DNA from: Ignavibacteria bacterium
GTDB lineage: Bacteria > Bacteroidota > Ignavibacteria > UBA10030
Assembly (NCBI GenBank): GCA_016873805.1
Contig: VGVZ01000028.1
Span: 1 to 37,866, forward strand
Length of the DNA stretch: 37,866 bases
Reading direction: 5' to 3'
In this document: positions 1-37,866 of the stretch, piece by piece
Position numbering within the stretch: the first letter of the stretch is position 1
How the letters are laid out: each line of letters opens with the position of its first letter
The notes under the pieces: generated by a model
The model's input: the letters and a program-made list of their open reading frames with translations, nothing else
The model's database searches: none
What the model was told of the DNA's origin: nothing
Made by a program: the position numbers and the translations under genes

Positions 1-1
1 G

Positions 2-127
2 ATGATTGAACGCTATGTCCAGCAATACAACAAACACCCAAAACCCTTCAGTTGGACCGCAACCGCCGATTCAATCCTTGCTAAAATCGAGCGACTTTGC
101 AAACGAATTTCCGACACGCGACACTAG
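2..127 (+). pseudogene. IS630-family transposase, C-terminal remnant
   Basis: The open frame from the window edge encodes about 41 residues ending in TAG. It matches the end of IS630-type DDE transposases: a Tyr/Asn pair, then PKPFSWTATADSILAKI, a block typical of the last 30-40 residues of that family. The rest of the gene lies outside the window, so whether the copy is intact cannot be judged. No clear terminal inverted repeat is visible between its stop and the next gene, whose conserved core begins within about ten bases. This suggests a rearranged junction rather than a clean insertion. Confidence 0.7.
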
Positions 128-987
128 CATACGGGGACGATTCGGGTTCATATGACATGAGGTACCGCCGCCTCACGCTCGTGTCAGGACCTGAGCCCTA
201 TTGCGCTGAACTCATACCTTTGCTTGAGGATAAGCTCACTGCTGAAGCGGTATCGGAACTTAAGTTCGAGGAAGTGCGTGGACATGCTCCCAAGATGCGG
301 ACTGCCGGCCACTTCCTTGAACAGACTGTTGCATATTGCTGTCGGAATAAGCTCCGAGTGGACGTGCTTTTATGGGACAACTACGATTCTCGGCATGCAA
401 TATCCCACCGCGATGATGAAGCAAACTTGGTTAGGATGTACTACAAGAATCTGCTGCACGTGGCGCGGAGGTGGGGGGCGGTTCAGTGGAGATTCCTTCC
501 GGATGAACAATCTGGCGTGGAGTGGAACGAACTGAGGAACTTTCTCAACAATACGCGGCTTGAAAAGCCTGCTCAGAGAGGGATGTCTCTGTTCCCCAAA
601 TCGAATCCCTTTCTAGAATTCGAGCCGATAGTGTCACAAAACTCAGTGTTGCATTCGCTAATCCAGACTGCTGACCTGTTTGGAGGGCTCTCTCGATTTT
701 CTCATGAGAAAGGTCGTGAGTATCTGAAATGGATAGGATCGGAAGAAGCCAAGGAGCAACCTGGTTTGTTCTTGCTCGATGACAACACAGAAGTTGGTGA
801 TTCAAAGGCTGATCGAGTGCGATTCTCACTACTCCGAAAGCTGGATGGTCTATGCAAGCAGTCCAAGCTTGGGGTGAGTTTGAGAACTTGGAGTGCTCTT
901 TCAACACCGAATCCTAACAATCCGATCAACTTCTGGAACTACGTCCCCCAGCACGAAATGGATAAGGCGCCAACGAAGTCAGGGTGA
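97..987 (+). CDS. DUF3800-like protein, start uncertain
   Basis: The 296-residue frame has an acidic N-terminal motif (AYGDDSGSYD, residues 11-20), like the DESG-type opening of DUF3800 proteins, which are thought to have an RNase H-like fold. Farther on are blocks typical of that family: a stretch around residues 86-96 (KLRVDVLLWDN), then YYKNLLHVARRWG, and a late LIQTADLFGG motif that corresponds to the conserved 'q.aDl.a' acidic site. The start shown is TTG inside the IS630 remnant; the next in-frame ATG (157) would remove the acidic motif. The native start may have been replaced by the transposon junction. Its stop overlaps a restriction-enzyme-like tail ORF. The family is common in mobile and defence islands; its biochemical role is not established. 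Confidence 0.6.
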   Translation: MQTNFRHATLAYGDDSGSYDMRYRRLTLVSGPEPYCAELIPLLEDKLTAEAVSELKFEEVRGHAPKMRTAGHFLEQTVAYCCRNKLRVDVLLWDNYDSRHAISHRDDEANLVRMYYKNLLHVARRWGAVQWRFLPDEQSGVEWNELRNFLNNTRLEKPAQRGMSLFPKSNPFLEFEPIVSQNSVLHSLIQTADLFGGLSRFSHEKGREYLKWIGSEEAKEQPGLFLLDDNTEVGDSKADRVRFSLLRKLDGLCKQSKLGVSLRTWSALSTPNPNNPINFWNYVPQHEMDKAPTKSG

Positions 988-1127
988 AGACAATTGAGCG
1001 TCGCGCCAAGAAGCTCGATATTTCCTCCGACACAAGTTCCTACGAGCAGGAGATCGACCAACTCGTGTACAAGCTGTACGAGCTCACGCAAGAAGAAATC
1101 GAAATCGTCGAGGGAAAGAAATCCTAA
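984..1127 (+). pseudogene. Restriction-modification enzyme C-terminal fragment
   Basis: A 47-residue frame opens with GTG overlapping the stop of the DUF3800-like gene. It contains IDQLVYKLYELTQEEIEIVE, which closely resembles the extreme C-terminus of TaqI/Eco57I-like type II methyltransferase-restriction enzymes. No upstream catalytic part is present in this frame; a stop lies seven codons before the GTG. It is best read as a relic of a larger R-M gene, although expression as a small protein cannot be excluded. A second copy of the terminal motif in another frame follows at about 1159-1209. Confidence 0.55.
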
Positions 1128-1158
1128 CACCTGCCCGCCGCAACGAAGTGAAGGCGGG

Positions 1159-1209
1159 GAGGAGGAGATCAAGTTGGTGGAGGGGGCAGCACATCAGAAA
1201 ACTTCATAA
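1159..1209 (+). pseudogene. Second copy of R-M enzyme terminal motif
   Basis: In the frame ending with TAA at 1207-1209 the sequence reads EEEIKLVEGAAHQKTS. This repeats the 'EEI.IVEG' ending of the fragment just upstream, but in a different frame. The two copies are separated by a G/C-rich imperfect inverted repeat (about 1131-1160). Only 16 residues match, so chance is possible. The stop overlaps the first base of the TcmP start codon. Confidence 0.3.
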
Positions 1210-2075
1210 TGATGGAATCAAACGTACTGAAAGAACCTGTGCCAATTTATTCTGCCGATGACGGTTTATTTACGCCCGAGATTGGGAGCTGGGGCGTTCA
1301 GAAGTATCGTCTGGTCGGAATGTACAATGAGCTTTTCTCCAAAGGCATGAAGGAGCGATGGGATCGACGCGTCTATATTGACTTGTTCGCGGGATCTGGC
1401 AAAGCCCGTCTCAGAGATAGCGGCAGAGTCGTACTGGGTTCGCCTTTACTTGCGCTGGCCGTTCCGAATCCCTACGACCGTTACATATTCTGCGAGCAAG
1501 ACAGCGATGCGATGAATGCCTTAAAACAACGCGTAAGCACGTTGAACACTAATCTGGACGTTCATTTTGTCGATGGCGACTGCAACGAACAGATAGATAG
1601 GATCATCTCCAAAATCCCACACTACTCCTCCGGAACAAAAGTACTTTCATTCTGCTTCGTCGATCCATTTTCTCTTGATATCCATTTTCAAACGATCGGG
1701 AAACTCGGAAATTACATTTTGGATTTCCTTATTCTTCTCATGCTCTCCGATCCCATGCGAAACGAGGATCGCTATACCGAGGAGAACAGTAAACGCATTG
1801 AGCTTTTCCTCGGAGTCCGCGACTGGCGGGAGAAGTGGAAAAGCGCAAAGTCTCGTAATATGGGCATTCGACAGTTCCTCGCGACGGAATTTGCGAATCA
1901 GATGATCATGCTTGGTTACAGGGAAGAAGCCTTGAGTTCGATGGTGGAAGTTCGATCCGACGATAGGAACCTTCCGCTCTACCATCTTGCTTTCTTTTCA
2001 AAGCACCCTCTTGGTTATAAGTTCTGGAACGAAGTCAGAAAATACGCCACCGATCAAACATCATTTGAGTTCTGA
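1209..2075 (+). CDS. tcmP: Three-Cys-motif partner protein TcmP
   Basis: The 288-residue protein matches the TcmP family (TIGR04474 type), named for its regular pairing with three-Cys-motif (DUF5131) proteins. Visible features are an N-terminal GSWGVQKYRLV block, a Rossmann/methyltransferase-like glycine motif YIDLFAGSGKAR (D58 to G64), a later acidic strand (FCFVDPFSLDI, near residue 155) resembling methyltransferase motif IV, and a C-terminal LYHLAFFSKHPLGYKFWNEV block. It ends seven bases before the ATG of the DUF5131 gene, so the two are clearly co-transcribed. There are two tandem ATG codons at 1209 and 1212 and no convincing Shine-Dalgarno. A SAM-dependent role is suggested by the fold; substrate and activity are unknown. 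Confidence 0.85.
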   Translation: MMESNVLKEPVPIYSADDGLFTPEIGSWGVQKYRLVGMYNELFSKGMKERWDRRVYIDLFAGSGKARLRDSGRVVLGSPLLALAVPNPYDRYIFCEQDSDAMNALKQRVSTLNTNLDVHFVDGDCNEQIDRIISKIPHYSSGTKVLSFCFVDPFSLDIHFQTIGKLGNYILDFLILLMLSDPMRNEDRYTEENSKRIELFLGVRDWREKWKSAKSRNMGIRQFLATEFANQMIMLGYREEALSSMVEVRSDDRNLPLYHLAFFSKHPLGYKFWNEVRKYATDQTSFEF

Positions 2076-2082
2076 GGAATTC

Positions 2083-2808
2083 ATGGCAACAAAATCGCAC
2101 ATCGAATGGACGGAAATGACCTGGAACCCTGTGACGGGCTGCAGTAAGGTCAGCGCCGGCTGCAAGTTCTGCTACGCAGAGCGGATGGCAAAACGACTGC
2201 GAGCGATGGGCGTGGAGCGCTATGACACTGCATTCGAAGTCACCCTCCACGAAGATTTGCTCGATGTCCCAAGGACGTGGCGCCAACCAAGGCTGGTTTT
2301 TGTAAACTCGATGAGTGATTTGTTCCACGAGGATGTGCCCCTCGGCTTCATCCGCAGAGTTTTCTCGACCATGTCCGGAACACCGCAACACACGTATCAA
2401 ATCCTCACAAAACGGAGTGGGAGGCTTGCTGAGTTGGCACCCGAGCTTGTTTGGCCTGCAAACGTGTGGATGGGAGTCAGCACCGAGGACGAACGCGTAC
2501 TATACCGAATCGAACACCTGCGCAGTGTTCCTGCGTCCGTACGCTTTCTCTCGTGCGAACCGCTCATCGGTCCCCTGGAGAATCTCGACTTAACCGGCAT
2601 TCACTGGGTAATCGTCGGTGGCGAATCTGGTCCGGGAGCCAGGCCTATGAGCAAGAAATGGGTCGAATCCATCAGACGCCAGTGTCGGCAAGTGAAAGTC
2701 CCGTTTTTCTTTAAGCAATGGGGGGGTGTGCGGAAGGATCTCACTGGGCGCGAGTTGAACGGTAGAATGTATGACGAAATGCCTCGGCACGCACTCGTGA
2801 GCGAATGA
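2083..2808 (+). CDS. DUF5131 (Gp37/Gp68) three-Cys-motif protein
   Basis: A 241-residue protein of the phage Gp37/Gp68 (DUF5131) family. The N-terminus has the hallmark IEWTEMTWNPVTGC, followed by C20, C27 and C30 (C-x6-C-x2-C), expected to bind an iron-sulfur cluster as in radical SAM-like enzymes. Further family blocks are FVNSMSDLFHEDVP, QILTKRSGRL, WMGVSTED, RFLSCEPLIGPL, WVIVGGESGPGARPM and a C-terminal PFFFKQWGG. The start at 2083 is chosen because GAGGA lies six bases upstream and family members begin here; the frame extends farther upstream into tcmP. It is the obligate genomic partner of TcmP. The reaction is not known to me; modification of a nucleic acid or protein is only inference. 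Confidence 0.88.
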   Translation: MATKSHIEWTEMTWNPVTGCSKVSAGCKFCYAERMAKRLRAMGVERYDTAFEVTLHEDLLDVPRTWRQPRLVFVNSMSDLFHEDVPLGFIRRVFSTMSGTPQHTYQILTKRSGRLAELAPELVWPANVWMGVSTEDERVLYRIEHLRSVPASVRFLSCEPLIGPLENLDLTGIHWVIVGGESGPGARPMSKKWVESIRRQCRQVKVPFFFKQWGGVRKDLTGRELNGRMYDEMPRHALVSE

Positions 2809-2931
2809 TATGAGATTTTCACAACCGAAAAGCACGGCCAACCTTCCGCCAGAGGCGGATCGTTCAATCGCGCGTGCCGCGGGTTGGTATGTGCACTCTG
2901 TCCGCGTCATTTCTGAGCGGCAAGAACTGCT

Positions 2932-2958
2932 GCGTGGTTACGCCAAACGTTAGCCGCC
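2932..2958 (+). repeat. attC-like site A (right half)
   Basis: The sequence GCGTGGTTACGCCAAAC is followed by GTTAGCC (2949-2955), a good right-hand integron core of the GTT(A/G)... type. Its reverse complement lines up with the left half found after the metallopeptidase gene (GGCGGCTAAC and AACCACGC). The matching left half is not clear here; GGCCAAC near 2848 is the only candidate. The next gene starts 17 bases after the core, as expected for a cassette. Confidence 0.5.
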
Positions 2959-2971
2959 ATTGGGTGCCTTA

Positions 2972-4033
2972 ATGAATCAATTCCGACGAGATAGCCACTT
3001 CTTACCATCACTTTACCTAAGGAAGTGGAGTACAGATGGCACACGAGTCTGGCTGTATCGTCTTCTCGTCTCTCGCCATGATGTCCCCGATTGGAAGCGT
3101 GCATCAATCAAAGGCATCGCGTATCACCAACACCTATACACCAGAATTGTTGCAGGATCTGACTCAGATGAGTTTGAGAGATGGCTCGATGCAGAATTCG
3201 AATCACCGGCCAAGGAGGCCCTTGACAAAGCTACATCTGACCGCCGCCTCCTCGCAAACGATTGGAAACGTCTCATTATGTTTGCTACTTCACAGGATGT
3301 TAGAACTCCAAAGAAATACATCGAACATCTTCAAAGATGGGTTGACTTGATGCCCAATCTGCTTGACGACACTCTTCGGAATGCAGTTCAAGAATTGGAG
3401 ACTTCCAAGCAGACGGGCAAAGAGCCTAAACTACCGACAACTCCACCTATGGAACCTATCCCCCTCGCTGTTAGCACTCACATTGAAAACGGAGCAGACC
3501 AAGGAATTCTCAAAGCCGAAGTAGTTGTCGGCCGGCAAAGCTGGCTTTCCAGTATGCGATACCTCTTGACTAATACTGCCCGCGTGCTTCTCCAACATAA
3601 GTGGACAATCATTCATGCACCCGACAACCTGAGATGGTTTACCAGCGATGATCCTTTCATCCGTCTGAACTATTACAAAGCAGGCTCATATGATTTCCGC
3701 GGCGGCTGGGGCAATAAGGGCACAGAACTCCTACTACCACTCTCTCCACTCCACCTTCTATACACTAAGGTTGGGCAGAGATCATCCCTACCGGTCCAGA
3801 TACCTGCTGAGACCGCTCGACTGCTTCAACGAATGATGGCCGAGCATGCACATCGCTTCATCATCTCATCCCAGCTTGACGATAGCATTCCAGCGTTGCG
3901 AACAAGGAAAGTGGATCCCATTGCATTTCAGCAAGAAAGAAATGTGTGGAGAGAATGGCACAAGCAGCAGACTGATGCCGAGCAAGCCCTTGCTCGCAAG
4001 AGCGATCAGGCCCCGGCACCCAACGGCGGCTAA
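2972..4033 (+). CDS. DUF4238-family protein (cassette gene)
   Basis: A 353-residue cytosolic protein. The opening RRDSHFLPSLYLRKWSTDGT followed by RVWLYRL matches DUF4238 ('HyvP.fYLr.Fs...'). Other family-like blocks are a QHLYTR motif with acidic residues behind it, FATSQDVRTPKKY, and WFTSDDPFIR, which fits the conserved 'f.tsDnPv' site late in the family. I chose ATG 2972 over the TTG at 2960 because residues align from MNQFRRD. The gene begins 17 bases after the GTTAGCC core and its TAA stop lies inside the next GGCTAAC site. This tight fit is typical of integron cassettes. DUF4238 proteins are of unknown function and are often found in accessory or defence regions. Confidence 0.75.
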   Translation: MNQFRRDSHFLPSLYLRKWSTDGTRVWLYRLLVSRHDVPDWKRASIKGIAYHQHLYTRIVAGSDSDEFERWLDAEFESPAKEALDKATSDRRLLANDWKRLIMFATSQDVRTPKKYIEHLQRWVDLMPNLLDDTLRNAVQELETSKQTGKEPKLPTTPPMEPIPLAVSTHIENGADQGILKAEVVVGRQSWLSSMRYLLTNTARVLLQHKWTIIHAPDNLRWFTSDDPFIRLNYYKAGSYDFRGGWGNKGTELLLPLSPLHLLYTKVGQRSSLPVQIPAETARLLQRMMAEHAHRFIISSQLDDSIPALRTRKVDPIAFQQERNVWREWHKQQTDAEQALARKSDQAPAPNGG

Positions 4034-4034
4034 C
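4025..4034 (+). repeat. attC-like left core, interrupted by IS
   Basis: GGCGGCTAAC overlaps the stop codon of the DUF4238 gene and is identical to the left core after the metallopeptidase gene (6690-6699). The expected palindromic spacer does not follow; transposon-derived sequence begins instead, which suggests the site was split or truncated by the IS110-type element. Confidence 0.45.
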
Positions 4035-4401
4035 ACTTTATAAAAGGTCAAAGTCCCCGTAAAACAACAAACGGGGCAGGCAAGAGAAAAATATCCCCCG
4101 TTCATCCTTTGATGAAAAACGATGGCTGTTTTTTTGACGTTTTTGTGCACCGACCGCGCCCGACACGTCGATGAGACATCCCTGAATGAGGGATAGCAGA
4201 AAACACTCGGACTGGTCCCAAACACTTTAGCGGGCTCTGACCTCAGCACAAGCAACGTCACGGCCCAGATGTTTCATCGGCAGCGCAGCTGCGTCCCAAG
4301 CAAGCGGTAGGGAGATTTCCCTCTCGGGGATCTCCAGTTAGCCGCACGGGCTTGCAGCTGCGAAGCCAGTCACGAGTCTCAAGCGAAGCTGAAGCCTTGC
4401 T
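4035..4401 (-). ncRNA. Non-coding IS end, possible guide-RNA region
   Basis: No gene is visible in these 367 bases. Three short perfect stems can be seen: CCCCGT/ACGGGG (4055-4076), ATCCCT/AGGGAT (4178-4194) and GGAGAT/ATCTCC (4311-4335). The region lies immediately downstream of the transposase remnant in its own orientation. In IS1111-type elements this is where the bridge (seek) RNA is encoded. That a guide RNA is or was made here is inference from position and family, not from a recognised RNA motif. Confidence 0.25.
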
Positions 4402-4917
4402 TCAGCGGAGCCAGGTCTTGCGAACGATGATGCCTTTGAATGTTTTGAACTCTTCATGCCTGCTGAGAACGTAAAAGACGATCTTCGATAGTTCTTTGGC
4501 AACAACTGTACGGGCAATCGCCGGATTCGAACGCTGTTCGATCCGAGCGGCAAGCTGTCCGATGACGGGATAAAATCTGATCGCCTTGAGCGCCGCCTCG
4601 GTGTAGGCAAATTTCAAGTACTGGTTGCCGTCTTTGGAGCCCGAGCGGTGGCGGTGTTTTCCCCCGGAATCCCGTGCCCCAGGTGCAAGACGACAGTAGG
4701 AAGCATAATGCTTGTCGTTGGGGAAGCGAGCAATATCACCGGTCTCTATCGCGATGATCGCACCAGTGATATCCCCGATCCCGGGAACGGAGAGCAGAAG
4801 TTGGAGCGTCGGTGTTGGACGCAGCTCGCGTTTGAGATACTCTTCGAGGTGCCGTTTGTGCTCGACAACCTGGAGACATTGCTGGTGATGCAACACGGTA
4901 ACAATCAAGATTCTCAT
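4402..4917 (-). pseudogene. IS110-family transposase, N-terminally truncated
   Basis: The 171 residues cover only the C-terminal Transposase_20 half. LLSVPGIGDITGAIIAIETG, FPNDKHYASYCRLAPG, HRSGSKDGNQYLKFAYTEAA and the closing FKTFKG are standard blocks. The N-terminal DEDD (RuvC-like) nuclease domain of about 150-200 residues is missing: the frame breaks off at 4917, right before the Shine-Dalgarno of the lipoprotein gene on the opposite strand. The remnant cannot be active as a transposase. It lies antisense to the cassette genes. Confidence 0.85.
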
Positions 4918-4938
4918 GAGACAACGAGGAGATTTGTT

Positions 4939-5364
4939 ATGTACAGAACTCTTACTACTCTTTCACTTACAGCTGCTGTGCTTCTCCTCTCCGGATGTGC
5001 AAATGGCATCAGCACTCAACAGGTGCATAAGGAGCTGGAAGGCCCTGAATGGGTCGTCCAGTCCTTCCGCGAGATTGATGGAACAACTACAGGTCCAGGT
5101 ACCGTCGCTCTCATCGTTCGCTTCATCCCCCCAGACACATTGTCAGCGAAGGCAGATAATGAACTCTGGGGGCGGTACACCATACAAAACGGTACACTGT
5201 CAATCAGCAAGTTGGGCGGAACAAAACGCGGTTTGTCTCCTGGTTCTCGAGAAGATGACTTCATGCAAGCCTTGGAGAATGCAACCTCTTACTCCATAGA
5301 CGGAAACAAACTCTCCATCCACTACTTTGACAAGACCAGGGCGATCAATCTCCTTGCAAATTGA
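4939..5364 (+). CDS. META-domain lipoprotein (cassette gene)
   Basis: A 141-residue protein with a lipoprotein signal: MYRTLTTLSLTAAVLLLSGC puts the lipid-anchoring Cys at position 20. Residues 33-140 look like a META (DUF306/HslJ-type) domain: a WVVQSF strand, an LIVRFIPPDT strand, NELWGRYTIQNGTLSISKLG, then FMQALENATSYSIDGNKLSI near the end. ATG 4939 is chosen because CGAGGAG lies about eight bases upstream and because it gives a perfect signal peptide; the longer frame upstream is only the antisense of the IS110 remnant. The attC-like site B follows about 30 bases after the stop. META proteins are linked to envelope stress or resistance, but the specific job here is unknown. Confidence 0.8.
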   Translation: MYRTLTTLSLTAAVLLLSGCANGISTQQVHKELEGPEWVVQSFREIDGTTTGPGTVALIVRFIPPDTLSAKADNELWGRYTIQNGTLSISKLGGTKRGLSPGSREDDFMQALENATSYSIDGNKLSIHYFDKTRAINLLAN

Positions 5365-5391
5365 CAACCATGACAAAACCGGCGGCGCCAA

Positions 5392-5568
5392 CGAACGCCT
5401 AACAGCAGGCACTACGGCGCTCGATCATTTGAGAAGTCGAAAATAGGAAAAGCCCATGGAGCAATCACTATAGTGCTCGCTCCATACCGTTGCTCACTGG
5501 TTGGTAGGTAAAACGTATTTAAGGTTCGCAACGGTACGGCGTAGTGCCTGCAGACGTTAGCTGCCATT
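5392..5568 (+). repeat. attC-like site B (complete)
   Basis: The left core GCCTAAC (5397-5403, preceded by ACGAAC) is followed by AGCAGGCACTACGGCG. The right side carries CGGCGTAGTGCCTGCAGAC and then GTTAGC (5556-5561). The arms GCAGGCACTAC and GTAGTGCCTGC are perfectly complementary over 11 bases. A middle part of about 130 bases contains further weak inverted sequence. Left core, two arms and right core in this order and orientation are the layout of an integron attC. The following gene starts 17 bases after the core. Confidence 0.6.
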
Positions 5569-5578
5569 ATTTTGTGCA

Positions 5579-6688
5579 ATGACAATGAGACTCCGAATCC
5601 TACTCATATACCTGACATTGGGCACTCTGAACTCACTCGCCCAAGAACCTTCGACGAACGAGTGGCGCATCAGTCCATCACTCAAATACGACGCGTTCTA
5701 CTTCATCAACGCAATCTCCAAGCAGGACTTCTATAATCGGATGTACCCCCGAGATGCTTTGCTTTGGCGTGGTCGACTTGGAGAACAAACAATCAACTCA
5801 ATCAACACTATTATCGACTCCATCGGCAGTGTTGGTTTCAAAGCATCCTACTTGTTTACCCACATCCCCGTCTTTTCCCTGGATGACTTGATCCACGCCC
5901 TGCGGGATACCGCAATCTTGAGAGACCGAATCCAATCTGCCTCACTATTGAGCAAAGACTTCCGATATGAAGCATCGATAAATGATCTTAACAGAATCCT
6001 GCCCCACTCTGCCAGATTGATTACCATCTTTTCAAAGATGAGAGACGAACGTTGGGAAGACGATTGGAAGGCGATCACACACAGATTAAACGCTGACATT
6101 GCCCGCAAGCGTCGAGAGTTGACCAAACACTCCCCTGCTTCATTACGAACCGAAGCTCTCCGTTTCCTTGGGATTGATGCTCGGCAAAAAGACTCATCGT
6201 CAACGGTATATTACGTCTATTATGCCTTCCCGAATGCGTTCAAATTGCCATACAATATGATGGCCACCTGGAGTATCGAAGAGCCACAGTACTTCTTCAG
6301 TGCCTATCTCCACGAAATGCTCCATCTGTTCTCCATCTATGCACCTGAATTCATAGAACTGCACAACCATCTGTTGAAACACTCCCCAGCGTTCTCCCAG
6401 CAACGAAACATTCTTGTGAAGCAGCTCTATGCATCTGATGACGAGTTCTACGTTCTTGCTGCCGAAGCGTTTCTATCTATCAAGGTCGGTATCAGAACGC
6501 ATCAACAAGCGGTCGATTACTTGAAGTCCGCAAATGGCGGAACGGTTGTCTACTCTTTGTTGATCTACGACCATCTACAAAAGTCATTTGACTATCGGCG
6601 CCACTCGTTCGGCAGTTTTCTCAAGGACGTATTCTTCAAGAATGTCACAGCAACCGAAGTGGAGGCGTTCATCGCAGACACAAAATAA
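5579..6688 (+). CDS. Secreted HExxH protein, putative zinc metallopeptidase
   Basis: A 369-residue protein with an N-terminal signal peptide (hydrophobic LRILLIYLTLGTLNSLAQ, probable cleavage after residue 21 or 22). A zinc-binding motif HEMLH is at H245-H249 inside a hydrophobic context (FFSAYLHEMLHLFSIY), and an AAEAF segment with E296, about 47 residues on, could supply the third ligand. I do not recognise the family; the layout fits a gluzincin-type extracytoplasmic peptidase. The start may be ATG 5579 or the in-frame ATG 5585, and no Shine-Dalgarno is evident. The gene is tightly enclosed between attC-like sites B and C, so it reads as a single-gene cassette. Confidence 0.65.
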   Translation: MTMRLRILLIYLTLGTLNSLAQEPSTNEWRISPSLKYDAFYFINAISKQDFYNRMYPRDALLWRGRLGEQTINSINTIIDSIGSVGFKASYLFTHIPVFSLDDLIHALRDTAILRDRIQSASLLSKDFRYEASINDLNRILPHSARLITIFSKMRDERWEDDWKAITHRLNADIARKRRELTKHSPASLRTEALRFLGIDARQKDSSSTVYYVYYAFPNAFKLPYNMMATWSIEEPQYFFSAYLHEMLHLFSIYAPEFIELHNHLLKHSPAFSQQRNILVKQLYASDDEFYVLAAEAFLSIKVGIRTHQQAVDYLKSANGGTVVYSLLIYDHLQKSFDYRRHSFGSFLKDVFFKNVTATEVEAFIADTK

Positions 6689-6689
6689 C

Positions 6690-6830
6690 GGCGGCTAACA
6701 GCCGCAACCACGCCGCTCCCCCTCGATTCACCCGCCGTCTTTGAGAGAAGACTGAGTCGTCGGCGGGTTCGCTCGGGGTCACTCAATCCGTCTCAGGCGG
6801 ACTGCAAGGCTACCCCAAACGCTATGCGTC
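6690..6830 (+). repeat. attC-like site C
   Basis: The left core GGCTAAC (6693-6699) is followed by the arm AACCACGC and an imperfect cruciform built on CCCGCCG (left) and CGGCGGG (right). The right end is degenerate: ACGCTATG stands where ACGTTAGC is expected, and its arm no longer pairs with the left arm. Positions 6704-6805 are almost identical to the central part of site D. Confidence 0.5.
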
Positions 6831-6981
6831 TTGGCCGCCCGCATCAACATTCAGCGGAACTGCAGTGATCACAGATTGGTGCGATTCGAAAAGGGTTCGA
6901 ACAATCAATCGAGGACGGATTGGGCAGCTGCCTGCCAACTTTCCGGTAGGCTTCTATTCAAGCGAGGCGACGGGAACAACT
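6831..6981. other. Spacer downstream of toxin-antitoxin genes
   Basis: Between attC-like site C and the end of the antitoxin gene I see no gene or recognisable signal. A short plus-strand frame across 6865-7080 is only the antisense of the antitoxin 3' end. Confidence 0.4.
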
Positions 6982-7260
6982 TTAGTCGGTGAGCTGAACT
7001 CGAAGCTTCTTACCCAGGGCTTTCGCATACTTCCCCAGGGTCGAGAGGCGGATATCTTCTGCATGGTTCTCGATACGTGAAATAGCGGATTTCTTCGTCC
7101 GTAATCGCTTCGCAATCGTCTCTTGAGTGATCCCTGCTTTCTCTCGAGCTTCACGGAGCATGACACTAAACTCGAACGCTTCGTACCTTGACTCAAAGTG
7201 CTCAGCAAATTTCACACTGCGCTTCTTACGACGTTCAATATACCGTTCAACATCACTCAT
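6982..7260 (-). CDS. higA: HigA-type XRE antitoxin
   Basis: A 92-residue DNA-binding antitoxin. Residues 33-86 form a helix-turn-helix of the XRE/HTH_3 class: [19 protein letters not shown], then [11 protein letters not shown] as recognition helix. The N-terminal 30 residues are charged and probably bind the toxin. It overlaps the upstream toxin gene by four bases (ATGA), which gives the toxin-first order typical of higBA. Both genes run against the direction of the neighbouring cassettes, as is common for toxin-antitoxin cassettes that carry their own promoter. The pair should be self-regulated through an operator upstream of the toxin gene. Confidence 0.85.
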
Positions 7261-7610
7261 GGCTTCTTCCTCCTTTGTAAATAGTCTGATCGACGTCTCA
7301 AGGCAAGGTCTATCTCCCGGCGAGGGGTCTTTTGCTGTTTCTTCGAGAATCCACTTGTCAAGACAAGTAACACTCGTCCGTCATATAATCCAAGCAAGCG
7401 GTAACGTCGACCTCCGCTTTGTGCCCGTACTTCCCATAACTCATCCGTACCAACAAGTTTCTTCAAATACTGAACTGGGACAGAGTCCATCCTCTCGACC
7501 AATCGAAGTACCCAAGCAACTTTCTGGGCATCTTGATCTGAGAGTGTATCAAGAAACTCTTCAACCGGGCAGTTTCCAGTTTGTGTTCGATAAAACACTA
7601 TGACGCGCAC
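7257..7610 (-). CDS. higB: HigB/RelE-superfamily toxin (Gp49-like)
   Basis: A 117-residue protein of the phage-derived Gp49-like (DUF891) branch of the RelE superfamily, expected to be a ribosome-dependent mRNA interferase. Matching features are [19 protein letters not shown] near the N-terminus, [20 protein letters not shown], the strand [20 protein letters not shown], and a basic tail [17 protein letters not shown]. The start is GTG. The gene lies between two almost identical attC-like spacers, and a likely operator sits directly upstream. It overlaps higA by four bases, so the two are translated together. Confidence 0.85.
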
Positions 7611-7617
7611 GGCTCAA

Positions 7618-7635
7618 GTTAACATATTTGTGAAC
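7618..7635 (-). promoter_or_regulatory. Probable higBA operator
   Basis: An 18-base imperfect palindrome, GTTAACATATTTGTGAAC, lies eight bases upstream of the toxin start codon. Its half-sites GTTnACA and TGTnAAC are symmetric apart from the central base of each half. The position next to an XRE antitoxin operon fits autoregulation; the assignment is inference. Confidence 0.45.
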
Positions 7636-7664
7636 AACCCGCAAGCTCTTTTTCAGGCGGCCAC

Positions 7665-7800
7665 GAACACCTAACAGCAACCACGCCGCTCCCCCTCGAC
7701 TCACCCGCCGTCTTTGAGAGAAGACAGAGTCGCCAGCGGGTTCGCTCGGGGTCACTCAATCCGCCTGAGGCGGACTGCGTGGTTGGGCGAGACGTCATGG
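7665..7800 (+). repeat. attC-like site D
   Basis: The left core ACCTAAC (7669-7675, preceded by ACGAAC) is followed by the arm CAACCACGC. The right arm GCGTGGTTG (7777-7785) is its exact complement. The centre is a cruciform nearly identical to that of site C. The right core is degenerate (ACGTCATG instead of ACGTTAGC). The P-loop kinase gene starts about 30 bases after it. Confidence 0.55.
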
Positions 7801-7828
7801 CATCATTTGCGGCACGCGCGATAGACAA

Positions 7829-8425
7829 ATGAAAGACATGAACCCAGTCCGTCAGATTACGGTTCAGACAATCGATGATCTCATAATCGAGATTCAATAC
7901 ATCAAAAGCACCAGACCCCTTCAGATCGTCTCAATTGATGGGAAAGACGGGACAGGGAAATCAACCATCGCGAGAGCGCTTTCTGAAAGATTGCCGTTTC
8001 GTCATATCGAATTGGACCGATATCTCATTCGGAAACAAGATCATTATGTTGGCTTCATTCGTTATCATGATCTCCGACCTGCCATTTCCTCTGCTCGTGA
8101 AAGTGGAAAGGTTGCGCTGATCGAGGGCGTATGTGTTCAGGCCGTTCTCAACCGATTGCAGCTTTGCTCCGACCTCTCTATCTATGTCAAGCGGACAGGT
8201 CCGGACGGTGATTGGTACGACGAACGCTATTTTGATCGTTCTTCAACCCGTGAAGCCATATTCGAAATCGACCGTGAGAACCGTCGCGCGTTTGCCAAAG
8301 CCATGAATGAACCATACAATGAAGACGAACAAGAAACGTTGTTTCACGAGGTTGTGCGCTACCACTTCCAATTTGAACCTCACATCACCGCGAATATCAC
8401 CGTCGCATGGAACCACTCTGCATAG
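7829..8425 (+). CDS. P-loop kinase-like protein (cassette gene)
   Basis: A 198-residue cytosolic protein with a clear Walker A motif, GKDGTGKST, at residues 38-46 after the strand LQIVSID. A Walker B-like strand follows (KVALIEGVC, near residue 95). A basic/aromatic RTGPDGDWYDE region may act as lid. The architecture is that of the uridine kinase/nucleoside kinase-like NTPases, and the N-terminal DDLIIEIQ region also resembles such proteins. The specific substrate cannot be read from the sequence. It occupies its own slot between attC-like site D and a damaged site E. Confidence 0.65.
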   Translation: MKDMNPVRQITVQTIDDLIIEIQYIKSTRPLQIVSIDGKDGTGKSTIARALSERLPFRHIELDRYLIRKQDHYVGFIRYHDLRPAISSARESGKVALIEGVCVQAVLNRLQLCSDLSIYVKRTGPDGDWYDERYFDRSSTREAIFEIDRENRRAFAKAMNEPYNEDEQETLFHEVVRYHFQFEPHITANITVAWNHSA

Positions 8426-8445
8426 TTTTCTATGTGCGTGCTGCA

Positions 8446-8480
8446 AACGAACGCCTATCAATGCGCACCACGCCGCACCC
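8446..8480 (+). repeat. attC-like site E (left half, degenerate)
   Basis: AACGAACGCCTATC matches the left cores of sites B and D except for one base (GCCTATC against GCCTAAC). The arm CACCACGCCGC follows. No right half is found; the sequence runs directly into the DUF4256 remnant, so the array ends or was cut here. Confidence 0.4.
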
Positions 8481-8669
8481 TACAGGGAGCTGCAGGAACT
8501 TGGACATTTCGATACGAAGACGTCGAGCCGGGTGTTCACACCTTCTGATATCAGAAAACTCGGTGACGCCCTCTTCTGCGATCGGCGGTATGACACCGTT
8601 TTCGTCTATCACAACGGCGCCGAGTCGTATTACGGTGCGAGGGGGTTCCGCGGCTTGCTCAGGGTCTGA
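8481..8669 (+). pseudogene. DUF4256 protein, C-terminal remnant
   Basis: The last 62 residues of this frame (YRELQELGHFDTKTSS..., then DIRKLGDALFCDRRYDTVFV, YHNGAESYYGARGFRGLLRV) match the end of DUF4256 family proteins of roughly 190 residues. About two thirds of the gene is missing and the frame upstream of 8481 is non-homologous cassette-boundary DNA. No start codon or Shine-Dalgarno fits, so it is a relic fused to attC-like site E. Confidence 0.7.
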
Positions 8670-8712
8670 ATTCGGACTTTCAATCGCGTTCTAAAGGAAA
8701 GGAGCAAATACT

Positions 8713-9768
8713 ATGTCTCGCTTCGCTTCGGCTTCCCTTTGTTTGCTTCTCGCTATGGCAATCGTCTCCTGCTCGACCCCTGAAGAAAAAAGCCGAGCAT
8801 CCGCTTCAGAATACTTCACGAGTAGTGCAACAGGAATCAAGACGGGCGGCATTCAGATCATCCCGATACAAACGCCAAAAGGAGAGTTCAAAGTCTGGAC
8901 GAAGTGCTTTGGCAATAATGCGAGAACGAAAGTCCTGCTACTCCACGGCGGCCCCGGTGCAACCCACGAATACTGGGAGTGCATGGAGAGCTTCTTCCCC
9001 GAAGAGGGAATCGAGTTCATCTATTATGATCAGCTTGGCTCTGCCTACTCGGATCAGCCGAAGGATAACGATCTCTGGGTAACCGAACGCTTTGTCGATG
9101 AACTCGAACAGGTGCGAACAGCGTTGGGGCTGAACAAGGATAACTTCTTCCTCTTAGGCCACTCGTGGGGAGGTATTCTCGCGATCGAGTACGCACTGAA
9201 GTACCAGAACAATCTCAAGGGGCTCATCATCTCCAATATGATGTCGAGTGCTCCCGACTACGGCCGCTACGCCGATGAAGTGCTATCCAAGCAGATGGAT
9301 CCTGCGGTACTGAAGCAGATCCGAGTGATGGAAGCGAAAGGGGATTTTGGAAACCCGAAGTATATGGAACTTCTCATGACGCACTACTATGTGCAGCACA
9401 TCTTGCGGCTGCCGATTGAGCAGTGGCCCGATCCGGTCGTGCGTGCCTTCAACAAGATCAACCAGGACGTCTATGTGTTGATGCAGGGCCCAAGCGAGTT
9501 TGGCATCGCGGGCAGACTTGCAGAATGGGATCGCTCGAAGGATTTGCCGAAGATTACCGTTCCTACTCTCGTGGTCGGTGCACAATATGACACGATGGAC
9601 CCCGAGCACATGAAATGGATGGCTTCACAGGTCGAGCACGGAAGCTACCTGTACTGTTCGAACGGTAGTCATATGTGTATGTACGACGACCAGGAGACGT
9701 ACATGCAGGGGCTCATCAAATTCATCAAATCTGTCGACGCAGGGAACGAGACGGTGCAGTTCCCCTGA
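8713..9768 (+). CDS. Proline iminopeptidase-like lipoprotein (S33)
   Basis: A 351-residue alpha/beta hydrolase of the proline iminopeptidase (peptidase S33) type, which removes N-terminal proline from peptides. It has a lipoprotein signal (LLLAMAIVSC, lipid Cys20), so it acts in the periplasm or at the outer membrane. The oxyanion motif HGGPG is at 78-82, the nucleophile elbow GHSWGG has Ser151, the acid is probably in GAQYDTMD near residue 295 and the His in NGSHMCMYDD near 322. All three catalytic elements are present. ATG 8713 has a strong AAAGGAAAGGAG upstream. The gene stands alone, followed by a MITE-like palindrome. Confidence 0.88.
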   Translation: MSRFASASLCLLLAMAIVSCSTPEEKSRASASEYFTSSATGIKTGGIQIIPIQTPKGEFKVWTKCFGNNARTKVLLLHGGPGATHEYWECMESFFPEEGIEFIYYDQLGSAYSDQPKDNDLWVTERFVDELEQVRTALGLNKDNFFLLGHSWGGILAIEYALKYQNNLKGLIISNMMSSAPDYGRYADEVLSKQMDPAVLKQIRVMEAKGDFGNPKYMELLMTHYYVQHILRLPIEQWPDPVVRAFNKINQDVYVLMQGPSEFGIAGRLAEWDRSKDLPKITVPTLVVGAQYDTMDPEHMKWMASQVEHGSYLYCSNGSHMCMYDDQETYMQGLIKFIKSVDAGNETVQFP

Positions 9769-9775
9769 TGGACCA

Positions 9776-9881
9776 GGGGACTGTCTCGAAAGATCACCGA
9801 GAGTCACAGTGAGCGAAATCGTGGCTTCGACTGCGCTCAGCCTGACGATTTCGCTCTGAGGAGGACTTCTGAGACAACCCC
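9776..9881. mobile_element. MITE-like palindromic element
   Basis: The 106 bases start GGGGACTGTCTC and end GAGACAACCCC, so the termini are imperfect inverted repeats of the kind seen at IS1182/IS1634-type ends. Inside lies a perfect 12-base inverted repeat (GAGCGAAATCGT at 9811-9822 and ACGATTTCGCTC at 9845-9856) with GGCTTCGACTGCGCTCAG between. There is no coding capacity. It probably is a non-autonomous element mobilised by a transposase elsewhere. The folded RNA could also act as terminator for the peptidase gene. Confidence 0.55.
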
Positions 9882-9997
9882 GTGATGCGGGAGCAAAGAC
9901 TCATTTGGAAACCGAGTTCTGCTAGGCATCGTGAGGGAGGAGCCAGTGGTATACCCTTCACACGATGTGATTCCTCAATGTGAAAGAGGGTTAGTCC

Positions 9998-10624
9998 ATG
10001 AAAACCAATCTCATCACAGCTCTGATTGCATCATTGTTGTTGATTCCCAAAGGTTCCTACTCACAAGAACCTTCGCAGCAATTCCCCCCGTACCAAAGAA
10101 TCATCAACATGGCCATCATCCCGCTATTTGCAATTCCTCTGGTTCACGAGAGCGGACACGGTCTCTTTGCCTGGATGGCTGGAGCAGATAGCATCGCGAT
10201 CTATCCATTCACTATCTTGCCATATGAGAAGCACTATTTGAATCCTCAACTCACAAGCTATAACCTCAGGGAGGGTTTGATCTTTGCCGGCGGTGCGCTT
10301 ACCACTCGGCTCACCGCCCAAATCCTTCATATCTTGCTGAACAGCACGAACCCGCCGCGTTGGATTGAAGGTGTTGGTGGAGGACTCTCGACAATGATGC
10401 GCGTTGATCTTCCTGTCCAGTACCTCTGGGGGTGCGTCTATTCGGTTTGTTCCATCTCAAAAGGACGTCCTGATTTCACAGGTATTGCAGAGAATCTTTT
10501 TCGTACGACCTTCCTCAATACCGCTTTCTATATCGTCTCCGGATTACTCATCACACTCGATATTTATCTTTCGTGGAATGCAATCCGACACGACTTCCGC
10601 CGAGCGATCGGGAAGCCACATTGA
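9998..10624 (+). CDS. Exported membrane HExxH protein, M50-like
   Basis: A 208-residue protein with a signal peptide or first membrane helix (LITALIASLLLIPKGSYS) and further hydrophobic stretches around 37-48, 86-110 and 180-195. A zinc-binding motif HESGH (H50-H54) sits at the end of a hydrophobic segment (IIPLFAIPLVHESGHGLFAW), as in membrane-embedded site-2-type peptidases. The family is not one I recognise with certainty and a clear second motif (NxxPxxxxDG) is missing, so activity is open. ATG 9998 is preceded by GAAAGAGGG. No gene partner is evident. Confidence 0.55.
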   Translation: MKTNLITALIASLLLIPKGSYSQEPSQQFPPYQRIINMAIIPLFAIPLVHESGHGLFAWMAGADSIAIYPFTILPYEKHYLNPQLTSYNLREGLIFAGGALTTRLTAQILHILLNSTNPPRWIEGVGGGLSTMMRVDLPVQYLWGCVYSVCSISKGRPDFTGIAENLFRTTFLNTAFYIVSGLLITLDIYLSWNAIRHDFRRAIGKPH

Positions 10625-10711
10625 AGTTTGTTGATCGAATGATGTTGTCGGGTCTTGCGCGACGCAGAAGATGTCTTGTTTGCAGATCACAAACACTCAA
10701 GGAGTCATTGC

Positions 10712-10870
10712 ATGACATACGTTGACGGATTTGTTCTGCCTGTCCCAAAGAAGAACTTGAAAGCATATCGCCGCATGGCTCGGCAAGCGGAGAAGCTCTG
10801 GTGCAGACATGGTGCGTTGGAATACAAGGAATGTGTAATTGATTCCTTCCTTGGGAAAAAGGTGTTATGA
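10712..10870 (+). pseudogene. DUF1428 protein, truncated
   Basis: The first 42 residues (MTYVDGFVLPVPKKNLKAYR, then WCRHGALEYKECV) match the N-terminus of DUF1428 proteins, normally about 115-120 residues long. After ECV the frame gives ten unrelated residues and stops, so the conserved C-terminal half (with the FsWI and RDrVN-type blocks) is absent. A good Shine-Dalgarno (AAGGAG) remains eight bases upstream. The gene has been cut by a deletion; the DNA from 10871 to 10994 holds nothing recognisable. Confidence 0.75.
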
Positions 10871-10994
10871 TTTGACAAGGATACAACGCAGAGCTCGATG
10901 AGCATCAATTCCCGTCACTCCTTGACTCCCGCATAGTTCTTCCGTACCATCCTGCAGAATTTTCCACCGAGACGATTAAAATCCGGCCAATCTC

Positions 10995-11447
10995 ATGCAG
11001 AAACGAGGAACACACCTGATACTCTCCTTTTGTGCACTGCTCACAGCGCAGGTGCAAGGACAGTCGCTCGAGGAGCAGGCCGTTAATCGCGTGCAAAGCG
11101 TATCGGCATCAATCCTCGATTCGACGTTGAGTAATACCCCGTTTGCCGACTGGCTCGCGAAGATGTGTGGCGATAGTGCAAGCGTCGAGTGGGAATTGAA
11201 TGACTGCGGGGAGCAAACAGGCGACCCGTCCATCGACAAAGATCGAGATATCCCCGCCTGTGTCGGCGTCACGGTCACTCTTCGCAAAAATCAATCGATC
11301 GGCATATCCATTCTCGTTGGAACTCATCGCAAGGGTCTGATAGGGAATCCGACAGTGTACGATATCTATCTCGCGTCAGCGGAGAAGGTCCGTACGATCA
11401 AGCGTCTCAGCGAGATTCCGAGCGTGCTCAGGCAGTCGGTGCGGTGA
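10995..11447 (+). CDS. Small secreted protein, unknown family
   Basis: A 150-residue frame with an N-terminal signal peptide (LILSFCALLTAQVQGQ, cleavage near residue 22). The mature part has three cysteines (one in MCGDSA, one in NDCGEQ, one in PACVGV). A C-terminal beta-rich part includes VTVTLRKNQSIGISILVG and VYDIYLASAEKV. No family is recognised. There is no strong Shine-Dalgarno. Its stop overlaps by one base with a short downstream frame (TGATG), suggesting possible coupling. Confidence 0.5.
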   Translation: MQKRGTHLILSFCALLTAQVQGQSLEEQAVNRVQSVSASILDSTLSNTPFADWLAKMCGDSASVEWELNDCGEQTGDPSIDKDRDIPACVGVTVTLRKNQSIGISILVGTHRKGLIGNPTVYDIYLASAEKVRTIKRLSEIPSVLRQSVR

Positions 11448-11614
11448 TGCATCGGCTCCGGACTCGTGCGATAAACTCGATCCAGGGACGTATCGATGCA
11501 TATCTTCCCCATCGGTATCAGATCAAGCGGGAGTTGCTCGCGTCAACGCAGGACATGAGGAGCGACCAGAGGATTCATCATACATTGAAAGCCGCGGGCA
11601 TTCTGGTGAGGTGA
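11447..11614 (+). CDS. Short basic ORF, possible remnant
   Basis: The frame starts at an ATG that shares one base with the preceding stop codon and encodes 55 residues rich in Arg, His and Ile (IDAYLPHRYQIKRELLASTQ, HHTLKAAGILVR). It looks protein-like, with plausible amphipathic helices, but I recognise no family. It could be a coupled small protein or the tail of a lost gene. Confidence 0.3.
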   Translation: MHRLRTRAINSIQGRIDAYLPHRYQIKRELLASTQDMRSDQRIHHTLKAAGILVR

Positions 11615-11726
11615 GCTCGCTGTCAATCTCCTTCATCTTTCCATTCATCGCCAATCCTCTTCCGTTCCCGATTCAATGCTGCAAACTCTCACTTGCATCT
11701 TCCCGATGAGATGGATATGTTAGGCA
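11615..11726. other. Intergenic, nothing recognised
   Basis: Between the short ORF and the minisatellite no gene or signal is apparent. Confidence 0.4.
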
Positions 11727-11800
11727 GGTGAAAGGTGAGAAGTGAAAGGTGAGAAGTGAAAGGTGAGAAGTGAAAAGTGAGAAGTGAAAAGTGAGAAGTG
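11727..11800. repeat. 14-bp tandem repeat (minisatellite)
   Basis: About five copies of GTGAAAGGTGAGAA, with the last copies varying to GTGAAAAGTGAGAA, give a purine-rich strand of 74 bases. There are no spacers and no palindromes, so it is not a CRISPR. It lies in a gene-free stretch before the D-aminoacylase-like gene. Confidence 0.85.
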
Positions 11801-12026
11801 ATTGCGCGCTGGAGTCAAGCCGCTGTTTGTGTCGATCGCGGCGGGAGAAGCAAAAAGTGGATGGTGAATAGATGATGGAGCGCGTTTCCACACAATTCCA
11901 CGAAATCGGCTCGAGCATAAGATCACTAGGGGGGAAAATCTGCTCGCATCCAAGAATTTTTGATCGAACAGTGAGTCAAAGAGGGCCGCGCATCTCTGTC
12001 GTTTGCCGCGATAACTTCATGGAATT
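11801..12026. other. Upstream region of aminoacylase-like gene
   Basis: No coding sequence is visible. The stretch should contain the promoter of the next gene, but I see no convincing -35/-10 pair. It holds only a short G-run (AGGGGGGAAAA near 11930). Confidence 0.3.
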
Positions 12027-12038
12027 GTGAGTGTGACA

Positions 12039-13727
12039 ATGGAACACATGATCGTTCGCATCATCGTCGTTGGTTTGCTTGCGCTGTCTGCCTGCGCTCC
12101 CTCTCCGGACTACGATGTCGTGATTCGCAATGGAACGATTTATGACGGGAGCGGCGGAGAGGAGTATGTCGGCTCTCTGTACATCAAGGGAGACACGATC
12201 GTTGCAGTCGGTACAGAAGACCTCGGGCGTGGGAAGATCGAAATCGACGCCAGGGGGAAGGCCGTCGCCCCCGGGTTCATCAACGTCCTGAGCTGGGCGA
12301 CGGAGACGCTGATCGAAGACGGGAAATCGCAGAGTGACATTCGTCAGGGGGTCACGCTCGAAGTCTTCGGCGAGGGATGGTCGATGGGCCCCCTCAATGA
12401 TTCAATGAAAGTCTTGATGAAGAAGGAGCAGGGGAACGTCAAGTACGACATCGCGTGGACGACGCTCGGTGAATATCTCGAGTATCTGGAGCGAAAAGGG
12501 ATCTCGACAAACGTCGCCTCGTTTCTCGGCGCTACAACCGTTCGCATCCACACGCTCGGCTACGACGATCGTCCTCCGACGCCGGATGAACTTGACCGTA
12601 TGAAATCACTCGTGCGGCAGGGGATGGAAGAAGGAGCGCTCGGTATCGGCTCTTCCCTGATCTATGCACCGGCGTTCTACGCGAAAACCGATGAGCTCGT
12701 GGAGCTCTGCAAAGTCGCTGCGGGGTACGGCGGGATGTACATTTCCCACATGCGAAGTGAAGGAAATCAGTTGCTCGAAGCGGTCGATGAATTCATTTCC
12801 ATCGCCCGGCGTGCAAGTATCCGCTCAGAAATCTATCATCTCAAAGCGGCCGGACAGAAGAATTGGCCGAAGATCGATAAGGTCATCGTGCGAATCGAAT
12901 CCGCGAGGGCGGAAGGGCTCGAGGCTACTGCCAACATGTATCCGTACATCGCAGGAGCGACAGGTCTCGATGCCGCCATGCCCCCGTGGGTGCAGGAAGG
13001 CGGTCACGAGGCATGGGTGAAGCGGCTGAAAGATGTGTCCATTCGAGCGCGTGTGGCAAAGGAGATGTCCGTCCCTTCAACCACGTGGGAAAACCTCTAC
13101 CTGGCGGCAGGTTCCCCCGAAAACGTTTTGCTCGTCGGGTTCAAGACCGACTCGCTGAAATATCTCACCGGAAGATCTTTGGCTGATGTGGCGAGAATGC
13201 GAGAAACATCGCCCGAGGAGACAGCGATCGATCTCGTTATCGCCGATGACAGTCGAGTCGGAACCGTCTATTTTCTGATGTCTGAGGAGAACGTTCGCAG
13301 GCAAGTCGCGCTTCCCTGGATCAGTTTTGGATCGGATGCGGAATCTTTGGCCCCCGAAGGCGTGTTCTTGAAATGGAATCCCCATCCAAGAGCGTACGGG
13401 ACGTTTGCGAGAGTCCTGGGGAAGTATGTCCGTGAAGAAAAGGTCATTTCGTTGGCAGAGGCGATCCGTCGGTTGAGCTCTTTGCCGGCTGACAATTTGC
13501 GGCTCAAGCATCGAGGATTGTTGAGGCCGGGATTCGTCGCAGATGTCGTTGTCTTCGATCCGGAGAGAATCAATGACCACGCGACGTTCGACAGGCCGCA
13601 TCAGTTCTCGACAGGAGTTGTTCACGTCTTTGTGAACGGAGTGCGGGTTCTCGCGGATGGTGAACATACCGGCGCCATGCCGGGTCGAGTTGTCCGCGGC
13701 CCCGGTTGGAGCGGTTGGAAGAAATAG
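12039..13727 (+). CDS. N-acyl-D-amino-acid deacylase-like lipoprotein
   Basis: An amidohydrolase of about 562 residues related to D-aminoacylase/N-acyl-D-glutamate deacylase. A lipoprotein signal (VVGLLALSAC) precedes the amidohydrolase N-terminal beta part (YDVVIRNGTIYDGSGG). Metal ligands of the barrel are visible in YISHMRSEG, SEIYHLKAAG and SFGSDAES. The first-strand HxH motif, normally GFIDxHxH, is replaced by PGFINVLSWA, and the usual metal Cys region (NCGxS) reads VFGEGWSMGP. This looks like a distinct subfamily rather than random decay, since the rest is well preserved including the C-terminal GLLRPGFVADVVVFDP block. GTG 12027, ATG 12039 and ATG 12048 are all possible starts. It acts outside the cytoplasm; the substrate is uncertain. 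Confidence 0.8.
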   Translation: MEHMIVRIIVVGLLALSACAPSPDYDVVIRNGTIYDGSGGEEYVGSLYIKGDTIVAVGTEDLGRGKIEIDARGKAVAPGFINVLSWATETLIEDGKSQSDIRQGVTLEVFGEGWSMGPLNDSMKVLMKKEQGNVKYDIAWTTLGEYLEYLERKGISTNVASFLGATTVRIHTLGYDDRPPTPDELDRMKSLVRQGMEEGALGIGSSLIYAPAFYAKTDELVELCKVAAGYGGMYISHMRSEGNQLLEAVDEFISIARRASIRSEIYHLKAAGQKNWPKIDKVIVRIESARAEGLEATANMYPYIAGATGLDAAMPPWVQEGGHEAWVKRLKDVSIRARVAKEMSVPSTTWENLYLAAGSPENVLLVGFKTDSLKYLTGRSLADVARMRETSPEETAIDLVIADDSRVGTVYFLMSEENVRRQVALPWISFGSDAESLAPEGVFLKWNPHPRAYGTFARVLGKYVREEKVISLAEAIRRLSSLPADNLRLKHRGLLRPGFVADVVVFDPERINDHATFDRPHQFSTGVVHVFVNGVRVLADGEHTGAMPGRVVRGPGWSGWKK

Positions 13728-13755
13728 AGAAATTGCGAGGAGAGGACCGAGGAGA

Positions 13756-14676
13756 ATGTTAGACAACAAGCATACGAAAATTCTGCTGGTTGATGATGAT
13801 CCCCTTGCGCTGGATCTGACACAGCGAATGCTGACCGAAGACGGATACGAGTTTCTGACCGCCGAAAGCGGGGAGGAGGCGCAAGAGATGCTTGAGACGC
13901 CGGTGTCTGATCTGGGGGCCGTAGTTCTCGATTGGCGAATGCCGGGCATGAGCGGCATCGACGTACTGGTGTGGATGAAGGAGCAGGAAGCGCTCGAACA
14001 TCTTCCCGTCGTGATGCAAACGGGAATGATCGAGCCGGAACACATTCGTCAAGGCATCGAAGCGGGTGCATTCTACTATCTGACCAAACCGACTGAACGG
14101 GAAGTTCTCCGATCAGTCGTTAAAGCAGCGGTCTCGGATTTTCAAAGTAAACAGGCACTCCTCGATAGACTCCGCAAGTCCGACAATCCGTACCAAATGC
14201 TCCGCGAAGGAATCTTCCATGTCCGAACGCTCGAAGAGGCCGAGTATCTCTCCGTGCGAATCGCAAACTCGTGCAAGGCCCCCGATCGCGTCGTGCACGT
14301 CTCCGAGATCATCACGAACGCCATCGAACATGGCAACCTCAAGATCTCGTATGAGGAAAAGACCGAGCTTGTGAAATCGGGAGCGTGGAACCGGGAGCTC
14401 GAACGCCGACTCGCGTTGCCGGAGAACGCCCACAAGTATGTGGAGGTCGGCGTCAAGCGGACTTCGGACCATTTGACCGTTACGGTTGTCGATCAGGGAG
14501 ATGGTTTCGAATTCCAAAAATACCTCGAGATGGACGAGTCACGCGTCTTCGATAATCATGGCCGCGGCATCGCGATTGCCCACAGCTATATCGACCTTGA
14601 CTATGTCGGTAAGGGGAACAAGGTGGTGATCACCGTTGCGTGCGATAAACATCTTCCACCGGCTCACACGCAATAG
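13756..14676 (+). CDS. Receiver-HATPase (RsbW-like) fusion regulator
   Basis: A 306-residue two-domain regulator. Residues 7-125 form a CheY-like receiver with the acidic pair in LLVDDDPLAL, the phospho-acceptor Asp in VVLDWRMPGMSG, the Thr in MQTGM and the Lys in YYLTKP. Residues about 160-300 form a GHKL ATPase of the anti-sigma-factor kinase kind: N-box VSEIITNAIEHGN, G1 box VDQGDGFEF, and G2 HGRGIAIAHSY. There is no dimerisation/His phosphotransfer domain, so it is not a classical sensor kinase. It more likely phosphorylates or sequesters an anti-anti-sigma partner under control of an unseen sensor. ATG 13756 has GGAGA close upstream; the frame extends farther upstream without homology. 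Confidence 0.88.
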   Translation: MLDNKHTKILLVDDDPLALDLTQRMLTEDGYEFLTAESGEEAQEMLETPVSDLGAVVLDWRMPGMSGIDVLVWMKEQEALEHLPVVMQTGMIEPEHIRQGIEAGAFYYLTKPTEREVLRSVVKAAVSDFQSKQALLDRLRKSDNPYQMLREGIFHVRTLEEAEYLSVRIANSCKAPDRVVHVSEIITNAIEHGNLKISYEEKTELVKSGAWNRELERRLALPENAHKYVEVGVKRTSDHLTVTVVDQGDGFEFQKYLEMDESRVFDNHGRGIAIAHSYIDLDYVGKGNKVVITVACDKHLPPAHTQ

Positions 14677-14700
14677 CCGATTCACCCTCTGTGTGGCGTG

Positions 14701-15600
14701 ATGGTGTCCATCCTTCCTTTCCATATCCAATCCCGGCTTCAGGCAATCTGCACCGACAACATGAGCAGTGCTTCCTCTCTGGCGGAAGCGCTCCTCACCG
14801 TGTTTACCCGCATCGCAGAATCCGGTGATGCGGTCTCTGCTGCCGAAATAAAGGCCTGGATCACGCGAGTCACGAAAGAGGTCGTTCATTCCCACGCCGC
14901 CATGGCTCAGCTGTTCAATGTCTCAGAAGACCTTGTCCGCCATATCGAACGATTGAATCATGTGGATCAGATTCGTCAAGAGATTCTCTCCTACTGTGCG
15001 ACGGTGCGCGAACGATTGTCGGATGCAATCGACAAGATTGCAGAATTCGGTGCGGAGAAGATCCAAGATCGGATGACAATTGCGGTCCATTCCAGGAGTG
15101 CTGCGGTCGAGAGTCTTCTGCTTCGAGCACATACGCTGGGGAAGCAATTCACCGTCTGTTGTTTTGAATCCCGCCCGATGATGGAGGGGCGGGCGCTCGC
15201 GGCGGCATTGGCACACGCGGGAATCCACGCCACATTGGCCATCGATGCCGCAATGGCTTCGATGGTCCCGAAAACGGATCTCGTCCTCGTCGGTGCCGAC
15301 GGGGTCACGGCCGATGGAATCGTGAACAAGATCGGCACCCTCGCGCTTGCCAATGCCGCGAAGAACTCCTCCATCGATTGCTATTCCTGTTTTTCAATCG
15401 ACAAGGTGTTTCCCTCGCATAGACAACCGGCCATTGACCGTCAAATGGATCCGCGCGAGGTGATCGATGAAGTCCCCCCGGGCGTACATGTCGTCAACAT
15501 CTACTTTGACCTCACACCCTTCTCGCTCTTTCGGGGATACATCACGGAGAAAGGGATTGTGGACGAATCCTTTGTTCATGCCGTGTCCGATCGAGCGTAG
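14701..15600 (+). CDS. eIF2B alpha/beta/delta-like (MtnA-related) protein
   Basis: A 299-residue protein of the IF-2B family, which includes methylthioribose-1-phosphate isomerase (MtnA) and ribose-1,5-bisphosphate isomerase. An alpha-helical N-terminal half precedes the Rossmann-like part, which shows CCFESRPMMEGRALAAALAH, the conserved TDLVLVGADGVTADGIVNKI and GTLALANAAK. In characterised isomerases the 'GADg....g...NKiGT' block carries the catalytic Asp, which is present here. The substrate is unknown; it is too divergent to call MtnA. It follows the receiver/HATPase gene by 24 bases and may be co-transcribed. GTG 14698 directly before the ATG is an alternative start. Confidence 0.75.
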   Translation: MVSILPFHIQSRLQAICTDNMSSASSLAEALLTVFTRIAESGDAVSAAEIKAWITRVTKEVVHSHAAMAQLFNVSEDLVRHIERLNHVDQIRQEILSYCATVRERLSDAIDKIAEFGAEKIQDRMTIAVHSRSAAVESLLLRAHTLGKQFTVCCFESRPMMEGRALAAALAHAGIHATLAIDAAMASMVPKTDLVLVGADGVTADGIVNKIGTLALANAAKNSSIDCYSCFSIDKVFPSHRQPAIDRQMDPREVIDEVPPGVHVVNIYFDLTPFSLFRGYITEKGIVDESFVHAVSDRA

Positions 15601-15776
15601 AACACCTGTCCCTCTCGACCGGCGTCTCTTTTTCGTGCGTCGGGAGTTCTGAGTCGCTGATCGTTCCAATGTCGGGAGGGGGTCCTTTTCGGATGCTTTG
15701 TCCTTCCATTATTGTTATATTGTGCCATTCAATTGCATGGGATCAATGCGGTGGAAGGTCAGGGCGAATTCGAAAC

Positions 15777-16529
15777 ATGGATCTGGTCACGATTCTCATT
15801 CTGTCAATCCTCGTGCTCGTTGTGGCTCTCCTCTATTCGTCTGTCGGACACGGAGGGGCATCGGGGTACTTAGCAGTTCTTTCGTTCTTTGTGATCGCGC
15901 CGGCAGTTATGTCATCCACCGCGCTCCTGCTCAACGTCCTCGTCGCGGGGATGGGGAGCTATGCGTTCTATCGTGCGGGGCACTTCTCATTCCGACTCAC
16001 GTGGCCCTTTGTGGTTACCTCCGTACCGGCCGCTTTTATTGGCGGTCTGATAAGCGTCTCCGAGAAGGCCTACTTCTTCCTGCTCGCCGTTATACTTCTC
16101 ATCGCCGCGTACCGGATGGTGATCGTTGTGAACGGCTCGGCTCCGGAACCCGACGGTTCCCGGACACGACTTGCAGTCGCGTGGCCAGTAGGAGGCGGGA
16201 TCGGATTGCTTTCGGGAATTGTTGGTGTCGGTGGGGGGATCTTCCTGAGCCCGCTGATGATCTTGAGGAAGTGGGCCGGGGCGAAACAGACCGCGGCGGT
16301 CTCAGCGGTGTTTATTGTTGTGAATTCCATGGCCGGTCTGGGAGGACGATTGGTGCGCGGAGGCCTCGAGTTCGGATCGCTCTGGCCGCTTGTCGTTGCG
16401 GCATTTGCCGGTGGGTGGGTCGGTTCGCATTTGGGTGCGAGACGCTTCTCAAGCCTCACGCTGAGGCGATTGCTGGCCGTGGTTCTGGTCATTGCGTCGG
16501 GGAAACTCCTGCTGAAGACGTTCTCATGA
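15777..16529 (+). CDS. TauE/SafE-family membrane transporter
   Basis: A 250-residue inner-membrane protein with about eight hydrophobic helices. The family signature YSSVGHGGASGYLA comes after the first helix, and the second half has the matching glycine-rich repeat GIVGVGGGIFLSPLMIL. These two repeats define the TauE/SafE (TSUP) exporters of sulfite, sulfonates or other organic anions. ATG 15777 is chosen because the first helix begins immediately after it; the longer upstream frame is not homologous. Substrate cannot be inferred from the neighbours. Confidence 0.88.
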   Translation: MDLVTILILSILVLVVALLYSSVGHGGASGYLAVLSFFVIAPAVMSSTALLLNVLVAGMGSYAFYRAGHFSFRLTWPFVVTSVPAAFIGGLISVSEKAYFFLLAVILLIAAYRMVIVVNGSAPEPDGSRTRLAVAWPVGGGIGLLSGIVGVGGGIFLSPLMILRKWAGAKQTAAVSAVFIVVNSMAGLGGRLVRGGLEFGSLWPLVVAAFAGGWVGSHLGARRFSSLTLRRLLAVVLVIASGKLLLKTFS

Positions 16530-16587
16530 TGGGATCTGACAATATTCCAGCATCGCAGAGGGTAGACAACGTAGAAACAAGGTTGAT

Positions 16588-17613
16588 GTGATCGAGACAC
16601 GAATACAAGTAGTCGATCGTGAACAGCCGGATCCTGCCGTCATTGCGGAAGCGGCTGATGTTCTGAAACGGGGAGGGCTCGTCGCGTTCCCGACCGAGAC
16701 AGTCTACGGGCTGGGGGCAGATGCGCTCAATGTTGACGCCGTCCGAAAGGTCTTTCAGGCCAAGGGAAGGCCGTCTGACAATCCGATGATTGTGCATTTT
16801 TCGAGTCACGCCCAACTGGCGGAACTCGCGGACGAAATTTCGAAAAAAGGAATGATGCTGGCGGAGACCTTCTGGCCCGGTCCCCTCACCCTCGTGGTCG
16901 ATAGGACAATCCTCGTTTCGGAGGTCGTGACCGGAGGATTGGAGACTGTTGCGGTTCGCATGCCTGATCATCCCGTCGCTCTCGCCCTCATTGAGGCGCT
17001 GGGATCGGGGATTGTCGGACCGAGCGCGAATCTCTCGACCCGCCCAAGCCCCACCACCGCCATCCACGTTCTCGAAGACCTCAAGGGACGGATCGAACTG
17101 ATCCTCGATGCCGGTCCCTCGGATATCGGTATAGAATCGACCGTTGTCGACGTCACTGTCGACCCGCCGCAGATTTTGAGATTGGGGGGGCTCACCGCCG
17201 AGATGATCGAGTCGGTTATCGGAGAGGTCCAGATTGGTCGCGACGACGATCGGTTGAAGCGGTCACCGGGAACGCGTTATCGACACTATGCCCCCCGTGC
17301 CCGGGTCGTGCTCATCGACCAGTGCGATCGCGAGCGGCTTGAAGTACTCATCCAGCAATATCGCCAGGAAGGGAATCAGGTTGGATGTATCGTCCACAGC
17401 GGTGATCTGGCGACCGTCGAATCGAGCCAATTCTTTCACGTGCTTCCTAGCGATACGGAATTCCTCGCCCGGTACCTCTATCGAAGTCTCCGGGAACTTG
17501 ATCAGATGAAGGCAGACGTGATTCTGGTGGAAAAGGTGAGGGAAGAGGGGTTGGGAGCTACCGTGATGGACCGGTTGAGAAAGGCGGCACGCTCCACACC
17601 CGACGATGCATGA
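16588..17613 (+). CDS. sua5: L-threonylcarbamoyladenylate synthase (Sua5)
   Basis: A 341-residue full-length Sua5-type enzyme. It makes threonylcarbamoyl-AMP from threonine, bicarbonate and ATP for the tRNA t6A37 modification. The YrdC domain (residues 10-200) shows GGLVAFPTETVYGLGADA, the KVFQAKGRPSDNPMIVH block with the essential KxR, and FWPGPLTLV and GPSANLS. The linker motif SPGTRYRHYAPRA and the C-terminal Sua5 domain follow, which separates it from the short TsaC form. The start is GTG with AAGG six to nine bases upstream. Confidence 0.95.
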   Translation: MIETRIQVVDREQPDPAVIAEAADVLKRGGLVAFPTETVYGLGADALNVDAVRKVFQAKGRPSDNPMIVHFSSHAQLAELADEISKKGMMLAETFWPGPLTLVVDRTILVSEVVTGGLETVAVRMPDHPVALALIEALGSGIVGPSANLSTRPSPTTAIHVLEDLKGRIELILDAGPSDIGIESTVVDVTVDPPQILRLGGLTAEMIESVIGEVQIGRDDDRLKRSPGTRYRHYAPRARVVLIDQCDRERLEVLIQQYRQEGNQVGCIVHSGDLATVESSQFFHVLPSDTEFLARYLYRSLRELDQMKADVILVEKVREEGLGATVMDRLRKAARSTPDDA

Positions 17614-17668
17614 AATCGGCAAAAGACCGGAGACAACAGCACTGAGAATCTGAGGATAAGAGGGCAGT

Positions 17669-18391
17669 ATGGATCATCTGAAACATATCGAAGGATTTGC
17701 GCGCCTGGATTTCGATCGACATAAGCGGACGGGAATTCCAGAGTCAATTCTCGCCGAGGGAAAGACGACGGAACAGATCATTTCCCTCGTCAGGTGCTTC
17801 ACACAGAAGGCGGGGTATTCTCTGACGACAAGGATTCGGGTAGAGGCGGCGCGCGTTGTCCAACAGCAATTGCAGCCGGATCTGAAGATTGTATACAACG
17901 AGACGGGGCGAACGCTCGTGGCGCAGAGGGCAGAACACACCTTCGAGCCGACGGGGGGAAAGATAGCGGTCCTTGCCGCAGGGACGAGCGATTTGCCTGT
18001 TGCCGAAGAGGCGCGAGTGACCGCTGAGGTCATGGGTTGTGAAGTGATGACGGCATACGACGTCGGCGTCGCCGGGATCCATCGGCTCCTGAAGCCCCTG
18101 GAACAGATTCACGAGCTCGGAGTCTCTGCCGTGGTTGTCGTGGCCGGTATGGAGGGAGCCTTGCCTACGGTGGTGCGCGGGTTGGTTCCCATTCCCGTAA
18201 TTGGGGTACCGACGAGTGTCGGATACGGATATGGGGGAAAGGGTGAGGCGGCTCTCATGACAATGCTTCAGTCGTGTGCGCCGGGATTGACCGTTGTCAA
18301 TATCGACAACGGGTTCGGGGCAGGTGCGACGGCCGCGCTCATTGCAAATTGTGTGGCAGCGGCTCATGCCGGACGCAAGAACGGGGAATGA
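17669..18391 (+). CDS. larB: Nickel-pincer cofactor biosynthesis protein LarB
   Basis: A 240-residue LarB-type protein, which carboxylates and hydrolyses nicotinic acid adenine dinucleotide in the first step of the nickel-pincer nucleotide cofactor of lactate racemase-like enzymes. The N-terminal part has FARLDFDRHKRTGIPESILA, typical of LarB. The C-terminal half is an AIR carboxylase (PurE-like) fold with AAGTSDLPVAEEA, YDVGVAGIHRLL, VVVVAGMEGALPTVV and PVIGVPTSVGYGYG. No larC, larE or larA is in the window. It lies directly before purE, a fold relative. Confidence 0.93.
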   Translation: MDHLKHIEGFARLDFDRHKRTGIPESILAEGKTTEQIISLVRCFTQKAGYSLTTRIRVEAARVVQQQLQPDLKIVYNETGRTLVAQRAEHTFEPTGGKIAVLAAGTSDLPVAEEARVTAEVMGCEVMTAYDVGVAGIHRLLKPLEQIHELGVSAVVVVAGMEGALPTVVRGLVPIPVIGVPTSVGYGYGGKGEAALMTMLQSCAPGLTVVNIDNGFGAGATAALIANCVAAAHAGRKNGE

Positions 18392-18437
18392 AGTCAGCCG
18401 GATTTGGTTGTGTTTCTGCAAGAATCCGAGTTCGAAA

Positions 18438-18468
18438 TTTTGATTGATCCAACTTTTTGTTACATTTT
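18438..18468 (+). promoter_or_regulatory. Possible promoter of purEK
   Basis: TTTG (18438-18441) and TACATTTT (18461-18468) are spaced 19 bases apart, close to the -33/-7 layout (TTTG ... TAnnTTTG) used in Bacteroidota. It would give a leader of about 145 bases before purE, in which a short imperfect hairpin around TCCGGC...CGGACGG is seen. No known riboswitch is recognised. Confidence 0.3.
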
Positions 18469-18621
18469 CGTATGTATCGCTTTTCGCGAAACGATGTCAC
18501 ATCATTCGGTGGACGATGGTTTCGCCCATCCGCGTTTGAGGTAGTCCTGCGTCAACTTCCGCGTTGCAGTCGTCCATCCGGCTCGCCTTCGGACGGTGCA
18601 TCACAAAGGAATCAGTTCGCG

Positions 18622-19125
18622 ATGCCCAAGAAAACCTCATCCCCTCGTTCGAAAAAGCCGCTCGTCGGCATCATCATGGGAAGTGTCTCCGATGCCGACC
18701 ACATGCAGCCGGCACGAGCGATTCTTGAGGAGTTCGGTGTCCCCTTCGAGTGGAGGGTGGTTTCGGCCCATCGGACTCCCGATTTGATGTTTGAGTACGC
18801 CGAAACAGCGGAACAGCGGGGCCTCGAAGTAATCATCGCGGGGGCCGGTGGCGCCGCTCATCTTCCGGGAATGACCGCGTCGAAGACCACCCTTCCCGTC
18901 GTCGGCGTCCCCGTGAAATCCCGGACACTCAAAGGAATCGATTCGCTGCTTTCGATCGTGCAGATGCCCACAGGGGTTCCCGTTGCAACCGTCGCGATCG
19001 ACGGAGCGGCAAATGCCGCGCTCCTCGCCTTGCGGATCCTCGGGAACTCGCATCCCGACATCCGCGCACGGCTCAAAGCGTACCGAGCAAACGTCGAGCA
19101 ACAAATTCTCAAAACGAAGATATGA
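18622..19125 (+). CDS. purE: N5-CAIR mutase PurE
   Basis: A 167-residue class I PurE, which converts N5-carboxyaminoimidazole ribonucleotide to CAIR in purine synthesis. It shows [16 protein letters not shown], the catalytic [17 protein letters not shown] segment, [15 protein letters not shown] and [19 protein letters not shown], followed by [23 protein letters not shown] 18622 gives the usual length; the longer upstream frame is not homologous. It overlaps purK by four bases, so both form one operon. Confidence 0.96.
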
Positions 19126-20318
19126 TGAATCCACTGCTCCCACCGGCAACGATCGGAATCATCGGCGGAGGCCAGCTTGGGATGATGGCCATCCGAGAAG
19201 CACAGCGGATGGGGTACCGGAGCATCGTGTGGGATCCCGATCCGGAATGTCCGGCATCTGTCCTCGCCAACGAGACGATCACGGCTCCGTACGCCGACCG
19301 CGCTGCGGCTGAACATCTCGCCGATTGCGCGGATGTCATTACCTATGAGTTTGAGCATATCGACGCAGAGACGGTCGAATGGCTCGAGCAGCACAAGACG
19401 CTCTTTCCCGGCAGTTCTATCCTTCGTGTTTCCCAACATCGCCAGATCGAAAAAGAGGAACTCTCGCGCCGCGGATTTCCCATCGTGGAGTATCGTCTTG
19501 CCGCAACCGGCGCTGAGCTTGAAACGACGTTCAAATCGCTCCGGTTTCCGGTTGTCGTGAAGACCGTCACCGCCGGCTACGATGGCAAAGGCCAGACCGT
19601 CATTCGTGATGCGCAGGAAGTCGATGCGTTCCTCCGCGGGAACGACTCAAGCCGCTCTGAGTGCGTCGTCGAACGATTCATCGATCTGCAGTGCGAGCTA
19701 TCGGTCGTGGTCGTGCGGGGCCGAACAGGAGACCTGTGCACGTTTCCGGTCGTGGAGAATGAGCATCGGGAAAACATTCTCTACAAGACCACCATTCCGG
19801 CAAATGTTTCTCCGGGGGTCCAGAAGGAGGCGACGAGGCTTGCCAGAGAGATTGCAGAGAGCTTCGACATCACCGGGGTTCTCTGTGTCGAGATGTTTGT
19901 AACGCGCGAGGACGCCGTCATTGTAAATGAACTCGCGCCGAGGCCCCACAACTCCGGCCATTTTTCTCTCGATGCGTGTGATGTCTCGCAGTTCGAGGCG
20001 CTGATCAGGTCGATTGCAGGGCTCCATATCCCGCAGCCTCGACTTCTTACCCCATGTGTGATGATCAACCTGCTGGGGAGAAACCTCTCCGCCCTGAACG
20101 TGGAGGAACTTTCCCGTCATTCCGGTGTCAAGGTTCATTTGTACGGCAAGAAACGAGTTGAAGAGAAGCGAAAGATGGGGCACATCACCGTGTTGGGTGA
20201 AACTTCCCAACATGCAGCCCGCATGGCAACGCTGGTGGAAGAACACATCGCTCCGATGTCAGGCTCTGACGCGGGGAGCAAGGGAGCGGTGAAACTAAAA
20301 GAAATCCAATCGACGTAG
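19122..20318 (+). CDS. purK: N5-CAIR synthetase PurK
   Basis: A 398-residue ATP-grasp enzyme that carboxylates AIR to N5-CAIR using ATP and bicarbonate, the substrate for PurE. The N-terminal [20 protein letters not shown] motif, [14 protein letters not shown], the ATP-grasp [14 protein letters not shown] and the late [19 protein letters not shown] motif are all present. The start overlaps purE (ATGA). Confidence 0.96.
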
Positions 20319-20336
20319 GAGCGGAGGAGAAGAGCT

Positions 20337-20975
20337 ATGAATTGCAGACAGTGTGGTGCGGCGAATCGAAGAGAGGCGAAGTTCTGCTCCATGTGCGGGA
20401 GTCCTTTGGCAAACTCCGGGTATGATGCCCCGGGAAGCCCTGCTCCTCGTTCAAACCGAAGGATCTATCTGGGGATCGGGATCTTCGTCGTCCTCGCGGT
20501 CGGCGTCTACACGTTCATGGATCAACTCCTGCGCACGTACCATCCGGTCATCGACGGACAACCGACTGTTGCGATGACGTCGGTGTACGAGAATCACAAG
20601 ATCTCAAGCACGCCTGTACAGGCGGCCATGAAGGAAGGATTCATCTCGCTTCCTCTGAAGGTTGTGCTTGAGCACCGGATCGTACGATTTTCGGATCCGC
20701 AGGGAATCCAGCCCGTTCCGATTCTTGCCTACGTCACGCCGCAGGGAAAGCTCGTGACGGCGATGAGCAAGAGTGAGAATTGCGGATCCACGGATTTCTA
20801 TCTCAATGGGAACAACATCCACTGCGCATCATGTCCTTCGTACTGGAACATGTCGAGTCTGGAGGCCTATGCGTGCTGTCAGCGGTACTATCCCGATCCC
20901 ATTCCGAGTACCGTTGTCAACGACGAGATTCGAATTGCTACTGCCAACGTCAGGAACTGGCAGAGCAGGTTATAG
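20337..20975 (+). CDS. Zinc-ribbon, DUF2318-like membrane protein
   Basis: A 212-residue protein. Residues 1-25 are a zinc ribbon (CRQCGAANRREAKFCSMCGS, two CxxC pairs). A transmembrane helix follows (YLGIGIFVVLAVGVYTFMDQ, about residues 45-64). The C-terminal domain resembles DUF2318 Fe-S-containing proteins: SENCGSTDFYLNGNNIHCAS, then CPSYW and a Cys-Cys pair before RYYPDPIPSTVVNDEIRI. The cysteines could bind a metal centre outside the membrane, with the zinc ribbon inside. Role unknown; relatives are tied to iron or copper handling in membranes. GGAGGAG lies about ten bases upstream. Confidence 0.7.
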   Translation: MNCRQCGAANRREAKFCSMCGSPLANSGYDAPGSPAPRSNRRIYLGIGIFVVLAVGVYTFMDQLLRTYHPVIDGQPTVAMTSVYENHKISSTPVQAAMKEGFISLPLKVVLEHRIVRFSDPQGIQPVPILAYVTPQGKLVTAMSKSENCGSTDFYLNGNNIHCASCPSYWNMSSLEAYACCQRYYPDPIPSTVVNDEIRIATANVRNWQSRL

Positions 20976-21021
20976 TTCCTGACCGCTATCTCAATCATTC
21001 CAGAAACAGGAGATCCCAAAG

Positions 21022-22821
21022 ATGGAAACAGACATTAAACAACTGAGGCACAAGAAACTGAGGACGTGGATTGAGGAGTCGGCGGCGTTGTGCAAACCGG
21101 ACAAGATTTATGTTTGCGATGGATCGAAGGAAGAATATGATCGTTTGATGCAGCTGATGGTGAAGAACGGCATGGCGATTCCGTTGAAGAAGAAAGCGAA
21201 CAGCTTTCTGTTCCGCTCCGATCCCTCAGACGTTGCCCGTGTGGAGGATCGCACATACATCAGCACAACGAATCAGGCCGATGCCGGTCCGACGAATAAC
21301 TGGGTGACGCCGGAAGAATTGAAGAAGACGATGCGCGGCCTCTACGAGGGATGCATGAAGGGACGCACGATGTACGTGATCCCGTTCTCCATGGGACCCA
21401 TCGGTTCGCCGATCGCAAAAATCGGCATTCAGCTGACCGATAGCCCGTACGTCGTCTGCAATATGGACATCATGACGCGCGTAGGAACGAAAGTCCTCGA
21501 TCAGCTGGGCGAACATGGCGAGTTCATCCCGTGTCTCCATTCGATCGGCGCGCCCCTCGCGGAGGGACAGCAAGACATTCCCTGGCCGTGCGCGCCGATT
21601 GAGAAGAAGTATATCAGCCACTTTCCGGAGGAGAACCTCATCTGGTCGTACGGATCAGGGTACGGGGGTAACGCTCTCCTCGGCAAGAAGTGTCTGGCGC
21701 TCAGAATCGCATCGGCAATGGCGCAACGAGAGGGATGGATGGCCGAGCATATGCTCATCCTTCGGCTCATCAATCCCAAGGGAAAACAATATCACATCGC
21801 TGCGGCATTTCCCTCGGCATGCGGAAAGACCAATCTCGCGATGCTTCAGCCGACAGTACCAGGATGGAAGGCGGAATGTATCGGCGACGATATTTCGTGG
21901 ATGAAGGTCGGAACGGACGGGCGTCTCTACGCGATCAATCCGGAGAGCGGTTTCTTCGGCGTTGCCCCCGGAACCTCCTACGCGACAAATCCGATGGCAA
22001 TGGAAACGCTCAAGGAAAATTCGATCTTCACCAATTGTGCACTCACGGATGACGGCGATGTCTGGTGGGAAGGAATGACCCCCGAACCTCCCATACACGC
22101 GATTGACTGGAAGTGGCGGGATTGGACTCCGGGGTCCAAAGAAACTGTTGCGCACGCCAATGCCAGGTTCACCGCACCCGCCAAGCAGTGTCCGGTGATC
22201 AGTCCCGATTGGGAAAAGCCGGAAGGCGTTCCCATCGACGTCTTCATCTTCGGCGGTCGACGTCCGTCGGTTGTTCCTCTGGTGTACCAGGCCTACAATT
22301 GGGATCACGGCGTGTTCCTCGGAGCGACTGCCGCTTCAGAAACGACTGCCGCAAATATCGGCGCCGTCGGTGACCTGCGACGCGATCCGTTTGCGATGAA
22401 ACCCTTCTGCGGATACAACATGGGAGACTACTTCTCCCATTGGTTCGCGATGGGAGACAAACTCGGCGACAAGGCCCCGAAGCTGTTCTATGTGAACTGG
22501 TTCCGGAAATCGGGTGATGGCAGCTGGCTCTGGCCCGGCTACGGTGAAAACAGCCGTGTCCTGAAATGGATTTGCCAGCGCATCGAGGGCGAAGTGAGCG
22601 CACGGGAGACGCCGATCGGGTACGTGCCGAATGAAGGCGATCTCGATCTCGCCGGGATGAACATCCCGACCGAGAACGTGAAGCAACTGCTCCATGTCGA
22701 CAAGGACGCGTGGAAGACCGAGGCGGATGGGATAGCCAAGTACTTCACCGAATTCGGCGATCACTTTCCAAAGAGACTCAGCATTCAATTGGAGGAGATG
22801 AAGAAGCGTCTTGCCGGCTAG
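21022..22821 (+). CDS. pckG: Phosphoenolpyruvate carboxykinase (GTP)
   Basis: A 599-residue GTP-dependent PEPCK that interconverts oxaloacetate and PEP, the entry to gluconeogenesis. The size and the motifs separate it from the shorter ATP form: [13 protein letters not shown] near the N-terminus, [16 protein letters not shown], the kinase-1a P-loop [24 protein letters not shown] (kinase-2), and [14 protein letters not shown] with the following [12 protein letters not shown]. Start at ATG 21022, with GGAGATCCC upstream. No terminator with a T-run is seen, only the stem CTCGGAGAG/CTCTCTGAG downstream. Confidence 0.97.
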
Positions 22822-22839
22822 AGCGCCGGCATCGAGGCT

Positions 22840-22862
22840 CGGAGAGCGCACTCTCTGAGATT
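22840..22862. other. Hairpin downstream of pckG
   Basis: The stem CTCGGAGAG / CTCTCTGAG with a loop of four bases follows the pckG stop by less than 30 bases. There is no T-run, so it may stabilise the 3' end or act as a factor-assisted terminator between convergent genes. Confidence 0.35.
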
Positions 22863-22951
22863 GGTGGAGCACGGAATGATGGTACGGGAGGCAGATGTCG
22901 AGCCGGATCAATTGGGCGACCTGCCTCTCGTGCTTCTGACCCCCGGGGGTG

Positions 22952-23932
22952 CTAGAGCCATCGCTGACTTTGATACCAGCGGATCGTTGAGCGGAATCCT
23001 TCTTCAATGGGAATCCGCTCGCTGAATGCGATGTCCGCTCGAAGCCGTCCACTATCGCAGGTCCAATGTGGGGCGACGAGATCGCGAACCTTGTCAAGGT
23101 TCAGAATCGGTGCCTGTGATGTCAGACCCGAGACTACTTGGACGACAGCCGCGGTCGCATAGATGAGGGGTGTTGGAATCTTAAGGAAGGCGATGTTCTT
23201 ACCGAGGATCTCGGCGGCGAGGGTGAGCAGATCGGTATACGCATACGGTTGCTGATTGGCGATGAAGTACGTGTTGCCGGTTGTTCGATCCGAAAGTGTC
23301 GCCTCAACGATTCCGCGCGCAAGATCGGTGACATGAATCAGGCTGAGCGTCTTCTGGCGCGGCCCCATGATCGGGGCGATTCCACGTTGGACCCATCGAA
23401 ACATTTCGAGGATATCACGATCCCGAGGTCCATAGACGGCAGGGGGACGGATGATGACGGATGGAACGAGTCCCCGAACGTCGCGGCAAACCTCCTCTGC
23501 CTCACGTTTCGATCGACCGTAGGCGGTGATCGGCGCATGAGGATCGTCTTCGCGACGGGGACGGCCGTCGTTGCTGGGTCCGGAGGCCGTGAGACTGCTG
23601 ACGAAACAGAATTTCCTGAGTCGGCCGGATTTCTCCGAAGCGTCAAGGAGAGCGCGCGTGGTATCGACATTGCCGATGCGATACTCTCGTGTGTTTCTCG
23701 CCTTGGTTACTCCAGCAACGTGGAAGAGATAATCGGCGTCCGCGAGTACCCGTGAGAGTGTTTCGACGTCCACGAAGTCGACGGTCCGAATGAGGACAGG
23801 AAGGTTTTGCAGCCATCCGGGATCTTTTCGACCCGGACGAACAAGGCAGGTGACGGAAAATCCGAGGCGGAGCAACTCTTCAACGGTGTGACTTCCAATG
23901 AATCCTGTGCCGCCGGTGATGACCGCTTTGAT
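22952..23932 (-). CDS. NAD-dependent epimerase/reductase, CerR-like
   Basis: A short-chain (extended SDR) protein of about 327 residues. The nucleotide-binding motif TGGTGFIGSHTVEELL, the catalytic region FVSSLTASGPSN with AYGRSKREAEEV (YxxxK), and PPAVYGPRDRD are all present. It is divergent from a serine palmitoyltransferase gene, which suggests the CerR-type reductase that converts 3-oxo-ceramide to ceramide. I place the start at the ATC codon at 23932-23930, eight bases after GGAGG (23945-23941). The strand has no ATG/GTG/TTG near the conserved N-terminus, and the only longer start (TTG, 24034) lies upstream of the predicted transcription start. Function is inferred from context; other SDR substrates remain possible. 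Confidence 0.75.
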   Translation of the reverse strand: MKAVITGGTGFIGSHTVEELLRLGFSVTCLVRPGRKDPGWLQNLPVLIRTVDFVDVETLSRVLADADYLFHVAGVTKARNTREYRIGNVDTTRALLDASEKSGRLRKFCFVSSLTASGPSNDGRPRREDDPHAPITAYGRSKREAEEVCRDVRGLVPSVIIRPPAVYGPRDRDILEMFRWVQRGIAPIMGPRQKTLSLIHVTDLARGIVEATLSDRTTGNTYFIANQQPYAYTDLLTLAAEILGKNIAFLKIPTPLIYATAAVVQVVSGLTSQAPILNLDKVRDLVAPHWTCDSGRLRADIAFSERIPIEEGFRSTIRWYQSQRWL

Positions 23933-23965
23933 GCGCGTATCCTCCGCTTCGGGGAGATCGATTCG

Positions 23966-24015
23966 TTGACATTGGAGTGTTATTAAAGTATATTCAAAAT
24001 TGTGTTGACAATCAA
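23966..24015. promoter_or_regulatory. Bidirectional promoter, epimerase / spt
   Basis: On the plus strand TTGACA (23966-23971) and TATATT (23989-23994) are 17 bases apart and would serve spt. On the minus strand TTGATT (24015-24010) and TATACT (23992-23987) are also exactly 17 bases apart and would serve the epimerase gene. The two -10 boxes overlap on opposite strands in one AT-rich octamer (AGTATATT). The layout implies mutually exclusive RNA polymerase binding and coordinated expression of the two genes. Confidence 0.7.
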
Positions 24016-24064
24016 AGACTTGGACGATTCTCAATCATGACATCACAATCGCAGGGAGAAGGTA

Positions 24065-25279
24065 TTGGATCTATTTGACAAGTGTCTTGCCTTTACGCGA
24101 GCAGATGAGACGAAAGCTCGGGGGGTCTACCCGTACTTTCACGCCATCGAGGAAAGTGAAGGGCCGGTCGTCCGGATCGAGGGACGAAAAGTGATCATGG
24201 CCGGATCGAACAACTATCTTGGATTGACGGCGCACCCCGAAGTGCGGGAGGCGGCGATCAAAGCGGTGGAGCGGTATGGCACCGGTTGTTCGGGTTCCAG
24301 GTATCTGACGGGGACGCTTGACCTTCACGTCGAGCTCGAGGCGCGACTCGCAAATTTCTTCGGCAAGGAAGATTGTCTCGTCTACAGCACCGGATTTCAG
24401 ACCGGACAGGGGATCATTCCGATCCTTGTGCAGCGAGGCGAATATGTCCTGTCGGACAAAGACAACCATGCAAGTTTGGTTGCCGGTACGCTAATCGCGA
24501 TAGGCGCCAACACGCTCGTGAACGGCACCGACCAGCCGGTCGTTCGCTACAAGCACAACGATATGAATCACATGGAATCTGTGATCTCCAAGCTCCCTCA
24601 GGATGCCCCCAAGCTGATCGTGACAGATGGTGTCTTCAGCACATCGGGCGAAATCGTTGACCTCCCGACGATGGTCAAGGTTGCGAGGAGTCACAACGCG
24701 CGGATTCTGATCGACGACGCGCATTCTGTTGGTGTCATCGGAACAGGGGGTCGGGGAACAGCAAGTCACTTCGGATTGGAAAAAGAAACCGATATGACGA
24801 TGGGAACCTTCAGCAAGACCTTCGCGTCACTGGGAGGGTTTGTGGTAGGGGACCGATCCGTCATCAATTTCTTGAAGCATCATGCGCCGGCGCTGATCTT
24901 CAGTGCAAGCCCGACACCCCCGTCGGTTGCGGCGGCCCTGGCAGCGCTCACCGTCCTGGAGCGTGAACCGCACTTGGTCGACAAACTCTTGCGGAATGCG
25001 CGAAAGATGCGCGCCGGTTTTCAATCGCTCGGTTTTCGTGTGGGTGAGCATGATACGGCCGTTGTCTCGGTGATCATTGGAGATACCGACAAAGTGCTGA
25101 TCATGTGGCGCCATCTCTTTGATGCAGGCGTCTTTGTCAATGCCTTTATCCGACCCGGTGTTCCGCCGGGATGGGAGATGCTTCGGACGAGCTATATGGC
25201 AACGCATGAAGATGAGCACCTCGACAAGATTCTCGAAGTGTTTGCAGATGTCGGAAAGAAACTCGGCGTTATCGCTTAG
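24065..25279 (+). CDS. spt: Serine palmitoyltransferase-like (AOS family)
   Basis: A 404-residue PLP enzyme of the alpha-oxoamine synthase family. It opens [20 protein letters not shown] and continues with [27 protein letters not shown] and [19 protein letters not shown], very close to bacterial serine palmitoyltransferase of the FCB group rather than BioF or Kbl. The PLP pocket residues appear in [24 protein letters not shown] and the Schiff-base Lys in [14 protein letters not shown]. It condenses serine with acyl-CoA or acyl-ACP to a 3-oxo-sphinganine. The start is TTG with GGGAGAAGG upstream. The neighbours (CerR-like and bCerS-like) support sphingolipid synthesis. Glycine C-acetyltransferase remains the main alternative. 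Confidence 0.85.
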
Positions 25280-25316
25280 CATGGGTATCCGGAGACCAAC
25301 AACCAGATGATACGTG

Positions 25317-25350
25317 AAGGCCGTTGTGACGAGATTGCAACGGCCTTTTT
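25317..25350 (+). terminator. Intrinsic terminator after spt
   Basis: GGCCGTTG (25319-25326) pairs perfectly with CAACGGCC (25338-25345), with an 11-base loop, and is followed by TTTTT. It stands 38 bases after the spt stop. The T-run runs directly into the extended -10 of the next gene. Confidence 0.85.
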
Positions 25351-25358
25351 GCTATAAT
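25350..25358 (+). promoter_or_regulatory. Extended -10 promoter of acyltransferase gene
   Basis: TGCTATAAT is a perfect extended -10 (TGnTATAAT) and begins on the last T of the spt terminator. No good -35 is found 17 bases upstream, as is usual for extended -10 promoters. Transcription would begin about 30 bases before the ATG at 25397. Confidence 0.6.
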
Positions 25359-25396
25359 CTCCACAGTCAAATCTCATCGACCTCCCCAGGGCGCGC

Positions 25397-26512
25397 ATGA
25401 TAGATATCCGACCGGTTCGCACCAGAAAAGACACCGCCACCTTCATCAAGTTTCTATGGGACATCTATGATGGGAATCCGTATTGGGTCCCTCCCTTGAT
25501 CATGGATCGGAAAAAGCTGATGGATCGAACGAAGAATCCGTTCTACAAGCATGCCGACACGGAGTTCTTCCTTGGGACGCGGAACGGAGAAGTCGTCGGT
25601 CGCATCGCAGCGATCGTAAATCACAATCACAACAAAGAACACGATGAGCATGTTGGGTTCTTTGGATTCTTCGAGTGTATCGATGATCAGGAGGTCGCGT
25701 CAGCGCTCTTCGACGAGGCGATGAAGTATCTGAAGCAAAAAGGAGTGACAGCAGTACGCGGTCCGGCCAATCCTTCCGTGAATGACGAGTACGGATTGCT
25801 TGTCGAGGGGTTTGATCTCTCTCCGACAATTCTGATGCCGTACAATCCCGATTACTATCCTCGATTGATCGAGCAATATGGATTCCGGAAGTGCAAGGAT
25901 TTGTACAGCTATCATCTGAGCCAGAAAGAGGTTTATACCGAGAGACTGGAAAGAGTCACCGCCGCGCTCGTCGAACGCCACGGGATTACGATCCGTTCGA
26001 TGGAGATGAAAGACTTCGATCACGACGTGGAAATCGTGAAGCAGATCTACAATGCGGCATGGGCGAAAAACTGGGGGGCGGTACCCATGACCGATGAGGA
26101 AATCGACGCGCTGGCGAAGGATTTGAAACCGATCGTTGTACCGGAACTCGTGCTCTTTGCGGAATCGCGGGGAAAGACGATCGGATTTGGATTGTCGCTC
26201 CCGGATATCAACGTCGCGCTGAAACACAACAAGCGTGGAAGACTGCTGCCGGGACTTTTTCGTCTCTACGTGCACAAGAAAGAGATCGACACGGTCCGCG
26301 TCATCGTCCTCGGCGTGCTGGAAGAATACCAGGCGTCGGGAGCCGCGATCCTGTTGTTCTATGAGACCGCGAGGCGGGCGCTGAAGCTCGGCTATCAGTA
26401 TGGAGAGGCGGGATGGGTGCTGGAAGATAACGCGAAAATGGTTCGCGCGGCCGAGTTCCTGCAGGGAACAATTGTCAAGAAGTACCGTATCTATGAAAAA
26501 TCTGTAACGTAA
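25397..26512 (+). CDS. GNAT-fold acyltransferase, bCerS-like
   Basis: A 371-residue cytosolic protein with GNAT-type elements, related to the YghO-like proteins found beside bacterial spt genes. It opens MIDIRPVRTRKDTATFIKFL and YWVPPLIMDRKKLMD. An N-terminal GNAT half has VVGRIAAIVNHNHN and RGPANPSVNDEYGLLVEGF, and a second half has FGLSLPDINVALKHNKRGRL and AGWVLEDNAKMVRAAEF. By context it is the probable bacterial ceramide synthase (bCerS) that N-acylates 3-oxo-sphinganine; this family-to-function link comes from work in Caulobacter. Its own extended -10 promoter separates it from spt. Confidence in the GNAT fold is high, in the ceramide role moderate. Confidence 0.75.
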   Translation: MIDIRPVRTRKDTATFIKFLWDIYDGNPYWVPPLIMDRKKLMDRTKNPFYKHADTEFFLGTRNGEVVGRIAAIVNHNHNKEHDEHVGFFGFFECIDDQEVASALFDEAMKYLKQKGVTAVRGPANPSVNDEYGLLVEGFDLSPTILMPYNPDYYPRLIEQYGFRKCKDLYSYHLSQKEVYTERLERVTAALVERHGITIRSMEMKDFDHDVEIVKQIYNAAWAKNWGAVPMTDEEIDALAKDLKPIVVPELVLFAESRGKTIGFGLSLPDINVALKHNKRGRLLPGLFRLYVHKKEIDTVRVIVLGVLEEYQASGAAILLFYETARRALKLGYQYGEAGWVLEDNAKMVRAAEFLQGTIVKKYRIYEKSVT

Positions 26513-26561
26513 GTTGCTGTTGAATCACCACCAACCCTGAACACACGCGAGGAACATTCCT

Positions 26562-27479
26562 ATGCCTGTCAAGAAAGTCGACAAAATCTGGCAGAACGGA
26601 ACACTGATCAATTGGGACGATGCAAAGATTCACATTCTCTCACACGCGATACATTATGGCTCAAGCTGGTTTGAAGGCATCCGGTGCTACGAGACAAAAA
26701 AGGGTTCGGCAATCTTTCGGCTTGAACCTCATATGCGCCGTTTGCAGGATTCCACCCGCATCTATCGAGTGGAGATTCCCTATACCATGGAGCAGATGAT
26801 CGCGGCGGTGAAGGAGACCATCAAGGTCAACAAATTGAAATCATGCTACATCCGGCCGCTCGTGTATCGTGGCTATGGTGAAGTGGGTGTCAATCCCATC
26901 GGTTCCCCGGTCGAGTTGGTGATTGCCGTGTGGGAGTGGGGCGCATATCTCGGCGCGGAAGCGCTGGAGAAGGGGATCGACGCATGTGTGGCGACGTGGC
27001 GTCGCGCCGCTCCGGATACCTTCGCCTCCATGGCAAAATCGGGGGCGAACTATCTCAATTCGCAGATCATCAAGCATGAAGCGATTGTGAACGGCTACGC
27101 CGAGGGGATTGCGCTCGACGCGTTCGGAAACGTCAGCGAAGGGAGCGGTGAAAATATCTTCCTTGTCCGGGACAAGGTTATCTATACGCCACCGATTGCG
27201 GCGGCTATTCTCCCGGGAATTACCAGAGACTCCGTCATGACCCTTGCGACCGACCTCGGCTACAAAGTGGTGGAGATGGAAATACCGCGCGAGATGCTGT
27301 ACATTAGTGATGAGGCATTCTTCACCGGAACCGCAGCGGAGATTACACCGATTCGGTCGATCGACAAGTTGATCATCGGCAAAGGCAAGGCGGGTCCGAT
27401 TACGCTTGAATTGCAGAAAGCGTTTTTCGACATCATCCATAATGGAAACGACAAGTACGGATGGTTGATGTTTTTGTGA
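26562..27479 (+). CDS. ilvE: Branched-chain amino acid aminotransferase
   Basis: A 305-residue fold-type IV PLP transaminase that transfers amino groups between glutamate and the 2-oxo acids of Ile, Leu and Val. The N-terminal [20 protein letters not shown], then [15 protein letters not shown], the [17 protein letters not shown] segment, the PLP-lysine in [33 protein letters not shown] and [10 protein letters not shown] are all standard. Start ATG 26562 has GAGGAACATTCC upstream. Confidence 0.95.
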
Positions 27480-27522
27480 GAAGTTCCCGGCGCTGCCACT
27501 ACTCTCACCGTGCGAGGATGTC

Positions 27523-28155
27523 ATGGCGATTCCGAAGTTTGTCGGCGAAAGTTCAATATGGCGAAATATTTTCTCCGAGCGGAGAGTCCGACGCGGATCG
27601 ACCGAGGAGCTCCTGAGCCAGGTCCCGGCGTTCTCCGGGCTGAATACGCGTGAGCTCAAGGAAGTCGCGGCCATCGTGCACAAGCGCGAATACCGGGCCG
27701 GCGAAACCGTCTTCGCTCAGGGTGATCCCGGACTTGGCATGTACGTTGTGCAGGAGGGGGAAGTTGCCATCGTGCTGGAAGACAAGTGGGAGAGGAAGCG
27801 CGAGCTTGTGGTTCTCACCGACGGCGATTTCTTCGGAGAACTCGGGCTCATCGATGAATCACCCCGATCCGCCAATGCCGTCTGCCGCACCCCGTGCGCG
27901 TTGATAGGATTCTTCCGACCCGATCTGATGGAATTGATCGAGCGCGACCACAAACTCGGCATCAAGATCGTACACAAGCTGGCGGAGATCGTGGCGACCA
28001 GGCTCCGCAATACCGACAACGAACTCACGAACACCAAGCACGAACTCGAGACCCTGCAACACCAAATCGAAAGGAATTCCCATGGCGAAAAAAGCGATAC
28101 AGAAGACTCGCGCCGTGAAGCCAAGGAAAACCCGGACGCGACCGAAACAGATTGA
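27523..28155 (+). CDS. Cyclic nucleotide-binding domain protein
   Basis: A 210-residue protein with a cNMP-binding domain at about residues 38-150: LLSQVPAFSGLNTRELKEVA, GETVFAQGDPGLGMYVVQEG, then GDFFGELGLIDESPRSANAV, which corresponds to the phosphate-binding cassette (FGELGL...R). There is no helix-turn-helix behind it; instead a helical, heptad-like stretch (RNTDNELTNTKHELETLQHQ) and an acidic, polar tail. It is therefore not a CRP-type transcription factor but perhaps a ligand-responsive partner protein. Its last 74 bases overlap the start of the universal stress protein gene in another frame. Confidence 0.8.
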   Translation: MAIPKFVGESSIWRNIFSERRVRRGSTEELLSQVPAFSGLNTRELKEVAAIVHKREYRAGETVFAQGDPGLGMYVVQEGEVAIVLEDKWERKRELVVLTDGDFFGELGLIDESPRSANAVCRTPCALIGFFRPDLMELIERDHKLGIKIVHKLAEIVATRLRNTDNELTNTKHELETLQHQIERNSHGEKSDTEDSRREAKENPDATETD

Positions 28156-28609
28156 GCTCCATCGCATCCTCGTTCCGATCGATTTCTCGGAGCATTCCAG
28201 GAATGCACTTCGTTACGCCGTCCCGTTCGCCCGGCAATTCCATGCCTCGATCGATCTCGTCTATGTCGTTGAGCCGACGATCTATCCGGCCGACTTCAGC
28301 TTCGGTCAGGTCGGGTTCCCAAATGTTGAGGAGGAATTGCGACGACGCGGGGCTCAGGAGCTGGATCATCTCATCGAGAAACAGATTGCCGGCGTGGTTC
28401 CCGCGCGCAAGGTCATCCTGACCGGCAAGGCCTCGTACGAAATCAACGCGTACGCGGAAGAGAAAAAGGTCGATCTGATCATCATAGCGACTCATGGTCA
28501 CAGTGGCTTCGAACATGCCCTTTTCGGCAGTACGGCCGAGAAGGTGGTGCGAAAGGCCGCATGTCCGGTGCTCGTCGTTCGTACCGGCGCAAGAGGATTT
28601 GTGAGGTAG
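28082..28609 (+). CDS. Universal stress protein (UspA family)
   Basis: A 175-residue UspA-domain protein with an extra basic N-terminus (about 25 residues, rich in Lys and Arg). The domain starts at HRILVPIDFSEHSRNALRYA. It ends with the nucleotide-binding loop IIIATHGHSGFEHALFGSTA and KAACPVLVVR, typical of ATP-binding members (the first loop Gly is Ala). ATG 28082 is preceded by AAGGAA and lies inside the upstream gene, so the two are translationally linked. If the upstream overlap were an artefact, a later start near residue 26 would still leave a complete Usp domain. Confidence 0.88.
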   Translation: MAKKAIQKTRAVKPRKTRTRPKQIELHRILVPIDFSEHSRNALRYAVPFARQFHASIDLVYVVEPTIYPADFSFGQVGFPNVEEELRRRGAQELDHLIEKQIAGVVPARKVILTGKASYEINAYAEEKKVDLIIIATHGHSGFEHALFGSTAEKVVRKAACPVLVVRTGARGFVR

Positions 28610-28629
28610 CGGCGAGCAGCTGTTCAATC

Positions 28630-28668
28630 GAAGGCCCCCTCTGTTCAAGAGGAGGGCCTTCTTGTTTC
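28630..28668. terminator. Bidirectional terminator, usp / caspase operon
   Basis: GAAGGCCC and GGGCCTTC with CTCT/AGGAG between form a long stem with a short loop (TTCA region), followed by CTTGTTT on the plus strand. It lies between convergent gene ends (28609 and 28691) and could stop transcription from both sides. Confidence 0.75.
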
Positions 28669-28690
28669 GGTCGGACAGATCCGTGGCTCT

Positions 28691-30349
28691 CTATCGGATC
28701 ACGCTGAGAGGCGTCTTCATGTCAAATCCGGTTTGGTTGATTTGAGGATTCTGCTGGTGCTTGGTGTACCCCCGAACATAGAAATTGACATAGTCAATCA
28801 ACTCGCCGATCGTGACGACTCCATCCCCATTCTTATCTCCGCTCTCATGTGGTTTGACATCCCCCTTTGTGTTGGTGACCTCTGCTCCCAGTCCGGAGAG
28901 AAGGACAAATGTGAACACACCATGTTCCCAGAAGATCCATGATTCACCCGAGACTTCGTTCTCGGCGCTCGAGGTGAGTGAGACGATTCCCGGCCTTGCC
29001 TTTGCCATTTCCACCAGGTAGCGGTTGATGAGGTTCTGTTCGAGTGAGGTCGTTCTTCTCCCCTTGAGGTAGTCGTTGACAGCTCCGCTGTAGCAGGCGT
29101 CGGCGAAGAGAACGACTCGTTCGGCCTTGATCGTGTTCTCGAGAGCAACGCCGATGTCGCGCATATCGAATGCCGTTTCCTCGATTCGATACGGATCCGT
29201 GTCGTGAGTGATGAAGTACGAGAACTCTGATCCCCTGCTGAGGGCATGGCCGGCGAAGAAAATCACGACGAGATCTTCCTTCTGTACCTGACCAAGAAAG
29301 CGAAAGATGGCATTCTGGATTGCCGCTCGCGAGCCGCCGGAGTTCTGGAGAAAGACGATGTGGTCGTCGGCAAAGGCGCCTCCGTTCGCGCTCTTGAGAA
29401 ACTGCCAAAAGCCCTCGGCGTCGCGGTGGGCGTAGTGCAGGTCGGTGATTTCCGGATGGGCATAGTCGGAGATTCCGATCACCACGGCCCATCGCTGACC
29501 GGCGAACCTGCGCTCAGTCTTCTTGATTGTGATGACTTTGGAATCGAGGACTTCATCCCCCCGGCGCATTTCAATCGCAACCGGATTGTCGCCCATCTTG
29601 ACCGTAACCTTCGAACTGAACACCAGACCGCTGTCGGTTCGAGTGATCTGAGCCGGGCGATCATTCACGAAAATGGTGATCCCATCCTCGCCGTTGCGGA
29701 TCAATCCCTTAAGAACGGCGTGCTCTCCCGTTTCGATCACATACTCGCTGGATGCCGGCGTGAGTAACTCGATGTTCGGCTTCGGTGGCGGAGCGGAGGA
29801 GAGGGTGGGGGAATGGTCTCTTGGCCCGGTCACGATCTCGATCGATCGTTCCGCATAATCGCCGAGATATCCGTTTTGTCTGAATCGCTCCATGATCTGT
29901 TCGATCGGTTCCTTGAGAACATGCAAGCCGTCGCCCCGATCGACGGACGCCACCTCCGGAAACTTCTCCGTGCTGACGAACGCGTGCAGACGTTCCCGCC
30001 CGAACGGAGGTGTAATGCCGAATTGCGTGGGTACGGGATATTGCCGCCGCGCAGCGACTTTGTCGTTCCGGTCCTGATAGTTCGGGAAGATGACGACGTT
30101 CTGGCCCGCCGCATCGCGATAGATGAGACGGATATAGCAATCGAGATTTGTCTCGACGGTTACCCGCAGCGTATCGTCTTCGTGGTACGTTCTGTCGGTT
30201 CGATCGACGGCGAGTTGGACGGTGAGCGCAGGGCGGGTCTCACCCTCGGCACGTTGCGCGGAGACCGGGGTGAGAGCAATGACATGGACACAGACGATGA
30301 GCGAGCCTCGGACGATGACTTGTTGCAGTGACCGATCCCAGTCAGCCAT
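28691..30349 (-). CDS. Exported caspase-like peptidase with DUF4384
   Basis: A 552-residue protein with a signal peptide (GSLIVCVHVIALTPVSAQ). Residues about 40-160 resemble DUF4384 (NLDCYIRLIYRDAAG, VVIFPNYQDRNDKV). An Ig-like segment follows (IELLTPASSEYVIETGEHAV). The peptidase C14 domain runs from QRWAVVIGISDYAHPEITDL to about 470. The catalytic pair is present: His368 in FFAGHALSRG and Cys419 in FADACYSGA. After the protease domain a canonical EF-hand-like loop (D505-K-N-G-D-G-V-V-T-I-G-E516) is seen. Such caspases cut after Lys or Arg in related metacaspases; the target is unknown. It starts 18 bases after the stop of the other caspase gene, with GGAG in front. Confidence 0.85.
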   Translation of the reverse strand: MADWDRSLQQVIVRGSLIVCVHVIALTPVSAQRAEGETRPALTVQLAVDRTDRTYHEDDTLRVTVETNLDCYIRLIYRDAAGQNVVIFPNYQDRNDKVAARRQYPVPTQFGITPPFGRERLHAFVSTEKFPEVASVDRGDGLHVLKEPIEQIMERFRQNGYLGDYAERSIEIVTGPRDHSPTLSSAPPPKPNIELLTPASSEYVIETGEHAVLKGLIRNGEDGITIFVNDRPAQITRTDSGLVFSSKVTVKMGDNPVAIEMRRGDEVLDSKVITIKKTERRFAGQRWAVVIGISDYAHPEITDLHYAHRDAEGFWQFLKSANGGAFADDHIVFLQNSGGSRAAIQNAIFRFLGQVQKEDLVVIFFAGHALSRGSEFSYFITHDTDPYRIEETAFDMRDIGVALENTIKAERVVLFADACYSGAVNDYLKGRRTTSLEQNLINRYLVEMAKARPGIVSLTSSAENEVSGESWIFWEHGVFTFVLLSGLGAEVTNTKGDVKPHESGDKNGDGVVTIGELIDYVNFYVRGYTKHQQNPQINQTGFDMKTPLSVIR

Positions 30350-30367
30350 AGATGACTCCGGATAGCG

Positions 30368-32317
30368 CTAGGGGACGATGGTCAGCGGCATGTTGATGTC
30401 GAAGCTGCCGCTGGAAATGGGACTTTGCTGGGCCTTCGTATCGCGACGGACATTGTCGTTGACGTATTGCGTCAATTCGCCCAGTCTGACGATCCGATCC
30501 CGGTTCATGTCGGCTTTGCCTCGAAGACCTTCCAACAAGTAGTGCGTGAACACGCCATGTCCATCCCCCCAACGGCGATCTTCCTGGGAAAGCTGATTCA
30601 CGTCGCTGGCGCTGAAGGTGAGCGTGCTCGGTCTGGTGCGCGCAAGATCGGAAAGGAATTCATTGACCAGATCAGCCGGAGCAAGAGTCCTCGTCGCGAG
30701 TGCACCGCTCACGCCGCGGCTGTGACAGGCATCCGCGAAGACGAGCACGGTTTTGGCCGCGACATAATATTGCATAGCATCCTGGATCTCCTGCATCCGC
30801 ACCGACGTTGCCGCCAGACTGTTAAGGTCGGAATCGTTGGTGAGAAGGTAGAGGATCTTCGGTCGGTCGGGATCGGGGGCACCGTGTCCGGCGAAGTAGA
30901 TGAAGACGAGATCTTCTTCGATCGCCCCCTTCAGGAAATCCGTGAGGGCTTCCCGGACGTTGAAGGAAGAGGCCTTTTCATTCAGGAGATATCTGGTGTT
31001 CGCGACCGGCACGCCCACTCCCCCTTGCTCGATCGGCTTCGTCAGAATCTTGTAGAATTCCTCTGCATCGCGGTCTGCCCAGCGGAGTTGCGGAATCTCC
31101 GTGTTCTTGTATTTGGAAATGCCGATGACCACAGCCCAGCGCTGACCCTTGAAAAGGTTTGCAGGAACGGGCCTTTCTTCGGCGATGACTTCCGGTCTTC
31201 GTGTGACGCGAACACTGAGTTTATTTTCGTTCTTGAACCGATCGAGGGCGCGTACTTCGATGTCGTTTTCGCCGAGCACGAGGAGGGCGTCGCCGACAAA
31301 TTCAAAACCTTCCTTGGTCTGGGAGATTCGCGCTTCGATGTTGTTGATGAAAACAACTGCAACACCATTCGCATCCTTCGCCAGGCCCCGGACCGTCACC
31401 GAGGAGGTTGTCGTGGAAAACTTCGTTCCGCTTTCGATGAGCTTGATCCCCCGTTTCTCCGCGACGACGGGCTCCCACACCTCAATTTCCGGCGGAGTCT
31501 CATCCCGTGCAATTGCCCGCGCCATAACAGGTACGACAATACGTTGAGGCTCGGACTTGTTTCCAGCCGCGTCTGCGACGTCGATGGTGATCCTCGCTGT
31601 TTGCGATTCGACAAGATCTTCTGCGGTGAATTGGGCAACACCCAGGGCCGTCGAGTTGGCCGGAATGCTGCCGACCGCGACAGTTGCAGGATACCGTACG
31701 CCCTTCAGCGGATCGATGAGTTGGATGGTCGCCGTTACGTTTTGCGCCGGTGCATTCCCCGAGTTCGTAACGCTGATCCGAATGGAACCGGTCTCCCCCC
31801 CGTCCAGCATGCTGTTGCCGGATGGCTCGCTGAACGAAAGGGTCACAGCCAGCAGGGGCTTTTTCACTTTCGTGGCAACATTGAGCGTGAACACTTGAGG
31901 CGGGCTTTTCGTCCCGCGTGAAGTCACGGCCTCCAACGTGAGGACTGCCGTCTGAGTGGCGGCATTTTCATCCGCCCTTAGTTCGATCTTCGCATCCTTC
32001 GAACCGTTTGGAGCGATGGTGCCGAGCGCAGGTGGCTGATTCATCGAGACACCTCGCAATTGATCGGTCATGATCAGACGGATCTGCACTCCCTCAGCGG
32101 GACCATCTCCGGAATTCGTGATCGTGATTCTCAGAATTCCTGTTTCGCCTCCATCCAAGATCTTGTTGCCGGAAGGCTCGGTGAACTCGAGGACGGCCGA
32201 AAGCTTTGCGCGTTCCGGTGTCTCAAACGTGCCGACTTTTGTTCTCCCTTTCACCTGCGCTTCGCTGAAGGAGACGAGCAACAGAGAAAGAATCGTGGTG
32301 ATGGCTAGTTTGTTCAT
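30368..32317 (-). CDS. Exported caspase-like peptidase with Ig-like repeats
   Basis: A 649-residue protein with a signal peptide (ITTILSLLLVSFSEAQ). Two tandem CARDB-like beta domains come first, each opened by the same sequence (FTEPSGNKILDGGETG and FSEPSGNSMLDGGETG). A third Ig-like segment (ETPPEIEVWEPVVAEKRG to VRVTRRPE) leads into the C14 domain, which starts QRWAVVIGISKYKNTEIPQL. Catalytic residues are His478 (YFAGHGAPDP) and Cys531 (FADACHSRG). Near the C-terminus an EF-hand-like loop, D603-M-N-R-D-R-I-V-R-L-G-E614, is seen. It is the paralogue of the downstream caspase, with different N-terminal modules. The Shine-Dalgarno is GAGGG. Confidence 0.85.
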   Translation of the reverse strand: MNKLAITTILSLLLVSFSEAQVKGRTKVGTFETPERAKLSAVLEFTEPSGNKILDGGETGILRITITNSGDGPAEGVQIRLIMTDQLRGVSMNQPPALGTIAPNGSKDAKIELRADENAATQTAVLTLEAVTSRGTKSPPQVFTLNVATKVKKPLLAVTLSFSEPSGNSMLDGGETGSIRISVTNSGNAPAQNVTATIQLIDPLKGVRYPATVAVGSIPANSTALGVAQFTAEDLVESQTARITIDVADAAGNKSEPQRIVVPVMARAIARDETPPEIEVWEPVVAEKRGIKLIESGTKFSTTTSSVTVRGLAKDANGVAVVFINNIEARISQTKEGFEFVGDALLVLGENDIEVRALDRFKNENKLSVRVTRRPEVIAEERPVPANLFKGQRWAVVIGISKYKNTEIPQLRWADRDAEEFYKILTKPIEQGGVGVPVANTRYLLNEKASSFNVREALTDFLKGAIEEDLVFIYFAGHGAPDPDRPKILYLLTNDSDLNSLAATSVRMQEIQDAMQYYVAAKTVLVFADACHSRGVSGALATRTLAPADLVNEFLSDLARTRPSTLTFSASDVNQLSQEDRRWGDGHGVFTHYLLEGLRGKADMNRDRIVRLGELTQYVNDNVRRDTKAQQSPISSGSFDINMPLTIVP

Positions 32318-32339
32318 CTTGAACCCTCATGCAAGGTTT

Positions 32340-32400
32340 ACCGCGGACGACGCGCACGCCTGCCCTCTCTGCGCCTGCCTGACGGCAGTCAGGGCAAGCG
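32340..32400. repeat. GC-rich intergenic palindrome
   Basis: Within the gap between the small membrane protein and the first caspase gene the stem CCTGAC/GTCAGG (loop GGCA) is embedded in flanking G/C-rich inverted sequence (GCCTGC... and ...AAGCGGGCG). A similar G/C-rich inverted repeat occurs near 1131-1160. It may be a dispersed REP-like sequence. Confidence 0.35.
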
Positions 32401-32415
32401 GGCGACAGACGATCT

Positions 32416-32949
32416 CTATTGATTTGGCCGAGTCGGCGGCGAGGGAAGTTCCGTCTGACCGGGTCCTCCCGGAGCCTCTTCTTTCTTGGAGCTCAGCAGA
32501 ATCGCCGCTGCTCCGCCGGCCGCCGCCACAGCCCCCAGACCAACGTACAACCAGGGGCTCGTACCTGTGACCGGGTATACGTGAATCTCAAAGTAGTATC
32601 GATCGCCGCTCAGACCCTGAGGCACGTCCTGCCGATAGGCCCACCGAATCTGGCGCGCCTGGCCCGAATACTTTCCCTCTCCCACGTGTCCGGACAAAGA
32701 CTTTGGCACAAGTTTGAACGCGCGGTCATCTTCCCGCAAGAGCACCACGCTCACCGCGTACAAATTCTCAGGAGGGGCGATGAGATCGTATGAGATGACA
32801 ACTGTATTTCCCGAGATACTCCAGTCGAGGTTCGCAAGACGGACCTCTTCGGGTCGCTTTTCCTGGGCCTGCAGAAGAGTCCCGAGAAGAAAGAACATGA
32901 TCGCGGAAATACAGGGTAAAGAGATTCTCGATGTGGACATTCGTGACAT
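32416..32949 (-). CDS. Exported beta-domain protein with C-terminal TM
   Basis: A 177-residue protein with a signal peptide (CISAIMFFLLGTLLQAQ). A beta-rich domain of about 100 residues follows (NLDWSISGNTVVISYDLIAP, LSGHVGEGKYSGQARQIRW, RYYFEIHVYPV). It ends in a transmembrane helix (WLYVGLGAVAAAGGAAAILL) and a Pro/Gly-rich polar tail. The domain resembles those in FCB proteins beside formylglycine-type or caspase genes; I do not know its function. A strong GAGGAGG lies six bases before the start. It follows the large surface-protein gene by ten bases, so it belongs to the same operon. Confidence 0.7.
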   Translation of the reverse strand: MSRMSTSRISLPCISAIMFFLLGTLLQAQEKRPEEVRLANLDWSISGNTVVISYDLIAPPENLYAVSVVLLREDDRAFKLVPKSLSGHVGEGKYSGQARQIRWAYRQDVPQGLSGDRYYFEIHVYPVTGTSPWLYVGLGAVAAAGGAAAILLSSKKEEAPGGPGQTELPSPPTRPNQ

Positions 32950-32959
32950 GATCGCCTCC

Positions 32960-35900
32960 TCACTTCACGAAAAGCATACTCTTTGACTTGACAAGAGAAC
33001 CCACCACGGAAAGTCGACAGAAATAGACTCCGCTGGTCACAATCGATGCTGTATGATCGTCTCCGCTCCAGACGTAGGTATGAACTCCCGCCCGAGTTGT
33101 TCCAGCCGCGAGTGTGCGAATGTGCTGACCGAGCAGTGAATAAACCTCAAGTCTGATATCGGCGTCGCGCGGGAGTTTGATGCTGATCGATGTCGACGCA
33201 TTGAACGGATTCGGAAAGTTTTGCACAAGTTCGAATTCCTCCGGCAGTAACCGGGCAAGCTGCTCATCCAAAAATTCTTTTCTGCCGACGATGAGCGTGA
33301 ATGCCATACGTTCGCTCACGGTCCGATACACATACGTATCGTTCGCACGCAGATCAAATGGTTCGGTGTTGAAGGGATTGACCAGCAGGACGGAGTAATC
33401 AGAAGGAATCTTCTCCATTCCGCGTATCTGCACTTTGCCGACCGTCATGCGCGGATTCGATACTTCAAAGTCCCACGTTTGTCCTTCGCCGAGGGACGGA
33501 CGATAATCGGAACTGAACCGACTATATTCCGGATCCCACTCCGGTCTCGAGAAATAGAGGAAGCCCTGATCCAGGAAGAGGGGTGGTTTTCTGGTTTCGA
33601 GCTCGTCGAAGCCGTCCCGGGCAGAGGCAGCGATGCCGATATAGTTTTCGGGATCTCTGTTGATATCGGACTCGAAGATGAGCTGGAGTCGCCAATCCAC
33701 CGCCGGTCGATCTTCTGTCTGAGTCTTCTGGAGGCCGAACGGATACGGGATCTTCAGAGACGACAGGGCGGATGTGCGATTGTCGAAATAGTACCCTCTG
33801 AAAGGCTCAAGAACTGAAGTCGAGCCGTATGAGCCGAAGTAATCGATCAGTTGCACCGATTGGAGCAATCCATTCGCCGCGAGCACAGCCCCCCATGAAA
33901 CGTTCTTGTCGAACGGATTGCCGATGATGTTCCATCCCGAATGAAGCGAAATACCATACGTTCCGTCTGAGCTCAGGGGAGGCATCGACACGCTGCGTGA
34001 GACTGTGAGAGCTCCTTTCTTGAGCAGCCAGTACCCTTCGCCTGTTGAAAGAGGTGAGACGGATGACAACTCAACGAGATAGTTTGATGCGGCTCCATTG
34101 TCCCGGAACATCTTCCAATCAATCTTCTGTGACCCTGAAACAATGTCCCCCACGGTGAGTAAGCTGGTTCCCGGCATGCTGAAGAGCCGGTAATCCGTGG
34201 AGCTCGTCGGATTCGAAGGGAAGGAGACCGGCGACGGAGTAGCAACCGTCACGGATGAAAGTGTCGAGAAGGACCATGCTGTGGTGAATGAGCTCGTTGC
34301 CGCAGTCCCCTTTGCACTGACACGCCAGTAGTAGGTCGTGTTGTTCGCCAGCGGGCCGACCTGTCGTGAGGTTGTGGTGAGCGTAGAGTCATCGACGATC
34401 GTCGTCGCGAATCCCGAACTCGTAGAGACTTGCAGTCGGTACGTGGTAGCTCCGCTGACGGTGCTCCAGCTCAACGTGAGCGTTGTTGGCTGATTGGAGG
34501 AGCCGTTGGAGGGTGAAACCAATGTAGGAGTCGTGAGACCTGCAGCGGCAGTCGTGAATTGAAAGGGGAAAGACCAATCACCTGATCCGCTCACGTTCTT
34601 TGCATTGACCCGCCAAAAGTGCAAGGTGCCACTGGGGAGCGGACCAACCTGACGGGAGGTGCCACTCAGGGTGGAATCGTCAAACGTGGTGGTCGCGAAA
34701 GAGGAGCTTGTGGATACTTGCAGACGGTATGACGTGGCGCCAGTCGTTGAATTCCAGCTCAATGTTGGGGATGTTGACTGGCCAGTGGCGTTGTTGCTCG
34801 GGGAATCCAGTGTCGGCGTACCAGGAATAGTGAGGAAAGTGGCAATCGAGCCGCGTTGAATTGATATTCCTCTCTGTGCCGCAACGCGGAAGTAGTACCT
34901 TGTTCCTGTCGACAGATTCGTAACCCCGTCAGAAAAAGAGACTGCGCTCGGAGAGAAAAACACCTGCTTTGGGGTGGTTGAAGAGTACGTTGAAAGCGTC
35001 GCTGAGGTCCCGTATTCGAACCACGCCTGGACGTTCGTGCTTCCCGGCGTTACGTAACCGAACAACTCTGCGCTCTTAGCAGTAATATTCGCGGCATTGC
35101 CGGTTTGAACCGTGAATATATCGCCCGCGATATCATTCCATTTTTGCTGTGCGCGATCGGCCACGTTCCGCAGTCCCAGGAGACCGTCTCCGATCGCGAG
35201 CGCGTAGGCGAAGGTGATCGAGTCCCCCGGAGCGAGCATCGTCGGTGATGTGAGTGTGGCGATGCGATAGTCTGCCGGTGGATCGCCGGTAGGATCGTCA
35301 CTCGTTGATTTGAAGATTGCCTGGTAGAATTGCCCGGCAATGCGCGGTTCCGGGATCACATTCCCCCCCCATCGTCTGAAGATGGGAACGTGGCTTAGTG
35401 CTCTGACGCCGGCATATCCGTTCCACTCTCCCTTGCCGTCAAACATGTAGCCGATTCTGTTCGCGCTCTCGAAGCCTGTGAGGTTCAGCGCATAGTCGTT
35501 GATGTCCATGTCGTGAAACGTGCCGAGGATAACGCCGTTCATCGGTCCGGCGGACGTGTTGAAGAACCGCCACATGGCAATGATGTACGATTCACCCTGC
35601 GGGGCGTTGGTATACTGCGAGACGACAAGCCCCGGGAACTTTTTCGATTCGAAGCGGGTAATGGTTTCGGAGCCATCAGCCCTCGTCGTGATCTTGATCG
35701 GTTCAATCGGGCGGAAGTTGTCCTCGTAGCCCAAAGTCATCAACGTATCTCCCGACGGCAGTACGGCCCCGAAGAGCAGCTGACCGAGGTAGAGGTAATG
35801 CCTTTTGCTATCGGGGGGATACTCCAGGGAGGGCTCCTTTGGGTCATACGTGGATCCACCAGATCCAGTGAATCCGTCGTTTCGGATTGTGTGATTCACG

Positions 35901-37866
35901 TTACCGGTTCGATAAACGAATGTTTCGACATCCTGAATAACGAAGGCCTGTTCGCTCTGAGCAGAGGCGCTTTGACCGTCTGAGTTCCAGGCGACGATTC
36001 TCACGCGGGCCTGATCAGACGGTGAGCGAGGGACGCGCCAGCCTCGTGATCCCGTATTCGGAATGGAGTCGTGAATGACACTGTAGGTTGCACCGTTGTT
36101 GAGGGAGAGGAGAATCTGGATTCGCCTGATCGTTTTGCCGGTTGTATCGGAGGCTTCCCAGCGGAAGCCGTGATTCATGTCTTCGTTCCAGCTCTCACCT
36201 CCGTTGGGGGAGACGACCCTGACTGTGATCCCGGTCGTGGTTGTCCTCGTGGTGAAGCTGATGATGGAGCCGCGTTGGGTACCTGCGCTGTTTTGTCCCA
36301 CGACTCTATAATAATAAGTCGTGTTTGCAGTCAGTCCTGTAAGACTTGCCGTCACCGAAACCGGAGTTGTTCCTGACCCCACGGACTGCGAAGTTGTTGC
36401 TGTAGATGTGGCTAACGTACTGCTCGTTCCCCACTCAAAATAGGCTGTTGTGGCCGCTCCATTTGGGTTCACATTGCCGTTCAACGTTGCCGAGCTCGAT
36501 GTCATGGAACTCGCTGCACTGGTCGTCACCGTCGGTGAGATCGCGGAACCGATGACGTTCCTCAACACCGAAAACGTGTGGCTATTAACATTCGCCACCG
36601 CAAGGTCGGGCTTCCCGTCTCCATCCAAGTCCCCAATGGCGACGCTCGAAGGATTAGTCCCTGTGGCATAATCCACTTTCGATGCAAACGAAATCGTGCC
36701 GCTTGTGCTCGTGTTGCGGAAGACCGAAACCGTGTGGCTGGTCCAACTCCCCACCGCAAGATCGGGCTTCCCATCGCCATCGATGTCACCAATGGTGACG
36801 CTCTCAGGATTGCTCCCTGTCGCATAATCCACTTTCGATGCAAACGAAATCGTGCCGCTTGTGCTCGTGTCGCGGAAAACCGAAACCGTGCTGCTGCTAT
36901 AGTTTGCCACCGCAAGGTCGGGCTTCCCATCTCCATCGATGTCACCAACGGCGACGCTCTCAGGCCCGCTACCTGTCACATAGTCCACTTTCGATGCAAA
37001 CGAAATCGTTCCGCTTGTACTTGTGTTGCGGAAGACCGAAACCGTGCTGCTGCCCCAATTCGCCACCGCAAGGTCGGGCTTCCCATCGCCATCCACGTCT
37101 CCAATGGCGACGCTCGCAGGCCAGCTCCCTGTCGCATAGTCCACTTTCGGGGCAAACGAGATCGTCCCACTTGTGCTCGTGTTGCGGAAGACCGAAACCG
37201 TGCTGCTGCTACGATTCGCCACCGCAAGGTCGGGCTTCCCATCTCCATCAACATCACCGACGGCAACGCTATAAGGACCACCCCCCGTCGTGAAGTCCAC
37301 TTTCGATGCAAACGAAATACTGCCGCTTGTGCTCGTGTTGCGTAAGACCGAAACCGTGTTGCTGAGATTATTCGCCACCGCAAGGTCGGGCTTCCCATCT
37401 CCATCCAAGTCACCAATGGAGACGCTCTGAGGATAGCTCCCTGTCGCATAGTCCACTTTCGACGCAAACGAGATCGTGCCGCTTGTGCTCGTGTTGCGTA
37501 AGACCGAAACCGTGTTGCTGCTAAGATTCGCCACCGCAAGGTCGGGCTTCCCATCTCCATCCAATTCGCCAATGGAGACGCTCAAAGGACCGGTCCCTGT
37601 CGTATAGTCCACCTTCGGAAGAAACGAAGAAGACGTTATCGCACCACCGCCGGGGAAGGTGACAATGAAGGGCAGCCGCGAGTAACCCGTGAGACCGTTT
37701 ACAGTCACAGTAATGGGCTGGTAGGTTGCACCGGTCGGCACGGTCACACTTAGCGAAGTCGAAGTGGCTGCCGTTACGGTTCCCTTCACCGCACCGAAGA
37801 AAACAATGTTGTTGCCAGCCGTTGTGCTGAAGTTTGCGCCGGTGATCGTCACCGTTGTGCCAATGG
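32960..37866 (-). CDS. Giant T9SS-exported FG-GAP/Fn3 surface protein (partial)
   Basis: More than 1630 residues; the frame continues past the window edge (the residues before the internal GTG, IGTTVTITGANFS, are part of an IPT/TIG domain), so the N-terminus with signal peptide is outside. Order of domains: IPT/TIG; seven FG-GAP/VCBS-like repeats of 52 residues, each with GDxDGDGKPDLAVAN; an Fn3-like domain (TSSSATLNGNVNPNG); a SPNGGESW segment; a large beta domain with no clear family; another Fn3-like domain; two near-identical Fn3 modules (RLQVSTSS...); and a domain around YRLFSMPGTSLL. The end has the T9SS type A sorting signal (LVQNFPNPFNASTSISIKL to SGVYFCRLSV). It is a cell-surface or secreted protein; ligand unknown. 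Confidence 0.9.
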   Translation of the reverse strand, partial: IGTTVTITGANFSTTAGNNIVFFGAVKGTVTAATSTSLSVTVPTGATYQPITVTVNGLTGYSRLPFIVTFPGGGAITSSSFLPKVDYTTGTGPLSVSIGELDGDGKPDLAVANLSSNTVSVLRNTSTSGTISFASKVDYATGSYPQSVSIGDLDGDGKPDLAVANNLSNTVSVLRNTSTSGSISFASKVDFTTGGGPYSVAVGDVDGDGKPDLAVANRSSSTVSVFRNTSTSGTISFAPKVDYATGSWPASVAIGDVDGDGKPDLAVANWGSSTVSVFRNTSTSGTISFASKVDYVTGSGPESVAVGDIDGDGKPDLAVANYSSSTVSVFRDTSTSGTISFASKVDYATGSNPESVTIGDIDGDGKPDLAVGSWTSHTVSVFRNTSTSGTISFASKVDYATGTNPSSVAIGDLDGDGKPDLAVANVNSHTFSVLRNVIGSAISPTVTTSAASSMTSSSATLNGNVNPNGAATTAYFEWGTSSTLATSTATTSQSVGSGTTPVSVTASLTGLTANTTYYYRVVGQNSAGTQRGSIISFTTRTTTTGITVRVVSPNGGESWNEDMNHGFRWEASDTTGKTIRRIQILLSLNNGATYSVIHDSIPNTGSRGWRVPRSPSDQARVRIVAWNSDGQSASAQSEQAFVIQDVETFVYRTGNVNHTIRNDGFTGSGGSTYDPKEPSLEYPPDSKRHYLYLGQLLFGAVLPSGDTLMTLGYEDNFRPIEPIKITTRADGSETITRFESKKFPGLVVSQYTNAPQGESYIIAMWRFFNTSAGPMNGVILGTFHDMDINDYALNLTGFESANRIGYMFDGKGEWNGYAGVRALSHVPIFRRWGGNVIPEPRIAGQFYQAIFKSTSDDPTGDPPADYRIATLTSPTMLAPGDSITFAYALAIGDGLLGLRNVADRAQQKWNDIAGDIFTVQTGNAANITAKSAELFGYVTPGSTNVQAWFEYGTSATLSTYSSTTPKQVFFSPSAVSFSDGVTNLSTGTRYYFRVAAQRGISIQRGSIATFLTIPGTPTLDSPSNNATGQSTSPTLSWNSTTGATSYRLQVSTSSSFATTTFDDSTLSGTSRQVGPLPSGTLHFWRVNAKNVSGSGDWSFPFQFTTAAAGLTTPTLVSPSNGSSNQPTTLTLSWSTVSGATTYRLQVSTSSGFATTIVDDSTLTTTSRQVGPLANNTTYYWRVSAKGTAATSSFTTAWSFSTLSSVTVATPSPVSFPSNPTSSTDYRLFSMPGTSLLTVGDIVSGSQKIDWKMFRDNGAASNYLVELSSVSPLSTGEGYWLLKKGALTVSRSVSMPPLSSDGTYGISLHSGWNIIGNPFDKNVSWGAVLAANGLLQSVQLIDYFGSYGSTSVLEPFRGYYFDNRTSALSSLKIPYPFGLQKTQTEDRPAVDWRLQLIFESDINRDPENYIGIAASARDGFDELETRKPPLFLDQGFLYFSRPEWDPEYSRFSSDYRPSLGEGQTWDFEVSNPRMTVGKVQIRGMEKIPSDYSVLLVNPFNTEPFDLRANDTYVYRTVSERMAFTLIVGRKEFLDEQLARLLPEEFELVQNFPNPFNASTSISIKLPRDADIRLEVYSLLGQHIRTLAAGTTRAGVHTYVWSGDDHTASIVTSGVYFCRLSVVGSLVKSKSMLFVK
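36580..37620 (-). repeat. 156-bp coding tandem repeat, seven copies
   Basis: The seven FG-GAP-like repeats are also near-identical at the DNA level: the marker CCACCGCAAGGTCGGGCTTC recurs at 37219, 37375 and 37531, exactly 156 bases apart, and again at the earlier positions. The repeats are in frame (52 codons), so copy-number changes keep the reading frame. Confidence 0.85.

Follow-up and report, generated by a model that had tools for sequence, protein, structure and literature searches.

The closest described counterpart of the locus reported here is the sedentary chromosomal integron, with its IntI integrase, attI and attC sites, together with its integrase-free form, the CALIN. Classical integron sites carry the R boxes RYYYAAC and GTTRRRY, and which strand is used depends on extrahelical bases that the I2 helix recognises. 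This helix is regarded as indispensable for the capture of cassettes and as a barrier to a second strand exchange, by which the chromosome would be broken (PMC7790495); the IntI-specific domain both defines IntI and is required by the standard integron finder (PMC9668308), and the ends of classical cassettes pair beyond the cores by 9-11 nt (PMC2727003). Integron-like recombinases without the IntI-specific insert are already known as proteins: Smyshlyaev et al. (2021, PMC8138268) note that, among simple tyrosine recombinases, their integron-like subgroup does not conserve the insert throughout, and the accessible part of that study describes no cassette arrays or sites for the insert-less members, unlike the recombinase discussed below. 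Open-access titles and abstracts, a body of text that comprises no subscription papers or preprints, likewise yielded nothing on cassette arrays of such recombinases.

Here we analyze a window of 37,866 nucleotides, a stretch of contig VGVZ01000028.1 of an Ignavibacteria bacterium, and propose from sequence comparison that it probably holds an integron-like cassette system driven not by IntI but by an insert-less recombinase, labelled IntX. If true, this bears on how integrons arose, as the recombinase lacks a part thought essential.

Results

The cassette array. Five cassettes lie head to tail between positions 2949 and 8459 of the window, delimited by GTTA../..TAAC cores and complementary arms (Table 1). 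The shared signals described in an earlier, sequence-only reading are all present: ACGAAC stands just before three of the left cores, the core at 4028-4034 contains the stop codon of the DUF4238 gene, and in two cases a gene starts about 17 bases past a core. That reading also rightly saw typical cassette cargo, the toxin-antitoxin pair among it, and no integrase in the window; its IS630 remnant, by contrast, is an IS110-family relic. Two of the three full sites are decayed. The region of cassette 2 (5040-5422) is 93% identical to a stretch of contig C50 of the same genome. A check of gene order in 100 genomes, this one included, with at most three candidate places scored in each, found no match that joins two window cassettes, and homologues of the toxin-antitoxin pair occur in 12 other genomes, in different neighbourhoods there.

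Table 1. Cassettes, sites and cores of the array, in window coordinates. R1 is the covariance model trained on sites of this genome.
Feature	Position	Strand	Remarks
Left cores	4028-4034, 5397-5403, 6693-6699, 7669-7675, 8453-8459		GGCTAAC, GCCTAAC, GGCTAAC, ACCTAAC and GCCTATC (degenerate), in this order
Right cores	2949-2955, 5556-5562		GTTAGCC, GTTAGCT
Decayed right cores	6821-6827, 7794-7800		GCTATGC, GTCATGG
Right half of cassette site	2857-2955	+	ends in core GTTAGCC; left half decayed or lost; R1 13.1 bits, E 0.053, model positions 90-141 only
Cassette 1	2949-4034	+	DUF4238 gene 2972-4033 (PF14022, 5e-25); complementary ends, end score 22
IS110-family relic	4035-4917	-	directly behind left core of cassette 1; transposase C-terminal part 4402-4917 (PF02371, 1.6e-21)
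Cassette 2 (remnant)	4939-5403	+	META lipoprotein gene 4939-5364 (PF03724, 9e-10); left end lost at IS relic
Intact cassette site	5397-5562	+	GCCTAAC, A, 12-bp stem, AGAC, GTTAGCT; strict scan, 12/12 pairs
Cassette 3	5556-6699	+	HExxH protein gene 5579-6688 (no Pfam match); complementary ends, end score 24
Cassette site, decayed right core	6693-6827	+	R1 139.6 bits (site in R1 training set)
Cassette 4	6821-7675	+	toxin-antitoxin pair antisense to array; end score 18
HTH gene, cassette 4	6982-7260	-	PF01381, 2.5e-12
Gp49-like gene, cassette 4	7257-7610	-	PF05973, 5e-17
Cassette site, decayed right core	7669-7800	+	R1 135 bits (site in R1 training set)
Cassette 5	7794-8459	+	kinase-like gene 7829-8425; AAA/kinase Pfam matches weak, all below cut-off; end complementarity by eye
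Left half of cassette site	8453-8486	+	degenerate core; right half lost; R1 15.8 bits, E 0.0094

Window sites against chance. The array exceeds chance through its structure and not through its count of core words, the hexamer GTTAGC alone being found 7 times against 6.6 expected. On the bottom strand, 5391-5568 folds with a z of -4.8 and none of 200 shuffles is equally stable; the folds of the two decayed sites are weak, at z -0.93 (35/200) for 6693-6827 and z -2.05 (5/200) for 7669-7800. Covariance model R1 scores all three full window sites, which are part of its training set, but its RNAalifold structure has 9 pairs only, so that in effect it models a repeat family; we therefore built a second model, R2, from 15 rows, none of them a window site and one of them drawn from a different contig of this genome. 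R2 recovers the intact site with 80.5 bits (E 2.4e-15) and misses both decayed ones at E<=1. A search of Rfam gave no match. Measured against the classical R boxes, the cores retain AAC/GTT and GCCTAAC fits, but GGCTAAC, GTTAGCC and GTTAGCT do not. The window holds at least two sites and no integrase, as a CALIN does, but the sites are unlike classical attC. A scan with the classical R boxes was tried and set aside: of six sources, the window not among them, a single one gave a site; the core type differs.

Cassette ends and strand asymmetry. The 20-nt ends of cassette 1 (2949-2968/4015-4034) form an inverted repeat that is 95% complementary, and the two ends of each cassette generally pair with each other beyond the cores, a result equalled by none of 2000 permutations. 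The scoring of first cassettes covered three held-out loci and six loci of relatives in which both a core and a first site occur, the six lacking a separate swapped control; the held-out pairing stands at 9/11 versus 2/110. Position 11 of the outer pairing is a conserved A/G mismatch (49/70; held-out 7/11), which reads as a G.T wobble on the bottom strand and as A.C on the top strand, and the bottom strand gives the more stable fold in 60 of 70 cases. Helix counts on site set A5 are strong but are no proof, because these sites were picked for their pairing. Many sites of the genome share a conserved central repeat of about 120 bases, as would dispersed REP- or MITE-like intergenic elements that undergo no cassette recombination; we consider this explanation very improbable, given that the two ends of a unit pair with one another rather than with the ends of other units, and that the toxin-antitoxin unit recurs in other surroundings.

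The insert-less recombinase IntX. Contig C17 of the same genome ends in a tyrosine recombinase with intact catalytic residues and without the IntI-specific insert, and a core, GTTAGCCGCAATGCC, begins 29 bases past its stop codon. The window array and this IntX lie on different contigs, with no physical linkage. An alignment of 11 IntX with 5 IntI proteins confirms that IntX retains the catalytic residues and is missing the insert. IntX resembles Xer recombinases and the elements exploiting these (IMEX) in fold, in catalytic residues and in having no I2 helix, but differs from them in adjoining cassette arrays and in scoring far higher on its own profile (205-514 bits versus about 110-167 for Xer), and its best solved relative is an integron integrase, not Xer.

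In relatives, an attI-like core comes after IntX and then arrays of a single site type. With the strict word, such a core lies within 130 bases past the stop codon of IntX in 8 of 16 loci (p 5e-8), with the relaxed word in 11 of 16; five of the 21 loci stand outside this count, three ending before the stop codon (L070, L074, L081) and two being weak matches (L088, L089). A candidate core was also found behind IntX in all three held-out loci, where the sites follow downstream on the same strand (3/3).

Site type and its association with IntX. The sites behind IntX read NNNTAAC, 1 nt, an unbulged stem of about 12 bp, 4 nt and GTTANNN. The extrahelical base is absent from the intact window site, whose pairs are contiguous, and likewise from many sites behind IntX, although both the scans and R2 look for unbulged stems. 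A strict scan of 1.32 Mb for this geometry returned 16 matches, where shuffled sequence gives 0.3 per shuffle. Relatives' IntX loci account for 12 of the 16, contigs of the genome itself for two and two named Bacteroidales MAGs for one each, with none in 13 IntI loci; the relaxed scan added IntI locus L066 with two sense matches and L060 with one antisense match. The classical arrays that adjoin IntI in relatives are of a different site type, with a bulge in the arm by eye in a looser arm scan. This last scan was rejected as a tool: it did show the relatives' classical sites but ran at the noise level of shuffles in many loci.

At least two R2 sites were found in 13 of the 16 genomes with IntX versus 7 of the 25 without it (p 0.001), an association that stands at a Fisher p of 0.051 once the seven training genomes are left out. 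Of the remaining IntX genomes two have no R2 site and one has a single site, and G020, without IntX, has seven. Across the phylum, R2 matches occur in 6 of 6 genomes with a strong IntX, three of these outside training, versus 2 of 192 others. At E<=1e-6 no R2 site occurs in 63 further genomes of the sample that encode weaker IntX-like proteins (229-345 bits). The thresholds of 200 and 380 bits were chosen after the scores had been seen. Outside the class, a relaxed scan gave six sense matches behind a recombinase in Arundinibacter roseus (L096), but R2 found nothing in 80 named loci, this one and the Bacteroidales MAGs included, so that spread beyond the class is only a lead.

These distributions bear directly on the possibility that the window holds an ordinary CALIN, the type named by the sequence-only reading. 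In this case it would be a decayed classical array whose IntI was lost or lies in an assembly gap, with IntX a mere neighbour. The integrase-free array itself stands, its plan of cores, arms, one gene per unit and an antisense toxin-antitoxin cassette is that of an integron, 13 of the 41 genomes carry IntI over the cut-off, and the assembly is split into 60 contigs. The IntI origin is not supported: the genome has no IntI above the TIGR02249 cut-off, the site type tracks IntX, and site numbers are unlinked to IntI (5/13 IntI genomes versus 15/28 others, p 0.89), which also makes an IntI hidden in a gap less likely. Furthermore, R2 is empty at E<=1 in the 13 IntI loci, and in G004, which carries both recombinases, the listed R2 sites are on C9, C44, C61 and C66 and none is on the IntI contig C31. 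We regard an ordinary CALIN as rather unlikely.

Discussion

In light of these results, we favour IntX as the acting enzyme, since the sites and the attI-like core follow IntX and IntI shows no association, and the folded bottom strand as its probable substrate. The partly decayed window array would once have been moved by the C17 enzyme or by a copy since lost. Mobility might instead be provided in trans by the host Xer pair or by IntI, with IntX a passenger that tends to adjoin arrays; Xer-type recombinases are indeed present in nearly all 41 genomes and many arrays are distant from any IntX (for instance on contigs C6, C7 and C4 of G026), but neither the way in which site numbers and attI-like core follow IntX nor the kinship of IntX to an integron integrase agrees with this explanation, which appears distinctly unlikely.

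In the mechanism that we propose for IntX, the recombinase, which in the C17 copy reads towards its core, would join circular cassettes to the attI-like site that lies just past its own stop codon. Each cassette site is predicted to fold into a hairpin with an unbulged inner stem of about 12 bp, an asymmetric 1:4 nt spacer and a TAAC/GTTA core, while excision into a circle would let both ends of the cassette pair as an outer stem of about 19 nt, strand choice probably resting on the spacer asymmetry and the position-11 wobble. Such a system shares with sedentary chromosomal integrons the one-gene units in one direction, folded sites, AAC/GTT cores, ends that pair beyond these cores, antisense toxin-antitoxin cassettes and an attI-like site by a tyrosine recombinase. 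It departs from them in that IntX lacks the IntI-specific insert and is oriented towards the array, its stop codon being followed by the attI-like core, and in that the inner stem has no extrahelical base and the longer outer stem carries a conserved mismatch.

A cassette system of this kind, without I2 and without a bulge, would offer living examples in which to test directly how integron recombination originated. The arrays of this clade that lack a recognised integrase would also be accounted for, because the standard finder requires the IntI-specific domain (PMC9668308), and the system would point to a cassette reservoir overlooked by searches for that domain. More tentatively, and with doubts that outweigh our confidence, the IntX arrays could be living integrons that predate the I2 helix, folded-site capture having come first and the IntI insert and extrahelical bases later; early strand choice might then have been set by spacer asymmetry and the G.T wobble in the outer stem.

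Two IS110-family insertions lie immediately past TAACA, at window position 4034, where the copy has lost one end, and on contig C47, where the corresponding end, directly behind a core, is 76.8% identical over 125 columns. Their location right behind the core at two sites of one genome recalls IS1111-attC and related IS110 elements (PMC11187229), whose IS110/IS1111-type transposase sits at a fixed position in cassette sites; the differences are an IntX-type target site and the truncation of the relic. As a separate observation, an assembly fork lies behind a core.

Results

The window's cores, complementary arms and genes are as the sequence-only reading described them when it classed the array as integrase-less (CALIN-type): five cassettes in a genome of 60 contigs and 99% completeness, of which the window is all of contig C28. 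The core word GTTAGC alone does not exceed chance here (7 seen vs. 6.6 expected); the bottom strand at 5391-5568, spanning the intact site, folds far more stably than shuffles (z -4.8), with no clear excess at the other two full sites (z -0.93 and -2.05).

Features of the window and of related loci
Feature	Position	Observation
Genes left of the array	97-2808	DUF3800-like gene (under cut-off), gene without Pfam match, DUF5131 gene; possibly older cassettes
Five cassettes	2949-8459	In order: DUF4238, META lipoprotein, HExxH protein, toxin-antitoxin pair, kinase-like protein
IS110-family end	4028-4140	Same end in L050 (contig C47), about 11822-11938
META cassette end	5040-5422	93% identical to the end of a different cassette in this genome, at L171 (C50) 5585-5967
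Full site	5397-5562	Intact
Full site	6693-6827	Decayed right core
Toxin-antitoxin cassette	6982-7610	Recurs in at least 12 other genomes; nine loci compared (L189-L196, L198)
Full site	7669-7800	Decayed right core
Short tandem repeat	11714-11801	Period 14 bases
Recombinase remnant	L053 (C17), about 5500-5679	By eye, resembles the IntX type; adjoins the intact IntX gene on its upstream side
Relaxed-scan matches	L096 (NZ_SMJU01000006.1), 10677-15220	Six, all sense, behind an IntX-like recombinase of Arundinibacter roseus

In relatives, arrays behind IntX (our label for a tyrosine recombinase without the insert specific to IntI, the classical integron integrase) share one site geometry: NNNTAAC, one nucleotide, a 12-bp unbulged stem, four nucleotides and GTTANNN. 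A strict scan for it, run on both strands of 119 loci (1.32 Mb) with one mismatch permitted, returned 16 matches vs. 0.3 per shuffle, one in the window, one on contig C58 of the same genome, 12 at relatives' IntX loci and two at named Bacteroidales loci, and none in 13 IntI loci, where a relaxed scan found two sense matches in L066 and one antisense in L060. By eye, classical sites near IntI in relatives carry an arm bulge, unlike the IntX-type sites. R2, a covariance model trained on fifteen sites, none of them from the window, recovers the intact window site (E 2.4e-15), misses the two decayed ones and finds nothing at E<=1 in the 13 IntI loci; helix counts on its alignment are strong and also circular, because the sites were picked for pairing. 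Similarity search places DNA resembling one site on contigs C13, C47, C58 and C21 of this genome, and the model adds sites on C52 and C50. The matches in the cultured Bacteroidota strain A. roseus are not recovered by R2.

An IntI-type recombinase was also sought on the other contigs, and the integron-integrase model TIGR02249, over its cut-off in 13 of 41 genomes, has no match over it in this one. What scores best here is a tyrosine recombinase of 308 aa, of the IntX type, encoded where contig C17 ends. An alignment with five IntI and 10 proteins of the same type from relatives shows its catalytic residues preserved and the stretch with the IntI-specific insert missing. The best solved-structure match of IntX is the integron integrase 2A3V (209 bits, in two stretches), with Xer proteins ranking below. 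In a tree of 109 recombinases, rooted for drawing only, a single clade (95/89) holds 14 of the 16 IntX-labelled rows, while L085 branches near it and L080 among Bacteroidota rows; a larger clade that joins IntX with the IntI clade and with four further rows is weakly supported (80/98, drawn open).

Behind the IntX stop on C17 lies an inverted repeat and then GTTAGCCGCAATGCC, starting 29 bases on, with the contig ending 35 bases past the seven-base core. Such an attI-like core, GTTANNNGNNA, occurs within 130 bases behind the IntX stop in 8/16 loci (background 3.9%, p 5e-8) and in relaxed form in 11/16 (background 16%, p 3.5e-6); three held-out loci have it 44, 58 and 60 bases behind.

Sites and IntX also co-occur. 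Among 41 genomes (R2 at E<=0.001; IntX line at a profile score of at least 200 bits, chosen after scores were seen), at least two R2 sites are present in 13 of 16 with IntX vs. 7 of 25 without (Fisher p 0.001), or 6 of 9 vs. 7 of 25 once the seven genomes with sites used in R2 training are removed (p 0.051; Mann-Whitney p 0.017). IntI shows no such association (5/13 with, 15/28 without, p 0.89). Three IntX genomes have few sites (G014 and G017 none, G016 one), and in all three the IntX gene is near a contig end. Phylum-wide, with the best candidates of each of 198 genomes scored, R2 at E<=1e-6 and an IntX line of at least 380 bits set after a gap between 385 and 345 bits was seen, R2 matches fall in eight genomes: all six with IntX, three of these outside R2 training, and 2 of the 192 others (G007, G012). 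G077 and G181 belong to other families of the class; at all three of their IntX loci the sites follow IntX downstream in the same orientation, and each genome has one further site on a contig with no IntX among the matches listed. In 63 more genomes of the phylum sample, with weaker IntX-like proteins (229-345 bits), no R2 site was found at E<=1e-6.

Were a cassette to move as a circle, its own two ends would meet. Over 24 nt beyond the core, the ends of 70 cassettes (three from the window) score a mean of 19.0 vs. 9.0 for 734 pairs swapped within the same genome, with 80% vs. 3.8% scoring at least 16 and the summed score reached by none of 2000 permutations; held-out loci agree (9/11 vs. 2/110), and scores for the first cassette after the attI-like core are 15-25 at six relatives' loci and 17-28 at three held-out ones. 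Identity of the ends is 0.64-0.91 at positions 8-18, but 0.06 at position 11, where the cassette start has A in 64/70, the reverse complement of the end has G in 51/70 and both hold in 49/70. Eight other cassettes, including one unit that pairs poorly, fit an indel pattern there, to which the ACGAAC words of the sequence-only reading belong. The mismatch recurs in 7/11 held-out cassettes; when the bottom strand folds it makes a G.T wobble, and on the top strand it is A.C. Predicted stability of the outer stem favours the bottom strand in 60/70 and the top in 10 (mean difference 1.3 kcal/mol vs. 0.3 for swapped pairs); predicted inner-stem stability has no such bias. Seventeen IntI cassettes of relatives pair more weakly (11.9 vs. 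9.6 swapped).

A 5.6-kb array query against 100 genomes (own included; best three or fewer candidates per genome scored) matched 19, and no match joins two cassettes; the other genomes matched the toxin-antitoxin pair (12), the IS110 part (5) or one site (1), among those candidates. None of the nine toxin-antitoxin loci has another window cassette gene within up to about 1.5 kb of flank per side, four (L190, L191, L194, L196) have an R2 site within 115 bases, and in G038 the toxin-antitoxin pair follows the site that comes first on the downstream side of IntX. On contigs C58 and C21, L051 and L052 are identical at positions 1-134 and diverge four bases past a GTTAGGC core. A single leader precedes two different first cassettes there, either at two places or in different cell lines.

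Discussion

By its defining domain the IntX system falls outside the integron family, and its integron-like working is well supported. In classical integrases the I2 helix docks extrahelical attC bases and also blocks second strand exchange (PMC7790495, excerpt). Classical integrons have both the helix and the attC bulge, whereas the IntX system has neither, so that the enzyme departs from the classical form in the same respect as the site does, which is the main reason to think that IntX acts on folded-strand sites; it would do so with another strand signal. We infer this action from sequence, and the window array lies on a contig other than that of IntX. Pairing to 9-11 nt is known in classical cassettes (PMC2727003, excerpt), and complementary ends as such are therefore known and common to both systems; the pairing length and the fixed mismatch are features of IntX-type cassettes, and an open-access literature search found no record of either.

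The element taken for an IS630 remnant is instead an IS110-family relic (PF02371). The two IS110-family ends, in the window and on C47, lie directly behind TAACA in two different cassette sites, a likeness to IS1111-attC elements, which occupy a comparable position in classical attC (PMC11187229, excerpt).
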